Part shown: positions 1-64,000 of the stretch, one piece after another
Layout: each line of letters opens with the position of its first letter
How positions within the stretch are numbered: position 1 is the first letter of the stretch
Assembly (NCBI GenBank): GCA_017465565.1
Contig: JAFTWA010000039.1
Coordinates: forward strand, 1 to 64,000
Length of the DNA stretch: 64,000 bases
Direction of reading: 5' to 3'
Origin: Tyzzerella sp.
GTDB taxonomy: Bacteria > Bacillota > Clostridia > Lachnospirales > Lachnospiraceae
Translations under genes and position numbers: made by a program
Notes under the pieces: generated by a model
The model's database searches: none
The model's input: only the letters and a program-made list of their open reading frames with translations
What the model was told of the DNA's origin: nothing

Positions 1-164
1 ACCGGCTTCGCCGCAAATTTTGACGGATTTGTCAAGCATTTTTTGAAAAATTTAGATTTTTCAGAAAAAAAGTGGGTGATTTTTGAAATGAAGAGTCTGA
101 AAGCCTTGAAAAATCAGGGCTGAAGATTCCGAGAATTTATTCATAAATAAAGGAGGAAACATAT
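1..164. other. Left-edge region, no gene identified
   Basis: The plus-strand frame beginning at base 1 stays open for 40 codons and stops at 121-123 (TGA). It could be the tail of a gene outside the window, but the peptide is Phe/Lys-rich and I do not recognise it. The other two forward frames stop within 45 bases. The only clear signal is the ribosome binding site aggagg just before the gene that starts at 165. Confidence 0.3.
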
Positions 165-1250
165 ATGTCATTAATACCTGCAAAATGCACAAACTGCGGA
201 GCGAATATTAACGTAGACGAATATAAAGATGCAGGAATCTGCGAGTTTTGTGGATGTGCATTTGTCACAGAAAAAGCAATTAATAATTATACAACCAATA
301 TTACCAATAATATTGTAAACAACAATAATTTTAATGGAGCAAACGTAACAATTCAAGATGATGATAATGTAGATGGTTTATTACGTCTTGCGAAAAGGGA
401 GTTACAATCAAAACATTATGGTTCAAAGAAACTATTTGAATATTTAGATGAAATTATATTAAAGTCCTCTGATGGAATAAAACAAATTATTGAATTGTTT
501 AGAGAAACAGGAATTTATGAAATTGTTGATTTTGGGCTGAGGCAAGACAAATATATAGATGATGCATTGGAAATTATAAATTTAGTAACAAGATACGATC
601 AAGATAATATAGACGGATGGCTTTGGAGCTGGAAGTGGCATAATGGAGATTGGTTACCAAGAAGCGTTAATATGGGAGAAAATATTATACGTCTTTCCAG
701 TGATTCAGATAAAGCAATGTATGAGAAAGAAGTATATTATTACTTTATAGAGCATGGAAGTCAATGTAATGCGTATAGAAAATATTTTAGTGCTGTCCCG
801 AAAGAATACATAATGGAAAATAGTGATATTCAAGATCTAATAATTAAAGTAGCCAGTACAATAAATAGACAATCTTCAGAAACAGAAAAGAGTGTTGTTA
901 ATTGTCTAACAGAAATGCTGCCTGAAAGTAGACGTGGGGAAATATCTCGAAAAGATAATAATGTTGTACCTCAAAACACAAATGGTGGTTGCTATATTGC
1001 TACATGTGTATATGGTTCTTATGATTGTCCACAGGTATGGACTCTTCGACGTTTTAGAGATTATACACTTGACGTAAAATGGTATGGAAGATTATTTGTT
1101 AAATGTTACTATGCAATCAGTCCGAAATTAGTAAAGATGTTTGGAAATAAAAAATGGTTCAGAGTATTTTGGAAAACTTGTTTAGACATTATGGTACAAA
1201 AATTAAACAATAATGGGGTAGAAAGAACAAGATATCAAGACAAGTATTAA
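165..1250 (+). CDS. Zinc-ribbon protein with C-terminal CFI-box domain
   Basis: A 361-residue protein of unknown function. The N-terminus is a four-cysteine zinc ribbon (C8xxC11 and C26xxC29). The middle (about 60-265) is acidic and helical with no family I recognise. The C-terminal ~80 residues start with GGCYIATCVYGSYDCPQVW and carry LRRFRD, WYGRLF and YYAISP, which I recall as the 'CFI-box-CTERM' module found at the end of many unrelated bacterial proteins. There is no signal peptide. A strong SD (aggagg) lies 8-9 bases before the ATG. The body is more AT-rich than the housekeeping genes nearby, which suggests accessory DNA. The small membrane-protein gene downstream has the same orientation and may be co-transcribed. 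Confidence 0.7.
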   Translation: MSLIPAKCTNCGANINVDEYKDAGICEFCGCAFVTEKAINNYTTNITNNIVNNNNFNGANVTIQDDDNVDGLLRLAKRELQSKHYGSKKLFEYLDEIILKSSDGIKQIIELFRETGIYEIVDFGLRQDKYIDDALEIINLVTRYDQDNIDGWLWSWKWHNGDWLPRSVNMGENIIRLSSDSDKAMYEKEVYYYFIEHGSQCNAYRKYFSAVPKEYIMENSDIQDLIIKVASTINRQSSETEKSVVNCLTEMLPESRRGEISRKDNNVVPQNTNGGCYIATCVYGSYDCPQVWTLRRFRDYTLDVKWYGRLFVKCYYAISPKLVKMFGNKKWFRVFWKTCLDIMVQKLNNNGVERTRYQDKY

Positions 1251-1313
1251 TATTGTTTTTCTGTTGGAAAAGTGCTAAGATAAAACAAAAACATTTGCAT
1301 GGAGGATAAAGCT

Positions 1314-1799
1314 GTGTCAGAAGAAAAAATCATAGAAGAAAATACAACTCCACAAACTGCTGATACTGGAAATGAATCGAAAATTGACGTTACGCCGGAA
1401 GTACATCAGGATTCACCAGAAGAAGTAAAGGAAAAACCTGTTACAACGCAAATCAAAGAGAATACATATTTAAATGACACTGTTCCAACTCGGCGCTTCT
1501 TTGGTTCGCGCAAGGAAGATGCTAATTTATTGAGGGATAAAATGATTCTTTCTAAAATCAGTGATAAAGATTTGTTAGAATATCTTAAATTAGAGAAAGA
1601 GCGTATGGAACTGCTTCAACATGCAAAAGAAGCTCGTGCAAAAAGAATTTTAAGCGCATTTGAAGTGGCGCTTTCACTCATTTCTGTAGTGGCAGCGGTC
1701 TACTTTTTGAAAGACGAACCTACAATACTTATGAGTATTTTGTATATTTGTGGAATTCTTGTAGCTCTCTGGCTTTGGAAAAAGCCACATGATAAATAA
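1314..1799 (+). CDS. Small acidic protein with C-terminal membrane hairpin
   Basis: Hypothetical protein of about 161 residues. The first ~60 residues are Glu/Thr/Pro-rich and probably disordered. A charged helical stretch follows (ISDKDLLEYLKLEKERMELL), then two hydrophobic segments near the C-terminus, which suggests a cytosolic arm on a membrane hairpin. I chose the GTG at 1314: the ATG at 1299 overlaps the only good SD (GGAGG, 1301-1305), which sits 8 bases before the GTG. It ends just before a bidirectional terminator. No family recognised; a partner role with the upstream zinc-ribbon protein is only inferred from position. Confidence 0.6.
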   Translation: MSEEKIIEENTTPQTADTGNESKIDVTPEVHQDSPEEVKEKPVTTQIKENTYLNDTVPTRRFFGSRKEDANLLRDKMILSKISDKDLLEYLKLEKERMELLQHAKEARAKRILSAFEVALSLISVVAAVYFLKDEPTILMSILYICGILVALWLWKKPHDK

Positions 1800-1819
1800 A
1801 TGAATATATCAGAAGAGAA

Positions 1820-1850
1820 AATAACCAGAGCAAATTGCCCTGGTTATTTT
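1820..1850. terminator. Bidirectional terminator
   Basis: Inverted repeat AATAACCAG (1820-1828) / CTGGTTATT (1840-1848), extended inward by a GC pair after one mismatch, followed by TTTTATT. It separates the plus-strand small membrane protein from the convergent minus-strand exporter-like gene, whose stop codon it abuts. Confidence 0.75.
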
Positions 1851-2400
1851 ATTCCATGTCATCTAATTTGTGAACTCCAATTTTATTTAAGAATCGAACT
1901 ACTCGTTCACGAGGGAATAATAAATTAATTACAATTGAAAGAATTACACCAAATGCAGTGTCAAACATACGGTTAAGAGAATATGACACATATGTATCTA
2001 CCGGTGTATTGAATAGAATAATGCATAATACAACTCCACCTGGTTGAATAGCACCTGGCCATTTAAAAAATAAACTGGTTAAAATCAATAGCAGTGTACC
2101 AATAAACACGAAAATCAAAAGCGCATAATGGTATCCTCCGTCTGGATAGAAAATGATGTATATTGGAAAGAGTATCATTCCGAGCACACCACCTATAATA
2201 GTTCCAAATAAACGATTTCCTCCATTTAGAATAGAATTTCCCATATCACTTCCCATACCAAAAATAGCACCAATGCAAGCAAAAGTAGGGTTGCGGTCAA
2301 ATAGAAAATATATTAACGCGCATAAAGTGGCAGAAAGAGCTGTTTTTATATTACGCATACCGATATGTAAACGGAATTTGTTTTGTGAATTATTCTCCAT
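1849..2400 (-). CDS. Aromatic acid exporter / FUSC-like membrane protein
   Basis: A 183-residue membrane protein resembling the N-terminal transmembrane half of the aromatic acid exporter (DUF939/FUSC) family. It starts with the typical IKTALSATLCALIYFLF segment, then the family-like GAIFGMGSDMGNSI and GNRLFGTIIGGVLGMI motifs and more hydrophobic helices. It lacks the cytosolic domain of full-length members, so a partner or reduced function is possible. I chose the ATG at 2400 because the GGAGG at 2411-2415 lies 10 bases upstream; an in-frame ATG at 2427 lies upstream of that SD. A promoter is visible at 2443-2471. Substrate unknown. Confidence 0.75.
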   Translation of the reverse strand: MENNSQNKFRLHIGMRNIKTALSATLCALIYFLFDRNPTFACIGAIFGMGSDMGNSILNGGNRLFGTIIGGVLGMILFPIYIIFYPDGGYHYALLIFVFIGTLLLILTSLFFKWPGAIQPGGVVLCIILFNTPVDTYVSYSLNRMFDTAFGVILSIVINLLFPRERVVRFLNKIGVHKLDDME

Positions 2401-2442
2401 ATGTAAATAACCTCCAAGTTTTACCATAAAATCACTTTTTCT

Positions 2443-2471
2443 ATTATAAAGGGTTAAACAACTAAAGACAA
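2443..2471 (-). promoter_or_regulatory. Promoter of the exporter-like gene
   Basis: Minus-strand TTGTCT (2471-2466), a 17-base spacer and TATAAT (2448-2443), about 45 bases upstream of the chosen start of the FUSC-like gene. This is a sigma-A-type match with a perfect -10 and 4/6 at -35. Confidence 0.6.
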
Positions 2472-2552
2472 GTATTAATTTTAGTATGTACGAAATGATT
2501 TTAAAATGATAAAATTATACTAATAAAATCGGACAACAGAAAGGAGAGCATT

Positions 2553-2849
2553 ATGGTACATCATATTGTAATGTGGAAATTCAAACCAGAGATTGAAGAA
2601 TCTCAAAAACCAGAAATTAAAGAAGCAATGAGCAAGGAACTAAAAGCACTCGTAGGCAGGGTTCCAGGCCTTTTAACGGTAGAATTTGTTGAAGAACCAA
2701 TTCCTTCAAGTACACATGAAATTGCACTTGTAACAACATTGGAGAATGCTGAAGATATTGCGGTATATGCGACACATCCAGAGCATGTGAGAGTAGCAGA
2801 TACGTATATACGCCCTTATGTAACAGAGAGAGCTTGTCTCGATTATTAA
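2553..2849 (+). CDS. Dabb (stress-responsive A/B barrel) protein
   Basis: A 98-residue single-domain protein of the Dabb ferredoxin-like family. It has the classical opening MVHHIVMWKFKPE, the central PGLLTVEFVEEPIPSSTHEIALVTT strands (seen as PGLLTVEF and HEIALVTT), and the C-terminal THPEHVRVADTYIRPYV signature. Members form dimeric alpha/beta barrels; the biochemical role of this clade is unknown. SD aaaggag is well placed. It is divergent from the FUSC-like gene and ends at a strong bidirectional terminator shared with lexA, so it is probably monocistronic. A TATACT -10 at 2516-2521 is visible but has no convincing -35. Confidence 0.85.
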   Translation: MVHHIVMWKFKPEIEESQKPEIKEAMSKELKALVGRVPGLLTVEFVEEPIPSSTHEIALVTTLENAEDIAVYATHPEHVRVADTYIRPYVTERACLDY

Positions 2850-2858
2850 AAAGAAAAT

Positions 2859-2906
2859 AGAGAAGAACCACAAGACATTCTCAAAGGATTTTTGTGGTTC
2901 TTCTCT
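2859..2906. terminator. Bidirectional terminator between Dabb gene and lexA
   Basis: A perfect 15-bp inverted repeat: AGAGAAGAACCACAA (2859-2873) and TTGTGGTTCTTCTCT (2892-2906), with an 18-base loop. The T-rich flank is better on the minus strand (after lexA), but the hairpin lies between convergent genes and can serve both. Confidence 0.85.
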
Positions 2907-2922
2907 TATAGTTAGGAATCAA

Positions 2923-3537
2923 TTATAAGAATCGGAATACTCCAATTACTTTTCCTAAGATTTCAACATTTGTTACAATGATTGGATCCATAAAGTCATT
3001 TTCTGGCTGAAGACGGTAGTAGCCATTTTCTTTATAGAATGTCTTTACCGTGGCGCTGTCATCAACAAGTGCAACGATAATTTCACCGTTTGAAGCCGTC
3101 TGACGTTTTTCAACCAAAACATAGTCCCCATCATAGATACCTACATTTACCATACTTTCTCCTTTAACAGTTAGCATAAAAGAATCATTATTAGGCATAA
3201 ATTCCATTGGAATAGGGAAGTAGTTCGTAATATTCTGTTCTGCAAGAATCGGTTCACCTGCAGCCACGTGACCTATCATTGGAACATTCACCATTTCACG
3301 TCTAGTTAAATTAAATGTATCATCAATAATTTCAATAGCACGTGGTTTCGTTGGGTCGCGACGGATATATCCATTCTTTTCTAATGTCTCTAAGTGAGAG
3401 TGAACAGAAGAGGTAGAGCGGAGATTAACAGCTTCACAAATTTCGCGAACAGCTGGTGGATATCCGATTCTTAAGATTTCTGATTTGATATATTCTAAAA
3501 TTTCTAATTGCTTTTTACTAATTTTACCTTGTGCCAT
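2923..3537 (-). CDS. lexA: LexA repressor
   Basis: SOS-response repressor and autoprotease, 204 residues, the usual length. The N-terminal winged helix (1-65) has the helix-turn-helix PPAVREICEAVNL. The RecA-stimulated cleavage site is A93-G94 in the VAAGEP motif. The Ser-Lys catalytic dyad is S128 (VKGESM) and K165 (SATVKTF). A GGAGG ribosome binding site precedes the ATG. It is divergent from a LysM membrane protein as in the Bacillus lexA-yneA locus, and LexA-box-like sites lie in the shared intergenic region, so lexA is probably autoregulated. It ends at a strong terminator. Confidence 0.97.
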   Translation of the reverse strand: MAQGKISKKQLEILEYIKSEILRIGYPPAVREICEAVNLRSTSSVHSHLETLEKNGYIRRDPTKPRAIEIIDDTFNLTRREMVNVPMIGHVAAGEPILAEQNITNYFPIPMEFMPNNDSFMLTVKGESMVNVGIYDGDYVLVEKRQTASNGEIIVALVDDSATVKTFYKENGYYRLQPENDFMDPIIVTNVEILGKVIGVFRFL

Positions 3538-3574
3538 TATGATGACCTCCTCAAAATATCTATTATTTATTTGT

Positions 3575-3603
3575 ATTTTACCACACTAACAACAAAAAAG
3601 CAA
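3575..3603 (-). promoter_or_regulatory. Putative lexA promoter
   Basis: Minus-strand TTGCTT (3603-3598), 17-base spacer, TAAAAT (3580-3575), about 38 bases upstream of the lexA ATG. A degenerate LexA-box-like sequence, CAAACAAATGTTTA (3601-3614), abuts the -35 element, consistent with autorepression. Confidence 0.5.
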
Positions 3604-3613
3604 ACAAATGTTT

Positions 3614-3627
3614 AGAAAATATGTTCG
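3614..3627. promoter_or_regulatory. LexA-box-like half site
   Basis: AGAAAATATGTTCG: the right half matches GTTCG of the Gram-positive consensus CGAAC-N4-GTTCG exactly, but the left half is degenerate. The same pattern recurs at 3691-3704. Confidence 0.45.
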
Positions 3628-3636
3628 ATTTTTCTG

Positions 3637-3665
3637 TTGACAAACGTTTGTTCGTGTATTATACT
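3637..3665 (+). promoter_or_regulatory. SOS promoter of the LysM gene
   Basis: A near-consensus sigma-A promoter: TTGACA (3637-3642), exactly 17 bases, TATACT (3660-3665). A LexA box at 3641-3654 overlaps the -35 element and spacer, the expected place for repression. Confidence 0.8.
3641..3654. promoter_or_regulatory. LexA box 1
   Basis: CAAACGTTTGTTCG matches the Gram-positive SOS box CGAAC-N4-GTTCG at 9 of 10 defined positions. It overlaps the -35 and spacer of the plus-strand promoter. Confidence 0.75.
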
Positions 3666-3677
3666 AAGAATACAAAC

Positions 3678-3691
3678 AGAACAATCGTTCG
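3678..3691. promoter_or_regulatory. LexA box 2
   Basis: AGAACAATCGTTCG matches CGAAC-N4-GTTCG at 9 of 10 positions. It lies just downstream of the likely transcription start of the LysM gene. An adjoining degenerate copy, GGAAAATATGTTCG, follows at 3691-3704. Confidence 0.75.
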
Positions 3692-3734
3692 GAAAATATG
3701 TTCGAAGATTTATATATTTAGGGGGATAAATAAT

Positions 3735-4097
3735 ATGACTATACAAGAGAGAAAAGCAAGGGCAAATCAAAAGAAAAGAAGACAGGCTGCAAAAAGAAAT
3801 ATGTTTATTTTACTTGCAACTGTATTAGTGATTACAATTGGATGTATTGTATTTGGCAATGCATTTTCAGCAGGCAAAGCAAATGCTTCAGACGAAACAA
3901 AGTACAAGTATTATAAGAGTATTGAGATTGAAAAAGGTGATTCGCTCTGGACTATTGCTGAAGAATACAATACAGATGATTCTACAAGCACAAAGGAATA
4001 TATTGATGAATTGATGGACTTAAATAATTTAACTTCAAAGACAATTCATGAAGGTCAACATTTATTGGTTGCATATTATGATACAGAATACAGATAA
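3735..4097 (+). CDS. LysM membrane protein, YneA-like SOS division suppressor
   Basis: A 120-residue protein: a basic N-terminal tail, one transmembrane helix (about 23-45) and an extracytoplasmic LysM domain (about 62-115, with YKSIEIEKGDSLWTIAEEY and LMDLNNL). Size, topology and position divergent to lexA match B. subtilis YneA, a short-lived SOS-induced division inhibitor; the assignment rests on architecture and context. I chose the ATG at 3735 because GGGGGAT (3721-3727) lies 7 bases upstream and the LexA-box sites lie before it; an in-frame ATG at 3621 would be upstream of the promoter's -10. A terminator follows at 4133. Confidence 0.8.
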   Translation: MTIQERKARANQKKRRQAAKRNMFILLATVLVITIGCIVFGNAFSAGKANASDETKYKYYKSIEIEKGDSLWTIAEEYNTDDSTSTKEYIDELMDLNNLTSKTIHEGQHLLVAYYDTEYR

Positions 4098-4132
4098 AAA
4101 AATAATAATAATATATTGAGAGGAGCTCTCCC

Positions 4133-4182
4133 AAAGGCTGATATGAAAAGTAGTACGCTTGGATATATTAGCCTTTTCTTTT
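4133..4182 (+). terminator. Terminator after the LysM gene
   Basis: Inverted repeat AAAGGCT (4133-4139) / AGCCTTT (4170-4176), extended by A/T pairs, followed by the T-rich run TTTTCTTTT. Confidence 0.65.
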
Positions 4183-4225
4183 CGATACCAATCTATACGA
4201 CAAATACCGATTTTTCCAAAAGATA

Positions 4226-4254
4226 TAGACAAATTTTCCAGAATAAGTTATAAT
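4226..4254 (+). promoter_or_regulatory. Promoter of the Xer-type recombinase gene
   Basis: TAGACA (4226-4231), 17 bases, TATAAT (4249-4254): 5/6 and 6/6 matches. It lies 41 bases before the chosen ATG at 4295. No LexA box overlaps it, so the recombinase is probably not in the SOS regulon. Confidence 0.75.
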
Positions 4255-4294
4255 ATACATAGTTTTGGCACAAACCAGAAAGGAACTACTTTTT

Positions 4295-5356
4295 ATGGCA
4301 AAAGACATTAAAACTTATTATGAACAAACTTACATAGATAATACGCTGCGTCTTCGTGAAATACTCAGTACGTTACCAGCATTTATTAAAGAATATTTCC
4401 GTGCAATTGAGCCTTCCACGTCCTCTAAAACACGAATTTCTTATGCATACGACTTACGGGTCTTCTTTAACTTTTTAATTGAAAATAACCCTGTTTTTCG
4501 AGCTTACACGACGAATCAATTTACACTTCAGGATTTGGAACGTATTGAATCTGTGGATCTCGAAGAATACATGGAATATTTAAAAGTTTATAAGGCAGAC
4601 GGCAAGCTTATCACAAATGATGAAAAGGGACTGGCGCGTAAAATGTCTGCGTTAAGAAGCTTATATAGATATCTATACAAACATCAATATGTAACAAAGA
4701 ATCCTACAGTACTTATTGATATGCCTAAATTACATGAAAAGGCAATTATTCGTCTTGATGTTGATGAAGTTGCCTTATTACTTGATTATGTAGAAACATG
4801 CGGCAGCCAGTTGACAGGTCAGAAAAAAGTTTATTATGAGAAAACCAGAACTCGTGATATTGCAATTTTGACTTTATTATTAGGAACCGGAATTCGTGTT
4901 TCTGAGTGTGTTGGATTAGATATTAATGATGTGGATTTTAAAAATAATGGAATTAAAGTTACAAGAAAAGGCGGCAATGAAATGGTTGTTTATTTCGGAG
5001 ATGAAGTCCGCGATGCGTTAGAAAATTATCTGGAGACCACAAGGGCAGCTGCTGCTCCTCTTCCATCCCATGAAAATGCGCTCTTCTTGTCTACACAACG
5101 AAAAAGAATTGGTGTCCAGGCTGTTGAAAATATGGTAAAGAAATATGCCCGCCAGGTCACTCCAAATAAGAAGATTACGCCTCATAAGCTTCGCAGTACT
5201 TACGGCACGAACTTATATAAAGAAACAGGTGATATTTATCTTGTGGCTGATGTTTTAGGACATAAAGATGTTAATACAACAAGAAAACACTATGCAGCAA
5301 TTGATGATGCACGGCGCAGACAGGCTGCATCAGCAGTAAAATTGAGAGAATTTTAA
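4295..5356 (+). CDS. Tyrosine recombinase, XerC/XerD family
   Basis: Site-specific recombinase of 353 residues. The N-terminal SAM-like DNA-binding domain covers about 20-130. The catalytic domain has R201 (GIRVSE), K225 (TRKGGNE), H297 and R300 (HKLRSTYG), H323 (LGHKD) and the nucleophile Y333 (RKHYA). Length and motifs fit a chromosomal Xer protein resolving dimers at dif rather than a phage integrase; no phage genes or attachment-site repeats flank it. I chose the ATG at 4295, preceded by GAAAGGA; an in-frame start at 4265 lies upstream of that SD. Which Xer paralogue this is cannot be decided here. Confidence 0.88.
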   Translation: MAKDIKTYYEQTYIDNTLRLREILSTLPAFIKEYFRAIEPSTSSKTRISYAYDLRVFFNFLIENNPVFRAYTTNQFTLQDLERIESVDLEEYMEYLKVYKADGKLITNDEKGLARKMSALRSLYRYLYKHQYVTKNPTVLIDMPKLHEKAIIRLDVDEVALLLDYVETCGSQLTGQKKVYYEKTRTRDIAILTLLLGTGIRVSECVGLDINDVDFKNNGIKVTRKGGNEMVVYFGDEVRDALENYLETTRAAAAPLPSHENALFLSTQRKRIGVQAVENMVKKYARQVTPNKKITPHKLRSTYGTNLYKETGDIYLVADVLGHKDVNTTRKHYAAIDDARRRQAASAVKLREF

Positions 5357-5438
5357 ATTCTTAACACTATTTAAACAATTTAGAAACATTATTAAAGTAT
5401 GATACAATCATTCTGTACATAAAAAGGAGAAAGCAAGA

Positions 5439-5981
5439 ATGAAATCTATTTTTATTCTTTTAACCAAATCAGATACCTATGTATCTAGAATTATAAGATT
5501 AGTGACGGCTGACACTTATACGCATGCTTCCATTTCTTTCGATGAGAGTTTGCAGCCTCTGTATAGTTTTTCACGTAAATATGTGAACAAACCACTTCCA
5601 GCTGGTCTTCAAACGGAGTCCCTCACAACAGGTTTTTTTGAAAAATATCACTACATACCATGTGCATTATATGAATTAAGAGTAGATGATGCAATTTATT
5701 ATAGAGCCAAAGCCCATGTGGAACATATGATGACAGAAGTTTCTACCTACCAGTTTAATGTGCTAGGACTCTTTTTATGCAGACTCAATATTCCATTTCG
5801 CCGTAATAGACGATATTTCTGTTCTGAATTTGTAAGTGAAGTCTTGGATAAAAGCAATGCATTGACACTGCCGAAGAGGCCTTCTCTCATGCGTCCAAAT
5901 GACTACACAAAGATACCTCTTCTAGCCTGTCGTTTTGAAGGAAGATTGGACAACCTCCTTCAGGTTAAAAGAATTGGATAA
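5439..5981 (+). CDS. Papain-like (permuted NlpC/P60) cysteine hydrolase-like protein
   Basis: A 180-residue soluble protein. A His-containing motif near the N-terminus (YTHASISFD, H29) and a downstream Cys motif (RRYFCSEFVSEVL, C128) occur in the order His-then-Cys. That order is characteristic of circularly permuted papain-like NlpC/P60 proteins (YiiX/YaeF type). These include amidases and thioesterases; the substrate here is unknown and there is no signal peptide. SD aaaaaggaga is good. The stop codon (5979-5981) directly abuts the stop codon of the convergent minus-strand gene (5982-5984), leaving no intergenic base. Confidence 0.65.
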   Translation: MKSIFILLTKSDTYVSRIIRLVTADTYTHASISFDESLQPLYSFSRKYVNKPLPAGLQTESLTTGFFEKYHYIPCALYELRVDDAIYYRAKAHVEHMMTEVSTYQFNVLGLFLCRLNIPFRRNRRYFCSEFVSEVLDKSNALTLPKRPSLMRPNDYTKIPLLACRFEGRLDNLLQVKRIG

Positions 5982-7007
5982 CTAATTATCCCAATATTTA
6001 TATTCATCTAATGATTTAAACTCATATCCCTGACTTTCTGCATAGTCAATGAAATCACCAAGAATAGCCGCATTGTCTGGGGAACATGCATGAAGCAGAA
6101 TCACAGCTCCTGGATGTAAGCGTGATGTAACTGTCTCAAACGATTTACTTACGCCAGGTTGATTTTGTGGGTCCCAGTCTGCATGAGCAATTGACCAGAA
6201 TACAGAACGATAGCCAACGCTGTCCACTAATTCCAACGCATTTTCAGAATATGTTCCCGTTGGGAAACGGAAATATTTGCTTTCGTATCCAAAGTTTGTT
6301 CTTAGATAATTATGTACACCGAGAAGTTCCCATGCAAGCTCCTCGCGGGATAAGGCTGAACTATCAGATGGATGTGTTGTACTGTGATTGCCAACAATAT
6401 GTCCTTCATTAATCATTCTGGCTGCAAATTCGGGAGCATCTTCCAAATAGTCTAGTGTACAGAAAAATGCCGCAGGAACATTTTTTTCTTTTAAAGTATC
6501 TAATATATCACCAGTTAAATTCTCATATTCATAACCACAGTCAAAAGTCAGATATAATACTTTATCTTCTGATTTATTATCCCATGCTAATGCGTTTGTT
6601 TCTAATGCATCGAAACGAGCTTGATTATCAACTGTGATACTGTGTGGCTGGCCATCTTTTGCAACTCCATAGGAATGACTAAATTTTTCTGCAGAAAGTC
6701 CATTTGCATTTGTTGGATCACTTACCGCAAATTCAATCGCTTCAAGTGAAGTTAAACCAGTAAAAGTCTTTCCATCGTTAACTATTTGTTGAGGATTGCT
6801 GACTTTTATAGCATTTTCATCTACTACTCCTTTCTCGTCTTCTGTATTATCCACATCAGGAGTTTCAGTATCCTCAGTGTCTGTATTCGGTTGAAGTGTT
6901 ACTTTATCGTCATCTTGTTTTGAAACGGGTTTACCATCCTCTGATTGTCCGCAAGCTACAAAAAGTAACATTAATATTGTTAATAATAAAAATAATTTTT
7001 GTTTCAT
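5982..7007 (-). CDS. pdaA: PdaA-like polysaccharide deacetylase lipoprotein
   Basis: Secreted deacetylase of about 341 residues. A lipoprotein signal (LLFVAC, lipobox Cys ~20) is followed by an acidic linker and a NodB domain from ~150. Motif 1 is LTFDCGYE, like the TFDNGYE of B. subtilis PdaA rather than the usual TFDDG. The metal-binding histidines are in VGNHSTTHPS. RFPTGTYS, FWSIAHADWDPQN and LHPGAVILLHACSPDNA also follow PdaA closely. PdaA makes muramic-delta-lactam in spore cortex peptidoglycan; that role is inferred. The ATG at 7007 has AGAGGTGAT upstream (a TTG at 7010 is the alternative). It is last in a probable operon with the CmpB-like gene, dtd and the SGNH hydrolase. Confidence 0.82.
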   Translation of the reverse strand: MKQKLFLLLTILMLLFVACGQSEDGKPVSKQDDDKVTLQPNTDTEDTETPDVDNTEDEKGVVDENAIKVSNPQQIVNDGKTFTGLTSLEAIEFAVSDPTNANGLSAEKFSHSYGVAKDGQPHSITVDNQARFDALETNALAWDNKSEDKVLYLTFDCGYEYENLTGDILDTLKEKNVPAAFFCTLDYLEDAPEFAARMINEGHIVGNHSTTHPSDSSALSREELAWELLGVHNYLRTNFGYESKYFRFPTGTYSENALELVDSVGYRSVFWSIAHADWDPQNQPGVSKSFETVTSRLHPGAVILLHACSPDNAAILGDFIDYAESQGYEFKSLDEYKYWDN

Positions 7008-7039
7008 CAAATCACCTCTATTAGTATTTCTATAAAAAT

Positions 7040-8335
7040 TTATTCCGTGTCTATTGCATTTGGGTAAATCTTTTCCAATCTGTCATTGTCAAAACGTTCA
7101 TCCATAATCTTCTGCCAGCCATGTTCTGCTGGTACTCCATTTGCACGTTGTGTACTTCGAAGAAGTGCCATGCTGGATACAACCATATTGCAGCACATAA
7201 ATACGACCAGAATCCAAGTAATAGTTTTCCCTGGTTTCATTGGTACTTTTTCAATCAAGTCAGAAACCTTTGGATATAAAATTTTTATCCAAACAACTGC
7301 TGCAATTCCCCAGAAAAAGCAATACAGCAGATTGATACGTCCGCCTAAGTTAAATGGAATGTGACTGTATTCCCAGAACACTTTTCCAAATACAATTTCC
7401 GTAAATACACTGCAAACATATTCGTATGCACCGCCAAGGAATGTTCCAGTAAGGAAAAGAAAACCATCTGATTTATCACGATATTTATATAAGAGCATGG
7501 TTGCAAATGCAATCGCAAGCCCCCAAACGATACTAAAAGGTCCCCATACCACACTGCTTCTACTCATCCACACGCCAGCTGTAATACGGCAATAAACCGT
7601 TTCTGTGATATCACCCAGAAAGGCACCTATGATAAAGAGCCATACAATTTTATGAAAACCGCATCCATTTGCAAAAACAGTAGATTTTTCTTCTACAACT
7701 TCAACCTTCTTGGCTTTTGGATAAGCATTATGAATTCTATTGCTTACCTGTAAATAAATTTTCTGTCCAAAGCGTGCTGTGTAACGAGTAAACCATTGGT
7801 CTAATGCTTCCCAGCGCGAAGCATCACGGCTTCTGCCAGACAGCACAATCACTGTTGCCAGTATATCAAGTGCGAGAATAAGCAAAAGCATCCAGATAAT
7901 AATTGTACTGGCAATTTTTGGTAGTAAATGGAACAGACTAATTAATATAAGGTTGCCCCATTTCATCATAACAAATGCAAGGATACCCCAAATTGCAGAA
8001 GCAGGAAGACATACATATCCATCCAGATTCCACTTTACGTTTGAATAATCCCACCATTTTTCATGATAGATTTTTTCAATTAGATGACCTGCAATCCATT
8101 CAAATACAGTAGCTACAATTACGGAACCTATGTATAGCCAAATACCATCTAGTTCTCGACAGAAAATCGAAATAAAGATTGATGATATACCATACAATAC
8201 ACAAAAAGGTGTATTGACAACTCCTCTATTTACAAATTTCTTTTGCTTGATTGCTGCAGTAACTGTTTCTAATACCCATCCTAGAAATGATATGGTAAAA
8301 AACAGCCATAAAAATTCATAACCTGTATATAACAT
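7040..8335 (-). CDS. Tandem-domain CmpB-type putative ABC transporter permease
   Basis: A 431-residue polytopic membrane protein with two copies of the ABC_trans_CmpB (DUF1113-like) module. The first starts YEFLWLFFTISFLGWVLET and the second IVWLFIIGAFLGDITETVY. Each continues with a conserved proline/glycine loop (VNTPFCVLYG, SSVVWGPFSIVWG) and a WDYSNVKWNLDG / WEYSHIPFNLGG motif. A charged cytosolic linker (about 185-225) separates them. These proteins are annotated as putative ABC permeases, but no ATPase gene is nearby and the function is unproven. No clear SD precedes the ATG. A one-module relative lies at 37363-37785. Confidence 0.8.
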   Translation of the reverse strand: MLYTGYEFLWLFFTISFLGWVLETVTAAIKQKKFVNRGVVNTPFCVLYGISSIFISIFCRELDGIWLYIGSVIVATVFEWIAGHLIEKIYHEKWWDYSNVKWNLDGYVCLPASAIWGILAFVMMKWGNLILISLFHLLPKIASTIIIWMLLLILALDILATVIVLSGRSRDASRWEALDQWFTRYTARFGQKIYLQVSNRIHNAYPKAKKVEVVEEKSTVFANGCGFHKIVWLFIIGAFLGDITETVYCRITAGVWMSRSSVVWGPFSIVWGLAIAFATMLLYKYRDKSDGFLFLTGTFLGGAYEYVCSVFTEIVFGKVFWEYSHIPFNLGGRINLLYCFFWGIAAVVWIKILYPKVSDLIEKVPMKPGKTITWILVVFMCCNMVVSSMALLRSTQRANGVPAEHGWQKIMDERFDNDRLEKIYPNAIDTE

Positions 8336-8382
8336 TTTAATTATTTATTCCCTCGTTTGTTCTTAGTATATGATTACATATT

Positions 8383-8829
8383 TTAAAGTTTATCTGAATC
8401 TAAGACAATTGTAAATGGTCCATCATTTACCAGGCTTACTTTCATATCCGCACCAAAGCTTCCCCGCTTCACCACAGGAACACTTTCTTTACATTTTGAA
8501 ATAATATATTCATACATTTCTTCTGCCATCTGCGGAGCTCCAGATTCGATAAAGCTTGGACGATTCCCTTTCTTGCAGTTCGCATACAATGTAAACTGGG
8601 AAATTAATAAAAGAGCGCCGTTTACATCTGCCAATGATAGATTGGTTTTTCCATTTTCATCTTCAAAAATACGAAGTCCGACCATCTTCTTTACCATCTT
8701 ATCTGCAATCTCTTTCGTGTCATCCTGTCCAACACCGATTAAAACCATAAATCCTTTTTCAATTTGTCCAATTATTTCTCCGTCAACTTTTACAGAAGCC
8801 TCAGAAACGCGTTGAATTACAAATTTCAT
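8383..8829 (-). CDS. dtd: D-aminoacyl-tRNA deacylase
   Basis: A 148-residue DTD that hydrolyses D-aminoacyl (and Gly-Ala mischarged) tRNA to protect translation. The full family signature is present: [18 protein letters not shown] at the start, the active-site SQFTLYA stretch, KGNRPSF, and near the C-terminus [10 protein letters not shown]. That last motif is the cross-subunit Gly-cisPro motif, with Phe where most homologues have Val. SD AAAAGGAG is present. Spacing is 16 bases to the SGNH hydrolase gene upstream and 47 to the CmpB-like gene downstream, so all are probably one transcript. Confidence 0.95.
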
Positions 8830-8845
8830 ATCTTTACAACTCCTT

Positions 8846-9802
8846 TTATAAATATTTTTGCAGTTTCGAAATTAAGTTCAATGCATAGATACCAAAGCCT
8901 TTTGTATCTGGATGTAAATATTCATCAGAATAAAAAGCTGGAAGATGTGGTGTCAAGGTCTCTCCATCAATTAAAGTCATACCGTGGTTTTTGATTTCTT
9001 CTTTGACATATGTTGTACATGCTTCAAAGCTTCCCATAGAGACTTTATTTTGAGAGTCTGCCCGCCAGATTGGGGAAATACCAAATAATTTTTTATTACT
9101 ATATCTTGCAACTAATTGATCAAGATATTTACAGCAGTGTTCTCTTCCTTCTTCGAGCGTTTTATAACGACCCCAGTCATTTGTGCCGTATGCTACAATT
9201 ACAATATCTGGCTCGAATTCAATTGCCTCATCAAAGGTAGTCATGTGGTACATGGAACCACCTATTCCCTGGATGACGCTTTCAGCATTAAAAAAACGGG
9301 ATACATGATTTGCATAAGAAAGTGAATCCCATGTAGATTCCCATCCCTGTGTAATGGAATCGCCAATAAAGAGCATTTTACAGTCAAATTTATGTGGTAT
9401 GAGAGTCGCACCATCAGAAATCTCAACCAATTCTAAGGTTCCAGGGTCATCATGACCTGGCAGGTAAAGCGTAATACGATGTTCTTTTTCATCTAGTTCT
9501 ATTGTTTTGCACTTATCATCTTCAAAGTCACTTTTAAAATAAGCATATGTAAGAACGTTATCGATATAGATTTCATAGTTTGATACAGTTCTTGAAATAA
9601 ATTTAAAATATTTTGAATTTGTATGAAAATCTAATCTAACACCGGTTGTGGCTTCTGAGCGTTCACCTAAAATTTGGTCCACCTTATACCATGCTTCCAC
9701 TTGTTTTGCAGTACATTTTGCAAAACGAAATGCACCGTCCTCTTCCCACACATTTAATGCGCCTACAGTAATATTTCTAATTTGTTCTAATGTTAATTTC
9801 AT
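8846..9802 (-). CDS. SGNH/GDSL hydrolase (carbohydrate-esterase-like)
   Basis: A 318-residue cytoplasmic esterase with an N-terminal beta-rich domain (about 1-135) and a C-terminal SGNH hydrolase domain. Block I is [11 protein letters not shown] with nucleophile S149, the block II glycine is in [10 protein letters not shown], block III is AYGTNDWG (N208), and block [10 protein letters not shown], gives Asp and His. The two-domain layout resembles family-2-like acetyl-xylan esterases, but no signal peptide is present and the substrate is unknown. GAGG precedes the ATG. A minus-strand -10 (TAAAAT, 9844-9839) with a weak -35 (TTTAAA) 17 bases away may drive the operon. Confidence 0.85.
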
Positions 9803-9855
9803 AATCTAGTCCTCTTTCGCAATTTATTCTATTTAATTATTTTACCATAGGAAAC

Positions 9856-9884
9856 TTGTTTTTTAAAGTAAAATAAGATACTAT
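9856..9884 (+). promoter_or_regulatory. ttcA promoter
   Basis: TTGTTT (9856-9861), 17 bases, TACTAT (9879-9884), 38 bases before the ttcA ATG. It overlaps the putative divergent promoter of the SGNH hydrolase gene. Confidence 0.6.
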
Positions 9885-9921
9885 AAGCAAAGACAAGCAG
9901 ATTAAGAAAGGATTTACATAG

Positions 9922-10656
9922 ATGAAATTACAACAATTATTAAGTTACACGCGAAAAGCAGTGGATGAATATCAGATGATTGAAGAAGGCGACCATATTG
10001 CAGTTGGGATTTCCGGTGGAAAGGACAGTCTTACACTTCTCTATGCCCTGCACGGCTTAAAACGCTTTTATCCGAAGAAATTTGAGCTTAGTGCAATAAC
10101 AGTTGACCTTGGCTATGAAAAGTTCGATACAGAGCCATTAAGGAGGCTCTGCGAGGAATTAGAGGTTCCATATAAGGTTGTAAAGACAGAGATTGCACAT
10201 ATTCTGTTTGAAGAACGTAAAGAAAGCAATCCATGTTCCCTCTGTGCAAAGATGCGGAAAGGTGCTTTAAACGATGCAGTGAAGGAAATGGGATGCAATA
10301 AGGTCGCATACGCACACCATAAAGACGATATTATTGAAACCATGCTGCTCTCTCTCATTTTTGAAGGAAGATTCCATTCATTTTCCCCAAAAACATATCT
10401 CGACCGCATGGATTTGACTGTTATTCGTCCGATGATGTATGTAGATGAGATGGATGTGATTGGTTTTCAGCACAAATATAATTTACCGGTGCAAAAAAGC
10501 CGCTGTCCAATCGATGGATATACCAAGCGTGAAGATGCAAAGAATCTGGTAAAACAGTTAAATCAAGAGTATCCTGGTGCACGAAATAGAATGTTTACAG
10601 CTATTTTGAACGGAAATATTTCTGGATGGCCGGAAAGAATTCCCCATAAACGTTAA
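9922..10656 (+). CDS. ttcA: TtcA-family tRNA 2-thiolation protein
   Basis: A 244-residue PP-loop ATPase that adenylates and thiolates a tRNA cytidine (2-thio-C32 in E. coli TtcA). The PP-loop SGGKDS is at 31-36. The cluster/active-site pair C105xxC108 (NPCSLCAKM) and a third cysteine in SRCPIDGYT (about 195) give the three Cys that bind the Fe-S cluster in TtcA. AYAHHKDDIIETMLL and FSPKTYLDR are family motifs. SD GAAAGGAT is good. It is monocistronic: own promoter upstream, terminator immediately downstream. Substrate tRNA position is taken from the family. Confidence 0.88.
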   Translation: MKLQQLLSYTRKAVDEYQMIEEGDHIAVGISGGKDSLTLLYALHGLKRFYPKKFELSAITVDLGYEKFDTEPLRRLCEELEVPYKVVKTEIAHILFEERKESNPCSLCAKMRKGALNDAVKEMGCNKVAYAHHKDDIIETMLLSLIFEGRFHSFSPKTYLDRMDLTVIRPMMYVDEMDVIGFQHKYNLPVQKSRCPIDGYTKREDAKNLVKQLNQEYPGARNRMFTAILNGNISGWPERIPHKR

Positions 10657-10661
10657 AAAAG

Positions 10662-10688
10662 ACCTCCCAGTAATGGGAGGTTTCCTTA
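10662..10688. terminator. Terminator between ttcA and the cytidylate-kinase-like gene
   Basis: Perfect stem ACCTCCCA (10662-10669) / TGGGAGGT (10674-10681) with a GTAA tetraloop, flanked by A-run and T-rich sequence. It serves ttcA and probably the convergent minus-strand gene ending at 10696. Confidence 0.88.
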
Positions 10689-10695
10689 TGTTTTA

Positions 10696-11340
10696 TTATA
10701 ATTTTGGATTATCAATGCCCTGTCTTAATTTTATGTAATCTAAGATTGCTTTTACAGAACCTTCAATTCCAAGCTTTGCACTGTTGAGGCAAAGATCATA
10801 GCTTGTTGCATCGCCCCACTCTTTATTGGTGTAATAATTATAATAGCTTGCACGCTTTTTGTCAGCCTTTGTAATTACATCCTTTGCTTTTGCGTCTGTC
10901 ATATCATACATTCTTGCAATTCTGCGAATACGTTTGTCCAAATCTGCATAGATAAAAATGTTAATTACATTATCATACTCTTCCAATGCATAATCCGCAC
11001 AACGTCCTACCATGACACATGAACCTTCTTCTGCAATCTTTTTAATTGCATCAAATTGTGCCAGAAATACTTTATGGTTAATTGGCATGTCAGCATAAGT
11101 TCCTGATGAATATCCGAGTGAATAGGTATCCATTACTAATGAATAAAGAAAACTGTTTGTAGGCTTTTCATCATGTGTTTCGAAAAGCTCTTCACAGAGA
11201 CCACTCTCTTTCGCTGCTCTCTTTAACATTTCTTTATCATATAATTTTACACCTAATTCTTTTGCTAAAGCTTCGCCGATGTCATGTCCGCCACTACCAT
11301 ACTGTCTTCCGATTGTAATAATTGTCTTATTTTCACTCAT
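10696..11340 (-). CDS. Cytidylate-kinase-like family protein
   Basis: A 214-residue P-loop kinase of the cytidylate-kinase-like (AAA_26) family. It opens with IITIGRQYGSGGHDIGEALA, where the phosphate loop is RQYGSGG, followed by LYDKEMLKRAA. A tRNA/nucleotide-kinase-like VMVGRCADYAL motif and RIRRIARMYDM lid arginines are also present. Such paralogues coexist with canonical Cmk and their substrate is unproven. I chose the ATG at 11340: AAGGAG (11351-11355 region) is 10 bases upstream, while the alternative GTG at 11349 sits against that SD. Own promoter at 11386-11414. Confidence 0.82.
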   Translation of the reverse strand: MSENKTIITIGRQYGSGGHDIGEALAKELGVKLYDKEMLKRAAKESGLCEELFETHDEKPTNSFLYSLVMDTYSLGYSSGTYADMPINHKVFLAQFDAIKKIAEEGSCVMVGRCADYALEEYDNVINIFIYADLDKRIRRIARMYDMTDAKAKDVITKADKKRASYYNYYTNKEWGDATSYDLCLNSAKLGIEGSVKAILDYIKLRQGIDNPKL

Positions 11341-11385
11341 ATCAGTCACACTCCTTTAAGCCATTACATTCTTAAATACATAATT

Positions 11386-11414
11386 ATTATACAACAATTC
11401 ATCTAAAATGTATA
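11386..11414 (-). promoter_or_regulatory. Promoter of the cytidylate-kinase-like gene
   Basis: Minus-strand TATACA (11414-11409), 17 bases, TATAAT (11391-11386), about 45 bases before the ATG. Perfect -10; the -35 matches 4/6. Confidence 0.55.
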
Positions 11415-11456
11415 TCATTTTTGAAAAATTTATATAATTCCGAAAATATTTCGAAT

Positions 11457-12368
11457 TTATTTATCTAATTTCTGTAATAATGAAACAAAGTACTCTGGCA
11501 ACGGAGCATCTGCTTCTATATATTCCCCAGTACGCGGATGCGTGATACCAATAATCTTCGCATGAAGGGTTTGCCCCTGAAGCTTAAATGGACATTTTGC
11601 CGGTCCATAGACCTCATCGCCGAGTAACGGATGGTGGAGACTTGCCATATGAACACGAATCTGATGGGTTCTGCCGGTTTCTAACTGACATTCAATATAA
11701 GTATAATTTTTAAAACGTTTTAGAACCTTGTAATGTGTTACTGCTTCTTTCCCATTTTTGTGATTGATGCTCATTTTCTTGCGGTCAATTGGATGGCGGC
11801 CGATTGGAGCATCGACAGTGCCTTCATCCTCTTTTAAAACACCGTGCACAATCGCATGATAGACACGACGGATGGAGTGGACTTTTAACTGCTCTGCAAT
11901 ATCATTGTGGGTAAAATCGTTTTTACAAACTAATAGTGAACCAGTTGTATCCATATCAATGCGGTGGACGATTCCCGGCCGCATAACACCATTAATCCCA
12001 GATAAATCATCCTTGCAGTAATGCATCAACGCATTTACAAGTGTGCCAGAATAATGTCCAGCGGATGGATGCACCACCATACCCTTCGGTTTGTTTACAA
12101 TAAGCAGATCAGAGTCCTCATATAAGATATCCAAAGGAATATCCTCAGCAAGAATATCAGGTTCTTTTAGTTCAGGCTCTTCCAATATAAGAACATCACC
12201 GGAACCAAGCTTATAATTGGATTTTACAGCCTTGCCGTTCACAGTGATTTGCTCTTCCTTTATTAATTTTTGTATATAGGATCTGGATATCTCTGGAAGT
12301 GCTTCAGAAAGAAATTTATCAATGCGGGTTCCCGCCTGTTCTTCCAGAATATCAAATTGTCTAGTCAT
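11457..12368 (-). CDS. rluD: RluD-type 23S rRNA pseudouridine synthase
   Basis: A 303-residue RluA-family enzyme. An N-terminal S4 RNA-binding domain (about 14-75, RIDKFLSEALPEISRS) precedes the catalytic domain. The catalytic Asp is D138 in the motif HRIDMDTTG (usually HRLDKDTSG), with KPKGMVVHPS upstream and ETGRTHQIRVH downstream. Domain layout and length fit RluD (U1911/1915/1917 in E. coli), but the exact target is inferred. AGGAG precedes the ATG. It is 5 bases after lspA, the classic lspA-rluD pair, and last in the operon that runs from the radical SAM gene. Confidence 0.9.
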   Translation of the reverse strand: MTRQFDILEEQAGTRIDKFLSEALPEISRSYIQKLIKEEQITVNGKAVKSNYKLGSGDVLILEEPELKEPDILAEDIPLDILYEDSDLLIVNKPKGMVVHPSAGHYSGTLVNALMHYCKDDLSGINGVMRPGIVHRIDMDTTGSLLVCKNDFTHNDIAEQLKVHSIRRVYHAIVHGVLKEDEGTVDAPIGRHPIDRKKMSINHKNGKEAVTHYKVLKRFKNYTYIECQLETGRTHQIRVHMASLHHPLLGDEVYGPAKCPFKLQGQTLHAKIIGITHPRTGEYIEADAPLPEYFVSLLQKLDK

Positions 12369-12373
12369 GAAAC

Positions 12374-12886
12374 TTACTCCTGTTTCTCCTTTTTCTTAAA
12401 CATCACTGCTTTGGCCAGTGCATCGATATCTTCATCTTTATAATAGAACAATAATAAAATAATCAAGCCAAATGTAGCAACGGTTGCAAAAATGTCTGCA
12501 ACATTAAAAATTGGGAAATCAATTAATTTAAAGTAGAAAAAATCAACTACATATTGCAAACGAATACGGTCAATCATATTTCCAACCGCTCCTGCTACAA
12601 TCGAAACCATACAAATGCGCAGAGGCAGATAAAATTTTTTACGAGGCATACGAATGTAAATAAATGCCACAACAACAAGTGTTATAATACCGGTAATAAA
12701 GAAAAAGGTCTGCTGATTTTGCAGAATACCAAACGCAGCACCTCTGTTTTCTAGATATTGTAATTCAAACACTCCTTCAATGATGGGGATTGGTCCGTCT
12801 TGTAAATGCATAATTGCAAGCGATTTCGTGTATTGATCCAATGCAACTCCAAGAATTATTGCAATGATGGCAATCATATAACTCAT
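12374..12886 (-). CDS. lspA: Lipoprotein signal peptidase II
   Basis: A 170-residue four-helix membrane aspartyl protease that removes signal peptides from diacylglyceryl-modified prolipoproteins, such as the PdaA-like lipoprotein in this window. The first helix carries the conserved DQYTK. The NRGAAFGIL motif follows. The catalytic aspartates are D106 (VGNMIDRI) and D131 (FNVADIF). A cytosolic charged tail (KAVMFKKKEKQE) ends the protein. SD GAAAGGAAC is good. It lies between ylmH and rluD in a division/lipoprotein operon. Confidence 0.96.
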   Translation of the reverse strand: MSYMIAIIAIILGVALDQYTKSLAIMHLQDGPIPIIEGVFELQYLENRGAAFGILQNQQTFFFITGIITLVVVAFIYIRMPRKKFYLPLRICMVSIVAGAVGNMIDRIRLQYVVDFFYFKLIDFPIFNVADIFATVATFGLIILLLFYYKDEDIDALAKAVMFKKKEKQE

Positions 12887-12903
12887 AAAAATAGTTCCTT
12901 TCG

Positions 12904-13659
12904 TTAAATATATAAATGCAGCGTTACATAGTAACGACCTTTTTTCGTTTGAGACAAGGTCTCTTTATACTGGAATCTGCCGAGTCCGCGTACAGATACA
13001 ATATCGTTTTCTTTGATTTGATATCCATTTGAAGTGATTAGCTTTCCATTTACAAATACTTTTGCATTCTCAATGTAGGCGACCAGCTTGCTTCGAGATG
13101 AAGCAAACGCAAGGGAAAGCAGACTGTCTAAGCGTAAGGAAGAAACAGTCCCCTTTACTTCTTTCACATTTGGTGTGTACGGGATATCTTCCATGTCTTC
13201 TACAGAAACCATAACGGAGGTATGCCTGATTCGTGTTACCTCTTCCAACATAAATGCTTCCAAAGATTTGTGGACAAAAACAATCGCATAGTCATCCTGT
13301 ACTAAAATATCACCAATCTTACTGCGGTCTATTCCAAGATTCAGAATCGAACCGAGATAGTCTCTGTGGGAAAGCTTTTCAGAGAATTTCTTTTGTAGTG
13401 GCTCAATTTTTAAAACTGAAATTGGATAAATATGCTCATAACAAAGAGCATCAGGTAGAAATGCAACCATCTGACGCTCTGAAAAGTCATATCCACCAAA
13501 AGTTTGATAGCAACAATCAAATTCGTGCTTCGGTGTGGTATGAAGAATATTTAATTCATTCAAATTCAAAAAATCCGAATATGTAACAATACCTCTTTGA
13601 TAAGACAGCCTGGAAAGCTCTATCAATCTCTTTTGTAACATAAGTTCTTCTTTTTGCAT
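12904..13659 (-). CDS. ylmH: YlmH-type S4-domain RNA-binding protein
   Basis: A 251-residue RNA-binding protein. An N-terminal region (RLIELSRLSYQRGIVTYSDFLNLNE) precedes a central domain with HRDYLGSILNLGIDRSKIGDI (seen as HRDYLGSILNLG), and a C-terminal S4 domain (about 180-240) contains LRLDSLLSLAFASSRSK. YlmH is part of the conserved ylm cluster next to sepF in Firmicutes. B. subtilis YlmH has been linked to rescue of stalled ribosomes; that role here is by homology. The weak SD is AGGAT. It starts 9 bases after sepF. Confidence 0.9.
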   Translation of the reverse strand: MQKEELMLQKRLIELSRLSYQRGIVTYSDFLNLNELNILHTTPKHEFDCCYQTFGGYDFSERQMVAFLPDALCYEHIYPISVLKIEPLQKKFSEKLSHRDYLGSILNLGIDRSKIGDILVQDDYAIVFVHKSLEAFMLEEVTRIRHTSVMVSVEDMEDIPYTPNVKEVKGTVSSLRLDSLLSLAFASSRSKLVAYIENAKVFVNGKLITSNGYQIKENDIVSVRGLGRFQYKETLSQTKKGRYYVTLHLYI

Positions 13660-13668
13660 AGATTCATC

Positions 13669-14190
13669 CTAGTATCTTGTTTTGATTGATGGTACGTCAA
13701 AAGATGAATTTAGTAAATCCTGTAAATCACCAGAAATATCTACGTTCGTAGGTGTTACAAGGAAAATATAATTTGAAATCTTTTGAAGATTACCACTGAT
13801 TGCAAATGTAGCACCTGATGTAAAGTCGATAATTCTCTGTGCAACTTCCAGATCAAGACCTTCTAAATTCAAAATAACAGTACGTCCACTTAATAAAGTT
13901 TCTGTAATCTCTCTCGCTTCATCCACAGCAGTTGGTTTAATTACACATACTTCCATAGCTGCACCTCTTCTTACAGGCTGACGCATTGGCGTGATTTTAT
14001 TATTTGCTGATTTTTTCTCTTCAAAATATTCATCATCGTCTTCGTCATCCAAATCATGTTTTTTATTTCTTTTGAAAAAGCTTTTCTTTGGAGTATCCTC
14101 AAAATCATCCTCTTCATCAAAAAAATCATCTTCATAATCATCATCGTCACTAAGTCTCATAATATCTAAAAACTTGTCTAATACACCCAT
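13669..14190 (-). CDS. sepF: Cell division protein SepF
   Basis: A 173-residue FtsZ-interacting membrane anchor. The N-terminal amphipathic helix MGVLDKFLDIMRL targets the membrane. It is followed by a long, very acidic linker (Asp/Glu-rich, about 15-60) and the globular beta-alpha domain (about 78-165), with VCVIKPTAVDEAREITETLL and NLEGLDLEVAQRIIDFTSG as family motifs. It polymerises into rings that align FtsZ filaments. It sits between yggS and ylmH, the standard Gram-positive arrangement, and together with minD/minE it gives the window two division-site components. Confidence 0.95.
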   Translation of the reverse strand: MGVLDKFLDIMRLSDDDDYEDDFFDEEDDFEDTPKKSFFKRNKKHDLDDEDDDEYFEEKKSANNKITPMRQPVRRGAAMEVCVIKPTAVDEAREITETLLSGRTVILNLEGLDLEVAQRIIDFTSGATFAISGNLQKISNYIFLVTPTNVDISGDLQDLLNSSFDVPSIKTRY

Positions 14191-14215
14191 TATTTACACT
14201 CCTGTTCTAATATAT

Positions 14216-14908
14216 CTATATTTGGTAATTTCTTTCGCCGAAAATTGCGGTTCCAACCCGAACAATAGTTGCTCCCTCTTCGATTGCAATCTCAAAGTCA
14301 TTTGTCATGCCCATGGAAAGAATACCGACACTAACATTATCAATGTTTTTGCCTGCTATGTCAACAGATAATTTGCGAAGCTGCGCAAAAACTGTTCGAT
14401 TTTCTTCTGGATTTTCCACAAATGGTGCGATTGTCATGAGTCCCTTTATATGTACATGTGGAAATGTGGCAATTGTCTCAATCATTGGAAGAACATCTTC
14501 TACTTTTAAGCCAAACTTGCTATCCTCTTCTGCAACGTTTACTTCGATTAAAACATCTACATCTAACCCTCTCTTTGCAGCTTCCTGCTCGATGGCTTCA
14601 GCAAGGCGAACCGAATCAACAGAATGTATCAAGGCCGCTTTGTCAATCACAGCCTTAACCTTATTTCGCTGTAAATGCCCAATCATGTGCCAATTTATGT
14701 CCGAAGGCAGTTTGGAAAACTTGTCCACAAGCTCTTGCACTTTGTTTTCACCAAAATTGCGGATTCCACAATCATAAACCTCTTCTAACATGGAAACAGG
14801 CTTTGTCTTGCTTACAGCAATCAGTGTTACCTCTTCTCTCCTTCGTCCTGCTCTTTTACATGCTTCTTCTATCTTCTGTTCTACTTCTATTAAATTCTCT
14901 TTCAGCAT
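14216..14908 (-). CDS. yggS: YggS-family pyridoxal-phosphate homeostasis protein
   Basis: A 230-residue single-domain TIM-barrel PLP-binding protein (PLPBP/YlmE). The PLP lysine is K34 in LIAVSKTKP. The motifs NFGENKVQEL, WHMIGHLQRNK, HSVDS, VNVAEEDSKFGL, GLMTIAP and LSMGMTNDFEIAIEEGAT(I)VRVG (as shorter blocks) are all typical. It has no known catalytic activity and buffers PLP and amino-acid pools. It is 25 bases upstream of sepF, matching the ylmE-ylmF(sepF)-ylmH order. Confidence 0.95.
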   Translation of the reverse strand: MLKENLIEVEQKIEEACKRAGRRREEVTLIAVSKTKPVSMLEEVYDCGIRNFGENKVQELVDKFSKLPSDINWHMIGHLQRNKVKAVIDKAALIHSVDSVRLAEAIEQEAAKRGLDVDVLIEVNVAEEDSKFGLKVEDVLPMIETIATFPHVHIKGLMTIAPFVENPEENRTVFAQLRKLSVDIAGKNIDNVSVGILSMGMTNDFEIAIEEGATIVRVGTAIFGERNYQI

Positions 14909-14920
14909 ACGAAACTCCTC

Positions 14921-16309
14921 CTAAAATACAACATCATTTTCGTTAATTGTCTCAGCATCTAAGGCGATATGGTCATAATTCGAAAGACCAAAGTCATTTC
15001 CTTCTTCAATGATGTAATAATCATCACTCTCACATAAGATTTCTATCTGTTTAAATACTGCATAGCCTTTGTTTATACAATAAACACCCTTTAACGAACG
15101 AATTTCCTTTAAAGGATATTCTTCAGCAGAATCCGGTTTTAATAAAACAGCGCCTTCTTCAAAAACGTTAGGGTCAAGATAAATCATATCCTCCTCTTCA
15201 TAATAAACGGTTACAGAAAAGAATTGTGTGATGGTATTTCCATCCTCATTTTTTCCTTGAAGGAGCACACCTTCATCGCTGCTATTTCCACCCTGTGTCA
15301 GATAAGATTTTGGTACTATATAGAAATCCTTTGATGTTTCAGCAGATTTTGGAATCTTAAGTCCTGTCTCATCTTCTAAAACTAATTCAATATCGAGATA
15401 TCTGTCATTGATATAGCGAATCATGGAATTATGAAAATACAGAATAGCAATATGCTTACCGTTCTTCTCTTGAAGCTCTAAATTAGCACGGAGTTCCTGA
15501 TTATCTTTTTTGAAATTAATTTTTACAGTGCTTTTCCCGACAAGGGTTTCTGCAGTTTCCTCTGAAATTTCAAACATCAAACTCCATTTATCATCAGTTA
15601 CTAATTTGTAAATTGGGTCACCGCTGGAAATGGATGTGTTATTTAAAAACTCAGTCTTTTTATAGTTTCCTTTTGAAAGCTGGCCGATTGTAACTGTTTC
15701 CGGTGTAATAGCTTCCATTCCATCCATTGAAAATACGATAATACCATCATCAGCTGCAGATTTCAATGTTACACCAGAATAATTGCCGCTTGTTAAAAGC
15801 TGATTTAATTGTGATAATTTACTGTGGCTTGTATATTCATCCAGTGAGCCCTGCAATTCGTTTTTAAATTGATAAACGGAAGTATAATCAGCCTCATGAA
15901 AGTTTTCATTAAAACTTTGTATTTTAGTCATCAAGGCTTTTTCTTCATCTTTCGTCAGCGTTGCTTCTGTATCTGTTGCCACCTGGTCAAAATTTAATTC
16001 CTGACTTGATAACGTGTAAACGTCCGTTCCAACACGCACTTTACTATTGTCTTCTACATAATAATTAATATATCCAGCTGCATCTGCATAGACAATGACC
16101 TCGCTGCGAAGGGCCAACGCTGTGTAGGCATTATCCTTCAGAATGGAGCCTTGTCTCACTTCGTATGCAGTTACATGCGGCGCAGTAATATACATAATAA
16201 TTGTTGCAATCAAATAAATAAAAATGATTCCAAATACTACGATCCCAATATTCATATGCCGCGGTTTTCTATATTTTAGAATATTTGATTCTCGTTTTTC
16301 AGATTTCAT
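14921..16309 (-). CDS. HlyD-like membrane-anchored protein
   Basis: A 462-residue protein with a basic N-terminus (KYRKPRHMNIG), one transmembrane helix (about 20-45) and a large extracytoplasmic region. The segment VRQGSILKDNAYTALALRSE followed by AGYINYYVEDNSKVRVGTDV resembles the biotinyl-lipoyl/HlyD half-motif of membrane-fusion adaptors. No transporter gene is nearby, and such proteins recur between the radical SAM gene and yggS in related Clostridia. Real function unknown; a cell-envelope or division role is inferred from its place in the sepF operon. Its ATG overlaps the upstream stop by 4 bases, so translation is probably coupled. Confidence 0.6.
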   Translation of the reverse strand: MKSEKRESNILKYRKPRHMNIGIVVFGIIFIYLIATIIMYITAPHVTAYEVRQGSILKDNAYTALALRSEVIVYADAAGYINYYVEDNSKVRVGTDVYTLSSQELNFDQVATDTEATLTKDEEKALMTKIQSFNENFHEADYTSVYQFKNELQGSLDEYTSHSKLSQLNQLLTSGNYSGVTLKSAADDGIIVFSMDGMEAITPETVTIGQLSKGNYKKTEFLNNTSISSGDPIYKLVTDDKWSLMFEISEETAETLVGKSTVKINFKKDNQELRANLELQEKNGKHIAILYFHNSMIRYINDRYLDIELVLEDETGLKIPKSAETSKDFYIVPKSYLTQGGNSSDEGVLLQGKNEDGNTITQFFSVTVYYEEEDMIYLDPNVFEEGAVLLKPDSAEEYPLKEIRSLKGVYCINKGYAVFKQIEILCESDDYYIIEEGNDFGLSNYDHIALDAETINENDVVF

Positions 16310-17250
16310 AGTTTATCTAATGCTCTCCCATTCAGATAATTGAATTTTTTGCCCTGATAAGAATTTTCTTGTGTCATTTTGTCAAGCAGCCCGTCCTGTA
16401 ATTTCCACCAGCTGGTATTCCAATTGGAAAAATCAGCATCTTCTTCTGGAACACGGCTGAATAAACGTTCCACGATAATATCTGGCGAAAGATTTTCCAG
16501 GAATGCTATCACACGGTCGTAATACTCTTCCTTAGAACATATTTCAATTGTACCATTTTTATATTGCTCAGACAATTGTGTATTTTTCGCAATATATAAA
16601 GAATGAAGCTTTACAATATCTATACCAAGTACAGAGAGAATTCTTGACGTTTCAATAACATCACGCATAGTATCTTGCGGTAAATTCAAAATAATATGTG
16701 TGCATATTGAAAATGGATATTGTTTTATTCGCAGTACCGCATCCACATATTCTGCAAGTCCGTGGCCGCGATTTATAAAATCCAATGTATGGTAATTCAC
16801 GGTCTGTAAACCTAATTCGATGTTAATTGCAACGTGATATTTCTCATGTATTTCATTTAACACATTCAGATAGTCATCCCGAATACAGTCGGGTCTTGTA
16901 GAAATTGATATTTCTACAATATCCTGGTCGCTTGCAGCTTCAATCATGTAATCCTGAAACTTCGTGAGCGGCATAAATGTGTTTGTATAATTTTGGAAAT
17001 AAGCAATAAATTTCTTCGCCTTATATTTTTTGGTAATTAGTTCTTTTGTCTGAGTCATCTGCTCTGTTACAGAATGTGCAGAATCCATAGCCTCAAATCC
17101 AGTTCCAACTTCTGCGCAAAAACTACAGCCATTTCCACCTATACGATTTGGACAAGTAATTGGAAGGTTAATAGGAAGCTTATAAATCTTTTCGCCGTAT
17201 TTTTCCTGTAAATATTTTGAATACTTATTATAGAATTCTTTTTCAATCAT
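16306..17250 (-). CDS. TIGR01212/YhcC-family radical SAM protein
   Basis: A 314-residue radical SAM enzyme of unknown reaction. The cluster motif is spaced C33-x8-C42-x2-C45 (CPNRIGGNGCSFC), the extended spacing typical of the YhcC/TIGR01212 family, not the classical CX3CX2C. EISISTRPDCI, INIELGLQTVNYHTLDFINRG (in blocks) and CTHIILNLPQD are family motifs. No convincing SD precedes the ATG. It is the first gene of the operon ending with rluD; the divergent DUF378 gene starts 88 bases away. Function remains undetermined for the family as far as I know. Confidence 0.85.
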   Translation of the reverse strand: MIEKEFYNKYSKYLQEKYGEKIYKLPINLPITCPNRIGGNGCSFCAEVGTGFEAMDSAHSVTEQMTQTKELITKKYKAKKFIAYFQNYTNTFMPLTKFQDYMIEAASDQDIVEISISTRPDCIRDDYLNVLNEIHEKYHVAINIELGLQTVNYHTLDFINRGHGLAEYVDAVLRIKQYPFSICTHIILNLPQDTMRDVIETSRILSVLGIDIVKLHSLYIAKNTQLSEQYKNGTIEICSKEEYYDRVIAFLENLSPDIIVERLFSRVPEEDADFSNWNTSWWKLQDGLLDKMTQENSYQGKKFNYLNGRALDKL

Positions 17251-17338
17251 TTATAAATCTTTCTTTCTATCTGTATAATTTTTTTGCAATCTGGTAATAA
17301 TTCCAATAGACAATTATAAAAACAAGGAGGATATGTGG

Positions 17339-17539
17339 ATGAAATGGTGTGACAATATCAGCTTAACACTTGTAATTATAGGTGCTATCAATTGGCTTTT
17401 GGTTGGTCTTTTCAGTTTTGACCTTGTAGCATTTATCTTTGGAAATATGACCTTAATTTCAAGAATCATATATACACTTGTTGGACTGTGCGGATTATAC
17501 TTAATTAGTCTGTATGGACGCATCAATAAGGAGCAATAA
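17339..17539 (+). CDS. DUF378 membrane protein
   Basis: A 66-residue protein made of two transmembrane helices, with the DUF378 signature ITLVIIGAINWLLVG-like segment (seen here as LTLVIIGAINWLLVGLF), FDLVAFIFG and YTLVGLCGLYLI. Function unknown. I chose the ATG at 17339, 8 bases after GGAGG (17326-17330); the in-frame ATG at 17333 is only 2 bases from it. Monocistronic, ending at a strong hairpin shared with the convergent carboxypeptidase gene. Confidence 0.85.
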   Translation: MKWCDNISLTLVIIGAINWLLVGLFSFDLVAFIFGNMTLISRIIYTLVGLCGLYLISLYGRINKEQ

Positions 17540-17546
17540 TATAAAA

Positions 17547-17574
17547 AGGGTTTCCGGATGGAGACCCTCTTTTA
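17547..17574. terminator. Bidirectional terminator
   Basis: Stem AGGGTTTCC (17547-17555) / GGAGACCCT (17560-17568) with one G-T pair and a GGAT loop, A-run before and T-run after. It lies between the convergent DUF378 gene and the D,D-carboxypeptidase gene. Confidence 0.88.
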
Positions 17575-17577
17575 TTG

Positions 17578-18594
17578 TTAATTTGCTATTGTTGATAACA
17601 AAGAAGACATATTATTATATAATTTACTTCTGTTCTCAGCTCCCATGATAATTGCAATGTATGGGTTGGAATCACTATCCATACTATATAGCATGAGACA
17701 TGATTTTGCCTCATCAGTTGAACCAGTTTTACCACCAATAATTTTTATGCCCTCTGGGGCCTCATATGTACCATTTAAGAAATGATTGGTTTGTATCCAC
17801 TCTACCTTTCTTTTGTATCCATTTGGCTCCGTAATTGCTGTACGATAAGTTCCTGTTGAAATCAATTCCAGAAATGTCTCGTCTTCCAAACATGCATTCA
17901 TGATTAAATATAAATCGTATGCAGTTGTGTAATGATTGTCATCATGGTATCCATGAGAGTTTACAAAATGTGAATTTGTAGCACCAAGAAGTTTTGCTTC
18001 TTCGTTCATTCGTTCAGCAAAGGCTTCTTCTGTACCAGAAATATACTCTGCAATTGCAATCGCACTGTCATTTCCTGAAGCAAGCATCATAGAATATAAC
18101 AAGTCTTTGAGAGTCATTTTGTCCGAAACCTTTAACCACGCTCTGGAAGAACCGCTTGGAAGGATTGTTGCCGTCTCGCTAATAGTAACAATATCATCCA
18201 GGTTTCCATATTTTACTGCAATATAAAATGTTAAAAGCTTTGTAGTGCTTGCCGGATAAAGTTTTTCATGCATATTTTCTGCAAGAAGGACAGTGTTATC
18301 CTTAAGGCTAAATAAGGATGTTGCATAAAAGCTGTCTTCTGTTTCAAATTTTGCATATGGAACATCGTCTGTTGCCACGCATAATTCTTCTGCAAACAGT
18401 CTTTCTTCATGTAAGGTTGTATTGTATGTTTTTGTCTCATATTTCGCTACAACAGATTGGTTTAAAATACGTGTTAAACCAAATACGAATGCCGCTGCAA
18501 TCAAGACTAGGAATAAACATAGTATAATTTGTTTTAAAATTCTGTTTCGTCTTATTCTGCTCTTTGTTCGAGCAATTCTATTTGTACATTTCAC
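17578..18594 (-). CDS. D-alanyl-D-alanine carboxypeptidase (S11, DacF-like)
   Basis: A 338-residue penicillin-binding carboxypeptidase that trims the terminal D-Ala of peptidoglycan stems. A basic N-terminus and one membrane helix (about 22-45) precede the peptidase S11 domain, with YPASTTKLLT (nucleophile SxxK), ASGNDSAIAIAEY (SxN) and IGGKTGSTDEA (KTG). The C-terminal beta domain and amphipathic anchor of PBP5-type enzymes are missing; the N-terminal helix substitutes for the anchor. The start is GTG at 18594, which overlaps the end of mgsA by 17 bases, with GAGGAG about 13 bases upstream. It is last in the cell-shape operon. Confidence 0.9.
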   Translation of the reverse strand: MKCTNRIARTKSRIRRNRILKQIILCLFLVLIAAAFVFGLTRILNQSVVAKYETKTYNTTLHEERLFAEELCVATDDVPYAKFETEDSFYATSLFSLKDNTVLLAENMHEKLYPASTTKLLTFYIAVKYGNLDDIVTISETATILPSGSSRAWLKVSDKMTLKDLLYSMMLASGNDSAIAIAEYISGTEEAFAERMNEEAKLLGATNSHFVNSHGYHDDNHYTTAYDLYLIMNACLEDETFLELISTGTYRTAITEPNGYKRKVEWIQTNHFLNGTYEAPEGIKIIGGKTGSTDEAKSCLMLYSMDSDSNPYIAIIMGAENRSKLYNNMSSLLSTIAN

Positions 18595-18973
18595 GCCAGT
18601 CTAAATCTCCTCTATCAATTGCAAGAATAATAAGCTCAGCGGTTGCTAAATTCGTTGCCATAGGAATATTATGCATATCACAAAGGCGTACTACGTCATT
18701 GACATCTGGTTCATGTGCCTTTGGTGCCATTGGGTCGCGTAAGAAAATCAGTGCATCAATATCATTTTGGGCAATCTGACTCCCTAACTGCTGCATACCT
18801 CCGAGATGTCCTGCTAAATATTTGTGAATCGACAAATTGGTTACTTCTTCTACTGCTCTTCCTGTCGTTCCTGTTGCAAATAATTGATGCTTACATAAAA
18901 TGCCTTTGTACGCAATACAAAAATTCTGCATTAATGTCTTTTTAGAATCGTGTGCAATTAATCCAATATTCAT
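18578..18973 (-). CDS. mgsA: Methylglyoxal synthase
   Basis: A 131-residue enzyme converting dihydroxyacetone phosphate to methylglyoxal and phosphate, a glycolytic bypass that relieves phosphate starvation. MNIGLIAHDSKK, the phosphate-binding TGTTGR, GHLGGMQQLG, and LRDPM carrying the catalytic Asp are all present, as is MATNLATAELII. SD AAAAGGAG is good. Its place after rodA in the cell-shape operon is recurrent in Clostridia, though the reason is unclear. Confidence 0.97.
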   Translation of the reverse strand: MNIGLIAHDSKKTLMQNFCIAYKGILCKHQLFATGTTGRAVEEVTNLSIHKYLAGHLGGMQQLGSQIAQNDIDALIFLRDPMAPKAHEPDVNDVVRLCDMHNIPMATNLATAELIILAIDRGDLDWREMYK

Positions 18974-18989
18974 CTTTTATAGACTCCTT

Positions 18990-20105
18990 TTAATATTTCT
19001 TTGGCTGTAAACCTACATTTAAAACAAAACCTATCCCCATATAAAAACAAACAATTGATGTTAACCCGGAACTCACAAATGGAAGGGATAATCCTGTATT
19101 TGGGAGTACTCCGGTAGCTACACCTATATTGATGAAGCTCTGTAATCCTATTAATGCTGCAATTCCGCCACAGATAATCTGACCAGCCAGATTCTGGGCT
19201 CGAATTCCACTAATAATACACTGTATAATAATTAATAATAACAAAATTATGACAATACAACAACCCACAAATCCTAATTCTTCACCAATAATTGCAAAAA
19301 TAAAGTCTGTATCAGCCTCTAAAAGAAAGTTTCCGTTCTTTACAGACGTAGTGGTATTATTATTTAATCCCTTGCCACTCAACTGTCCAGAACCGATGGC
19401 CATAATAGAATTCTGTTGTTGATATCCAGTATCCGATGCATACTCCTCGGGATTTAACCATGCCAGAATACGCTTTTGCTGATACTCTTCCAAAAACGGC
19501 TGGTCTGGCATTACTGCAATACTTAAAAATATGATTAAACAAGGAATTGCGATAGCCAAAACAGTTCCAATAAATTTATAGCTTAAACCTCCCAGATACA
19601 TCAGGATGCAGAACAAGGCTGCAATACAAATTGTATTAGAAAGATTCGGCTGAGTCAAAATCAAATAGAGAGATGGAATAACTAAAAGCACACAAGTAAT
19701 AATTGTCTTTGGTTCATTAATTCTATTCTCACGGTTCATTAAGAATTTTGCAAAGAATAGAACTAAAAAGATTTTAGTTAAATCTGATGGCTGCAGTGTA
19801 ATGACTCCTGCGATATTAATCCAGCGCTGAGCATTATTGTACGATGCACCAAAAAATTCTACATACAGCAAAAGTAAAAGGTTAACAGCGTAAATAATCC
19901 AGTAAAAATTTAGAACCCATGTATAGTCAATCAATGAAATGGCAAGCATAACAACCAGACCAAGACATACACCGATAATCTGTTTTGTCTGAGCTGATGG
20001 AAGGGCACTCCCTACTGCAAGTATTCCTATAATTGAAAGGATTAATACAGAAATTACTAGTATAAAATTAAAATCTTTCAAATGGTATTTTTTTAAGAAT
20101 TTCAC
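18990..20105 (-). CDS. rodA: Rod-shape SEDS glycosyltransferase RodA
   Basis: A 371-residue polytopic SEDS-family peptidoglycan polymerase with ~10 hydrophobic helices. Signature segments are LQPSDLTKIFLVLFFAKFL, the large loop ending in LLEADTDFIFAIIGEELG, and near the C-terminus NTGLSLPFVSSGLTSI. It pairs with the class B PBP2 encoded three genes upstream. The start is GTG at 20105, overlapping the minE stop (GTGA), with AGGAG 8 bases upstream. RodA rather than FtsW/SpoVE is inferred from the mre/min context. Confidence 0.93.
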   Translation of the reverse strand: MKFLKKYHLKDFNFILVISVLILSIIGILAVGSALPSAQTKQIIGVCLGLVVMLAISLIDYTWVLNFYWIIYAVNLLLLLYVEFFGASYNNAQRWINIAGVITLQPSDLTKIFLVLFFAKFLMNRENRINEPKTIITCVLLVIPSLYLILTQPNLSNTICIAALFCILMYLGGLSYKFIGTVLAIAIPCLIIFLSIAVMPDQPFLEEYQQKRILAWLNPEEYASDTGYQQQNSIMAIGSGQLSGKGLNNNTTTSVKNGNFLLEADTDFIFAIIGEELGFVGCCIVIILLLLIIIQCIISGIRAQNLAGQIICGGIAALIGLQSFINIGVATGVLPNTGLSLPFVSSGLTSIVCFYMGIGFVLNVGLQPKKY

Positions 20106-20311
20106 AAATCTTCTCCTGTTAGCTTTATGTAAATGTGGGAACGTGTCACTTGGACATCAAATTCCTCAGGTATAATCTCAATATATTTTGAAATTGTCTT
20201 ATATAATTCTGATTGTATTTTATCAAAAGTATCTGGTGTACAATTCACACGGTCTGAAACAAGTAAGGATTTCAGCCTGCTTTTCGCAATAGAAACGGAT
20301 GAGTTTTTCAT
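20102..20311 (-). CDS. minE: MinE topological specificity factor
   Basis: A short MinE of 69 residues, where 80-90 is usual. It retains the MinD-interaction/dimer segments: SIAKSRLKSLLVSDRVNCTP, SELYKTISKYIEI and the final VQVTRSHIYIKL strand. It lacks much of the N-terminal membrane-targeting extension. MinE stimulates the MinD ATPase and drives oscillation of the division inhibitor. SD AGAGGTG is good. It follows minD by 11 bases and overlaps rodA. minC is not present in this cluster. Confidence 0.92.
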   Translation of the reverse strand: MKNSSVSIAKSRLKSLLVSDRVNCTPDTFDKIQSELYKTISKYIEIIPEEFDVQVTRSHIYIKLTGEDL

Positions 20312-20322
20312 CTTTTCACCTC

Positions 20323-21105
20323 TTATTTACTTTTGAATATTTTATGAAACAGTCCCTTTCGGCTATTTAAATTAAGGAATGGAACTTCCTCTCCCATTAA
20401 CCGCTTACAAATGTTAAGGTAAGCATTTCCTGCCATGGAATCCATTCCAATTACAGGCTCTCCCTGATTTGTTGCTATTACAACCTGCTCGTCATCAGGA
20501 AGGGCGCCAAGAAGATTTACAGCCAGAATCTCTGTAACATCTTCTACCGACATCATGTCTCCACGTTTCACCATATCCATGCGGATCCGGTTAATGACTA
20601 AGTCAATTTTTTTAATATGATTCTTTTCCAACAATCCAATAATGCGGTCAGCATCACGAATTGCAGAAACCTCTGGGGTAGTTACAATGATTGCATGATT
20701 AGCACCAGCAATTGCATTTTGGAATCCCTGTTCAATTCCAGCAGGACAGTCAAGTAAAATATAGTCATACTCTTCTGCCAGTTCTTCTGTCAGCTTTTTC
20801 ATCTGCTCTGGAGAAACTGCTGATTTATCTTTTGTCTGGGCTGAAGGAAGCAGATATAAGTTTTCAAAACGTTTATCCTTGATTAGCGCCTGCTTCATGC
20901 GGCAATTCCCTTCAATTACGTCCACAAGATTGTATACAATCCTGTTTTCAAGTCCCATCACAACATCCAAATTGCGCAATCCTAAATCAGTATCAATTAC
21001 TACTACTTTTTTACCTAATTTAGCAAGACCAACACCAATATTTGCGGTTGTAGTTGTCTTTCCTACGCCACCTTTTCCTGATGTGATTACAATCACTTCA
21101 CCCAT
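20323..21105 (-). CDS. minD: Septum-site determining ATPase MinD
   Basis: A 260-residue deviant-Walker ATPase. The P-loop is GKGGVGKTTTTANIG with the signature lysine. IDTDLGLRNLDVVMGLE, LLDCPAGIE and VTTPEVSAIRDADRII are the MinD motifs. The C-terminal amphipathic membrane-targeting sequence is KGLFHKIFKSK. SD AAGGAGG is strong. It directly follows PBP2 (58 bases), where related Clostridia usually have minC. Confidence 0.97.
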   Translation of the reverse strand: MGEVIVITSGKGGVGKTTTTANIGVGLAKLGKKVVVIDTDLGLRNLDVVMGLENRIVYNLVDVIEGNCRMKQALIKDKRFENLYLLPSAQTKDKSAVSPEQMKKLTEELAEEYDYILLDCPAGIEQGFQNAIAGANHAIIVTTPEVSAIRDADRIIGLLEKNHIKKIDLVINRIRMDMVKRGDMMSVEDVTEILAVNLLGALPDDEQVVIATNQGEPVIGMDSMAGNAYLNICKRLMGEEVPFLNLNSRKGLFHKIFKSK

Positions 21106-21163
21106 TTTATAATCCTCCTTTTCCTATCCTCTTGGGTATCGTATCTTTTGTAGGAGTTTTATA

Positions 21164-24055
21164 TTAATCACTATGTGATTCTGTACCTAATACACCAGCC
21201 CGTCCCAAAACTAATTGAGAATCGTCTGCCAGTCCAAAGTATTTTAATACCATATCTCTGCCGATTTCTGCCGGATAGCCAGAATTGTATCCATTTGCAA
21301 TACGTGTGGAAAATGCAATTTCCGGATTATTGCTTGGAGCAAAACCAACAAAAAGTACATGGTCAGCATGTGTCTGACTTTGCTGCGCAGTACCGGTTTT
21401 TCCAGCCATTTGAATACCTGCCGCTTTTACCGCATTAAATCGGGAGTCACTGTTAACCATCTGTTCCATACCGTTGTGAATCAGATTATAGGTATGCTGG
21501 CTGACTTCTGTAACTTGATTGTATACGCTTGGTTCGTAATCTACAATGACACTTCCATCCTTCGCAGCCACTTTAGATAATAAAGTTAAATCGTAGACAG
21601 TTCCCTTATTGGCAATACCAGTTATATATTTTGCAAGCTGGCTTGTTGAGTAAATATGGGTACCTTGTCCAATTGCAGAACGAACAGCATCCTCATCACT
21701 GATGTGAGGTGACACCTCTGAGATCTCAAGACCAGAAGTTTCTCCAAGTCCAAACATCTTCGCATATTTTTGGATTTTTTCAATTCCAACACTAGATGAA
21801 TAGGTTCCATCTGGCAGCAAACCAAGATTAAATCCAACGTTATAAAAATAAAGGTTACAAGAATTCTTAATTGCACTTACTACGTTTAAGTTACCATGTG
21901 CACCTGGCGAAATCCAGCACTTTGGACTTGGGGTGATTTTTGTGAAAGGACCAGAACATGAAAAATAAGTTCCCTCTGTCACAATTCCCTCTGTCAAAGC
22001 TACCGCTGAACTAAGCGGCTTAAATGTAGAACCAGGAGCTGTCAGCTCTTGTGTTGCTTTATTGTAGAATGGAGCGGATGTATTTACATATATCTGATTG
22101 TAATAATCCGTATCCATTGTATTTGCCAAACGATTATTGTCATATCCCGGATATGAAACGCATACTAATGTATTGCCTGTTGAAGTCTCAGTCATAACAT
22201 AAGAACCGGTAGATGGTTCTACCCCTAATTGTCCTGGTGTGATTTCAAGGGATTCAATTTTAGAACGAATAAAATCATATGCACTATAACCACTTAAAAG
22301 ACGGTTGTACATCGTTTCGTCATATTCCAGGACACCCTGATCATATAATAAAATACAAATCTTGTTACCACTAATGCTGCCATCTTTAATCATGTAGCGG
22401 TAAACCAGCTTTTCAAATTCGAAATCAGTTTTTAAATAATCGTTTAAGTAATTTAAAATACCTTGATACAATTCGGAAGAATCGGAATAATTTCCTTCAG
22501 AAGTAATGTAATCCTGTACTACCGACGTATCAACCCAGTTTTGGGCAATTGCATAATTTAAATATTCATACAAATTGATTTCTTCACTTTTCCAGGCCTC
22601 ATATACATCATCATATATATCTATTCGGTCTTTCATAAGAATACCAGTCTTAGTTGTTAAAAGATCGGAAGAAATGTAGTACATATATGCCTGCATTTCT
22701 TTTGAAAGATTCTTATATGCCGGTGATGTGGCAGATTCAAGATTGGATATAACCTTCTCAATAGCACTTGCCTGTCTTGTACTGAATTTTGTGTAAACTT
22801 CTTTTTCTGTAGAGGTAGCATCTTCCTGTGCGAAATGGTCAATGTCCAGAATCTCATTTCCAATAAATGCATAATAAACGTCGCCAATAGGAACAATAAC
22901 ATTAGAACTTGCAGTTACTGCATTTCGATTGTAATCTAAAACATTACTTAATTTTCGTAAAATAATACCTGCCAGCTTCTCTTCAAGTAAATTGTATGCT
23001 GTAATTTGCAGTTCTTTATCAATGGTAAGATAAACGTCGTTTCCAGCTTTTGGTTCTTTAACGCTTTTCGATTCCATAACCTTACCCACATTATTTACAT
23101 ATACAATTTCTTCGCCCTTTTCACCTTGCAGATATTCATCCATAACCTGTTCAATACCAGATTTTCCAACAATATCTGTCAGTGAATACTTTTTTTGCTG
23201 CTCTTCTGTCAGCGCATCGTATTCTTCGCGGGAAATTTTCCCGGTATAACCGATAATAGATGCAAAATATTTGCTGTCATAATATTCACGCAAAGATTCT
23301 TCGCCGATACTAATACCTTGTAAGTTATATTGATTTTCTTTGATAACAGCAACCGTTTCATCACTGACATCAGATGCGATAGTGGTTGTAATATATTTCT
23401 TGAAACTGTTCAGGTGCATTCCATAACGAACCGTTACTAGCTGGAGCACACGCGTCTTATCATATTTTTCCTGGTCAATTCCAAAGCCGTAATCGCTTTT
23501 TCGCTTATTGGCGCACAAAAAGTCCATGATATCCTGCGGTGTGGATGCGGCTTGTTCTTCGCTTAATTTATCGATAGTCGCATATCCATAGACATCGGCA
23601 AGAAAACGAAGTCTTCTTGTGCCTTCTGCATATAGAAATTCATATTCGCCATCATTGTTAAGTACAATACCAAAGTCGTTAACCACAGAATCCCCATTTC
23701 CTTCAATCATGTCAATAACCGTATTTATGGTTTCGTTGATTAATTCATTCTTCTGTTCTGGGTCATCATAAGAACCGTTATCTTCGATTTCAACCGAATA
23801 TGCCAGACGGTTTCCGGCTAAAAGCTCACCATCACGGTCGTAAATATTTCCTCTGGTACCCGCTATCTCTTTGGTTTTTTGAATAGATAAGGTATAGTTA
23901 TCCAGATAATCCTGACCATTCACAATTTGCAGCACAAAAACACGCTGTATCAATACAAACGACAAGATACAGAAAAAAGCAATTAGCACAATTAGTCTAG
24001 ATTTAAAAATACTTGTAATAAACTCTTTGATTTGATTAAACAAACTTACTAGCAC
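21164..24055 (-). CDS. mrdA: Penicillin-binding protein 2 (class B transpeptidase) with large insert
   Basis: The elongation-specific transpeptidase, 963 residues against about 600-700 for typical PBP2. The membrane anchor (about 20-45) and pedestal/dimerisation domain (GTRGNIYDRDGELLA, 66-80) are normal. The transpeptidase domain begins at VYLTIDKELQ (341-350) and is interrupted by ~240 extra residues (about 364-605) before resuming at GSYVMTETSTGNTLVCVSYP. Catalytic motifs are S676TFK, S732CN and K886TG. The insert is Tyr/Asp/Glu-rich and helical. The start is GTG at 24055, tight against AAGGAG; TTG at 24043 is an alternative. It overlaps mreD. Confidence 0.93.
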   Translation of the reverse strand: MLVSLFNQIKEFITSIFKSRLIVLIAFFCILSFVLIQRVFVLQIVNGQDYLDNYTLSIQKTKEIAGTRGNIYDRDGELLAGNRLAYSVEIEDNGSYDDPEQKNELINETINTVIDMIEGNGDSVVNDFGIVLNNDGEYEFLYAEGTRRLRFLADVYGYATIDKLSEEQAASTPQDIMDFLCANKRKSDYGFGIDQEKYDKTRVLQLVTVRYGMHLNSFKKYITTTIASDVSDETVAVIKENQYNLQGISIGEESLREYYDSKYFASIIGYTGKISREEYDALTEEQQKKYSLTDIVGKSGIEQVMDEYLQGEKGEEIVYVNNVGKVMESKSVKEPKAGNDVYLTIDKELQITAYNLLEEKLAGIILRKLSNVLDYNRNAVTASSNVIVPIGDVYYAFIGNEILDIDHFAQEDATSTEKEVYTKFSTRQASAIEKVISNLESATSPAYKNLSKEMQAYMYYISSDLLTTKTGILMKDRIDIYDDVYEAWKSEEINLYEYLNYAIAQNWVDTSVVQDYITSEGNYSDSSELYQGILNYLNDYLKTDFEFEKLVYRYMIKDGSISGNKICILLYDQGVLEYDETMYNRLLSGYSAYDFIRSKIESLEITPGQLGVEPSTGSYVMTETSTGNTLVCVSYPGYDNNRLANTMDTDYYNQIYVNTSAPFYNKATQELTAPGSTFKPLSSAVALTEGIVTEGTYFSCSGPFTKITPSPKCWISPGAHGNLNVVSAIKNSCNLYFYNVGFNLGLLPDGTYSSSVGIEKIQKYAKMFGLGETSGLEISEVSPHISDEDAVRSAIGQGTHIYSTSQLAKYITGIANKGTVYDLTLLSKVAAKDGSVIVDYEPSVYNQVTEVSQHTYNLIHNGMEQMVNSDSRFNAVKAAGIQMAGKTGTAQQSQTHADHVLFVGFAPSNNPEIAFSTRIANGYNSGYPAEIGRDMVLKYFGLADDSQLVLGRAGVLGTESHSD

Positions 24056-24554
24056 TCCTTTTTTCTTCTGCTTCTAATTTTTGATTAATCTGTAGGATTA
24101 ATTGATAAAGAACCAATGTAACCAAAATAGTATAAATCAATTCTGGTAGAATGATATTTCTTAAATAATATAAATAATTAAATCTGCTTCTTAAAACAAA
24201 CATAAAAATCCATACAATATTTCCGTATATAAAATCACTTGCCGCGATTAATATAAGTGGCAATTTGATATCCTCTGGATAAAAAATACGCCTGAAAAAT
24301 CCATTCAAGTATCCTAGAATTGTATATACCAGGGCATAAAATCCAAGAAGTTCACCGAACATCACATCACATATGAGCCCGGAAATAAACCCTACAAACA
24401 TGCCTTCTCTTTTTCCACGCATAAATCCAAAGGCGGATGTAATAACAATCAAAAGATTTGGTGTAATGGAACCAAAATCCAATGCCTGAAATACTGTGGA
24501 TTCTAGTAAAAAGCATACAATAATAATACATACTGTAACTATTTTTCTTCTCAA
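24036..24554 (-). CDS. mreD: Rod shape-determining protein MreD
   Basis: A 172-residue integral membrane protein of the elongasome with about five helices. It has the family-like NLLIVITSAFGFMRGKREGMFVGFISGLICDVMF region (seen as SAFGFMRGKREG and GLICDVMFGELLG). The start is TTG at 24554, 8 bases after a strong GGAGG; no ATG is near. It lies 3 bases after mreC and overlaps the PBP2 gene by 20 bases, so translation is probably coupled along mreC-mreD-mrdA. Confidence 0.9.
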   Translation of the reverse strand: MRRKIVTVCIIIVCFLLESTVFQALDFGSITPNLLIVITSAFGFMRGKREGMFVGFISGLICDVMFGELLGFYALVYTILGYLNGFFRRIFYPEDIKLPLILIAASDFIYGNIVWIFMFVLRSRFNYLYYLRNIILPELIYTILVTLVLYQLILQINQKLEAEEKRSASKFV

Positions 24555-24557
24555 GTA

Positions 24558-25415
24558 TTATTCCTCCAATAATTCTGCTTTAGTAGATGTGATAACCAGT
24601 ACTTCCTGAAGGTGTTGGAAATCAACAGCCGGAATAATATAGCCGGATCTTGTCAGGTTATTTGCATCTACTGTGATCTCACTCACATAACCAATTAAAA
24701 TACCTGGTAAATATTTGCTGCTAATATGGGATGTAACAATCTGTTCTCCTACTTCTATCACATTCTCATTGTTTAGAAGCTGCTCAAAACGGATTTTTCC
24801 ATCCTGCATGAGCGTCAAATCCCCATTTACGATACATTTATCGGAGGTTGAAAGAATGAGCGCACTTACATTGCTGGTATCGTCAATAATGGAAGTGACT
24901 CTTGCCCAATTAGGACCCACGTCAGTAATGATACCGACGAGACCAGTACCAGCCATAACGTTCATATCTACAGCGAGCCCATCATTTGTACCCTTATCGA
25001 TTACAAAAGAGTTGAACCAGTTACCGCTGTTACTTGCTGTTACTTTTGCTCCGATTTTTTCATATTCAGTGTATTGCTGATCCAGTTTATATAATTCACG
25101 TAAACGGTCTAATTCATGTTTCTCCTGCTGGAGCAGGTTATTTTTAATCGTCAGTTCATCCACTTCCGCCTGAAGAGCTTCGTTTTTTTCCTGCAATTCC
25201 TGCAATGTTTCAAGATTCTTCGTCAAGTCGCTCATCCACAGACCAATTGTGTTAATCCCTTTCTGCATAGGAACAATTGTATAGTTTGCAACTGCGCGAA
25301 GCGGACCGTGAACTCCATCTGTAATCAGTGACAGTCCCATAAATAGAACACAAATGACAGCTAGAATCAATAACACATATTTACTTGAAAAGGTTGTCTG
25401 ATTATTTTTTTTCAT
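24558..25415 (-). CDS. mreC: Rod shape-determining protein MreC
   Basis: A 285-residue elongasome scaffold. An N-terminal membrane helix (about 12-32) is followed by a long coiled coil (about 65-110, ETLQELQEKNEALQAEV) and the beta-barrel domain with NSGNWFNSFVIDKGTNDGL, GLVGIITDVGPNWARVTSI (in part) and the closing EVLVIT strand. The start is ATG at 25415. Its SD (TAGGTGG) lies in the last codons of mreB, and the alternative GTG at 25430 falls inside that SD. Links PBP2/RodA to MreB. Confidence 0.94.
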   Translation of the reverse strand: MKKNNQTTFSSKYVLLILAVICVLFMGLSLITDGVHGPLRAVANYTIVPMQKGINTIGLWMSDLTKNLETLQELQEKNEALQAEVDELTIKNNLLQQEKHELDRLRELYKLDQQYTEYEKIGAKVTASNSGNWFNSFVIDKGTNDGLAVDMNVMAGTGLVGIITDVGPNWARVTSIIDDTSNVSALILSTSDKCIVNGDLTLMQDGKIRFEQLLNNENVIEVGEQIVTSHISSKYLPGILIGYVSEITVDANNLTRSGYIIPAVDFQHLQEVLVITSTKAELLEE

Positions 25416-25417
25416 AT

Positions 25418-26440
25418 CTATCGCATCCACCTATAATTTTCATCTAACATAGAATATGTAAGTTTTTTGAGTGTCTTTGTCTGAATGATTTCTTTTAATC
25501 CTGTTACAGCACAATATTCTGGCTGTTTGGACTTGTGTACCGGTAAACCGAGAACTTCTTCCAGGTAAGTATGAAGTCCTTTTAGATTTGCAAGTCCACC
25601 TGTGAGATAAATTCCACTTCTCTGAATCGTACGCTGCACTTCCGGAGGCGTACGTTCCAGCAAAAATTGAATTTCATGTACCAATGTATCAAGCAAGTCC
25701 TTCATGGCAGATTGTACAATCTCCTTAGGAACTGCTCTCTGCTCTGGAATTCCATTAAGCAGATTGCGTCCTGCCACTTTTAATACAGTATCATCGTGAT
25801 TCGTCTGTACCCCGAATGCCTTTCGAAGGTCTTCGGCAGTCTGCTTTCCAATCAAATATTCGTTGTTATAGCGAACTGCACCAACAATTGCCTGGTCCAT
25901 GGTTCTTCCACCAATTTTTAGCAGCTTATTTAAAACCACACCACCATAAGAAAGGACAGATAATTCTGTAGTTTCACCTCCGAGATTTACGATGAAAATT
26001 CCTGGAGACTGCTGCACATTAAGTCCCAATCCAATTGCGTCTGCAAGGCCACGTTCTACAATACGAACTTCTTTCGCTTTTGCAGTCGAATGAACAACCA
26101 AATCGTAGAAGGCTCTCTTTTCCACTTCTGTAACATCTGTTGGCACAGCTACAATGTATTTTGAACCGCGCATAAATTGACGTTCATTTTTTAGTAAATT
26201 CTGTAACAGATACTGCATATCATAAAAATGGGAAATAACACCTTCCTTCATCGGGAACACAACCTCGATGTTAAAAGGTGATTTTTCAAACATTTCATAT
26301 GCCGCATCACCGACAGAAAAGATAGTCTTTTCGTTCGCTATGGCAATGGCATTTTTTTCTTTCCACATTGTATTTTGCTTTTTATCATAAACCTTAATCT
26401 CGTATGTACCAAGATCAAGACCATATACGTTTCCAAACAT
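25418..26440 (-). CDS. mreB: Rod shape-determining actin-like protein MreB
   Basis: A 340-residue actin-fold ATPase that organises lateral wall synthesis. Phosphate 1 is DLGTYEIKVYD. The central IVNLGGETTELSVLS gives phosphate 2, and YLTGGLANLKGL near the C-terminus is the adenosine motif. IGGRTMDQAI and RGSKYIVAVPTDVTEVEK are also MreB-like. It is somewhat divergent from canonical MreB (DIGTAN at phosphate 1) and could be the single Mre paralogue of this organism or one of several. SD AAAGGAT. It ends 2 bases before mreC. Confidence 0.93.
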   Translation of the reverse strand: MFGNVYGLDLGTYEIKVYDKKQNTMWKEKNAIAIANEKTIFSVGDAAYEMFEKSPFNIEVVFPMKEGVISHFYDMQYLLQNLLKNERQFMRGSKYIVAVPTDVTEVEKRAFYDLVVHSTAKAKEVRIVERGLADAIGLGLNVQQSPGIFIVNLGGETTELSVLSYGGVVLNKLLKIGGRTMDQAIVGAVRYNNEYLIGKQTAEDLRKAFGVQTNHDDTVLKVAGRNLLNGIPEQRAVPKEIVQSAMKDLLDTLVHEIQFLLERTPPEVQRTIQRSGIYLTGGLANLKGLHTYLEEVLGLPVHKSKQPEYCAVTGLKEIIQTKTLKKLTYSMLDENYRWMR

Positions 26441-26469
26441 GTAATATCCTTTCGATGATTATATGAGTT

Positions 26470-27165
26470 TTATAAAAGCTTCTGTTCTGAAAAACTCATA
26501 TAACAATTATTGCCAATAATAATGTGGTCTAATAGTTCGATTCCTATTAGACTTCCCGCTTCTTTTACCCTCTTAGTAAGCAAAATATCCTGTTTACTTG
26601 GTGTTGGATCCCCACTTGGATGATTATGCAGAAGTATAATGGATACGGCTTCTTTTTCGAGGGCTTCTATAAATAATTCTCTCGGAGAAACTAAGGAAGC
26701 ATTTACCGTTCCTTTGAAAATGTTTGATTCTCCAATTAACTTTGATTTCGTATTCAGCATCAAAAGCTTCATATGCTCCTGCTTCTGATGGCGCATTTCT
26801 TCCATGTAATAATTTGCAATCGTAGATGGAAGTGTAAAAACAAGACCTTCTTTGGCACTTGCCTTGGCAAGTCGCTTTGCCAATTCTGAAAGGCAAAGAA
26901 TTTGAACGGCTTTGACGGTTCCGATTCCTTTGATGGTCTTTAATTTTTCCAGTGTAAGATGATGGATATTTAAGAGTCCATCATCTCCACAAGAAGCATC
27001 TAAAATTTTTCGTGCCAATTCTAGTGAGTTGAGTCCCTTTGTTCCTGTCCTCAAAATCACCGCAATCAGTTCTGCGTTGGAAAGTGATTCTGCACCAGAA
27101 TGCAGACACTTCTCGTAAGGACGGTCCTCCTTCAAAATTTCTTTCATCGTGTAAGCTTGTTTCAT
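26470..27165 (-). CDS. radC: RadC-family JAB1/MPN protein
   Basis: A 231-residue RadC protein. An N-terminal helix-hairpin-helix region (LEKLKTIKGIGTVKAVQILC in blocks) precedes a JAB1/MPN metalloprotease-like domain with the zinc motif LLHNHPSGDPTPSKQD. The name 'DNA repair protein' is historical and its activity is unproven. It lies directly upstream of mreB, as in B. subtilis, and probably starts or precedes the shape operon. No convincing SD is visible. Confidence 0.95.
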   Translation of the reverse strand: MKQAYTMKEILKEDRPYEKCLHSGAESLSNAELIAVILRTGTKGLNSLELARKILDASCGDDGLLNIHHLTLEKLKTIKGIGTVKAVQILCLSELAKRLAKASAKEGLVFTLPSTIANYYMEEMRHQKQEHMKLLMLNTKSKLIGESNIFKGTVNASLVSPRELFIEALEKEAVSIILLHNHPSGDPTPSKQDILLTKRVKEAGSLIGIELLDHIIIGNNCYMSFSEQKLL

Positions 27166-27198
27166 GTTCTATGTTGGACTCTTTTGGCTGATGGTCGT

Positions 27199-27459
27199 TT
27201 ATAAGAAACGATAAACTAATCCTGCAATAATCATTCCGATGATGCTTGCAATTGTAATTCTAATTGTTAATCCAAATGTAATAACAAGAATACCAAGATT
27301 CAAAACAAGTGGACTGTCAAGTCCGAAAGACTGACCATAGTTTAACCAGCTGAGTGCGCCTACATTTTGTGTAAGGCTTCCAATAAATCCACCTACAACG
27401 ATGCCGGCAAGCATTAATAACAATAATACCCATCCGTTTTTTGAACCTGCTTTTCTCAT
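27199..27459 (-). CDS. DUF4321 membrane protein
   Basis: An 86-residue protein with two hydrophobic segments flanking a loop containing NYGQSFGLDSPLVLNLG, matching what I recall of the Clostridial DUF4321 family, typically encoded next to radC/mreB. Function unknown. SD GAGGTGG is strong. It is the most 5' gene of the cell-shape cluster, with a candidate promoter and palindrome just upstream. Confidence 0.82.
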   Translation of the reverse strand: MRKAGSKNGWVLLLLMLAGIVVGGFIGSLTQNVGALSWLNYGQSFGLDSPLVLNLGILVITFGLTIRITIASIIGMIIAGLVYRFL

Positions 27460-27498
27460 ATGTACTCCACCTCATTTCTATCTATCCCAAAACTTTAT

Positions 27499-27523
27499 TT
27501 ATTTTATCACAATTTAAAAATTG
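27499..27523 (-). promoter_or_regulatory. Candidate promoter and palindromic operator of the shape operon
   Basis: A -10-like TAAAAT (27504-27499, minus strand) lies directly downstream of the perfect palindrome CACAATTT-N2-AAATTGTG (27506-27523), which would occupy the promoter spacer. No good -35 is seen, so an activator or another sigma factor may be needed. Position before DUF4321-radC-mreB suggests control of the cell-shape genes. Confidence 0.4.
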
Positions 27524-27563
27524 TGTATAGAGTAAGCATATTAAATTTTTCTGAAGAGTTCTG

Positions 27564-29171
27564 TCATCTTTCGTCGAAAGCAACAAATTTTTTTGCAATC
27601 ATTTCTGCCGTCTTAAGTCCATCCATGGCAGCTGAAGTAATTCCGCCTGCATAACCAGCACCTTCCCCACACGGATAAATTCCTGTGTTTTCAATCTGAA
27701 GCAGCTCATTTCTTGTGATACGTACTGGTGAAGAGGTTCTGCTTTCTACCCCGGCAAGAACGGTGTCTTCCTTTGCAAAACCGTGTATTTGTTTGTCGAA
27801 CGATTTTATTCCAAGTTCAATGGAATCGCCAATTTCTTTTGGAAAAATTTGGCGTACATTCGCAAAAATATAACCGCCTTTGATTTGTGGCTCAACTTCT
27901 CCAAGTGTTTTTGTCACTTCATTCTTACAATAATCACCATAACATTGTACTGGTACTTTCCCACCGCCGATCTCATAAGCTGCTTTCTCCAATTTGCGCT
28001 GAAATTCCACGCCGGCAAGTGGGTGCTCTGAGCCGAAATCTTCAGGTGTCACAGTTACAATGATTGCACTGTTTGCATTTTTGCCATCTCGTGCATGATA
28101 ACTCATTCCATTGACTGCAAGATGGCCTTCTTCTGAGGAGGCATTTACAACATATCCTCCTGGACACATGCAGAATGAGTAAACGCCTCTTCCGTTTTCC
28201 AGATTTGCCGTTACCTTATACGGGGCAGCAGGCATCTTATATGGACAATTTTCACCATACTGAACATCGTTCATCACTTGCTGCCTGTGCTCCACCCTTA
28301 CGCCGACTGCAAAGGATTTCGCTGTCATTGGAAGTTGTTTTTCGTAAAGCATGGAAAAAGTATCTCTCGCACTATGTCCAATCGCAAGAACCAATGTTTC
28401 GGCGGGAATGATATCTATTCCTTCGCTTGTTTCAATTGTTATGGACTCTAGGCTGCCATTATTTAGTGAAAAATCAATGAACTTACTGTGAAAATATACT
28501 TCACCGCCCCATTTGATTATGCGGTCTCGCATATTTCTTACAACATCAATTAAAATATCAGTTCCAATATGCGGTTTGTTAATATATAAAATTTCTTCTG
28601 GTGCTCCATTTTCCACAAAAATTTCAAGTACTTTTTTATTGCGTCCAAAAGCGTCTTTAACCAATGTATTTAATTTACCATCCGAAAATGTTCCAGCTCC
28701 GCCTTCGCCGAACTGTACATTAGATTCAGGATTCAATTTTCCTTTCTTCCAAAACATATCAATGTCTTTCGTCCGCTCATCCACAGATGCTCCACGTTCA
28801 AATACGATTGGCCTGTATCCATGCCCGGCCAGTATATAAGCACAAAAGAGACCTGCCGGACCACTGCCGATAATAATTGGACGGGCTTTCATAGGCTGTG
28901 TGCCAGAGGTTTCAAACTGATACGGCTTTTCTTTTACAATTGAAACAGTATTTCCTTTTTGCTTCTTTAAGATTTGGCCTTCATTGGAAAGTTCAATATC
29001 TACTGTATATACATATTTCAAATCCGGTTTCTTTCTGGCATCAACGGACTGCTTTTGTATCTTGAAACTGCGAATTTCACTTTCAGAAATACGAAGCGTT
29101 TTCGCGATTTTCTGAACCAGTTCTTTTTCGGTATGATTTGGCTGTAATTTTAACTGTCCAATTCGAATCAT
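27564..29171 (-). CDS. FAD-dependent oxidoreductase (YtfN/UbiH-like fold, unknown substrate)
   Basis: A 535-residue flavoprotein. The N-terminal ~75 residues (IRIGQLKLQPNHTEKELVQK) form a small alpha/beta domain preceding the dinucleotide-binding motif PIIIGSGPAGLFCAYILAGHG. VQFGEGGAGTFSDGKLNT, VLAIGHSARDTF and GEGAGYAGGITSAAMDG are typical of the large conserved bacterial 'FAD-dependent protein' family whose reaction is unknown. I chose the ATG at 29171: AAAGGAAG precedes it and homologues begin here. It is 1 base after the preceding FAD gene and is last in the mutS-mutL-miaA operon. Confidence 0.85.
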   Translation of the reverse strand: MIRIGQLKLQPNHTEKELVQKIAKTLRISESEIRSFKIQKQSVDARKKPDLKYVYTVDIELSNEGQILKKQKGNTVSIVKEKPYQFETSGTQPMKARPIIIGSGPAGLFCAYILAGHGYRPIVFERGASVDERTKDIDMFWKKGKLNPESNVQFGEGGAGTFSDGKLNTLVKDAFGRNKKVLEIFVENGAPEEILYINKPHIGTDILIDVVRNMRDRIIKWGGEVYFHSKFIDFSLNNGSLESITIETSEGIDIIPAETLVLAIGHSARDTFSMLYEKQLPMTAKSFAVGVRVEHRQQVMNDVQYGENCPYKMPAAPYKVTANLENGRGVYSFCMCPGGYVVNASSEEGHLAVNGMSYHARDGKNANSAIIVTVTPEDFGSEHPLAGVEFQRKLEKAAYEIGGGKVPVQCYGDYCKNEVTKTLGEVEPQIKGGYIFANVRQIFPKEIGDSIELGIKSFDKQIHGFAKEDTVLAGVESRTSSPVRITRNELLQIENTGIYPCGEGAGYAGGITSAAMDGLKTAEMIAKKFVAFDER

Positions 29172-29172
29172 A

Positions 29173-30402
29173 TTATCTTCCTTTCGCCGCATTCTTTCCA
29201 GCAATATATCCGGTTGCCCAGGCCCATTGCAGGTTGTAACCGCCACAGATGCCATCAATATCAAGAAGTTCTCCTGTGAGATACAAATCTTTTGCCAAAA
29301 GTGACTCCATGGTAGATGAATTAATTTCTGTGGTACGAACGCCGCCAGCACAAATCTGCGCCTGTTCAAAGTCGTTGGTTCCTTCAATTTCTACAATAAA
29401 ATGTTTTGCCAATTTTAAAAATAATTGCATTTGCTGCTCTGTAATCTCAGAAGCATTTAGATTGGATGGAATACGGGCAATTTTTAATAACAGTCCAATT
29501 AACTTTTGATGGAAAACTCCTACCAAAAAGTCTTCTGCATGTTTATCGCCATGCTTTTCTATTCGCTTCTTTAAGAAACTTACAAATTCCTCATCAGACA
29601 TGACCGGAAGAAAGTCCACTTCTGCTGTGACTTTCTTTTTCTCATAAAGTCCTTTTGCGGCATAACGGCTAACCTGAAACACAGGAATTCCGGAAATGCC
29701 ATAATTAGTAAGCTGTAATTCACCGGTATCACTGCTTACTGTTTCACCTTCTACAAGCAGCGTAACCTTTGCATTCGTTCTTACCCCTGCAATCTGTTTG
29801 AAGAAATTCCCTTTTCCCTTTAATTGCACAAGAGCTGGAACCACTGGAGATAAGCGATGACCAAATCCTTTTACCAGCGAATAGCCGCTGCCATCGGAAC
29901 CAAGTGCTGGAGCCGCTTTCCCGCCCGTTGCCAGGATTACCGCATCTCCATGCTGCGTTGATTTATTGGTTCTTATTAAGAACCCTTTTGAAGTATGGGC
30001 TATTCCTGTGACGCTTTGTTCCAAAAGCACATTTATTCCCATACGTGAAACCTCCATACAAAGAACATCTAAGATAGTAGAAGCCTGGTCAGTAATTGGA
30101 TAAATGTAGCCTTGTCTATTTTTTAAGATAACTCCAAGTTCCTCAAAAAAAGAGATTGTTTCTTGATATCCAAACTGCTTTAATACTGCAGAGACAATTT
30201 CCGTATCATCGCCGCGGAAACAGTCTGGATTCATATATTCATTTGTAAGATTACACCTTCCGTTTCCGGTAGAAAGAATTTTCTTTCCTAAGCGGTCCTT
30301 CTGCTCAATGAGGGTAACTCTTGCACCTTCCCTTGCCGCAGTGATTGCTGCCACAAGACCTGATGCGCCGCCGCCAACGATAATAACATGTTTTTGTTTC
30401 AT
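29173..30402 (-). CDS. HI0933/YhiN-family NAD(P)/FAD oxidoreductase
   Basis: A 409-residue flavoprotein. It opens with the Rossmann motif VIIVGGGASGLVAAITAAREG. KILSTGNGRCNLTN, VILATGGKAAPALGSDGSGY and TGELLDIDGICGGYNLQWAWATG are the family signatures. Members of the HI0933 family are annotated as aminoacetone oxidase-like, but the substrate here is unproven. The ATG at 30402 has AAAGAGG upstream, supporting this start over the longer open frame. It follows the methionine-gamma-lyase-like gene by 14 bases and precedes a second FAD gene by 1 base. Confidence 0.85.
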   Translation of the reverse strand: MKQKHVIIVGGGASGLVAAITAAREGARVTLIEQKDRLGKKILSTGNGRCNLTNEYMNPDCFRGDDTEIVSAVLKQFGYQETISFFEELGVILKNRQGYIYPITDQASTILDVLCMEVSRMGINVLLEQSVTGIAHTSKGFLIRTNKSTQHGDAVILATGGKAAPALGSDGSGYSLVKGFGHRLSPVVPALVQLKGKGNFFKQIAGVRTNAKVTLLVEGETVSSDTGELQLTNYGISGIPVFQVSRYAAKGLYEKKKVTAEVDFLPVMSDEEFVSFLKKRIEKHGDKHAEDFLVGVFHQKLIGLLLKIARIPSNLNASEITEQQMQLFLKLAKHFIVEIEGTNDFEQAQICAGGVRTTEINSSTMESLLAKDLYLTGELLDIDGICGGYNLQWAWATGYIAGKNAAKGR

Positions 30403-30416
30403 AATAACCTCTTTGT

Positions 30417-31703
30417 TTATGGTAAAGTAACCAGTCCCTTTCGAACCAATTCTTCCAATGATCTTAAGATTCCAAATTTGGCATGAGCCCATGTGAGACC
30501 GCCTTGGAAATATACTGCATACGGCGGTTTGATAGGTCCGTCTGCACTTAATTCAATAGAAGAACCCTGTACAAATGCGCCTGCTGCCATAATTACATCA
30601 CTATCGTATCCTGGCATTGCCCATGGTTCTGGAGAAACATAACTATCTACCGGTGCAGCTGCCTGAATCCCTTTACAGAATGCAATTACGCCTTCTGCTG
30701 ACCCAAGTGTGACTGCCTGGATAATATCGTGACGGCTTTCAGTTCCATTTGGAATTACAGGAAAGCCTAATTTTTCATAAATATTTGCTGCAAAGATGGC
30801 TCCTTTTAAAGCACCAGCTACTACGGTTGGGGAGAGGAAAAATCCCTGATAAAAGGACTGCATCACTCCGAGAGAAGCCCCGACTTCCTTGCCAAGACCT
30901 GGTGAAGTTAAGCGATAGGCACAGTTCTCAATGCAGCTTTCTGTTCCTGCGATATATCCTCCAATTGGTGCAAGTCCGCCACCTGGATTTTTGATAAGTG
31001 ACCCAACAATCATATCTGCGCCAACATCGCTTGGTTCAATGGTTTCCACAAATTCACCATAGCAGTTGTCCACCATGCAGATGACATCTGGTTTGATTTC
31101 TTTTACAAATGCAATCAGCTCTCCAATCTGTGATACCGAAAAACTTGGACGGGTCTGATATCCTTTGGAACGCTGAATGGTCACTAATTTTGTTTTTTCA
31201 TTAATCGCCTTACGAATATTTTCATAATCAAAGGTTCCGTCTTCTAATAAATCTACTTGCTTGTATGTAACTCCATATTCCGCAAGAGAACCTTTTGACT
31301 CTCGGATTCCTATTACTTCTTCTAACGTATCATATGGTTTTCCAACAGGTGATAATAATTCATCTCCTGGTCTTAAATTCGCGCTCAGTGCGAGTGCAAG
31401 TGCATGTGTACCGCAAGTGATTTGTGGACGCACAAGAGCTGCCTCTGTATGGAAAGTCTTTGCGTATACTTCTTCTAAGGTATCTCTTCCCATATCATTG
31501 TAACCATATCCGCTTGCATAATTGAAACAACCTTCGCTTACGCGGGCTTCCTGCATAGCATGAACGACCTTTAATTGATTGTATTCTGCTACACGGTCAA
31601 TGTCTGCAAACCGATCAAGTAATGAAGCTTCCACTTCTTTTCCAAATTCATAAACTTCTTTTGAAATTCCTAAATCCCGGTACATTGTCATTGTATCTAA
31701 CAT
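30417..31703 (-). CDS. Aluminium-resistance / methionine gamma-lyase family PLP enzyme
   Basis: A 428-residue fold-type I PLP enzyme. Family motifs include EGCFNYASGYGYNDMGRD, VRPQITCGTHALALAL and DNCYGEFVET. The likely Schiff-base lysine is in GSLIKNPGGGLAPIGGY. Members (PF06838) have been called both aluminium-resistance proteins and methionine gamma-lyases; neither activity is established here. In Firmicutes the gene commonly follows miaA. Its ATG overlaps the miaA stop by 7 bases, with AAAGGAC upstream. It probably acts in sulfur amino-acid metabolism (inference). Confidence 0.87.
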   Translation of the reverse strand: MLDTMTMYRDLGISKEVYEFGKEVEASLLDRFADIDRVAEYNQLKVVHAMQEARVSEGCFNYASGYGYNDMGRDTLEEVYAKTFHTEAALVRPQITCGTHALALALSANLRPGDELLSPVGKPYDTLEEVIGIRESKGSLAEYGVTYKQVDLLEDGTFDYENIRKAINEKTKLVTIQRSKGYQTRPSFSVSQIGELIAFVKEIKPDVICMVDNCYGEFVETIEPSDVGADMIVGSLIKNPGGGLAPIGGYIAGTESCIENCAYRLTSPGLGKEVGASLGVMQSFYQGFFLSPTVVAGALKGAIFAANIYEKLGFPVIPNGTESRHDIIQAVTLGSAEGVIAFCKGIQAAAPVDSYVSPEPWAMPGYDSDVIMAAGAFVQGSSIELSADGPIKPPYAVYFQGGLTWAHAKFGILRSLEELVRKGLVTLP

Positions 31704-32647
31704 GTAATACTTGTCCTTTCTCTGATTGTATCTATCATCATTTGTAATATTTTGTCTTCATCATGGGCAAAGTCATTTTTATTTACCCAGATTACATCAC
31801 GCTCTCTTCGAAACCAGGTGAGCTGACGTTTGGCAAAATGTCTGGTGTCGCGCTTTAAGATATAAACCGCTTCTTCTAATGTACATTCGCCATTTAAATA
31901 ATCCAAAATCTCTTTATAGCCAAGTCCCTGCATGGAAACCATATCTCTGGTATAACCTCTGTTTTTCAAAGCAGTGACCTCTTCTACCAGACCTTCCGCC
32001 AGCATCTGGTCGATTCGCAGGTCAATGCGTTTATACAAACGTTCTCTGTCGTCGTTTAACACAAAATAACAGAAATCATAAGGCGATTCCTTCGCACGCT
32101 CTTTCTCGTTATGCTCGGAAATCTTTTCCCCAGTCTGTTTATAGAATTCCAACGCGCGAATCACACGTTTTACATTATTTGCATGGATTGCATCTGCTGA
32201 TGCCGGATCTACCCCGCGGAGCATATTATGCACATATTCTGCACCTTTTTCCGCCACAAGCCGTTCCAGTTCTTCACGGTAAGCCGCATCCTCATTGCTT
32301 TCTGTAAAATCAATATCATAAAGCAATGCCTGGATATAGAAACCTGTTCCGCCAACGACGATTGGTGTCTTTCCCTTGGCATAAATCTCTTCCATTGCCT
32401 GTTTCGCCATCTGCTGAAAACGAACCACATGGAATTCTTCGTCTGGCTCCAGTTCATCTACAAGATAGTGCTTCACGCCCTGCATTTCTTCTGGTCGAAT
32501 CTTGGCAGAACCAATGTCCATATACTTATATACCTGCATAGAATCTGCAGAGATTATTTCTCCATTCAGCGCCTTTGCAAGACCAATAGACGCCTTTGTC
32601 TTCCCAACAGCAGTTGGTCCTGTCAAAATAATTAATGGTCTTTTCAT
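31697..32647 (-). CDS. miaA: tRNA dimethylallyltransferase
   Basis: A 316-residue enzyme adding a dimethylallyl group to N6 of A37 in tRNAs reading UNN codons. P-loop LTGPTAVGKT and the substrate motif SADSMQVYKYMDIGSAK (in blocks) are present, as are VGGTGFYIQALLYDID and RHFAKRQLTWFRRER. I chose the ATG at 32647, preceded by TAGGAG. The MiaB methylthio step that follows is encoded at 37851-39302 in the same run of genes. mutL lies 7 bases upstream. Confidence 0.96.
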   Translation of the reverse strand: MKRPLIILTGPTAVGKTKASIGLAKALNGEIISADSMQVYKYMDIGSAKIRPEEMQGVKHYLVDELEPDEEFHVVRFQQMAKQAMEEIYAKGKTPIVVGGTGFYIQALLYDIDFTESNEDAAYREELERLVAEKGAEYVHNMLRGVDPASADAIHANNVKRVIRALEFYKQTGEKISEHNEKERAKESPYDFCYFVLNDDRERLYKRIDLRIDQMLAEGLVEEVTALKNRGYTRDMVSMQGLGYKEILDYLNGECTLEEAVYILKRDTRHFAKRQLTWFRRERDVIWVNKNDFAHDEDKILQMMIDTIRERTSITC

Positions 32648-32654
32648 ACTACTC

Positions 32655-34619
32655 CTAAACAATTCTCTTAAATTTCTTTTCCAATTCTCGTTTGGACATG
32701 GCAATAATCGTTGGTCTGCCATGTGGACAATGATAAGGATTGTCTAATTTTAATAGTTCTCCAATCAGTGTTTCCACTTCTGCAGCAGATAATCTGGAAT
32801 TACCTTTTACTGCTGCTTTACACGACATAGAAGCAATCTTTTCTGCGATTAAATCTGGTGCAACGCTAGAAGAAATCCCATCTGCAAGTCCATCCAGCAT
32901 TTCAAGTAACAATTCTTTTTTTGCAATGCTGAATAAATTGTCTGGCACCGCACGGACCGCATAAGAGTCTCCACCGAATGCTTCAATTTCAAAACCAATC
33001 TTTGCAAATTCGTCCATATGCTCTTTTAGAACTTCTTCTTCCTGCATGGAAAGATTTAAAACGATTGGTGGGCTTAAATACTGAGAAGTAAATTCCCGTT
33101 CCTTCATGCCGTGTAATGTTTTTTCGTAAAGCACACGTTCATGTGCTGCGTGCTGATCAATAATATATAATTCTTCATTAAATTCAACCAGCCAATATGT
33201 ATCAAATACCTGTCCAATTAGTTTGTGTTGTGGTACGGCTTCTTTTGTAAGAAGCTTCTCTTCAAAGAGATTAAACTGCGATGCTTTTTCAGTAGGCTGT
33301 TTCTCTTGTATAACAACAGGCGCTTCTTGTGCTTTGCGATAATTTACTGCCTCCATAATGCGGTCACTCTGCTCTTTCTCGCGATGCACACCGTGGACAT
33401 CCTTCACTTCTGCCTGCGACATCTGGTTATGATATGAGGAAACTCTTTCTTTCATTTTCTTCATAAAATAGTCCAGATTCTTTTCTTCCTGTTTCAAAGG
33501 CTGAGGTGCCACAGGCTGCGTTGCAGCCGGAGATACCATTGGCTGAGGAGGCACTTTCTTCACAGGCGGAAGGATTGGTTCCATCTTCGGAAGCGGCTTC
33601 GCTTCAGGAACTTCCACTCTTGGGATTAATTCGCGTTCACTTAAAGCATTTTTCACAGTCTGATATACAAAATTATAAACATCCTGCTGATTACTGAATC
33701 TAAGCTCCATCTTTGTAGGATGCACATTCACATCCAAATCAGCTCCATCCATTGTAAAATGAAGCACCGTAAATGGATATTTATGCTGCATCGTGAAATC
33801 TTTATAAGCATCCTCAATCGCCTTTGCAATGATATTACTCTTCACATAACGGCCATTGATATAATAATTTTCATAATTGCGGTTTCCTCTGGAAATCAGA
33901 GGCTTTCCAATATATCCAGTCACCTTTAATCCCGGAATGGCTTCATCCACTTCTAAAAGATTCTGTGTGATTTCTCTTCCAAACACCTGATAAATCACAT
34001 CTTTTAATCTCCCATTTCCAGATGTATGTAATTTGGATTGCCCATTATTGATAAATTCAAAGGATACTTCCGGATGAGACAGGGCAAGGCGAATCATCAG
34101 TTCATTCACATGACTTGCCTCTGTCATTGGAGTCTTCAAAAACTTACGTCTTGCAGGTGTATTATAAAAAATCTGATGAATCAGGAAGGTAGAGCCATCT
34201 CTTGCACCAGTATCTTCGATTCTTTTTTCAACACCGCCCTCAATCTGATAACGAGTACCAAGCAGGGAATCCTTTGGCTTTGTAATCAATTCTACCTGCG
34301 CAATTGCAGCAATGCTGGATAAAGCTTCCCCGCGGAACCCGAGGGACGCAACCGTTGTCAAGTCTTCCACACAGCGGATTTTACTGGTAGAATGGCGCAG
34401 GAAAGCAAGGGGAACCTCTTCCTTTGGAATCCCGCATCCATTGTCTGTTATACGGATAAAAGAAATTCCACCTTCTTTGATTTCCACAGTGACTGCCGTT
34501 GCACCTGCATCAATTGCATTTTCCACTAATTCTTTTACAATAGATGCCGGTCTTTCAATCACTTCACCAGCAGCAATTTTATCGATTGTAATCTGATCTA
34601 AAACTTGAATATTACTCAT
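32655..34619 (-). CDS. mutL: DNA mismatch repair protein MutL
   Basis: A 654-residue MutL. The GHKL ATPase N-terminal domain carries VVKELVENAIDAGA, TDNGCGIPKEE and TLGFRGEAL-like ASLGFRGEALSSI. A proline-rich linker (about 340-400) follows, then the C-terminal endonuclease domain with the metal motif DQHAAHERVLYE and CPHGRPT near the end. These motifs mark it as a latent nicking endonuclease, as in organisms without MutH. SD AAAGGAG is strong. It follows mutS by 15 bases. Confidence 0.97.
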   Translation of the reverse strand: MSNIQVLDQITIDKIAAGEVIERPASIVKELVENAIDAGATAVTVEIKEGGISFIRITDNGCGIPKEEVPLAFLRHSTSKIRCVEDLTTVASLGFRGEALSSIAAIAQVELITKPKDSLLGTRYQIEGGVEKRIEDTGARDGSTFLIHQIFYNTPARRKFLKTPMTEASHVNELMIRLALSHPEVSFEFINNGQSKLHTSGNGRLKDVIYQVFGREITQNLLEVDEAIPGLKVTGYIGKPLISRGNRNYENYYINGRYVKSNIIAKAIEDAYKDFTMQHKYPFTVLHFTMDGADLDVNVHPTKMELRFSNQQDVYNFVYQTVKNALSERELIPRVEVPEAKPLPKMEPILPPVKKVPPQPMVSPAATQPVAPQPLKQEEKNLDYFMKKMKERVSSYHNQMSQAEVKDVHGVHREKEQSDRIMEAVNYRKAQEAPVVIQEKQPTEKASQFNLFEEKLLTKEAVPQHKLIGQVFDTYWLVEFNEELYIIDQHAAHERVLYEKTLHGMKEREFTSQYLSPPIVLNLSMQEEEVLKEHMDEFAKIGFEIEAFGGDSYAVRAVPDNLFSIAKKELLLEMLDGLADGISSSVAPDLIAEKIASMSCKAAVKGNSRLSAAEVETLIGELLKLDNPYHCPHGRPTIIAMSKRELEKKFKRIV

Positions 34620-34634
34620 AATACTCCTTTATAA

Positions 34635-37280
34635 TTACCATCTGTTTTTCAACTTGTTTTGTAAGCGGTAAATGGTGTTTAACGCATCCATTGGTGTTAA
34701 ATTGCTGACATCAATTGCCTTTAACTCTTCTAATACATCATCGTCTTTCACAGTATCAAATAATGACATCTGGGCCAAATCTACTTCATCGTACCGCTTT
34801 GTTTTACGCGTTGTCTCTTGCGTCTGCACCGATATATCACGAATTCTTGTAGAGATGTCAGCATTTATTAATTCTTCTACAATATCCTTCGCTCTGGAAA
34901 TAACGGAATCAGGTACACCAGCAAGCTTTGCAACCTGAATACCATAGCTCTTGTCAGCACCGCCTTTTACAATCTTACGAAGGAATACGATGTCGTCGCC
35001 TTTTTCTTTGACTGCGATACAATAGTTATTGACACTGTCAATCTTGCCTTCCAGTTCTGTCAATTCATGATAATGGGTTGCAAATAAGGTTTTGGCACCT
35101 AATAAGCGTTTGTTACTGATATGCTCTACCACTGCCCAAGCAATGCTTAGTCCGTCAAAGGTACTTGTTCCGCGTCCAATTTCATCCAGGATTAGTAAAC
35201 TCTTATTGGTTGCATTGCGAAGGATGTTGGCTACCTCAGTCATTTCTACCATGAAGGTACTTTGTCCCGAAGCAAGGTCATCAGATGCCCCAACACGGGT
35301 AAAGATTCGGTCTACAATGCCGATATTTGCACTTTCGGCAGGTACAAAAGAGCCTATCTGGGCAAGTAACACAATTAATGCGGTTTGACGCATATAAGTC
35401 GATTTACCAGCCATATTCGGTCCAGTGATAATAGATACACGATTCTTTTTATCATCCAAATATGTATCGTTTGCAATAAACATATCGTTTGGAATCATTT
35501 TTTCCACAACTGGATGTCTGCCGTTTTTAATATCTATAACCCCTTTTTCATTGATTGCTGGTCTCACATAATTATTGCGTTCTGCAACATATGCGAGAGA
35601 CGCAAGCACGTCAATCTGGGCAAGTGCCTTGGCTGTCTTTTGAATACGAAGCACCTCTGCCGCAATGGTCTCTCTGACTTCACAGTAAAGCTCGTATTCT
35701 AAAGCATAAAGCTTATCTTCTGCACCTAAAATCATATCCTCCAACTCTTTTAAACGCGGAGTGATATAGCGTTCCGCATTTGCAAGGGTTTGTTTTCTGG
35801 TATAGTAGTCTGGAACCAGGTTCTGATAAGAGTTTGTTACTTCCAGATAATATCCAAATACCTTGTTGTATTTAATACGGAGGTTTTTAATGCCCGTTTT
35901 TTCTCGCTCTTCTGCTTCTAACTCAGCAAGCCATGTTTTTCCTTCAACCTTGGCATTGCGAAGCATATCAACCGTTTCATTGTAACCTTCTTTGATAATG
36001 CCGCCCTCTTTCATGGCAAGAGGCGGTTCCTCTTCAATAGAACATTTGATCAAATCACAAAGTTCTGATAATGTATCGAGATTTTCTTCTAATTCTTTTA
36101 ATAATGGAGTCTGTAAGTCGCCCAGAATACATTTGATATGTGGCAGCATTTCCAGAGAACTTCGAAACGCAATCATATCTCTTGGGTTTGCCGACTGGTA
36201 AGTTACTTTACTAATCAGTCTCTCAAGGTCATAAACTGGTGTCAGGTATTCCCTGATTTCCTCGCGGCAAATCGCACTGTTCTTTAATTCTCCTACGGCG
36301 TCCAGTCGTTTTAAGATTTCTTCTTTATCAATTAATGGCTGCTCTACAAAGCTTCGGAGCATTCTGGCACCCATGGCAGTCTTCGTTTTATCTAACACCC
36401 AAAGAAGTGAGCCGCGCTTCTGCTTTTCACGAAGAGTTTCGCAAAGCTCTAAGTTTCTTCTGGACGAACTGTCAAGCAGCATGTATTTTCCAGTTGTATA
36501 ACAGCTGATGCTTGTAAGGTGGGCAAGAGAATTCTTTTGTGTCTCATATAAATACTGCAACAGAGCTCCGGCACCAATCATACCGCAGTTATAGTCATTA
36601 AGCCCTAGTCCATCTAATGACGAAACCTTAAAATGGTCCTTTAATGCCTTTACACACATTGCATCATCAAAATACCATGAATCCAGTGCGTAAACAGTAA
36701 TTCCAAGTCGATTCTTTAAATCCTCCAAGTCAATGCCACTTACATATAATGATTCATTGCAAATAATTTCCGATGGTGCAAATTTTGCAATCTCATCCAA
36801 AAGCTTTCTGGAGTTATCTAATTCTGTTACAAAGTAGTCGCCAGTTGTTACATCCGCAACAGAAAGTCCAAAATTATCTCCAATGTAAACGATGCACATG
36901 ATATAGTTGTTTTTCGATTCATCCAACGCCTGCATATTTAAATTGGTTCCAGGTGTAACAATACGTACTACATCACGCTTTACGATGCCTTTTACCAGCT
37001 TTGGATCTTCTACCTGTTCACAGATAGCAACCTTATATCCTCTTTGAACGAGTCGGTTTAAATACCCTTCTACAGAATGATATGGTACGCCGCACATTGG
37101 TGCCCGCTCTTCCATACCACAGTTCTTTCCAGTGAGCGTAATTTCCAGTTCCTTGCTGGCTGTCAAAGCGTCATCAAAAAACATTTCATAAAAATCGCCC
37201 AATCTATAAAATAAGATGCAGTCCTTGTATTGTTGTTTGATTTCCATATATTGCTGCATCATTGGTGTTAATTCTGCCAC
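34635..37280 (-). CDS. mutS: DNA mismatch repair protein MutS
   Basis: An 881-residue MutS: mismatch-binding domain I with the F-x-E motif (RLGDFYEMFFDD), connector, levers/clamp, and the C-terminal ABC ATPase (GPNMAGKSTYMRQT, Walker B LLILDEIGRGTST, and the H-loop ATHYHEL). I chose the GTG at 37280: AAGGAG lies 7 bases upstream and the protein then begins V(M)AELTPMMQQY as in homologues; upstream ATGs at 37304 and 37340 have no SD. It is followed by mutL. The clamp region contains a long charged coiled coil. Confidence 0.97.
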   Translation of the reverse strand: MAELTPMMQQYMEIKQQYKDCILFYRLGDFYEMFFDDALTASKELEITLTGKNCGMEERAPMCGVPYHSVEGYLNRLVQRGYKVAICEQVEDPKLVKGIVKRDVVRIVTPGTNLNMQALDESKNNYIMCIVYIGDNFGLSVADVTTGDYFVTELDNSRKLLDEIAKFAPSEIICNESLYVSGIDLEDLKNRLGITVYALDSWYFDDAMCVKALKDHFKVSSLDGLGLNDYNCGMIGAGALLQYLYETQKNSLAHLTSISCYTTGKYMLLDSSSRRNLELCETLREKQKRGSLLWVLDKTKTAMGARMLRSFVEQPLIDKEEILKRLDAVGELKNSAICREEIREYLTPVYDLERLISKVTYQSANPRDMIAFRSSLEMLPHIKCILGDLQTPLLKELEENLDTLSELCDLIKCSIEEEPPLAMKEGGIIKEGYNETVDMLRNAKVEGKTWLAELEAEEREKTGIKNLRIKYNKVFGYYLEVTNSYQNLVPDYYTRKQTLANAERYITPRLKELEDMILGAEDKLYALEYELYCEVRETIAAEVLRIQKTAKALAQIDVLASLAYVAERNNYVRPAINEKGVIDIKNGRHPVVEKMIPNDMFIANDTYLDDKKNRVSIITGPNMAGKSTYMRQTALIVLLAQIGSFVPAESANIGIVDRIFTRVGASDDLASGQSTFMVEMTEVANILRNATNKSLLILDEIGRGTSTFDGLSIAWAVVEHISNKRLLGAKTLFATHYHELTELEGKIDSVNNYCIAVKEKGDDIVFLRKIVKGGADKSYGIQVAKLAGVPDSVISRAKDIVEELINADISTRIRDISVQTQETTRKTKRYDEVDLAQMSLFDTVKDDDVLEELKAIDVSNLTPMDALNTIYRLQNKLKNRW

Positions 37281-37362
37281 ATCTTTTCTCCTTCGCAAAT
37301 TCATAATTATACAGAGTAAAGTATAGACCAATTTCGACAAAAATACAAATGTTTTCTAAGGT

Positions 37363-37785
37363 TTATAATACACGAAATTTTGGTTTTTCTTCTTTAAATA
37401 GCCAATGCAAAAGATAGCCACTAAGGAGAATGCCCGCAGCACATAAGGCAGAAAAGATAACTGCAAATGGGAGGCATATTTGTCCGAACAAATGAAATGG
37501 CTGGTCACTATAGTCCCAAACCTTTAATTTTAACCATTTATTCACGATAATTCCTGTAATAAACTCACATGCAACCACAAAAGTCGTACACCGGATTACC
37601 TGAATCCACATCGGTTCTCTCCACTTCGACGCCCTGCCCTGTACTGCAAAGAAATCCATGCAGATTCCGCCTAGCACAAACATACTGCTATGTGAAAATC
37701 CACGAAAAATCATCTCAAAGGAATAATATAAGCTTCCACCAAGTACCCACAAGAAGAAATATTCTTTTAGTTTTTTTAATAACAT
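37363..37785 (-). CDS. Single-module CmpB-type membrane protein
   Basis: A 140-residue protein with four hydrophobic segments. It is one copy of the module found twice in the protein at 7040-8335; LKVWDYSDQPFHLFGQICLPF parallels the WDYSNVKWNLDG motif there. Function unknown. SD GGGGAGGACG is strong, but lies in a possible hairpin (37789-37827). It lies between miaB and mutS. Confidence 0.72.
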   Translation of the reverse strand: MLLKKLKEYFFLWVLGGSLYYSFEMIFRGFSHSSMFVLGGICMDFFAVQGRASKWREPMWIQVIRCTTFVVACEFITGIIVNKWLKLKVWDYSDQPFHLFGQICLPFAVIFSALCAAGILLSGYLLHWLFKEEKPKFRVL

Positions 37786-37788
37786 AAA

Positions 37789-37827
37789 AACGTCCTCCCC
37801 ATGTATTTACTACATAGTTTGGACGTT
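37789..37827 (-). promoter_or_regulatory. Hairpin overlapping the RBS of the CmpB-like gene
   Basis: Outer stem AACGTCC/GGACGTT (37827-37821 with 37795-37789 on the minus strand) followed by TTTTTATG, with an inner stem ATGTA/TACAT. It could terminate miaB transcripts, and the same fold would bury the SD of the downstream gene (GGGGAGGACG). Confidence 0.5.
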
Positions 37828-37850
37828 ATTTTTGATATTATATATGGAAT

Positions 37851-39302
37851 TTACTGCATTTCACCAAGATAATAGAATCCTTTACATTCTTTTAAATGTA
37901 CATTTACAATTTGTCCAATCAGACTTGCATCACCTTTGAAATGAACAAGTAGATTGTTACTCATTCTTCCAGTTACGAGAGTATCGTCATGTTCATTCAT
38001 AGATTCTACTAAAACAGACTGTACGGTTCCTTCGTGTACGCTGCAAACTTCTGCTGAAATATCCTGCACTTCTTTTAAAAGTCTGTCAAAACGATTCTTT
38101 ACTACATCCTCTGGAATCTGATTTTCCATTGCTGCAGCAGGTGTTCCTGTGCGTTTTGAATAAATAAATGTAAATGCACTATCATAGCGTATCTGCTTCA
38201 CTACATCCATTGTATCAAGAAAGTCTTCTTCTGTCTCACCAGGGAAACCTACAATAATATCTGTTGTAAGAGAAATATCTGGAATTGCTGTCTTGATTTT
38301 ACGAACTAATTCTAAATACTGCTCTTTTGTATAACGACGATTCATTTTCTTAAGAATCTCTGTACTTCCTGATTGTACCGGCAGATGTAAGTGTTTGCAG
38401 ATTTTCTTTGAAGTACGCATTACTTCGATTAACTCATCTGACAAATCCTTTGGATGCGATGTCATGAAACGAATGCGTTCTAAGCCTTCAATCTTTTCAA
38501 TTTCACGAAGAAGCTCTGCAAATGTCATTGGCTCCTCTAAATTCTTTCCGTATGAGTTTACGTTCTGGCCAAGCAGCATGACTTCTACCACGCCGTCCGC
38601 TACTAATTTTTCAATTTCGCGGATGATATCCTTTGGATTACGGCTTCTTTCACGGCCACGAACATATGGAACAATACAATAGCTGCAGAAATTATTGCAG
38701 CCAAACATAATATTTACCCCAGATTTGAATGAGAATTTACGTTCACTTGGAAGGTCTTCTACAATTTTATCTGTGTCTTTCCAAATATCGATAACCATCC
38801 GATTTGATTCGTAGCGAGTAACAATTAATTCTGCAAATTTATAAATGTTATGTGTTCCAAAAATCAAATCCACGTGCTTATAGCTTGTCTTTAATTTTTC
38901 TACGACATGTGGCTCCTGCATCATACATCCACAAAGTCCAATCATCATGTGTGGATTATTTTTCTTGGCACGCTTTAACTGTCCTAAACGTCCATACACA
39001 CGCATATTGGCATTTTCACGCACTGTACATGTATTATAGATGACAAAATCTGCCTTATCCTCATTTGGCTCTTCCTGGTATCCAATCTGCTCTAAAACAC
39101 CAACCAGTTTTTCAGAATCTCTGGCGTTCATCTGGCATCCAAATGTAGTCACACAGAAAGTAAGCGGGCGTCCCGCTTCTTCTGATGCTTGTCTTACATA
39201 GTTTCTGGCTTTTTTGATGAAATAATACTGACGCTCTGGTTCAGAAACTGGCGCTTCCATGGTAATATCCATATTATCGATGTATTTTTCAATGTTTTTC
39301 AT
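37851..39302 (-). CDS. miaB: tRNA methylthiotransferase MiaB
   Basis: A 483-residue methylthiotransferase converting i6A37 to ms2i6A37. It has the N-terminal UPF0004 domain with TFGCQMNARDSEKL and two further cluster Cys (YNTCTVREN and GLCGCMMQE). The radical SAM motif is CNNFCSYCIVPYVRGRE (CX3CX2C). A C-terminal TRAM domain ends the protein. An N-terminal ~40-residue extension precedes the first Cys. SD GAGG. MiaA, which supplies its substrate, is encoded in the same gene run. Confidence 0.97.
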   Translation of the reverse strand: MKNIEKYIDNMDITMEAPVSEPERQYYFIKKARNYVRQASEEAGRPLTFCVTTFGCQMNARDSEKLVGVLEQIGYQEEPNEDKADFVIYNTCTVRENANMRVYGRLGQLKRAKKNNPHMMIGLCGCMMQEPHVVEKLKTSYKHVDLIFGTHNIYKFAELIVTRYESNRMVIDIWKDTDKIVEDLPSERKFSFKSGVNIMFGCNNFCSYCIVPYVRGRERSRNPKDIIREIEKLVADGVVEVMLLGQNVNSYGKNLEEPMTFAELLREIEKIEGLERIRFMTSHPKDLSDELIEVMRTSKKICKHLHLPVQSGSTEILKKMNRRYTKEQYLELVRKIKTAIPDISLTTDIIVGFPGETEEDFLDTMDVVKQIRYDSAFTFIYSKRTGTPAAAMENQIPEDVVKNRFDRLLKEVQDISAEVCSVHEGTVQSVLVESMNEHDDTLVTGRMSNNLLVHFKGDASLIGQIVNVHLKECKGFYYLGEMQ

Positions 39303-39317
39303 ATTATATGTACCTCA

Positions 39318-39500
39318 CTAAACAAACTGATTTTTAACTGCATCATATTCGTAATCGATATTGCCCAGCTTCGCGACAAGCTCATTCTTTTCAATATGCA
39401 AATCCTGACACAGTGTATCTAGATTCTGATAATAATCTCTAAGCTTTGTATTTACAACGCTAAGGCATAGCATTGGGTCGTTAGGTAATGTTTCAAACAT
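39318..39500 (-). CDS. DUF4250 protein
   Basis: A 60-residue protein with the LPNDPMLCLSVVNTKLRDYY motif and DLHIEKNELVAKLGNIDYEY, which I recognise as the small Clostridial DUF4250 family. Function unknown. It overlaps the end of the folate cyclo-ligase gene by 8 bases (ATGTTTGA), with GGAGGAG upstream, so it is coupled to it. Confidence 0.82.
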   Translation of the reverse strand: MFETLPNDPMLCLSVVNTKLRDYYQNLDTLCQDLHIEKNELVAKLGNIDYEYDAVKNQFV

Positions 39501-40041
39501 AAATCTGCTCCTCCGTAATTAGAATTTCTGGTCTCACATCATCTGCGTCTGCTGGAACTGTTTCCACAATCTGCAGTTTAAAAGCAACTGCAATTGTCTT
39601 CAACTGCAAATGCTGCTTTAAGTATCCATCGTAAAATCCCTTACCATATCCGATGCGGTTTCGATCTCCATCAAAAGCGACACCAGGAACAATTACAAGT
39701 CCATCCTCTGTCTCAGCAACTCTATCTGTAGTAGGTTCTAAAATTTCACGATAACCACATTGCAGCTCCGATAAGTCCTGAATATAATAAAACTTCATAT
39801 CCATTCCTTCGACTTTGGGTACAGCAACGTTTTTTCCAAGCTTCCACGCTTCTTTTATAATTTCGCGGACTCCGACTTCTTTCTGATAATCAATATAGCA
39901 GTAAATGGTTTCTGCTTCTAAAAAGAACGGATGAGTTACCACCTTTTCAAAAATTCTGTGGCTTTTTTCTTCCCATTCTTCATCGGTTATACTCTTTCTT
40001 GCATCAAGAACACGTCTTCTAATGTCCTTCTTTGATTCCAT
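39493..40041 (-). CDS. 5-formyltetrahydrofolate cyclo-ligase
   Basis: A 182-residue enzyme that converts 5-formyl-THF to 5,10-methenyl-THF with ATP. Basic N-terminus KKDIRRRVLDAR, phosphate/folate motif IGYGKGFYDGYL, and VPGVAFDGDRNRIGYG preceding it are typical. I chose the ATG at 40041, 6 bases after TTAGGTG; a GTG at 40050 lies within that SD. It overlaps the upstream DUF896 gene by 23 bases. Confidence 0.93.
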   Translation of the reverse strand: MESKKDIRRRVLDARKSITDEEWEEKSHRIFEKVVTHPFFLEAETIYCYIDYQKEVGVREIIKEAWKLGKNVAVPKVEGMDMKFYYIQDLSELQCGYREILEPTTDRVAETEDGLVIVPGVAFDGDRNRIGYGKGFYDGYLKQHLQLKTIAVAFKLQIVETVPADADDVRPEILITEEQIYV

Positions 40042-40240
40042 GTTTTTCACCTAAATTTGTGATACTGCCATCCGATTCCTGAATAGAAATATTATCTAAC
40101 TGACCTCTAAGATTTCTCTTGAAGTCATTGATGAATTCTTGTCTTAAAATTTGCTGTTCTTTCTTTTCTTCTTCTGTCAAACCCTCAGCCTTTGCTTTAC
40201 GGTATAAAACATTAATTCTCTGAATCTTTTCTTCCGTCAT
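40019..40240 (-). CDS. DUF896 (YnzC-like) protein
   Basis: A 73-residue helical protein with the DUF896 sequence pattern RINVLYRKAKAEGLTEEEKK and QQILRQEFINDFKRNLRGQL. B. subtilis YnzC, in the yneA SOS operon, is a member; here it sits with folate and tRNA-modification genes. Function unknown. SD TAGGAGGG. A promoter match lies at 40271-40299. Confidence 0.9.
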   Translation of the reverse strand: MTEEKIQRINVLYRKAKAEGLTEEEKKEQQILRQEFINDFKRNLRGQLDNISIQESDGSITNLGEKHGIKEGH

Positions 40241-40270
40241 TTTCTTTCGTCCCTCCTAAAATCTTATCTT

Positions 40271-40299
40271 ATATTACACTATAACTGATTTTTCGTCTA
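40271..40299 (-). promoter_or_regulatory. Promoter upstream of DUF896 gene
   Basis: Minus-strand TAGACG (40299-40294), 17 bases, TAATAT (40276-40271), 31 bases before the DUF896 ATG. Modest match (4/6 and 5/6). Confidence 0.45.
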
Positions 40300-40305
40300 C
40301 CCGTT

Positions 40306-40629
40306 TTAACTTGAATAATTTTCTAAAAATCCGTAAACTTCTCCCAAGGTTTCTACTTTGATGCCGGTATTTAGCTCCTGGCGTATTTCTAGTGGAAGCT
40401 CCTCAACTAAAATTGAGGTATATTCGTAAACAGTTTTTCCATCTGCAAGATATACCGTAACATATCCATCTATTTCTTTGATATAGTAACCTTCTTCCAG
40501 TTTCGTTTCGCTTCTTTGCTTCTCATTTTCTTCCACAGCACGGCTGTAGCTGAACTGATATACAATAATAAACAGAACCATGATGATAATGATTCCAATC
40601 AAAAAACCAATACTATATTTTCGATTCAT
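40306..40629 (-). CDS. Membrane-anchored BofC-C-like protein
   Basis: A 107-residue protein with one N-terminal transmembrane helix (about 7-28) and an extracytoplasmic region. The segment YYIKEIDGYVTVYLADGKT followed by VYEYTSILVEELP and FLENYSS resembles the C-terminal domain of the forespore protein BofC. A sporulation-related role is inferred from this and from the SpoVB-like gene 42 bases upstream. SD AAAAAGGAG is strong. Confidence 0.65.
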   Translation of the reverse strand: MNRKYSIGFLIGIIIIMVLFIIVYQFSYSRAVEENEKQRSETKLEEGYYIKEIDGYVTVYLADGKTVYEYTSILVEELPLEIRQELNTGIKVETLGEVYGFLENYSS

Positions 40630-40671
40630 AAAGGCAACTCCTTTTTGGTATACAGTATTGGTCTTTTTATT

Positions 40672-42339
40672 TTATTTATACACATCTTTTACCAAATGTA
40701 GTTTTTCAAAAATTCTAAGTAATGTTGCACCCTTTGGAAGTGCAAGAATCTCATCCGAAGATAAGGCTCCGAATTTTAATAAAGAAACTGCATATACAAA
40801 TACTGCAATTACAATGGTAATGATTGTAGTTATTTTATCTGGTAATATAAAACCAATTAAATTGTACAATACCACAATCACAATACCCATAATTACTGCA
40901 GCTCCCAGTGGAAGCACGTAGGTTTTTTTCATCTCCTGATGATAACCAGTTGCTTTTCGAATTGCATGTGCATTTAAAATACACATAGATAATGAGAATA
41001 CAATATTTCCTGCTACCAATGCATAAATACCCCATTTAAATACTACCAGCATCATCACAAGTGAAATTAAATGAATTCCTAATGAAATAGCTGCATGCTT
41101 TACAGGAGTTGTCATCTTATTTACACCCTGCAAAATTGCATTTGTAACCGTCGATAAACAATAGAATACAACGGTGATTGCACCCAATTGCAGCATGCTT
41201 GCAGGCGTCTTAATATTACCCGTATAAAGCAGAGATAAAACAGGCTTGGCAAATACTAAAAATGCCACCGCACAAGGAATTGCAATCAGCATTACAACGC
41301 GGATTACCATACCAATTTTTGCACGAACCTCTTTTCTGGAGCCATTTGTAATAGCTGCCGTAACACTTGGAATCAAGGATGCTCCTAATGAATTTGCAAC
41401 TGCAAGCGGAATATGAATCAAGGTATTATACTTACCAGTAAACATACCAAGAAGTTCTGCTGTTTCTTTCTCTGTATTCCCTTGAGCAATCATAATGTTA
41501 CTAAAAATACCTTGGTCAAGTGTTTCACTAATATTATAAATCGCTGTACTTAAAATAACTGGTGCGATAGTCAGTAATAACACTCTATAAATATTTCCAT
41601 AGTCTTCCAACGATTTCGAATGGTCCTTTGCCATTCTTTTCTTCATAACTGGAGAATATGCCTTCATTAAAACCAACAAGAAAATAAGTCCAAATAATGC
41701 ACCTGTTACTGTACCAAGTGTCCCTCCTGCTGCCCCATAAGCTGCCGGAAGCGATGGTGTTGTCTTTGACTCAACCGCCTTTTTTCCAATCTCAACCAGA
41801 TAGCTTGCACCAATCACGCTTACAATGGCATTTACAATCTGTTCAATAATCTGGGAAGCCGCAGTCGGAACCATGGTTCCCATCCCCTGGAAATATCCAC
41901 GCATAACTCCCATAATGGCAACAATAAAAAGTCCCGGAGCCAATACACGAAGTGCGTAGGCACTTAATTCTAGCTTCATTACGCTGCCAGCAATAAAATC
42001 GGATAATACAAAAATAAGAATGCCAACAAGGGCTCCAACCACAATTGCAAATGTAAGAGCACCTTTAAAAATTCTGTTTGCATCTTTATACTTCCTCTTT
42101 GAAACTCTGGCAGAAACTAATTTAGAAACTGCAAGCGGCAGACTATATGATGTCAATAAAAGCGCAATATTATAGATGGAGAAAGCACAGCCATAGAATC
42201 CCTGTCCCTCATCACCAAGAATGTTGTTGACAGGAATTCGATATGCAAGTCCTATTAACCTGCTGATAATTCCGGCAGCTGCCAGAATCATTCCCTGCAT
42301 AAGGAAGCTATTATTTTTTTTCTTTTGTTCAGCACTCAT
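40672..42339 (-). CDS. SpoVB/MurJ-like polysaccharide flippase (MOP superfamily)
   Basis: A 555-residue membrane protein with about 14 helices. MSAEQKKKNNSFLMQGMILA starts the protein, followed by AAGIISRLIGLAYRIPV and the DEGQGFYGCAFSIYN loop, which match the SpoVB/polysaccharide biosynthesis subgroup. It probably flips a lipid-linked envelope precursor (peptidoglycan or cortex related). SpoVB proper versus a general MurJ cannot be separated from sequence alone. SD AGAGGTAG. It follows ybeY by 20 bases. Confidence 0.82.
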   Translation of the reverse strand: MSAEQKKKNNSFLMQGMILAAAGIISRLIGLAYRIPVNNILGDEGQGFYGCAFSIYNIALLLTSYSLPLAVSKLVSARVSKRKYKDANRIFKGALTFAIVVGALVGILIFVLSDFIAGSVMKLELSAYALRVLAPGLFIVAIMGVMRGYFQGMGTMVPTAASQIIEQIVNAIVSVIGASYLVEIGKKAVESKTTPSLPAAYGAAGGTLGTVTGALFGLIFLLVLMKAYSPVMKKRMAKDHSKSLEDYGNIYRVLLLTIAPVILSTAIYNISETLDQGIFSNIMIAQGNTEKETAELLGMFTGKYNTLIHIPLAVANSLGASLIPSVTAAITNGSRKEVRAKIGMVIRVVMLIAIPCAVAFLVFAKPVLSLLYTGNIKTPASMLQLGAITVVFYCLSTVTNAILQGVNKMTTPVKHAAISLGIHLISLVMMLVVFKWGIYALVAGNIVFSLSMCILNAHAIRKATGYHQEMKKTYVLPLGAAVIMGIVIVVLYNLIGFILPDKITTIITIVIAVFVYAVSLLKFGALSSDEILALPKGATLLRIFEKLHLVKDVYK

Positions 42340-42359
42340 AAACTACCTCTTTCATGCAT

Positions 42360-42854
42360 CTATCTTAAAATTTTAAGCTGCTCCAATATTGCTTTCTGCT
42401 TCTTTTCCATTTCTATCCGCTCCTCTTCTTCCATGTGGTCAAAACCAAAAAGATGAAGCATGCTGTGAGCAATTAGAAATGCATATTCACGTTCTATGGA
42501 GTGTCCATATTCTTCAGCCTGAGAAAAAACCTTTTCTTTGGAAATTACAATATCTCCAAGCATCAGTTCACCAGACTCTGGATGAAAATACTCATCTGCT
42601 TCTTCCAGAAAATCAAAGTTTCCAGCTTCTTCATAATCCACCATTGGAAAAGAAAGAACATCGGTTGGACGGTCAATCTGGCGGAAATTCAGATTCATTT
42701 CGTGAATCTCTTCATTCATAGTAAGCAGCAGATTCACTTCTGCTTCATATGGACATTCTACGTAATCCAGTGCTGCTTCAATGACCTTTGCAGCAAGTTC
42801 TTCACATGGTAATGGAAGGGTCAGCGCTCCTTCTTCTTCAAAAATCAGTGTCAT
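42360..42854 (-). CDS. ybeY: Endoribonuclease YbeY
   Basis: A 164-residue metal-dependent RNase for 16S rRNA 3'-end maturation and ribosome quality control. The zinc motif H130-x3-H134-x5-H140 lies in LIAHSMLHLFGFDH. NLNFRQIDRPTDVLSFP and LGDIVISKEKV are conserved. The ATG overlaps the phoH stop by 4 bases (ATGA) with AGAGGAG upstream; phoH-ybeY is a classical pair. Confidence 0.97.
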   Translation of the reverse strand: MTLIFEEEGALTLPLPCEELAAKVIEAALDYVECPYEAEVNLLLTMNEEIHEMNLNFRQIDRPTDVLSFPMVDYEEAGNFDFLEEADEYFHPESGELMLGDIVISKEKVFSQAEEYGHSIEREYAFLIAHSMLHLFGFDHMEEEERIEMEKKQKAILEQLKILR

Positions 42855-43840
42855 GATTTTCTCCTCTTATCTTTCGCACGTTCATTTTTTCGTTCATATT
42901 CTTCGTAAGCAGTTACAATTTTTTGTACAAGTGGATGTCTTACGACGTCTTTACTTGTCAAATTACAAATCGATATATCCTCAATATTGCGAACTACCTT
43001 TGTGGCAACATCTAAGCCTGATACCATTCCGGCAGGAAGGTCTTTCTGCGTTGCATCCCCTGTAATAACTACTTTAGAACCAAAACCAATTCTGGTAAGG
43101 AACATTTTCATCTGTGCAGGTGTTGTATTCTGTGCTTCATCCAGAATAATAAATGCATTATCAAGGGTACGTCCTCTCATATATGCAAGTGGTGCAACCT
43201 CAATAAGTCCTTTTTCCGAATTCTTAATAAAACTTTCTGCTCCCATAATCTGATATAAAGCATCATAGAGTGGTCGCAGGTATGGGTCAATTTTACTTTG
43301 TAAATCACCTGGCAGGAAACCTAATTTTTCTCCTGCTTCAATTGCTGGACGGGTTAAAATAATGCGTCCCACCTCGTTATTTTTAAATGCAGTAATTGCC
43401 ATTGCCATTGCAAGATAGGTTTTTCCTGTTCCGGCAGGCCCAAGTCCAAATACAATCATCTGCTTGCGGATTGCATCCACATATTTCTTTTGTCCTACTG
43501 TTTTCGGTTTAATCGGTTTTCCCTGCAATGTATGGCAAATAATATCCTTATCAATCTCAACAAGCTCTTTTTCATTATCTTCAAACACAAGAGAAATCGC
43601 ATAGTCAACATTCTGTTCCGAAATCGTGTTGCCTCTCTTTGACAACGCAACTAATTGGAGAAGTACGCGTTTCGCCTGGTCTACGCGCTTTGCATCACCA
43701 AGAATCTTTACATTTCCATCTCTTGCAATTAATGTTACATGTAAAGTACGCTCTATTTTTTTTGCATAAGCATCGAACTGCCCGAAGACATTACTTTCGT
43801 GCTCGGCTGGTATTTCAATGATTTCTTCAAGAATACTCAT
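42851..43840 (-). CDS. phoH: PhoH-family ATPase
   Basis: A 329-residue ATPase. The N-terminal KH-like region (about 20-70) precedes the PhoH P-loop domain with FGLGPAGTGKTYLAMAMA, ILTRPAIEAGEKLGFLPGDL and Walker B FIILDEAQNTTPAQMK. It is related to the helicase superfamily and probably acts on RNA together with YbeY. I chose the ATG at 43840, with AAAGGAC upstream; a TTG at 43843 is the only nearby alternative. Confidence 0.95.
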   Translation of the reverse strand: MSILEEIIEIPAEHESNVFGQFDAYAKKIERTLHVTLIARDGNVKILGDAKRVDQAKRVLLQLVALSKRGNTISEQNVDYAISLVFEDNEKELVEIDKDIICHTLQGKPIKPKTVGQKKYVDAIRKQMIVFGLGPAGTGKTYLAMAMAITAFKNNEVGRIILTRPAIEAGEKLGFLPGDLQSKIDPYLRPLYDALYQIMGAESFIKNSEKGLIEVAPLAYMRGRTLDNAFIILDEAQNTTPAQMKMFLTRIGFGSKVVITGDATQKDLPAGMVSGLDVATKVVRNIEDISICNLTSKDVVRHPLVQKIVTAYEEYERKNERAKDKRRKS

Positions 43841-43861
43841 CAATCTAGTCCTTTCTCATTT

Positions 43862-45094
43862 TCATAGTCCATTATATTCTACCATAGGCTCAGAGGATAA
43901 ATCAATGATTTTCCGATTCTCTCCTATAGGTTCTTGCAGTTTTATGCTGCCTGTTGCTGTCGATTTTTTTGCTGTGTGTGTAATATTCAGATTCTTTTCT
44001 AAAATAATCACATTCTGCTCTTCAAGTTCCCTGCAAAATCGTTCAAATTTTTCTGTTAGAATTTGGGTTTTCTCCTCTTTCGAATATACTTGTTCTGTGA
44101 AATTGTATTCCTTGATTTTTATAGCACCAAACCAGACAGGCAAATAAAAATTTTCCTTTACTTTCATCTGCGTCTCCTTCGTATGTTGTTCAACTTTTGT
44201 TTCACTGCCCTTGTAGTACCCTAGTCTAAATAAATGATTGCCCACCTTCAGCTGCCATAAGGGGTATTCTTTTCCTGTATACTCCTTCTGCTGGTAGGAT
44301 GCATTTAATTCATCTTCGTAAAAATAACTGGTTTCTGCCCAAACATCAGCATCTGAAGTTACATACTTTTGCATCGTAACCTCTCCGCTGTCATTCATAA
44401 CGTCAATCGTTCCTGACACTAACAAATCGCCCGCTTTTACAGTGTCCCCCACTGATACCTGCGGTACACCATTTCTAGTAATAATATTTACAATAATTCC
44501 ATCCTTTGTTGCAAATATATCTGACGGCTCTTTATCTAATTCACTTACCTCAAATGTATCGGTATTTTCTTTCACTTCAATCGTAAGTTCTGTACCGTCT
44601 TGAGAAACAGATACCCAGACAATTTCATCGAAGTTTTTTCGGATATCTTTTACCATTTGGTTACAATCCACTTTATGCTTTAGCATTCCATGACGGATAT
44701 CCTTTGATTCCAAAAATTCAAATATAACATCGTCTGTAATCGACAGATTTCCAGTGATCTCTATATTCCATATAAAGAAAGTCAAAAAATATATTAGCAC
44801 AGCAGCTAATACACAACTTGCAAAAAAGAATTTTCTTTTACGGTATTTTTGAAAAAAGAATGGCAATCCAAAACGTTCTATAATAGTCACTTTGGTTTGT
44901 GTTTTTTTTATGATGGGTTTTAGTTTTCGAAAACCAGATACTTTCATATACATTTCATAAGCATTTCCGCATGATTCCAACCCCCAGATTTGGATTTTTT
45001 TATGCTTACACAGATTAAGAAAACGCTCTGGCGAATAGCCTGTGATTCGTATTTTCAGATATCCTTGTATCGTACGAATTAGATTAATGAGCAC
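43862..45094 (-). CDS. yqfD: Sporulation protein YqfD
   Basis: A 410-residue stage IV sporulation protein. A cytosolic N-terminal ~80 residues (IRTIQGYLKIRITGYSPERF) precedes a membrane helix (about 88-112) and a large extracytoplasmic domain with NIEITGNLSITDDVIFEFL and VGDTVKAGDLLVSGTID. In B. subtilis it is needed for spore development in the mother cell. The start is GTG at 45094 with AAGGAGGT 6 bases upstream. It lies between yqfC and phoH, the standard order yqfC-yqfD-phoH-ybeY. Confidence 0.93.
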   Translation of the reverse strand: MLINLIRTIQGYLKIRITGYSPERFLNLCKHKKIQIWGLESCGNAYEMYMKVSGFRKLKPIIKKTQTKVTIIERFGLPFFFQKYRKRKFFFASCVLAAVLIYFLTFFIWNIEITGNLSITDDVIFEFLESKDIRHGMLKHKVDCNQMVKDIRKNFDEIVWVSVSQDGTELTIEVKENTDTFEVSELDKEPSDIFATKDGIIVNIITRNGVPQVSVGDTVKAGDLLVSGTIDVMNDSGEVTMQKYVTSDADVWAETSYFYEDELNASYQQKEYTGKEYPLWQLKVGNHLFRLGYYKGSETKVEQHTKETQMKVKENFYLPVWFGAIKIKEYNFTEQVYSKEEKTQILTEKFERFCRELEEQNVIILEKNLNITHTAKKSTATGSIKLQEPIGENRKIIDLSSEPMVEYNGL

Positions 45095-45097
45095 TAT

Positions 45098-45376
45098 TTA
45101 ACCTCCTTCATGGTATTCAATCACTGAAATGCGTCCGCCTATTTTCATTTCATCATTTGTGTAATATTCTATCTGTAGATTTTTTCCGATGATGTGTATT
45201 CTTCCAATTTTAGTCTGAATCCTGATAAGTTTGTCTGTATATTCTAAAATTCCTCTGTAATTCTCAATATAAGCCTCAGATTGACCCGTAACTGTAACCA
45301 AAGGAACTCCAAGTATTACATCTTTTGGCATATTTACCGCATCGGTTATGCGGTTTTTCAGGTTCTTTTTCTCCAT
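45098..45376 (-). CDS. yqfC: Sporulation protein YqfC
   Basis: A ~92-residue protein with the YabP/YqfC pattern: MPKDVILGVPLVTVTGQ, then AYIENYRGILEYTDKLIRI and IGRIHIIGKNLQIEYYT. It is expressed in the mother cell in B. subtilis. The start is unclear: ATG at 45376 has no SD, and GTG at 45388 has a weak AGGT but lies inside a terminator-like hairpin (45375-45419). It precedes yqfD by 3 bases. Confidence 0.85.
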   Translation of the reverse strand: MEKKNLKNRITDAVNMPKDVILGVPLVTVTGQSEAYIENYRGILEYTDKLIRIQTKIGRIHIIGKNLQIEYYTNDEMKIGGRISVIEYHEGG

Positions 45377-45419
45377 AAAAAATGCCACACATATACTTTT
45401 ACCTAAAATATATGTGTGG
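45375..45419 (-). terminator. Terminator of the pdp operon overlapping the yqfC start
   Basis: Minus-strand stem CCACACATATA (45419-45409) / TATATGTGTGG (45395-45385), lengthened by TTTT/AAAA pairs around an AGGT loop, followed by CATTTTTTA. This is a canonical intrinsic terminator for transcripts ending at pdp, and its T-run reaches the yqfC ATG. Confidence 0.85.
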
Positions 45420-45433
45420 TCATCTTATCCCAT

Positions 45434-46738
45434 TCATGAAATTACTGTTTTAATAACTGGCTGCTTTTCCACTTTTTCTTCTATAAGTGTGTATGCATTT
45501 CGCAGTCTCTCTTTTCCTTGTGCAAGCTTTTCCAAATCATTGGCATGAATTGTTGCAAGCGCTTCTCCTTTTTCTACCTTGTCACCATGCTTCTTATGAA
45601 GAACAAGTCCAACTGCCAAATCAATCTCACTTTCTTTCGTCTCTCTCCCACCTCCAAGGAGTAAAGAGATGCGTCCGATTTCTTCCGTCTGAATCTTAGA
45701 AACAAAGCCCTCTTTTTCGCTAATAACTTCTTCTACATATTGGGCTGCAGGAAGTTTCTCCGGATGCAAGATTTCTTCTTCTGAACCACCCTGTGCAACG
45801 ATAAACTTTTTAAATGATTCAAATGCAGAGCCATTCTGAAGCGATAATTCCAACCTCGCTCTTGCTTCCTCCAGACTATCTGCTTTCTTTGCAGCAACAA
45901 CCATATGAGAACCAAGTGTTAATACCAGCTCTACCAAATCCTCTGGCCCATTTCCCCGTAAGGTTTCAATCGCTTCTTTTACTTCAAGCGCGTTTCCAAC
46001 GGCATTTCCAAGTGGCTGGTCCATCTCAGAAATGACAGCCGCCATGGTTCTTCCAGAAAGCTTTCCTATCGATACCATTGCTTCTGCAAGCGCTATAGAA
46101 TCCTCTAATGTCTTCATAAATGCACCGTCACCGGTTTTTACATCTAATACAATCGCATCTGCGCCAGAAGCCAGTTTCTTACTCATGATACTGCTTGCTA
46201 TTAAGGCAATCTTATCAACTGTCCCAGTTACATCACGAAGTGCATAGAGCTTTTTATCAGCTGGAGCAAGGTTTGCAGTCTGTCCTACGATTGCCATATG
46301 AATGCTATTTACGTTGTGAATAAATTCTTCGTTGGAAAGACTGGTATGAAATCCTGTGAAGCTTTCTAATTTATCAATGGTTCCGCCTGTATGACCAAGT
46401 CCACGTCCTGACATCTTTGCAACTGGTACGCCAAGGGACGCCACCATAGGACCAAGCACTAAGGAAGTTTTATCTCCAACGCCGCCTGTGCTGTGCTTAT
46501 CCACTTTAATTCCCTCAATTGCAGATAAATCCAGCATGTCACCACTTTCTGCCATGGCAAGTGTTAGATTCACAGTCTCTTCTGCTGTCATGTCCTGAAA
46601 ACAGATGGCCATAAGCATCGCAGACATTTGATAATCCGGTATGTTACCATTTGTATAGTTGGTAATCATGTATCGTATTTCTTCTTCCGTGAGTTCTAAA
46701 CCTTTCTTTTTCTTTACGATTAAATCATACATATTCAT
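45434..46738 (-). CDS. pdp: Pyrimidine-nucleoside phosphorylase
   Basis: A 434-residue phosphorylase cleaving uridine, thymidine or deoxyuridine to base and (deoxy)ribose-1-phosphate. The phosphate/nucleoside motif [20 protein letters not shown] (20 residues) and [17 protein letters not shown] (17) are diagnostic. The alpha and alpha/beta domains span the full length. No good SD precedes the ATG at 46738; ATG at 46732 is an alternative. It follows the GTPase-RNase fusion gene by 3 bases, so the two are co-transcribed. Confidence 0.96.
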
Positions 46739-46741
46739 AGA

Positions 46742-49402
46742 CTAATCACTTTCCTTTTCTTCTAATTCATGAAATTCTCTTCTTCCCATGCGGACATCAT
46801 CCATGAAGTCCGCCAATTCTTCAGGAAGCCCTTCAAAGAGATAACTGCTGGTTTTCTTGGTTTTCTCTAAATGTTCTTCACGTATTTCTTGATTCATAAG
46901 CTTAATTTCTGTTAACAAATCTCTCGCTGAAATGCGGTGTGCCCCCTGACCAATGATAATCATTTGCTCCAGTGCATCCGATGTTGCAACCTTTACCTGA
47001 TATTTTTTACCAATTTCCTGTACCGTCTTTTCGATGTACTGGTCGGCCGTCTCAGCCTCTTTTGTATATACCACATAAATATTATGATATTTTAAAACTT
47101 CACCAATATTTCCAGGAACCTTGTAGCCGTCAAATACCAGAATAACTATATTCTTACGATATCCTTGGTAATTACAAAGAACATCCATAAGTTTTCCGCG
47201 CGCGCCCTCTATATTTACTTTTGATAACTCCTTTAAGTCTTCCCACGCAAAGATAACATTATAGCCATCCACTAGAAGAACTTCTTGCAATTGTTCTTGT
47301 TTTTTCACCTTTTTCGGCTGTGAAGTGGATGATGAAATGATTCTTGTACTATCGTAACGCTCTCTCTTCATTGGTCCATAAGTGCGCTCAAAGATTTCTT
47401 TGAGTTCCTCATCATCAATTACCAGAGGCGCTGAATAAGACGTTGCAGTTATTTCTTTTTGCATTTGTTTTTGTTTTGCAGCAAGACTTTCCGTATGCAT
47501 ATGATTTTCAACCTCGCTCCAGTGCACCACAAAGCCAGCTCCATGACTGCAGAATACGGAGCCAGTTGGATTATCCAAATCAGCCTCTGAATCATAACCA
47601 ATCTGTGCAATTACTTCTTCACTGTTATGACATGGCTCATACCCTTTCAATGTGCAGAATAAGCGTCCCAAGCCTCTGCTGTAAGCAACCACCTCTGTCT
47701 GATAATCTCTCATATGAAGAACAGGCGCTGTTCCTTTTAAAACAGACATATCTCCATCAATTTCTGGCTGTGAAAATGTTCCCTGCATCTTTTGAATATC
47801 AGACATTGCACGTCCTATCATTTCAGAAGGAACTTCCAATTGATATTCATAGACCGGCTCTAAAAGGATACTACTTGCACGCTTCAGTCCTTGCCGCACT
47901 GCACGGTAAGTCGCCTGACGGAAATCGCCGCCTTCTGTGTGTTTTAAGTGCGCGCGTCCATTTACAAGCGTAATCTTCATATCTGTAATCTCAGAACCTG
48001 TCAGAACACCAAGATGTCTTTTTTCCTGCAAATGTGTGAGTACGAGCCTTTGCCAGTTGCGGTCTAGTATGTCTTCACTGCAATCTGTCTGAAACTTCAG
48101 TCCACTTCCTCTCTCACCAGGTTCTAATAACAATCTTACCTCCGCATAGTGTCTAAGTGGCTCATAATGGCCTGCCCCTTCCACTGCTTCAGCAATCGTC
48201 TCTTTATATACAATGTTTCCCGTTCCAAATTCCACTTCCGTCAGGAAACGTTCAGCAATCATGTTCTTTAAAATTTCAATCTGAACTTCCCCCATAACCT
48301 GTGCATGGATTTCGCCCAGCGGCTCGTTCCAAACAATGTGAAGTTCTGGTTCTTCCTCTTCTAACTGTTTTAGTTTTAAGAACATACCATGGACATCACA
48401 ACCCTCAGGTAATTGAATCTGATAAGTCAGTACTGGCTCCAACATTGGCGAATAAGCATCCTCTTCCAATCCAAATCCATCACCGATTCTTGTACTTTGA
48501 AGTCCTGTCACTGCACAGATACTTCCAGCAAAAATCTCATTCGCTGGCGTAAAAGAATTTCCCGAGTAGATTCGAATCTGATCAACCTTTTCTTCTTCCT
48601 TTAACTCTGTCTTTACCTTCAAAGAACCACCTGTTATTTTCAAGTGAGTGAGGCGATTTCCCTGTTTATCTCTGGAAATCTTATAAACTTTTGCCCCAAA
48701 TTCTTCTGGATACTCTGGGCATTTCGTATTTTTCTCAAATCCTTCCAGGAACTCTTCGATTCCTTGTAATTTCAGTGCAGAACCAAAATAACATGGAAAG
48801 ATTTTGCGCTTCTGAATCATTTGCTGAATTTGTCCTGCCGAAACTTCTTCGCCTTCCAGAAATTGTTCTAATACTTTTTCATCACACACAGCAACATTTT
48901 CAAGAAATTCATTAGAATCTTGTTCTGAAGAAAAGTCTACACAGTTGTCATGAAGCTGTTTCTTTAGTTCTGTCAACAGAGCTTCTTTGTCTGTACCATC
49001 CTGATCCATTTTATTAATAAATAAAAATACTGGAATCTCATAGCGCTCAAGTAATTTCCATAATGTCTTCACATGCCCCTGTACACCATCGGCTCCACTG
49101 ATAACTAAAATTGCATAGTCAAGCACCTGAAGGGTTCGTTCCATCTCCGCAGAGAAATCTACATGCCCCGGAGTATCTAAGAGTGTGATTTCTTTTTCTC
49201 GAAGCTTTACCTCTGCCTGTTTGGAGAAAATGGTAATGCCACGCGAACGTTCTAACTCGTATGTGTCAAGAAATGCGTTCCCGTGGTCTACTCTTCCAAG
49301 TTTTCGTATATTTCCACTCAAATATAAAATACTCTCTGCAAGTGTTGTCTTTCCAGCATCTACATGTGCCAGAATTCCAACTACTAAACGATTGTTGGTC
49401 AT
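46742..49402 (-). CDS. TetM/EF-G-like ribosomal GTPase fused to an NYN (YacP/Rae1-type) RNase domain
   Basis: An 886-residue two-part protein. Residues 1-~625 are a TetM/EF-G-like factor: G1 AHVDAGKTT (12-20), G3 DTPGH (76-80), G4 NKMD (130-133), G5 SALK (208-211), and domain IV with the tip KHTEGGDFRQATY (487-499). After a linker (about 630-705) comes an NYN/PIN-like domain, with acidic residues D712 (LLVDGYNVI), D758 (VFDGYK), D787 (EAETADQYI) and D809 (VATSDALE). This resembles B. subtilis Rae1/YacP, an A-site mRNA endonuclease. Tet(M) proper is about 640 residues, so this is not simple tetracycline resistance. SD TAGGAG. An A-site ribosome-rescue or mRNA-cleaving role is inferred. Confidence 0.85.
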   Translation of the reverse strand: MTNNRLVVGILAHVDAGKTTLAESILYLSGNIRKLGRVDHGNAFLDTYELERSRGITIFSKQAEVKLREKEITLLDTPGHVDFSAEMERTLQVLDYAILVISGADGVQGHVKTLWKLLERYEIPVFLFINKMDQDGTDKEALLTELKKQLHDNCVDFSSEQDSNEFLENVAVCDEKVLEQFLEGEEVSAGQIQQMIQKRKIFPCYFGSALKLQGIEEFLEGFEKNTKCPEYPEEFGAKVYKISRDKQGNRLTHLKITGGSLKVKTELKEEEKVDQIRIYSGNSFTPANEIFAGSICAVTGLQSTRIGDGFGLEEDAYSPMLEPVLTYQIQLPEGCDVHGMFLKLKQLEEEEPELHIVWNEPLGEIHAQVMGEVQIEILKNMIAERFLTEVEFGTGNIVYKETIAEAVEGAGHYEPLRHYAEVRLLLEPGERGSGLKFQTDCSEDILDRNWQRLVLTHLQEKRHLGVLTGSEITDMKITLVNGRAHLKHTEGGDFRQATYRAVRQGLKRASSILLEPVYEYQLEVPSEMIGRAMSDIQKMQGTFSQPEIDGDMSVLKGTAPVLHMRDYQTEVVAYSRGLGRLFCTLKGYEPCHNSEEVIAQIGYDSEADLDNPTGSVFCSHGAGFVVHWSEVENHMHTESLAAKQKQMQKEITATSYSAPLVIDDEELKEIFERTYGPMKRERYDSTRIISSSTSQPKKVKKQEQLQEVLLVDGYNVIFAWEDLKELSKVNIEGARGKLMDVLCNYQGYRKNIVILVFDGYKVPGNIGEVLKYHNIYVVYTKEAETADQYIEKTVQEIGKKYQVKVATSDALEQMIIIGQGAHRISARDLLTEIKLMNQEIREEHLEKTKKTSSYLFEGLPEELADFMDDVRMGRREFHELEEKESD

Positions 49403-49413
49403 TTTTACTACTC

Positions 49414-50121
49414 CTACATTTTGCCATATTCGGAAATGATTCCATCTATAATCTTTGAGGCTTCGCTTCTTGTAAGCCTACAAAAGTCACAAGTTACTCT
49501 AACGTCATGGAATGCACAAAGTGCTTTTATATATTCCACCTGTTTTCCGGTACATGGCTGTGTTTTTTTCGGTTTGAATTGTAATTGCTCTGGTATGAAG
49601 AGTTTCCCGTCTTTTTCTTCATATTCATGAGCCAGCATATGATAAACCTTTGCGGTCGATAAAGCATCGTAATAGGCACGATGCGCAGCAGGATTCTCAA
49701 TTCCATAATATGTACATAAAGAACCTAGACTTTTTGATTCTAAATCCTTATGTACCTTTCGTGCAATCTTCAATGTATCAATTCCCGTCTTTTCAAAGGG
49801 AAAAGCATATTGATTGGCGTATTTTTTTATAAATTTATAATCAAACATAATATTATGTCCAACTAATACATCATTACCACAAAATGCAACAAAATCACGG
49901 ATGATTGACTCGGTGTCTCTTGCACATGCCACCATCTCATTCGTGATTCCTGTAATGCTTGTAATCATTGGGGAAATCGGCTGCTCTGGCTTTAGAAATT
50001 CCATAAAGCGTTCTCTGACTTTACCATCTACCACTTTCAAAGCACCAATTTCTATTATGTAATCACTTTCTACGTTAAGGCCTGTTGTTTCTAAGTCGAA
50101 GGCTACATAATTTTTAATCAT
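49414..50121 (-). CDS. DEDDh 3'-5' exonuclease (DNA polymerase III epsilon-like)
   Basis: A 235-residue exonuclease. Exo I is AFDLETTGL (Asp, Glu), Exo II is GHNIMFDYKFI, and Exo III HRAYYDALSTAKVY gives the DEDDh His and Asp. After residue ~180 there is a ~55-residue tail (PCTGKQVEYIKALCAFHD, then DFCRLTRSEASKIIDG) that looks like a small separate domain. I chose the ATG at 50121, where homologues start; its SD is poor (GAGAGG, 16 bases away). The frame overlaps the end of dus only if the longer start at 50154 is used. Confidence 0.85.
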   Translation of the reverse strand: MIKNYVAFDLETTGLNVESDYIIEIGALKVVDGKVRERFMEFLKPEQPISPMITSITGITNEMVACARDTESIIRDFVAFCGNDVLVGHNIMFDYKFIKKYANQYAFPFEKTGIDTLKIARKVHKDLESKSLGSLCTYYGIENPAAHRAYYDALSTAKVYHMLAHEYEEKDGKLFIPEQLQFKPKKTQPCTGKQVEYIKALCAFHDVRVTCDFCRLTRSEASKIIDGIISEYGKM

Positions 50122-50132
50122 TTTTTCTATTC

Positions 50133-51074
50133 TTAATCCTCTCGCAAAGCACAAGTTTCAAATAACGTGCTTATGATATTTTCATACTCTTTGAGACGTT
50201 CTGTCTTCTTAATTTTCTTTGCATGTTTTTCGGCATCTTCAAATAAAGAAATCATGTAAAACCATAATTCCTTCATCTTGAAGAGAACATTACGGTCTCC
50301 AGAACTGATTTTAATGTATTCCTCTAAAACCATCTGATGAAAACCGTATAAATTATCTTTAGAAAGTTTTAAACCACTTTCTATATTAGATACTAAAGCA
50401 GGATTTTTTATAATTCCCCTGCCTAACATGAGTGCTTTTGCCTCAGAAAAACGCAAATAGAACCTTTCATAATCTTCTTTCGAATGAATATCTCCGTTAT
50501 AGCAAATCGGATTCTTACTTTCTTTGTAAGCCACCTCAAACATATCCCAGTTTGGAGTATTGTTATAATAATCAGTTTGAACTCTTGGATGTATCGTTAA
50601 CTCTTCTATCGGATATTTGTTGTATATTTCTAAAATACGATAGAATTCATCTGGATTTTCTTTACCAATCCTTGTTTTCACAGAAATCTTCATATCTGTT
50701 TTTTCAAAAACTTCTTCTAAAAATCTATCCAACTCATCTGGAAATGCAAGGAAACCCGAACCTTTCTTTTTCGTTACGACAGTCTTAGAAGGACATCCAA
50801 AATTAAGATTAATCTCATCATATCCCAAAGCTTTAATATCTTTTGCTGTTTTTAAAAAGTCCTCTGAATTATTCGTTAATAATTGAGGAATGACTACTAA
50901 GCCTTCATTATGCTCCGGTGAAAGTTCTTTTAATTCTCTTGTACTAAATTTCTTATCCTTATGTGGTACGATAAAAGGAGTAAAATACTTATCCATTTTT
51001 CGAAAATATTTGTGATAAGCATTCCGATACACATAAGTTGTAACCCCTTCTAACGGAGCCAGGTAGTATTTCAT
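50133..51074 (-). CDS. dus: Divergent tRNA-dihydrouridine synthase
   Basis: A 313-residue FMN-dependent enzyme reducing uridines in tRNA. It begins YYLAPLEGVTTYVYRNAYH. EINLNFGCPSKTVV, KISVKTRIG, ELTIHPRVQTDYY, YNGDIHSKED and ALMLGRGIIKNPAL follow the Dus TIM barrel. After GCPS I see KKKGSGFLAFP with no Cys where several Dus proteins carry the catalytic Cys, so this is a divergent subgroup. SD TGGAG. It lies 15 bases after the cysteine-cluster gene. Confidence 0.87.
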   Translation of the reverse strand: MKYYLAPLEGVTTYVYRNAYHKYFRKMDKYFTPFIVPHKDKKFSTRELKELSPEHNEGLVVIPQLLTNNSEDFLKTAKDIKALGYDEINLNFGCPSKTVVTKKKGSGFLAFPDELDRFLEEVFEKTDMKISVKTRIGKENPDEFYRILEIYNKYPIEELTIHPRVQTDYYNNTPNWDMFEVAYKESKNPICYNGDIHSKEDYERFYLRFSEAKALMLGRGIIKNPALVSNIESGLKLSKDNLYGFHQMVLEEYIKISSGDRNVLFKMKELWFYMISLFEDAEKHAKKIKKTERLKEYENIISTLFETCALRED

Positions 51075-51089
51075 GTAAAAATCTCCAGT

Positions 51090-51761
51090 CTATTTTGTAA
51101 GTGTTGCAATCACAGCCTTTGCTTTTTTGAGACGCTCTTCAAACTGCGAATAGAACTCCTCAGCGTTGTAACGCTCAATAAAGAAATGCTGTAAAATGAA
51201 CATATTTATCTTCTTAATCAATTCTTCATCCAGATTAGAATTCACCCTCGCTTGCACATCATTAACAAAATCGTGCCAATCTAAAATAAACTTATCATTC
51301 TTTTTAAGTTCAGGCGTATCAATCCATTTCTTCACTTTTACTTTTGTGCGATTCTTATTGCTGCATTCATTTACTTGTAAGAAATATTGAAAACCATCTT
51401 CATCATAAATTCTTCCAAGCGGAAAGAGCCTACAAATGCTTGGCCTAAATTCGTGAATACTGCATCTTCCCTCTGCATTTAAAAACGCACATGCCTCATC
51501 TGTGCCAGACATATTCAAATGCGGTAATATGATTCCATCAAACATATTTAATGCCAATTTGTCAGCTAAAAACATTTCAAAGGGTACTCCTAATCCAGTT
51601 GTCAGGCGATAAACATCATACGGATCTAATATAATAGATTCCCCCATACCCTTGCAGCAGTCAAAGCACCCCTTACAATCATTGCAGTCTGCTTTTACAA
51701 GGTCATTTGCGCTATACAATTTGCCATCTGAAATTTCATTGATATCTATATCACGTTTCAT
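51090..51761 (-). CDS. YkgJ-family cysteine cluster protein
   Basis: A 223-residue protein with the YkgJ pattern of conserved cysteines: ADCNDCKGCFDCCKGMG near the N-terminus, then CAFLNAEGRCSIHEFRPSIC (20 residues) and RLFPLGR. It probably binds a zinc or Fe-S cluster. The C-terminal ~90 residues are helical and charged. Function unknown. SD AAGGAAG. It begins 1 base after the methyltransferase stop, so the genes are coupled. Confidence 0.87.
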   Translation of the reverse strand: MKRDIDINEISDGKLYSANDLVKADCNDCKGCFDCCKGMGESIILDPYDVYRLTTGLGVPFEMFLADKLALNMFDGIILPHLNMSGTDEACAFLNAEGRCSIHEFRPSICRLFPLGRIYDEDGFQYFLQVNECSNKNRTKVKVKKWIDTPELKKNDKFILDWHDFVNDVQARVNSNLDEELIKKINMFILQHFFIERYNAEEFYSQFEERLKKAKAVIATLTK

Positions 51762-51762
51762 T

Positions 51763-52542
51763 TTATTTCTTCCTTAAAATATCTAATGTGTGTGCACTTG
51801 CACCAAGTAATTCTGGTCTTTCACAGGTTGACAAATGATACTGGATAAATAGTTCATAAGTCTCTTCATCCATTGCATTCAAAATCTGTCTCATATAATT
51901 TGCTGGACCATCTGCAGAGATAATCTGGATACGCTCCACATCTGCGGCTTTATTCACTTCCGCAATGTCCTCCAACCTTACATAATCATACAAATCTTTT
52001 TTCGAAGGCATAACGCGAAATGCTTCATTCACCTTACCTTCTGCTAAAATCTCTTTCATATGATTTTCTTTAAAACCATATGTTAAGATACTATATTCAT
52101 TCATGCAGTAGGCAACAAGAATAATGCCGCCGCGTTTTGTTACACGTACAGCTTCCTGTAATGCTTTCTGCTTATCCTCCATGGTATAGAGATGATACAT
52201 CGGTCCAAATACCAGCGTCAAATCAAACATATTATCCTGAAATCTTTTCAAATTCAGAGCAGTTCCCTGATATGCTTTCACAGAACTGCCTTTTTGCTTC
52301 AAAATGCCAAGATTATACTTTACAAGCTCAACAGCTGTCACGTCATAGCCTTCATCCGCCAAAGCAACCGAATATCTTCCTGTGCCTGCTCCCACATCAA
52401 GGATTTTCGCGTTTGATGGCAATTCTTCCAGATATTTATGTATGTACTTCATAGAAGTAACATATTCCACGTTTCCATGCCTTCTAGTAAGCCTTTTATC
52501 TTCACAAAATTTATTATAATATTGTTCAAGTTCTGTTGACAT
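51763..52542 (-). CDS. Class I SAM-dependent methyltransferase
   Basis: A 259-residue methyltransferase. Motif I is ILDVGAGTGRYSVALADEG with the SAM-binding glycines; motif II acidic residue is in VTAVELV, and DLTLVFGPMYHL is motif IV. The substrate is not identified. I prefer the ATG at 52542 (AGAGAG about 8 bases upstream); ATG at 52563 is in frame but lacks an SD. It is first of a run that continues through the cysteine-cluster gene, dus and the exonuclease to the GTPase-RNase fusion. Confidence 0.85.
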   Translation of the reverse strand: MSTELEQYYNKFCEDKRLTRRHGNVEYVTSMKYIHKYLEELPSNAKILDVGAGTGRYSVALADEGYDVTAVELVKYNLGILKQKGSSVKAYQGTALNLKRFQDNMFDLTLVFGPMYHLYTMEDKQKALQEAVRVTKRGGIILVAYCMNEYSILTYGFKENHMKEILAEGKVNEAFRVMPSKKDLYDYVRLEDIAEVNKAADVERIQIISADGPANYMRQILNAMDEETYELFIQYHLSTCERPELLGASAHTLDILRKK

Positions 52543-52563
52543 ATCTACACTCTCTTCATTCAT

Positions 52564-52932
52564 ATTTCATTGTTTCATTCTAACATGAAATCACACATTT
52601 TCCAACAATGTTTTTTCGAGGTGGGTTTGTGTAGTTCTTCAGGTGGGTTATGAAACTTCGGGAAATTAACGCGATTTTCCATATATAAAAAAACTAGCTT
52701 CCAGTGCTAACACTTTTGCCAAAATCCTTTGCATGTCAGCACAATTATTTTCCATGCGGAAAAACTTGCCTAAAATACCGCAAAAATCGGCAAAAATCAA
52801 GAATTTTTCATCCGTAGTACATCAAAAATACTGCATATGGAAAATTACCATATGATTTCTTATGGTAAAAAACACAGATTCATCAAAGACGAATCTGTGC
52901 TCAAACTATGCATTTCAATTATTATGTAACTA
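52564..52932. other. 369-base intergenic region with repeats
   Basis: No gene or RNA family recognised. It contains AGGTGGGTT twice (52619-52627 and 52641-52649, 22 bases apart) and three copies of ATTTTCCAT, one inverted (about 52674, 52748 and 52834-52844). Small palindromes are CATATGG/CCATATG near 52834-52854 and TTTTCC-ATGC-GGAAAA near 52749. It ends with the mscL terminator. It could be a decayed element or a small RNA locus. Confidence 0.4.
52867..52899 (-). terminator. mscL terminator
   Basis: Minus-strand stem CACAGATTC (52899-52891) / GAATCTGTG (52881-52873) followed by TTTTTT (52872-52867). Confidence 0.9.
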
Positions 52933-53370
52933 TTATTCTTCTACTTTCGCTTCTTCTAATACTGATGTACAGTGTGGACATCTTGTAGCTTCAATTGCAA
53001 TTTCTGACATACAGTATGGACATTTCTTTGTTGTTGGTGCTGCTGGTGCTTCCTCTTCCTTCTTTGGAGTCATCTTTGCAGCCATTCCATTCATTACTTT
53101 CATAATTGAGAAAATTACAAGTGCCATTACTAAGAAATTGATAATTGTTGTAATAAAGTTCCCGTAATTTAATGATGCTTCACCAGATAACTTAAGTGTA
53201 TATTCGCTGAAGTTTAATCCTCCGAAGATACCAAGAAATGGATTGATAATATCGTTTACTAATGAATCTACGATACTCTTAAATGCACCACCGATAATAA
53301 CACCGACTGCCATGTCCATAACGTTTCCACGAGCAATAAATTTTTTGAATTCTTCGATAAATTTTTTCAT
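52933..53370 (-). CDS. mscL: Large-conductance mechanosensitive channel with C-terminal zinc ribbon
   Basis: A 145-residue MscL. The conserved N-terminus KFIARGNVMDMAVGVIIGGAF covers the S1 helix and TM1, with TM2 at about 68-92. The C-terminal extension after an acidic-Ala/Pro linker holds a zinc ribbon: CPYCMSEIAIEATRCPHC (two CxxC). Typical MscL ends with a short cytoplasmic helix instead. It opens on membrane tension to release solutes. SD AAAAGGAG. A -10 TATAAT (53417-53412) is seen without a good -35. It is monocistronic. Confidence 0.95.
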   Translation of the reverse strand: MKKFIEEFKKFIARGNVMDMAVGVIIGGAFKSIVDSLVNDIINPFLGIFGGLNFSEYTLKLSGEASLNYGNFITTIINFLVMALVIFSIMKVMNGMAAKMTPKKEEEAPAAPTTKKCPYCMSEIAIEATRCPHCTSVLEEAKVEE

Positions 53371-53479
53371 GTTTCTTATCTCCTTTTCCTTTGAATAAAA
53401 CCCATGTATGTATTATAGCGCATGTTCACACAAAAGGCACTCTAAATTTTAAACTTTTCTTACACTTTTCTTAAGTCAA

Positions 53480-53508
53480 TTGACAGTTATAACCAGAAAT
53501 GTGATAAT
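53480..53508 (+). promoter_or_regulatory. Promoter of the GntR-ABC operon
   Basis: TTGACA (53480-53485), 17 bases, GATAAT (53503-53508). Perfect -35 and 5/6 at -10, directly followed by a palindrome (53509-53535). Confidence 0.85.
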
Positions 53509-53535
53509 AAGTGTACTAATACAATTAATACACTT
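53509..53535. promoter_or_regulatory. Palindromic operator, probable GntR binding site
   Basis: Two 12-base arms, AAGTGTACTAAT and ATTAATACACTT, around ACA, with one mismatch. It covers the expected transcription start. It is the likely autoregulatory operator of the downstream GntR protein. Confidence 0.7.
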
Positions 53536-53567
53536 AAACAGAGTTTTTTCGAAAGGAGTGTGCATAT

Positions 53568-53939
53568 ATGATTGTGATAGATTATCACGACAAGCGGCCA
53601 ATTTACGAACAAATTATTGATCGTTTTCAGTTACTTATTCTAAATGGGGCGTTGGAACCAGATTCCCAGCTTCCATCTGTCCGTGCTCTTGCAGTTGACT
53701 TGTCGATTAATGCAAATACAATTCAAAGGGCCTACAGTGAATTAGAGCGGCGTGGTCTTATCTATTCCATCAAAGGACGTGGCAATTTTGTTTCTGCTCA
53801 AAAGGATGTTGTAAAAGAGCAACAAGATAAGCTGTTAGAGGAACTACGGCAGCAATTAGTCATTTGCAAAGAGTCTGGAATAGAATTTATTAAAGTTTTA
53901 GATTGTGTAAGAGAAACATTTCAGGAGGTGAACCTATGA
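53568..53939 (+). CDS. GntR/YtrA-family transcriptional regulator
   Basis: A 123-residue regulator. The winged-helix domain (about 12-75) carries PIYEQIIDRFQ, LPSVRALAVDLSINANTIQRAY (in blocks) and RGLIYSIKGRGNFV, diagnostic of GntR. The short C-terminal helical tail (about 80-123) with no ligand domain puts it in the YtrA subfamily, which represses ABC transporter operons and often responds to cell-wall antibiotics. SD GAAAGGAG. It overlaps the ABC ATPase gene by 4 bases (ATGA). Confidence 0.92.
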   Translation: MIVIDYHDKRPIYEQIIDRFQLLILNGALEPDSQLPSVRALAVDLSINANTIQRAYSELERRGLIYSIKGRGNFVSAQKDVVKEQQDKLLEELRQQLVICKESGIEFIKVLDCVRETFQEVNL

Positions 53940-54835
53940 TTGAGTTAAAGAATGTAAACAAAGCCTTTGGCGATGTTCAGGCTGTAGATAATATTAGTCT
54001 TACAATTAAGGATGGTGTAGTGATGGGGCTTCTAGGTACGAATGGTGCCGGCAAAAGTACTCTTCTACGCATGATGGCGGGTGTCTTAAAGCCAGAAAGT
54101 GGCGTGATTTTAGTTGATGGTAATCCCGTGTGGGATAACCCTGAAGCAAAATCACAGTTTTTCTATATCTCTGACGACCAATTTTATTTTCCAAATGCTA
54201 CACCTAAGGAATTTGCTTCTTTTTACAAGACTTATTTCCCAGCGTTTGATTCAGAACGTTTTTGTCTGTTAATAGAAAAAATCGATTTACCAATGGACCG
54301 CAAAATCCGCACCTTCTCGAAAGGTATGAAAAAACAATTGTCCATTCTTATAGGAATTTGTGCTGGTACACCTTATCTTTTCTGTGATGAAACATTTGAT
54401 GGTCTTGACCCGGTTATGCGTCAGGCAATCAAGAGCATCTTTATTCAGGAAATGGAGAACCGCAGATTCACTCCTGTGATCGCTTCTCATAACCTTCGTG
54501 AGTTGGAAGATATTTGTGACCACATTGGTCTGCTTCACAAAGGCGGTGTCTTACTATCGCAGGATTTGATTGATTTGAAATGTAATCTTACAAAGATTCA
54601 GTGTGTTCTGCCAGAAGAATATGATACCAGGATTCAAAATGCCCTTCTGGTACTTAAAATGCAGCGTCATGGTAAATTGCTTACAATGACTGTCCGAGGG
54701 GAATCAGAAAAGGTAGTTGCCTGGCTTAACTCTTTAAATCCTGTTTACTGCGAAGCAGTCCCATTATCATTAGAAGAAATCTTTATTAGCGAAACGGAGG
54801 TGGCTGGATATGACATCAAGAGTCTCATTTGTTAA
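53936..54835 (+). CDS. ABC transporter ATP-binding protein
   Basis: A 299-residue ABC ATPase. Walker A is GTNGAGKST (34-42), signature TFSKGMKKQLS, Walker B YLFCDETFDGLDP (with the catalytic Glu), and H-loop ASHNLREL. A ~80-residue C-terminal extension follows the nucleotide-binding domain. It pairs with the membrane protein that follows. I chose ATG 53936: CAGGAGGTG precedes it. The YtrA-type operon suggests an exporter or detoxifier for an antibiotic or envelope stress; the substrate is inferred only from that. Confidence 0.92.
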   Translation: MIELKNVNKAFGDVQAVDNISLTIKDGVVMGLLGTNGAGKSTLLRMMAGVLKPESGVILVDGNPVWDNPEAKSQFFYISDDQFYFPNATPKEFASFYKTYFPAFDSERFCLLIEKIDLPMDRKIRTFSKGMKKQLSILIGICAGTPYLFCDETFDGLDPVMRQAIKSIFIQEMENRRFTPVIASHNLRELEDICDHIGLLHKGGVLLSQDLIDLKCNLTKIQCVLPEEYDTRIQNALLVLKMQRHGKLLTMTVRGESEKVVAWLNSLNPVYCEAVPLSLEEIFISETEVAGYDIKSLIC

Positions 54836-56831
54836 ACTTTACAAAGAAACATTGAAGCATCATCTTGCTTCTCTTCTTATTACGGTGTTTGTATTCATTG
54901 TTCATTTAATTACATTCTTTATGAACTTCCAAAACATACTGGAATATACAGCTATTAGTTACACTGCACAATATGATTATTTTATAGAAAGACTTACAGA
55001 GCTCTGCTCTCCTAATTTTAACAATGGAATTCTCGCATTATTAATGGCCGCATACCTTGCATTTGATTATTTCAAATATATGCACTCAAGGAAGGAAACT
55101 GATTTTTATGATTCCTTGCCAGTTCGAAAAAGAGACTGGTTTAAAATACTTCTCCTATGCGGCATCAGTGTTTTTGTAATTCTGTGTACGGTTACACTTG
55201 GCATTGAACTTGCAATCGTATTTGTATCTGGATATGGGAATTTTACAATTCTCCAATATATGCTATGGAATCTATTATGTATGATAGGAATTTTTCTTGC
55301 CAGCTTTATGACCGCTGTGCTTGCAATGACTATGACTGGGCATCCTATTGTTGCAATTATGGGATACGCTGTATTTGCTTCCTATATGCCAATTATTCTA
55401 CGCTATTTATATCCTGCATTTGCAGATACATTCTTTACTACTTATGTAGAAACAGAAACTGGTAATGTTATGAATTTCTTTTCACCAGCAAGTATTGCAT
55501 ACAAATTAACATACACTTGGGGCCGAATTTGGGATGCAACGGAACACATGAAGTATTTTATAGCTGTCTGGATATTTGCAGCTGTTGTTGGAGTGATTGC
55601 TTATCTTCTATTTCTTAAGAGACCATCAGAGGCAGCTGGACGCGCAATGTCATTTGAAAAAGCAAATGCACCAATTCGAGTTTTACTTGTTATTCCACTT
55701 GCATTGTATATTGGATTGTTCTTACATTCCATGAGTGCATTTGCGCATGATGCCTGGTTAATATTTGGTGTTCTATTTGGTGGATTTATCATACATGGAC
55801 TTATGGAATGTATCTTCCAATTTGATGTTAGGGCATTATTTTCAAAGAAAAAGCAGCTTTTGGTTTCACTCTTAATCTGTTACGGTGTTGTATTCGGCTT
55901 TCAAATGGACTTTTTTAACTATGATGAATATATTCCAAAGGCAGATGAGGTGAAAACTGTTTATATTACATCAGGTAATATGCAGCAATACACGGGATAT
56001 GGCTACAACAATTCTGAAAAAGAAACGGATGGAATAACCGGTGAATATATTGAACCCGCGTTGGAAGCAGCCAAAGATATTATGGCTTTTTCTACTTCTG
56101 TCAATTGGGATGCGGATGTTGTTTACACGGACGTTGTCATTTTTCAGTATGAATTAAAAAATGGGCAGACAAAATATCGGCGCTATCAATACAATGTCAA
56201 TGACATTCCTGAATCCTTTGACAAAATTATTGCAACCAAAGAATATAAAAATGATATCTGCTCCCTCTATACGGTGGACCGCAGTAAAATTAATTCCATT
56301 GGGTATAGCACTGGTGTTGAGTATATAAATCTAAATTTGACCAATGAACAGATGAATCTATTAATCGACACTTATTTAGAAGAATATACAGCATTAACTT
56401 ACACACGTTATTACGAAGAGTCTGTTATTCTGCAATTTGGCTGTGAATATTCACAACCGAAGGCCGAAAATGTGGATGAGAAATTCTATGTTGAGGAAGC
56501 GACGTATTATTTAGATGAATATTTTCCTGTATATAGCAGCTTCAAAAATACACTTTCTCTTTTGAATGAATACGGCACTACTACTTTTCAGGAAACAGAG
56601 AATTTAAAAGTTAATAGTTTAGAAATTTATGATAAAGAATACGGAACAACTATGATTACAACGCCTGAGCTTCTTGATGCACTCATGCCATATTTGCTTG
56701 TTAGCGAATTTAATCATAACAAATATGATAACAACTGGTTATATGGCACTTTAAGGGCAACTACAGACAATAAAGAAATCTATTTAGACATTTGTATTAA
56801 ACAATCAGATTTTGAAAACATATATAAGTAA
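54810..56831 (+). CDS. ABC transporter permease of the GntR operon
   Basis: A 673-residue membrane protein. About six to eight hydrophobic helices fill the first ~360 residues (for example LLITVFVFIVHLITFFMNF, ISVFVILCTVTLGIELAIV). A large soluble C-terminal region (about 365-673) is Tyr/Asp-rich and probably extracytoplasmic, following the short final helix. No ATPase motif is present. It overlaps the ATPase gene by 26 bases, and GGAGGTGG lies before its ATG. Family name for the C-terminal domain is not assigned by me. Confidence 0.85.
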   Translation: MTSRVSFVKLYKETLKHHLASLLITVFVFIVHLITFFMNFQNILEYTAISYTAQYDYFIERLTELCSPNFNNGILALLMAAYLAFDYFKYMHSRKETDFYDSLPVRKRDWFKILLLCGISVFVILCTVTLGIELAIVFVSGYGNFTILQYMLWNLLCMIGIFLASFMTAVLAMTMTGHPIVAIMGYAVFASYMPIILRYLYPAFADTFFTTYVETETGNVMNFFSPASIAYKLTYTWGRIWDATEHMKYFIAVWIFAAVVGVIAYLLFLKRPSEAAGRAMSFEKANAPIRVLLVIPLALYIGLFLHSMSAFAHDAWLIFGVLFGGFIIHGLMECIFQFDVRALFSKKKQLLVSLLICYGVVFGFQMDFFNYDEYIPKADEVKTVYITSGNMQQYTGYGYNNSEKETDGITGEYIEPALEAAKDIMAFSTSVNWDADVVYTDVVIFQYELKNGQTKYRRYQYNVNDIPESFDKIIATKEYKNDICSLYTVDRSKINSIGYSTGVEYINLNLTNEQMNLLIDTYLEEYTALTYTRYYEESVILQFGCEYSQPKAENVDEKFYVEEATYYLDEYFPVYSSFKNTLSLLNEYGTTTFQETENLKVNSLEIYDKEYGTTMITTPELLDALMPYLLVSEFNHNKYDNNWLYGTLRATTDNKEIYLDICIKQSDFENIYK

Positions 56832-56834
56832 AAG

Positions 56835-56867
56835 AAACTGCGTACTCTGTTTGGGTACGCAGTTTTC
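56835..56867. terminator. Terminator after the GntR-ABC operon
   Basis: Stem AAACTGCGTAC (56835-56845) / GTACGCAGTTT (56855-56865), with T-rich sequence on either strand. It separates the operon from rsfS on the other strand. Confidence 0.88.
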
Positions 56868-56947
56868 ATATCTACAAGACAGATATCATCACCATATAAT
56901 AAACAATTTGGCTCTAGTATTTCTGTGATTGGTATATATAATACCTC

Positions 56948-57298
56948 TTATAAACTTTCAACTTCTACTAATTTACCGTCTCTCCAGATTCTTTCCAAAT
57001 CATAGAATAAGCGGTTTTCTTTATCAAAAACGTGAACAATAATTTCACCAAAGTCAAGTAACACCCAGCTTCCGAGGCCTACGCCCTCGCGTTGTTTTGC
57101 ATAGAAGCCGTCTTTTGCAAGCTTATCTTCTACATTGTCCACTAATGCTCTAACCTGATTGTCATTTGTACCATTTGCAATGATAAAATAATCTGCGATT
57201 GTAGAAACGCTGGAAATATCAATAATTTTGATATCTTCACCTTTTCTTTCATCCAATGCTTCATAAGCGATTTTTGCCATTTTTCTTGATTGTTCCAT
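56948..57298 (-). CDS. rsfS: Ribosome silencing factor RsfS
   Basis: A 116-residue protein that binds L14 of the 50S subunit and blocks 30S joining under starvation. VSTIADYFIIANGTND, the acidic LLDFGEIIVHVFD strand, and WRDGK at the end are family features. SD AAAGGAG. It follows yqeK by 5 bases and is last of the rplU-obgE gene run. Confidence 0.95.
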   Translation of the reverse strand: MEQSRKMAKIAYEALDERKGEDIKIIDISSVSTIADYFIIANGTNDNQVRALVDNVEDKLAKDGFYAKQREGVGLGSWVLLDFGEIIVHVFDKENRLFYDLERIWRDGKLVEVESL

Positions 57299-57303
57299 GA
57301 GTA

Positions 57304-57900
57304 TTACTCCTTTCCTGTTTCCTTTTGAAATACATCTTTATAATACAAATATGTTTTTTCCGTCATTGGGTCGATGACTTCATCCCTAGACAAAAGATAC
57401 TGAAGCGATGCTTCTAAAATCTGATACAGACATTCGTCTAAATCTATAAAAGCTAAATGTCTGAGGTTATCCAGATTCGGAGCCTGATTACGATTTGGTT
57501 CTATATAATCTGCAATATAGATAATTTTATCCAAGAGCGTCATATCAGGTCTTCCAGTTGTATGCCATGTGATAGCATCCAGAATTTCTTCGTCTGTGAT
57601 ATTATATTCCTTATCTGCGAGATAGGCACCAAGCTTTGCATGTAAGAGTCCCGGATTCTTTTCTTCCGCTTCTGAAACAGGCAGCTGATATTCTCTGCAT
57701 AAATCCAATTTCATCTGTGAAGAATAGCCTTTTGCACAGTCATGAAGAAGTCCGGCAATCAAAGCTTTGTCCATATCTTCGTTATAACGCATTGCAAGTG
57801 CTGCGGCAGTGTACATCACCCCTAATGTATGCTCATATCTGGTGTCATTCTGGTGTTCCCGCACTTTTTTTCTGATTATGTCTAGTTTAGACTGACTCAT
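57304..57900 (-). CDS. yqeK: YqeK-type HD-domain hydrolase
   Basis: A 198-residue HD-domain protein, likely symmetrical diadenosine tetraphosphate hydrolase (bis-5'-nucleosyl-tetraphosphatase). YEHTLGVMYTAAALA and LLHDCAKG supply the H and HD metal ligands; ITWHTTGRPDMTLLDKIIY and ADYIEPNR complete the pattern. I chose the ATG at 57900, with AAGGA about 9 bases upstream; earlier ATGs in frame (57906, 57909) lie close to or in that SD. It overlaps the end of nadD by 14 bases. Confidence 0.93.
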   Translation of the reverse strand: MSQSKLDIIRKKVREHQNDTRYEHTLGVMYTAAALAMRYNEDMDKALIAGLLHDCAKGYSSQMKLDLCREYQLPVSEAEEKNPGLLHAKLGAYLADKEYNITDEEILDAITWHTTGRPDMTLLDKIIYIADYIEPNRNQAPNLDNLRHLAFIDLDECLYQILEASLQYLLSRDEVIDPMTEKTYLYYKDVFQKETGKE

Positions 57901-58510
57901 TTTCATCATCCTTAAATAATTGCTCTGATTGTATATATGAATAAACACTTTCTGGAACCAAATCCTCTATAGATTCACCACTCTTCATTCTTCTGCGAAT
58001 TTCGCTGGAAGAAATGTCCACATTCGGAGTGTTTAAAAGTCTGATATCCGCATCAAATTTTTCGTTCAAATACTGAATCTGCGCTTCCATCTCCTTCGTA
58101 TCCTTTCCATCGCGATATGCAGCGAGTATGATACAGGTCTTAAGAAGACGTTCAGGGTGAACCCAGCGTTCCAGTGCAAACAAAGAATCCGCACCAATAA
58201 TAAAATAAAATTTATTGTCAGGATATACTTCTTTGAAATGCTCCATCGTTTTGTAAGAATAATTTACTTCTTTACGATTCACCTCATATAACTGCAACAC
58301 AAATCCTGCATTCCCTTCAATGGCTCTCTTTACCATCTCAACTCTGTGATTTGTCTGAGATTCAATATTCTCATTCAACTTGTGCGGCGGATTTCCATTT
58401 GGCATGAACCAAATCTCATCCAATGCAAACAATTCTCTTGCATATTCGCCAAGCATCAAATGTCCTTTATGGATTGGGTCAAAGGTCCCTCCCATAATTC
58501 CTATTTTCAT
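57887..58510 (-). CDS. nadD: Nicotinate-nucleotide adenylyltransferase
   Basis: A 207-residue NAD biosynthesis enzyme (deamido-NAD from NaMN and ATP). GIMGGTFDPIHKGHLML holds the HxGH-type nucleotidyltransferase motif, FMPNGNPPHK the substrate loop, and ISSSEIRRRM the C-terminal motif. SD TGAGGTG. It overlaps yqeK, as in many Firmicutes. Confidence 0.97.
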   Translation of the reverse strand: MKIGIMGGTFDPIHKGHLMLGEYARELFALDEIWFMPNGNPPHKLNENIESQTNHRVEMVKRAIEGNAGFVLQLYEVNRKEVNYSYKTMEHFKEVYPDNKFYFIIGADSLFALERWVHPERLLKTCIILAAYRDGKDTKEMEAQIQYLNEKFDADIRLLNTPNVDISSSEIRRRMKSGESIEDLVPESVYSYIQSEQLFKDDENESV

Positions 58511-58531
58511 ATATACACCTCAAGAAATCTA

Positions 58532-58831
58532 TTATTTTTTCTCTGGTAAAACGATTTTCTTTTTATCGTCTTTTCCCTCTTTGTATAATGTAATTTTCTT
58601 ACCAACTACCTGAACAACTTCAGAACGCGTACGTTCAGCTAAAATCTGTGCAAGCTCTTTTGGGTCATCCAAACAGTTCTGCAGTACATTGATTTTGATA
58701 AGTTCACGCGCCTCTAATGCCTCACTGATTGCATTTGTAAATTCTGGTGTAAGGCTTGACTTTCCAATTTGAAAAATTGGGTCCATTGTCATGGCAAGAC
58801 TTCTTAAATATGCTCTTTGTTTTGAGGTCAT
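58532..58831 (-). CDS. yhbY: CRS1-YhbY RNA-binding protein
   Basis: A 99-residue KH-like protein associated with pre-50S ribosomes. QRAYLRSLAMTMDPIFQIGK, LEARELIKINVLQN and VVQVVGKKITLYKE are the family features, with the GxxG equivalent in QIGKSSL. SD GAAGGAGA. It lies between obgE and nadD. Confidence 0.94.
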   Translation of the reverse strand: MTSKQRAYLRSLAMTMDPIFQIGKSSLTPEFTNAISEALEARELIKINVLQNCLDDPKELAQILAERTRSEVVQVVGKKITLYKEGKDDKKKIVLPEKK

Positions 58832-58846
58832 CTTATCTCTCCTTCT

Positions 58847-60151
<1,305 letters not shown>

Positions 60152-60175
60152 TCATAGATTCTGCCATTTATGAAC

Positions 60176-60204
60176 ATTATATATAACTCTTAGACAAAAA
60201 ACAA
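60176..60204 (-). promoter_or_regulatory. obgE promoter
   Basis: Minus-strand TTGTTT (60204-60199), 17 bases, TATAAT (60181-60176). The -35 hexamer lies in the T-run of the rpmA terminator. Confidence 0.7.
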
Positions 60205-60231
60205 GGCTTCAAACCAAATGATTTGAAGCCT
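60195..60231 (-). terminator. rpmA terminator
   Basis: Minus-strand stem AGGCTTCAAA (60231-60222) / TTTGAAGCCT (60213-60204) followed by TGTTTTTTG. It separates rpmA from obgE. Confidence 0.85.
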
Positions 60232-60250
60232 ATTTTTATTCGTAAAATTC

Positions 60251-60535
60251 TTATTCAGCTACTGGATAGATAGAAACTTGTTTCTTATCTCTTCCTTTTC
60301 TTTCGAATCTTACAACACCGTCAACTAAAGCGAATAAAGTATCATCGCCACCACGTCCTACGTTAACGCCTGGGTGAATCTTAGTTCCACGTTGTCTGTA
60401 AAGAATGTTTCCAGCTTTTACAAATTGTCCGTCAGCTCTTTTCGCACCTAATCTCTTAGATTCAGAGTCTCTACCGTTCTTTGTAGAACCAACCCCTTTT
60501 TTATGAGCGAAAAATTGAAGGTTTAAATTCATCAT
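60251..60535 (-). CDS. rpmA: 50S ribosomal protein L27 with cleavable N-terminus
   Basis: A 94-residue L27. The N-terminus [14 protein letters not shown] is the Firmicute extension removed by Prp between Phe9 and Ala10 to expose the peptidyl-transferase-proximal tail. [17 protein letters not shown] and [17 protein letters not shown] follow. SD GGGAGGTG; ATG at 60535 or 60532. It follows prp by 5 bases. A terminator follows at 60195-60231. Confidence 0.97.
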
Positions 60536-60540
60536 GGTTG

Positions 60541-60873
60541 TTACACCTCCCTAAATTCTAAATCGATATATTCTGAGTAATTCTCGTCATCCACCATTGT
60601 CTGTAATCCCAGCACCATGGTTTCTAACAATAGTGTTGTCTCTTTTGTAGGTTTTCCTAAAATTCTATATTCCATAAAACCATCTTCATCATCCGCCACC
60701 AAAGAAGCTTCGCTATCTGTAAATGCTTCAATTGCATTCATTGTATTAATTGTTAATACTGAAATTGCTGCACATACAATATCTTCGCCTTCTTCTGCAT
60801 AATCGGCATGTCCGAATGCTTTAAATCCAACACATTCATTTTTTGCATTTTTGTAAATGGTTACCCTTGTCAT
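60541..60873 (-). CDS. prp: Ribosomal processing cysteine protease Prp
   Basis: A 110-residue protease (YsxB) that removes the N-terminal extension of L27 encoded next to it. The catalytic pair is H22 ([13 protein letters not shown]) and C34 (VCAAISVL). It is flanked by rplU and rpmA as in other Firmicutes. The SD is weak (GGTG) and the gap from rplU is 9 bases. Confidence 0.95.
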
Positions 60874-60882
60874 GACACCAGA

Positions 60883-61191
60883 TTAAGCGTTGATTTTTTC
60901 AATCTTAACAGCTGTGTATTGTTGTCTGTGACCGTTTTTCTTATGGTATCCAGTTTTTCTCTTATACTTGTAAACGATAACTTTTTTAGCTTTACCGTCA
61001 CCAATTACAGAAGCTGTAACTGTAGCGCCTTCAACTGTTGGGTTTCCAACTTTTAATTCTGAATCGCTTACTGCAAGTACTTGGTCAAATGTAAAAGTTT
61101 CTCCAGCTTCTACACCAAGTTTTTCTACTCTAATGATATCGCCTTCGGCTACTTTGTACTGTTTACCACCTGTTGCTATAATTGCGTACAT
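60883..61191 (-). CDS. rplU: 50S ribosomal protein L21
   Basis: A 102-residue L21 starting [14 protein letters not shown] at the ATG 61191, with AGGAGGTG 6 bases upstream; the open frame extends further upstream without [22 protein letters not shown] is the rRNA-contacting C-terminal signature. First gene of rplU-prp-rpmA. Confidence 0.97.
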
Positions 61192-61275
61192 ATGGCACCT
61201 CCTATTTATCATTACTCGCCAGTTGTGGTGTTACACATTTGTGTAAGCTTGTAAACCTCACTGTGCGGCATACTC
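61192..61275 (-). ncRNA. Candidate L21 leader in the rplU 5' UTR
   Basis: The ~80-base leader between the promoter and the rplU ATG holds a hairpin (TTACAC/GTGTAA at about 61222-61241) and an AGGAGGTG SD. The rplU-prp-rpmA operon is known to carry an autoregulatory L21 leader in Firmicutes. I cannot verify the conserved motif here. Confidence 0.35.
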
Positions 61276-61279
61276 ATAT

Positions 61280-61308
61280 ATTTTAACTTAACACATTGTA
61301 TTTGTCAA
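61280..61308 (-). promoter_or_regulatory. rplU promoter
   Basis: Minus-strand TTGACA (61308-61303), 17 bases, TAAAAT (61285-61280). Perfect -35 and 5/6 -10. Confidence 0.85.
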
Positions 61309-61321
61309 CTGTTTTTTTCTT

Positions 61322-62947
61322 TTATTGTAAATATCTTCTTACAGAGGAAAGTGTATTTGAATCCCATCTCTCATAGGTATCTACGTCCTGAACAAATGTG
61401 TCATACTTTTCACTCAAGGCGTGAATCATTTTGCCGTCTCCAAGATAAATTGCAACATGGCTCACTCTCCCGCCACTCTTGTAGCACAAAATGTCTCCAG
61501 CCTTCCATGAAGATCTATCATAAAGGCTTACCGCTGTTCCTCCTGCTGCTTGTCCCGCAGTACCCTTAGCAATGCTTACTCCATATAGATTCTCCATAAC
61601 CCAGCTTGTAAATCCACTGCAGTCCCAGCCTGATGGCGATTTTCCACCATATACATACGGATATCCAACATAATCAAGAACCGCACTAAAGCTGCCTAAT
61701 TCAGCAGACGAATAGTTATAGTTGATTTTGACCGGTTTTGCATAGGTTCCTGAATAAGAGCCTGTATAATTCGTTCCTTCCAACACCGCATATGCCCGTA
61801 CTCTGTAGTAGTATTCTGAGGTAGCCGTAAGTCCAGACTCTGACCATGATAAAGTATTTGCATTTTCAATTTTTTTCACAAGTTTGAACTCGTTTGAAGA
61901 ATTTACACTTCGGTAAATCTCGTATCCTGTGGCACCAGCTACTGCTTTCCATTTTAAAGCTGCTGTCGTTTTCTCTCCATTGGTAGAGCCAGATAATGAC
62001 ACCTGATTTAACGCTGTACTTCCAGATATAATACCTGAAGGCTCACCATAAATCATTTCTTCTTCAATCTGCTGACATGTTCGAATGTAGTAGAAATAGG
62101 TCTTACCAAGTGTGCAGGTTCCATCTGTATAGCTGTTTACAGTTTTGTCTGTCACTTCTCCTATACATTGATATTCGCCAGCCTCTTCTGTACTGCGGTA
62201 AATCTGATATCCGACAGCTCCATCCACAAGATTCCATTCCACTTTTAACGTCTGGTAATCTATAGATGTAACCCCTGTCATAACTGGGATGTCAAGAGGT
62301 GTTGTGTATCTTACAGAATCAGAAGCAGCACCTCTGACTGTTTCTGTATCCTTATTCATATAAGCTGATACTTGATATAAATAAGTTGTATTTAAAGCAA
62401 TGTCTAAATCCTGATAAGTCGTAACCTTTCCATCTTGAATATTCTGCACTTCATGATAGGTATTGCCATTATCCGAACTTCTGTGTACCACATACCCATC
62501 TGCTCCTGGAACCTTGTCCCAAGCCAAATCCACATTTGTCTTTGTTGCATCGGTCATCTGAAGCCCTTTTACCTGACCAAGCACAATTTCAAATGCTCCT
62601 TCAAAAAGAATACTTCCTCGATACCCCTCCAGTGCTACTTCTGCGTTCGCATAACCAATTTCTACATTATTTTCATAAGAAAGAACTTCAAAATCCCCTT
62701 TTTTCACACTAATGATTTCACCTTTTTCATTTCGAAAAACAAAGCTTGAAAATTCAGGTTCAATTTCTTTCCCTGTATATTCATAAATTCTTCCCTTTTC
62801 TGCCTCACATGAAATATATCCCAAATCTACTGCTTTTGGAAGAACCTGGGCAATAATTTCACTGGAACCGATTAATAATACGGTACACACAAGAAGAACT
62901 GTAACTGCTATAATTGTTTTAAAATTTTCACGAATATAGTTTCTCAT
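61322..62947 (-). CDS. Fibronectin-III / NlpC-P60 cell wall hydrolase
   Basis: A 541-residue exported protein. The N-terminal membrane helix (about 11-32) acts as signal anchor. A short domain, three fibronectin type III-like repeats (about 128-405; VDLAWDKVPGADGYVVHRSS, then VEWNLVDGAVGYQIYRS and ALKWKAVAGATGYEIYRS), and a C-terminal NlpC/P60 peptidase domain (~413-541) follow. C443 (WDCSGF) and H497 (VSHVAIYLGDGKMIH) are the catalytic residues; it probably cleaves peptidoglycan stems. SD GAGAGAGGAA. Promoter at 62993-63021. Confidence 0.9.
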   Translation of the reverse strand: MRNYIRENFKTIIAVTVLLVCTVLLIGSSEIIAQVLPKAVDLGYISCEAEKGRIYEYTGKEIEPEFSSFVFRNEKGEIISVKKGDFEVLSYENNVEIGYANAEVALEGYRGSILFEGAFEIVLGQVKGLQMTDATKTNVDLAWDKVPGADGYVVHRSSDNGNTYHEVQNIQDGKVTTYQDLDIALNTTYLYQVSAYMNKDTETVRGAASDSVRYTTPLDIPVMTGVTSIDYQTLKVEWNLVDGAVGYQIYRSTEEAGEYQCIGEVTDKTVNSYTDGTCTLGKTYFYYIRTCQQIEEEMIYGEPSGIISGSTALNQVSLSGSTNGEKTTAALKWKAVAGATGYEIYRSVNSSNEFKLVKKIENANTLSWSESGLTATSEYYYRVRAYAVLEGTNYTGSYSGTYAKPVKINYNYSSAELGSFSAVLDYVGYPYVYGGKSPSGWDCSGFTSWVMENLYGVSIAKGTAGQAAGGTAVSLYDRSSWKAGDILCYKSGGRVSHVAIYLGDGKMIHALSEKYDTFVQDVDTYERWDSNTLSSVRRYLQ

Positions 62948-62963
62948 ATGAATTTCCTCTCTC

Positions 62964-62981
62964 TGCGCAATCTATAGCGCA
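62964..62981 (-). other. Hairpin in the hydrolase 5' UTR
   Basis: Inverted repeat TGCGC/GCGCA (62964-62981) between the promoter and SD of the hydrolase gene. It may stabilise the mRNA or affect translation. Confidence 0.35.
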
Positions 62982-62992
62982 CACGTAGGTTC

Positions 62993-63021
62993 ATTGTAAT
63001 ATTTATTTAACAATTCGTCAA
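62993..63021 (-). promoter_or_regulatory. Promoter of the hydrolase gene
   Basis: Minus-strand TTGACG (63021-63016), 17 bases, TACAAT (62998-62993). Confidence 0.8.
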
Positions 63022-63032
63022 CCATATGTAAC

Positions 63033-63063
63033 AAAAAAATTGCATATTTTTTATAATATGCAA
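63033..63063 (-). terminator. Aspartate kinase terminator
   Basis: Minus-strand stem TTGCATATT (63063-63055) / AATATGCAA (63048-63040) followed by a seven-T run. Confidence 0.9.
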
Positions 63064-63110
63064 TCTTTTCAACTAAAAAACAGAATCTGTCAGATGAGAA
63101 ATGGTTAAGA

Positions 63111-64000
63111 TTAAATTTTTGTAATCACAAAGATATCATAGAGTGCCCTGATTGCGTTTTCAAAGTCGTGATTACGCACACCTACTACGATATTAAGCTC
63201 ACTAGAACCCTGGTCAATCATTTTTACATTAACATGTGCATGTGCAAGTGCTGAGAAAATACGTCCTGATGTACCACGTTTTGAACGCATACCACGTCCT
63301 ACAATTGCGATCAATGCAAGGTCTGATTCTAATTCAATCGAATCAGGTTGTACTGCCTGATGTATACCTGCTAATACCTTTTGTTCCTTCTCTTCAAACT
63401 CTGATTGATGAACAAGAACTGTCATTGTATCAATACCTGATGGCATATGCTCTATTGAAATTCCATTGTCTTCAAACACTTGCAATACCTTACGGCAGAA
63501 ACCAATTTCTGAGTTCATCATTGCTTTTTCAATTGTAATTGATGCAAAGCCCTGCTTTCCTGCAATACCTGTGATTACGTATTTTGGATGTCTGCAGGTT
63601 GCTTCTACAATCAATGTCCCCTTATCTTCTGGAGCATTTGTATTGCGGATGTTGATTGGAATACCTTCTTTACGAATTGGGAAAATAGCATCTTCGTGAA
63701 GTACAGTTGCACCCATGTATGAAAGTTCCCGCAATTCTTTGTATGTAATCGCTTCAATTGCTTTTGGATTTGGAACAATTCTTGGGTCAGCAATCATAAA
63801 TCCAGAAACATCTGTCCAGTTTTCATACATATCTACTTTCGCTGCCTTTGCAACGATAGAACCTGTCAAGTCAGAACCGCCTCTTGAAAACGTCTTAATG
63901 CTTCCATCTGGCATAGAGCCATAGAATCCTGGAATAACTGCTCTTTCAGATTCTTCTAATCTTTTGCTTAACACGTCGTTCGTTTTTACTTCGTCAAAAT
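63111..64000 (-). CDS. Aspartate kinase, C-terminal part (runs off right edge)
   Basis: The C-terminal ~296 residues of a lysine/threonine/methionine-pathway aspartate kinase. The reading frame stays open to base 64000, so the start is outside. Kinase-domain motifs GSMPDGSIKTFSRGGSDLTG, VSGFMIADPRIVPNPKAI and LSYMGATVLHEDAIFPIRK are followed by two ACT regulatory domains (GFASITIEKAMMNSEIGF and LALIAIVGRGMRSKRGTSGR). The ACT pair predicts feedback control by an amino acid. It ends before a strong terminator. Confidence 0.95.
   Translation of the reverse strand, partial: FDEVKTNDVLSKRLEESERAVIPGFYGSMPDGSIKTFSRGGSDLTGSIVAKAAKVDMYENWTDVSGFMIADPRIVPNPKAIEAITYKELRELSYMGATVLHEDAIFPIRKEGIPINIRNTNAPEDKGTLIVEATCRHPKYVITGIAGKQGFASITIEKAMMNSEIGFCRKVLQVFEDNGISIEHMPSGIDTMTVLVHQSEFEEKEQKVLAGIHQAVQPDSIELESDLALIAIVGRGMRSKRGTSGRIFSALAHAHVNVKMIDQGSSELNIVVGVRNHDFENAIRALYDIFVITKI

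Follow-up and report, generated by a model that had tools for sequence, protein, structure and literature searches.

A translational GTPase joined to a Rae1-type nuclease appears to have replaced the separate nuclease gene in many gut clostridia

Results

The fusion gene and its domains

The analyzed stretch of DNA, here called the window, comprises 64,000 nucleotides of a Tyzzerella sp. contig. A single open reading frame in the window encodes all five domains of EF-G/Tet-type GTPases together with a full NYN domain of the YacP/Rae1 type, as recognized by Pfam (Table 1). An earlier sequence-only reading had named a GTPase, an EF-G-like domain IV and an NYN domain, and all three calls match the Pfam domains. 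The boundaries it gave for the gene were likewise borne out, with the strand now specified as minus; the plus strand carries many stops across the same interval. The G motifs are strongly conserved: across 66 fused proteins, 16 of the 17 counted positions never vary, and G55 is retained in 64. The linker, described in that reading as basic and made of Ser and Lys, is only mildly basic (13 K+R, 10 D+E and 8 S among 68 residues). The protein set behind the subfamily-tail row of Table 1 required both ends of a protein to lie inside its locus, hence L001, L010, L015, L020, L099, L117 and L119 were dropped, and the duplicates L022, L011 and L017 were removed.

Table 1. Features of the fusion locus, in window positions.
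Feature	Position	Strand	Remarks
Whole fusion gene	46742..49402	-	886 aa, starting at ATG; an SD-like aggag lies 9 nt upstream of it, beside the stop of the preceding gene
G domain GTP_EFTU, residues 6-223	48734..49387	-	Pfam 3.3e-50; AHVDAGKTT / RGIT / DTPGH / NKMD motifs intact
EF-G_D2, residues 236-310	48473..48697	-	Pfam
EFG_III, residues 322-393	48224..48439	-	Pfam 26.1 bits, slightly below the 27-bit cut-off
EFG_IV, residues 396-509	47876..48217	-	Pfam
Domain IV tip (loop III, 482-495)	47918..47959	-	GRAHLKHTEGGDFR; canonical Tet has GLYYSPVSTPADFR
EFG_C domain V, residues 513-594	47621..47866	-	Pfam
Subfamily tail, residues 595-638	47489..47620	-	..NPTGSVFCSHGAGFVVHW..VE..MH; non-fused relatives end near the end of this tail
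Linker, residues 639-706	47285..47488	-	Length 61-142 aa across 65 fused proteins measured
Linker motif ELKEIFERTYG, residues 666-676	47375..47407	-	Pattern approximately E[LIV]xxI[FL]x[RQK]T[YF]
NYN_YacP/Rae1 nuclease domain, residues 709-871	46790..47278	-	Pfam 6.9e-51; acidic D712, D758, D787, D809
Upstream neighbor DEDD exonuclease (RNase_T)	49414..50154	-	Adjoins the fusion in the window, L082 and L083
Downstream neighbor pdp (pyrimidine-nucleoside phosphorylase)	45434..46738	-	Adjoins the fusion in the window, L082 and L083

A Rae1-type nuclease domain

Rae1 belongs to a small group of bacterial nucleases for which mRNA cleavage within the ribosomal A site has been proposed. The C-terminal domain of the fusion scores 173 bits against the NYN_YacP model (curated cut-off 24.6), the outcome of a profile search that had been proposed as a check, and matches the sequence of the solved B. 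subtilis Rae1 structure (PDB 5MQ8/5MQ9) at E 1.7e-29. The likeness extends over the whole domain and includes all four acidic residues, with D712, D758, D787 and D809 aligning to Rae1 D7, D53, D81 and D104, so that the Rae1-type acidic site recognized earlier is that of the characterized enzyme. An NYN/PIN fold is predicted by homology to the same structures. D758, D787 and D809 are invariant across 66 fused and 33 stand-alone NYN sequences. D712 is present in all 33 stand-alone and in 64 of the 66 fused rows; the rows of L045 and L041 were cut at extraction, and L045 does have the equivalent residue (VDSYN).

Rae1 is a stand-alone protein, whereas the NYN domain of the fusion is joined to a GTPase, is encoded at a different place in the genome and has a relaxed C-terminal tail. 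For alignment columns with at least 94% conservation in free Rae1, conservation in the fused proteins is 0.91 in the core and 0.53 in the tail. The tail columns (N..L, E..R) reach only 42-69% conservation among 65 distinct fused rows, and the tail is absent in 10 of the 65, which may have altered activity. The window protein retains the length of the tail (62 residues from S825). Such relaxation would be expected if the GTPase had taken over docking.

Distribution and loss of stand-alone yacP

The fusion architecture is widespread. Of 146 order-level genomes, 49 carry it, and at class level the listed match rows show it in at least 87 of the 291 genomes. The class-level counts (at least 87 fused and at least 57 stand-alone genomes) derive from 150 listed rows, and all 189 enter the per-genome table of matches. 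Among named records, 42 loci with identities of at least 47% carry the architecture, and three are cut by contig ends. In some families, the fusion is carried like a core gene by most sampled genomes. Fused proteins were found in 14 of 15, 10 of 10 and 13 of 13 genomes with a PF05991 match in families f1, f2 and f8, respectively, with two further f2 genomes and one f8 genome listed without such a match. The fusion itself is not novel. In a single sentence, Atkinson et al. 2015 (PMC4342817) report Tet proteins with a YacP-like NYN domain in "ten species of clostridiales", an architecture identical to the one described here, and take it as a possible resistance variant. There the architecture was filed under Tet, whereas here it is viewed as a yacP replacement that misses two Tet hallmarks. 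New are the very likely replacement of yacP, the two failed Tet tests and the restriction of pdp adjacency to three loci.

In three overlapping samples, no genome combined the intact fusion with a stand-alone yacP that is also intact (0 of 146, 0 of 249 and 0 of 291). A search for a separate yacP, suggested in the sequence-only reading, found none in the source genome, where the assembly (given as 88.6% complete) has a single PF05991 match. In most of the loci read, the stand-alone gene occupies one particular slot. Both flanks were found for 25 of 33 distinct loci, and all 25 lie between rlmB and sigH in a gap of 523-747 bp. In the source genome, the aligned ends of rlmB and sigH are 5 bp apart, without yacP. 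rlmB was found in 48 of 49 fused genomes and its surroundings were read in all 48, with sigH directly next to it in 36, where the slot was judged; in the other 12, sigH is not beside rlmB. There is no NYN match between rlmB and sigH in 34 of the 36 (2-267 bp between aligned ends), and fragments of a broken yacP remain in the other two (G050, G021). Altogether, decayed yacP remnants were found in three fused genomes.

Different states are found even within a single genus, g301. There, yacP is intact in G445, which gave no GTPase match at 1e-120; G414 combines the fusion with a yacP relic containing stops, and G518, G580 and G619 have the fusion with no yacP relic found. The latter three were considered as genomes with both forms and rejected, as their second matches do not reach the Pfam cut-off and span only positions 3-49. 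G601 has its GTPase and NYN parts on different contigs and may or may not carry a fusion. G093 encodes a non-fused GTPase, and its NYN gene, which is also separate, groups close to the fused clade and may be either a fission product or a sister of that clade. The absence of sampled genomes with both forms, the loss of yacP from the rlmB-sigH slot and the remnants in three genomes make it very likely that the fusion took over the job of Rae1.

Origin of the fusion

The fusion probably arose once from a translational GTPase and a stand-alone Rae1. Fused proteins cluster together in both the GTPase and the NYN tree. The trees took 35 and 26 of 66 fused rows, respectively, and the tail comparison used 65 distinct fused rows. 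In the tree of the GTPase part, the 35 fused rows form one clade at 100. A GTPase-only protein of Ligilactobacillus salivarius was placed among fused rows in one tree; a single fused clade was not rejected (p-AU 0.79), and this protein may or may not have lost an NYN part. Only 11 of the 74 order-sample genomes with a stand-alone yacP also encode the non-fused GTPase (12 counting the split gene of G024), hence GTPase and Rae1 are not obligate partners and an obligate partnership before the fusion is unsupported.

Discussion

A candidate no-go-decay factor

The architecture suggests a single-molecule machine that would visit stalled ribosomes and cut their message. From sequence comparison, we somewhat favor the view that the GTPase-NYN fusion replaced Rae1 and acts as a one-polypeptide no-go-decay factor. 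More tentatively, and with slightly greater doubt than confidence, the fusion might be a bacterial no-go-decay machine in which a GTP-driven A-site probe and a tethered mRNA endonuclease have displaced free Rae1 and cleavage is gated by GTP. Ribosome binding, the order of events and mRNA as the substrate are what we infer. Like EF-G-type factors, the GTPase part would bind ribosomes whose A site is empty or blocked, and its domain IV would probe or clear the decoding site. Once GTP is hydrolyzed, the GTPase part would withdraw. The NYN domain, kept close by the linker of about 68 residues, could then move into the A site and cut the mRNA there.

TetM binds the A site, and Rae1 has been proposed to enter it. 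The two parts of the fusion could thus hardly occupy one ribosome at the same time, and the earlier proposal that the nuclease is placed next to the GTPase would have to mean that they act in turn. The competition of domain IV and Rae1 for the same site was counted against this explanation, as were the fusions without an NYN tail, the rarity of the non-fused GTPase beside stand-alone yacP, the 12 genomes with sigH away from rlmB, the states of G601 and G093, and the tree position of the Ligilactobacillus salivarius protein. Eukaryotic no-go decay also involves an endonuclease and a translational GTPase at stalled ribosomes (Cue2; Hbs1-Dom34; PMC6598757). There, the proteins are separate, and the likeness is no more than an analogy. 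If the proposed machine is real, A-site mRNA cleavage in large parts of Clostridia would be gated by GTP hydrolysis. A version built on a GTPase offers a direct handle on how Rae1 finds the right ribosomes, through the questions of which step GTP gates and what the probing domain recognizes.

Replacement might also have occurred without coupling, the NYN domain being an ordinary Rae1 co-translated with a GTPase of separate function. A long and variable linker (61-142 aa), catalytic residues resembling those of free Rae1 and the lack of the GTPase in most order-sample yacP genomes would all fit such an arrangement. The linker nevertheless contains a conserved motif, recognizable in 62 of the 66 fused proteins, the NYN tail is relaxed, and families that have the fusion retain it in most of their sampled genomes, which makes independence of the two parts unlikely.

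GTPase subfamily and tetracycline resistance

The GTPase belongs to the EF-G/Tet superfamily and, judged by its sequence, forms a subfamily of its own without the canonical Tet hallmarks. It has the domain order and G motifs of elongation factor G and shares with it a histidine at the tip of domain IV, but scores 309.3 bits against TIGR00484 with a cut-off of 659.4. The source genome encodes a separate EF-G and an EF-G-like paralogue. By sequence, the fusion also has the five-domain EF-G-like make-up of TetM and TetO, and TetO is its best PDB match (5.9e-74), yet identity is only about 30%.

A ribosomal protection protein against tetracycline or another drug, with a gained RNase domain that aids resistance, is an improbable reading of the fusion. 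The idea was suggested in print in 2015 (PMC4342817), and tet_protect (NF012153) is indeed the best NCBIfam model. The score of 431.3 bits, however, is under the cut-off of 775 and lower than those of all eleven Tet-like control proteins, five of which score 819-853 and six 498-685. The tip of domain IV in the window reads HLKHTEGGDFR against YSPVSTPADFR in canonical Tet, and this form is essentially common to fused and non-fused members of the subfamily. Where the window has LKH, the five high-scoring controls (L172-L174, L178, L181) have SPV, and TetM Pro509 has been described as overlapping bound tetracycline (PMC7456112). The TetM-like function assumed in the sequence-only reading is therefore supported neither by the score nor by the tip, which lacks Ser-Pro-Val. 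In favor of resistance, the six other controls (L175-L177, L179, L180, L182), which may or may not protect against tetracycline, likewise lack Ser-Pro-Val and fall under the cut-off. The core-gene-like distribution in three families and the presence of a canonical Tet gene alongside the fusion in G005 speak against it.

Some relatives do bear TetM/TetW annotations, as had been anticipated. Of two full-length relatives, the Agathobacter rectalis protein is named "TetM/TetW/TetO/TetS family..." and the Monoglobus protein "translation factor GTPase family protein". A resistance census that goes by such names could thus include what is probably a housekeeping factor.

The NYN domain might instead process rRNA or tRNA on the ribosome, with the GTPase as an assembly or quality-control checkpoint. 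This would revive an early proposal of rRNA/tRNA maturation for the NYN domain (cited in PMC4342817), but seems a poor prospect given that the characterized homologue Rae1 is described as destabilizing mRNAs in a translation-dependent manner (PMC10100781, PMC11780869). An assembly or frameshift error merging two genes, raised earlier as a test of the fusion, can be dismissed, since nothing in its favor was found and the architecture recurs in dozens of separate assemblies across both genome samples and the named-record loci.

Genomic neighborhood

The surroundings of the fusion vary, and no neighbor cluster exceeded 13 of 65 fused loci. An operon link with pdp, which had been put forward as a partner, was rejected, as only two of the 65 other fused loci, both from Tyzzerella (L082, L083), share the pdp adjacency of the window; 59 of the 65 hold at least 1500 bp downstream. 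The window copy sits among housekeeping genes and was therefore not treated as a mobile resistance gene. Full-length fusions are also found on two large plasmid-class records, from Monoglobus and Agathobacter, and on two unannotated "Bacteriophage sp." faecal records.

A single gene for an EF-G-type GTPase and a NYN nuclease

The sequence-only reading had proposed a single-polypeptide GTPase-NYN fusion, and one 886-codon gene indeed encodes all domains, found by Pfam in the order GTP_EFTU, EF-G_D2, EFG_III (slightly below cut-off), EFG_IV, EFG_C and NYN_YacP. The plus strand of the same interval is interrupted by many stops. The NYN part aligns, over residues 2-171 of a 181-aa query piece, with the solved YacP/Rae1 of B. 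subtilis (E 1.7e-29). The four acidic residues singled out earlier, D712, D758, D787 and D809, align with D7, D53, D81 and D104 of Rae1. Of the 17 G-motif positions counted, 16 are invariant across all 66 fused proteins; the exception, G55, is kept in 64 of them. The neighbour order is not conserved: outside the window, pdp and the exonuclease gene adjoin the fusion at just two loci, both from Tyzzerella. The source genome also encodes EF-G (L184, 830 bits, truncated at a contig end) as well as an EF-G-like paralogue (L183). Tet proteins with a YacP-like NYN domain were mentioned in one sentence in 2015 (Atkinson, PMC4342817). Other papers on the fusion, or anything in print on yacP replacement, were not found in the limited range of literature searched.

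Fusion gene, linker motif and neighbouring genes in the window
Feature	Position	Strand	Remarks
Fusion gene	46742-49402	minus	single 886-codon gene
Linker motif ELxxIFERTYG	47375-47407		residues 666-676; non-fused GTPases end before it
DEDD exonuclease, pdp, dihydrouridine synthase, yqfD, phoH, ybeY			fusion neighbours; housekeeping-type

Distribution of the fusion

The fusion is real and widespread. PF05991 matched 123 of 146 genomes in the order sample, and the frame of the best match was at least 857 aa in 48, 523 aa in one (G039) and at most 272 aa in 74. Fused genomes made up 14 of 15 matching genomes in family f1, 10 of 10 in f2, 13 of 13 in f8, 2 of 2 in f21, 7 of 8 in f24 and 3 of 11 in f22; none was fused in the remaining 14 families that had matches in this sample. 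One f8 genome (G084) probably lacks a match owing to truncation of its GTPase gene at a contig end. Of the 291 genomes in the class sample, 189 matched; among the matches listed (150 rows), assignment by frame length gave 87 fused genomes, 57 stand-alone and five intermediate rows. The GTPase query matched all 87 listed fused genomes. Two of the 57 (G560, G601) carry the GTPase on a different contig and may be split fusions; in G601 the GTPase and NYN frames measure 760 and 190 aa, respectively. The phylum sample, which overlaps with the other two as these do with each other, yielded matches in 134 of 249 genomes; among the matches listed, 16 lie in frames 863-914 aa long. Among the named relatives are Tyzzerella, Blautia, Coprococcus comes, Hespellia, Niameybacter, Mediterraneibacter and Candidatus Stoquefichus. 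Of 57 loci matched, 42 showed at least 47% identity; the remaining 15, with at most 36%, are distant GTPases. Two unannotated faecal records labelled 'Bacteriophage sp.', MT835563.1 (5421-7958; 93% of the fusion matched, 57% identity) and MT835514.1 (15288-17873; 97%, 51%), may represent phage cargo or bacterial contigs.

Probable replacement of the stand-alone yacP

No genome in the three samples combines an intact fusion with an intact stand-alone yacP. Extra matches were fragments (G050, G021, G114) or below threshold (G518, G580, G619); a 61%-complete genome (G515) has two fused copies, and G365 two similar stand-alone copies. The search for a separate yacP suggested for the source genome (assembly 88.6% complete) returned the fusion as sole PF05991 match. 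Both rlmB and sigH were found at 25 of 33 distinct stand-alone loci, and yacP lies between them in all 25, where the gap measures 523-747 bp; at seven further loci one flank was found, and at one (G093) neither. rlmB could be located in 48 of 49 fused genomes, and its surroundings were read in all 48. sigH follows directly in 36, and in 34 of these the gap (2-267 bp between aligned ends) contains no NYN match; in the other two (G050, G021) it holds a broken yacP piece. In the remaining 12, sigH is 3274 bp off (G026) or outside the stretch read. Genus g301 includes several states: an intact yacP of 168 aa occupies the slot in G445, which gave no GTPase match at 1e-120; in G414 the fusion coexists with a yacP relic, interrupted by stops, at the slot; and G518, G580 and G619 have the fusion, with no relic found in the search for one. 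An emptied or decayed slot is what one would predict had the fused domain rendered the free enzyme dispensable. The fusion probably replaced the free nuclease after its origin. The vacated slot is the strongest evidence here that the fusion's NYN domain performs the Rae1 function.

Identity of the GTPase

The proposed TetM/EF-G-like character stands for the EF-G-type domains; the Tet identity fails on both the tet_protect cut-off and the domain IV tip. The NCBIfam model tet_protect is the best-scoring one for the window protein, at 431 bits against a cut-off of 775; four relatives, three non-fused and one fused, gave 408-451. Among eleven more distant Tet-like proteins of the order sample, five score 819-853 bits and six 498-685, so that failing the tet_protect cut-off is not rare; this, like the top rank of the model, weighs against excluding a Tet identity. 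The tip reads YYSPVSTPADFR in the five high-scoring controls, differs from it in the six others, and is GRAHLKHTEGGDFR in the window protein. H488, D493 and F494 are identical in all 66 fused proteins. In TetM, Pro509 overlaps bound tetracycline (PMC7456112). A further Tet-like group (L175, L176, L177) has the tip HTHPLDF and scores below the cut-off (498-529 bits); the genomes of L175 and L176 (G135, G084) also carry a fused-type GTPase.

Linker, nuclease tail and a possible mechanism

Linker and tail hint at a coupling of the two halves. The linker measures 61-142 aa (median 79; 65 measured), and its motif is conserved in 62 of 66 fused proteins between variable flanking stretches. For columns with at least 94% conservation in free Rae1, conservation among the fusions is 91% in the core (39 columns) and 53% in the C-terminal tail (4 columns), at similar overall diversity (mean pairwise identity 0.52 and 0.54). 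The tail is missing in 10 of 65 fusions and retained in the window. Its relaxation may reflect a docking element relieved once the GTPase docks the protein or, equally, drift at the protein end.

The domain IV tip of TetM binds the A site (PMC7456112). The fused GTPase would work there like an EF-G-type factor. Domain IV and the NYN domain hardly fit one A site together, and we therefore propose that they act in turns. The GTPase would probe or clear the A site, hydrolyse GTP and leave, and the tethered NYN domain would then enter and cut. Alternatively, cleavage might occur on a neighbouring ribosome.

Origin of the fusion

The fusion probably arose once. The GTPase tree places 35 fused rows in a single clade (support 100), adjacent to non-fused relatives 639-675 aa long, whose ends lie roughly at the linker start. 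A GTPase-only relative on a Ligilactobacillus salivarius plasmid (L185:2995-4914), annotated as TetM/TetW family, is 50.6% identical to the window protein over residues 5-638. It falls among the fused rows in the unconstrained tree, and a single fused clade is not rejected with it added (p-AU 0.79). It may represent a former fusion whose NYN domain was lost, or else a non-fused relative.

In the NYN tree, all 66 fused rows group in a clade that also includes a single stand-alone row, G093 (support 98; 99/94 in a 59-row tree); the fused rows without G093 are weakly supported (77/0). This stand-alone gene (L063:4987-5508) has neither rlmB nor sigH in the 10.5 kb read around it, and its genome also encodes a non-fused GTPase. 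It is possibly a fission product or a sister of the donor. Elsewhere, a non-fused GTPase ORF is broken into two frames (L058:3443-5409) in a genome with stand-alone yacP (G024), L050 and L051 (G112, G011) carry another GTPase homologue two reading frames downstream of the non-fused one, and G503 likewise has two copies.
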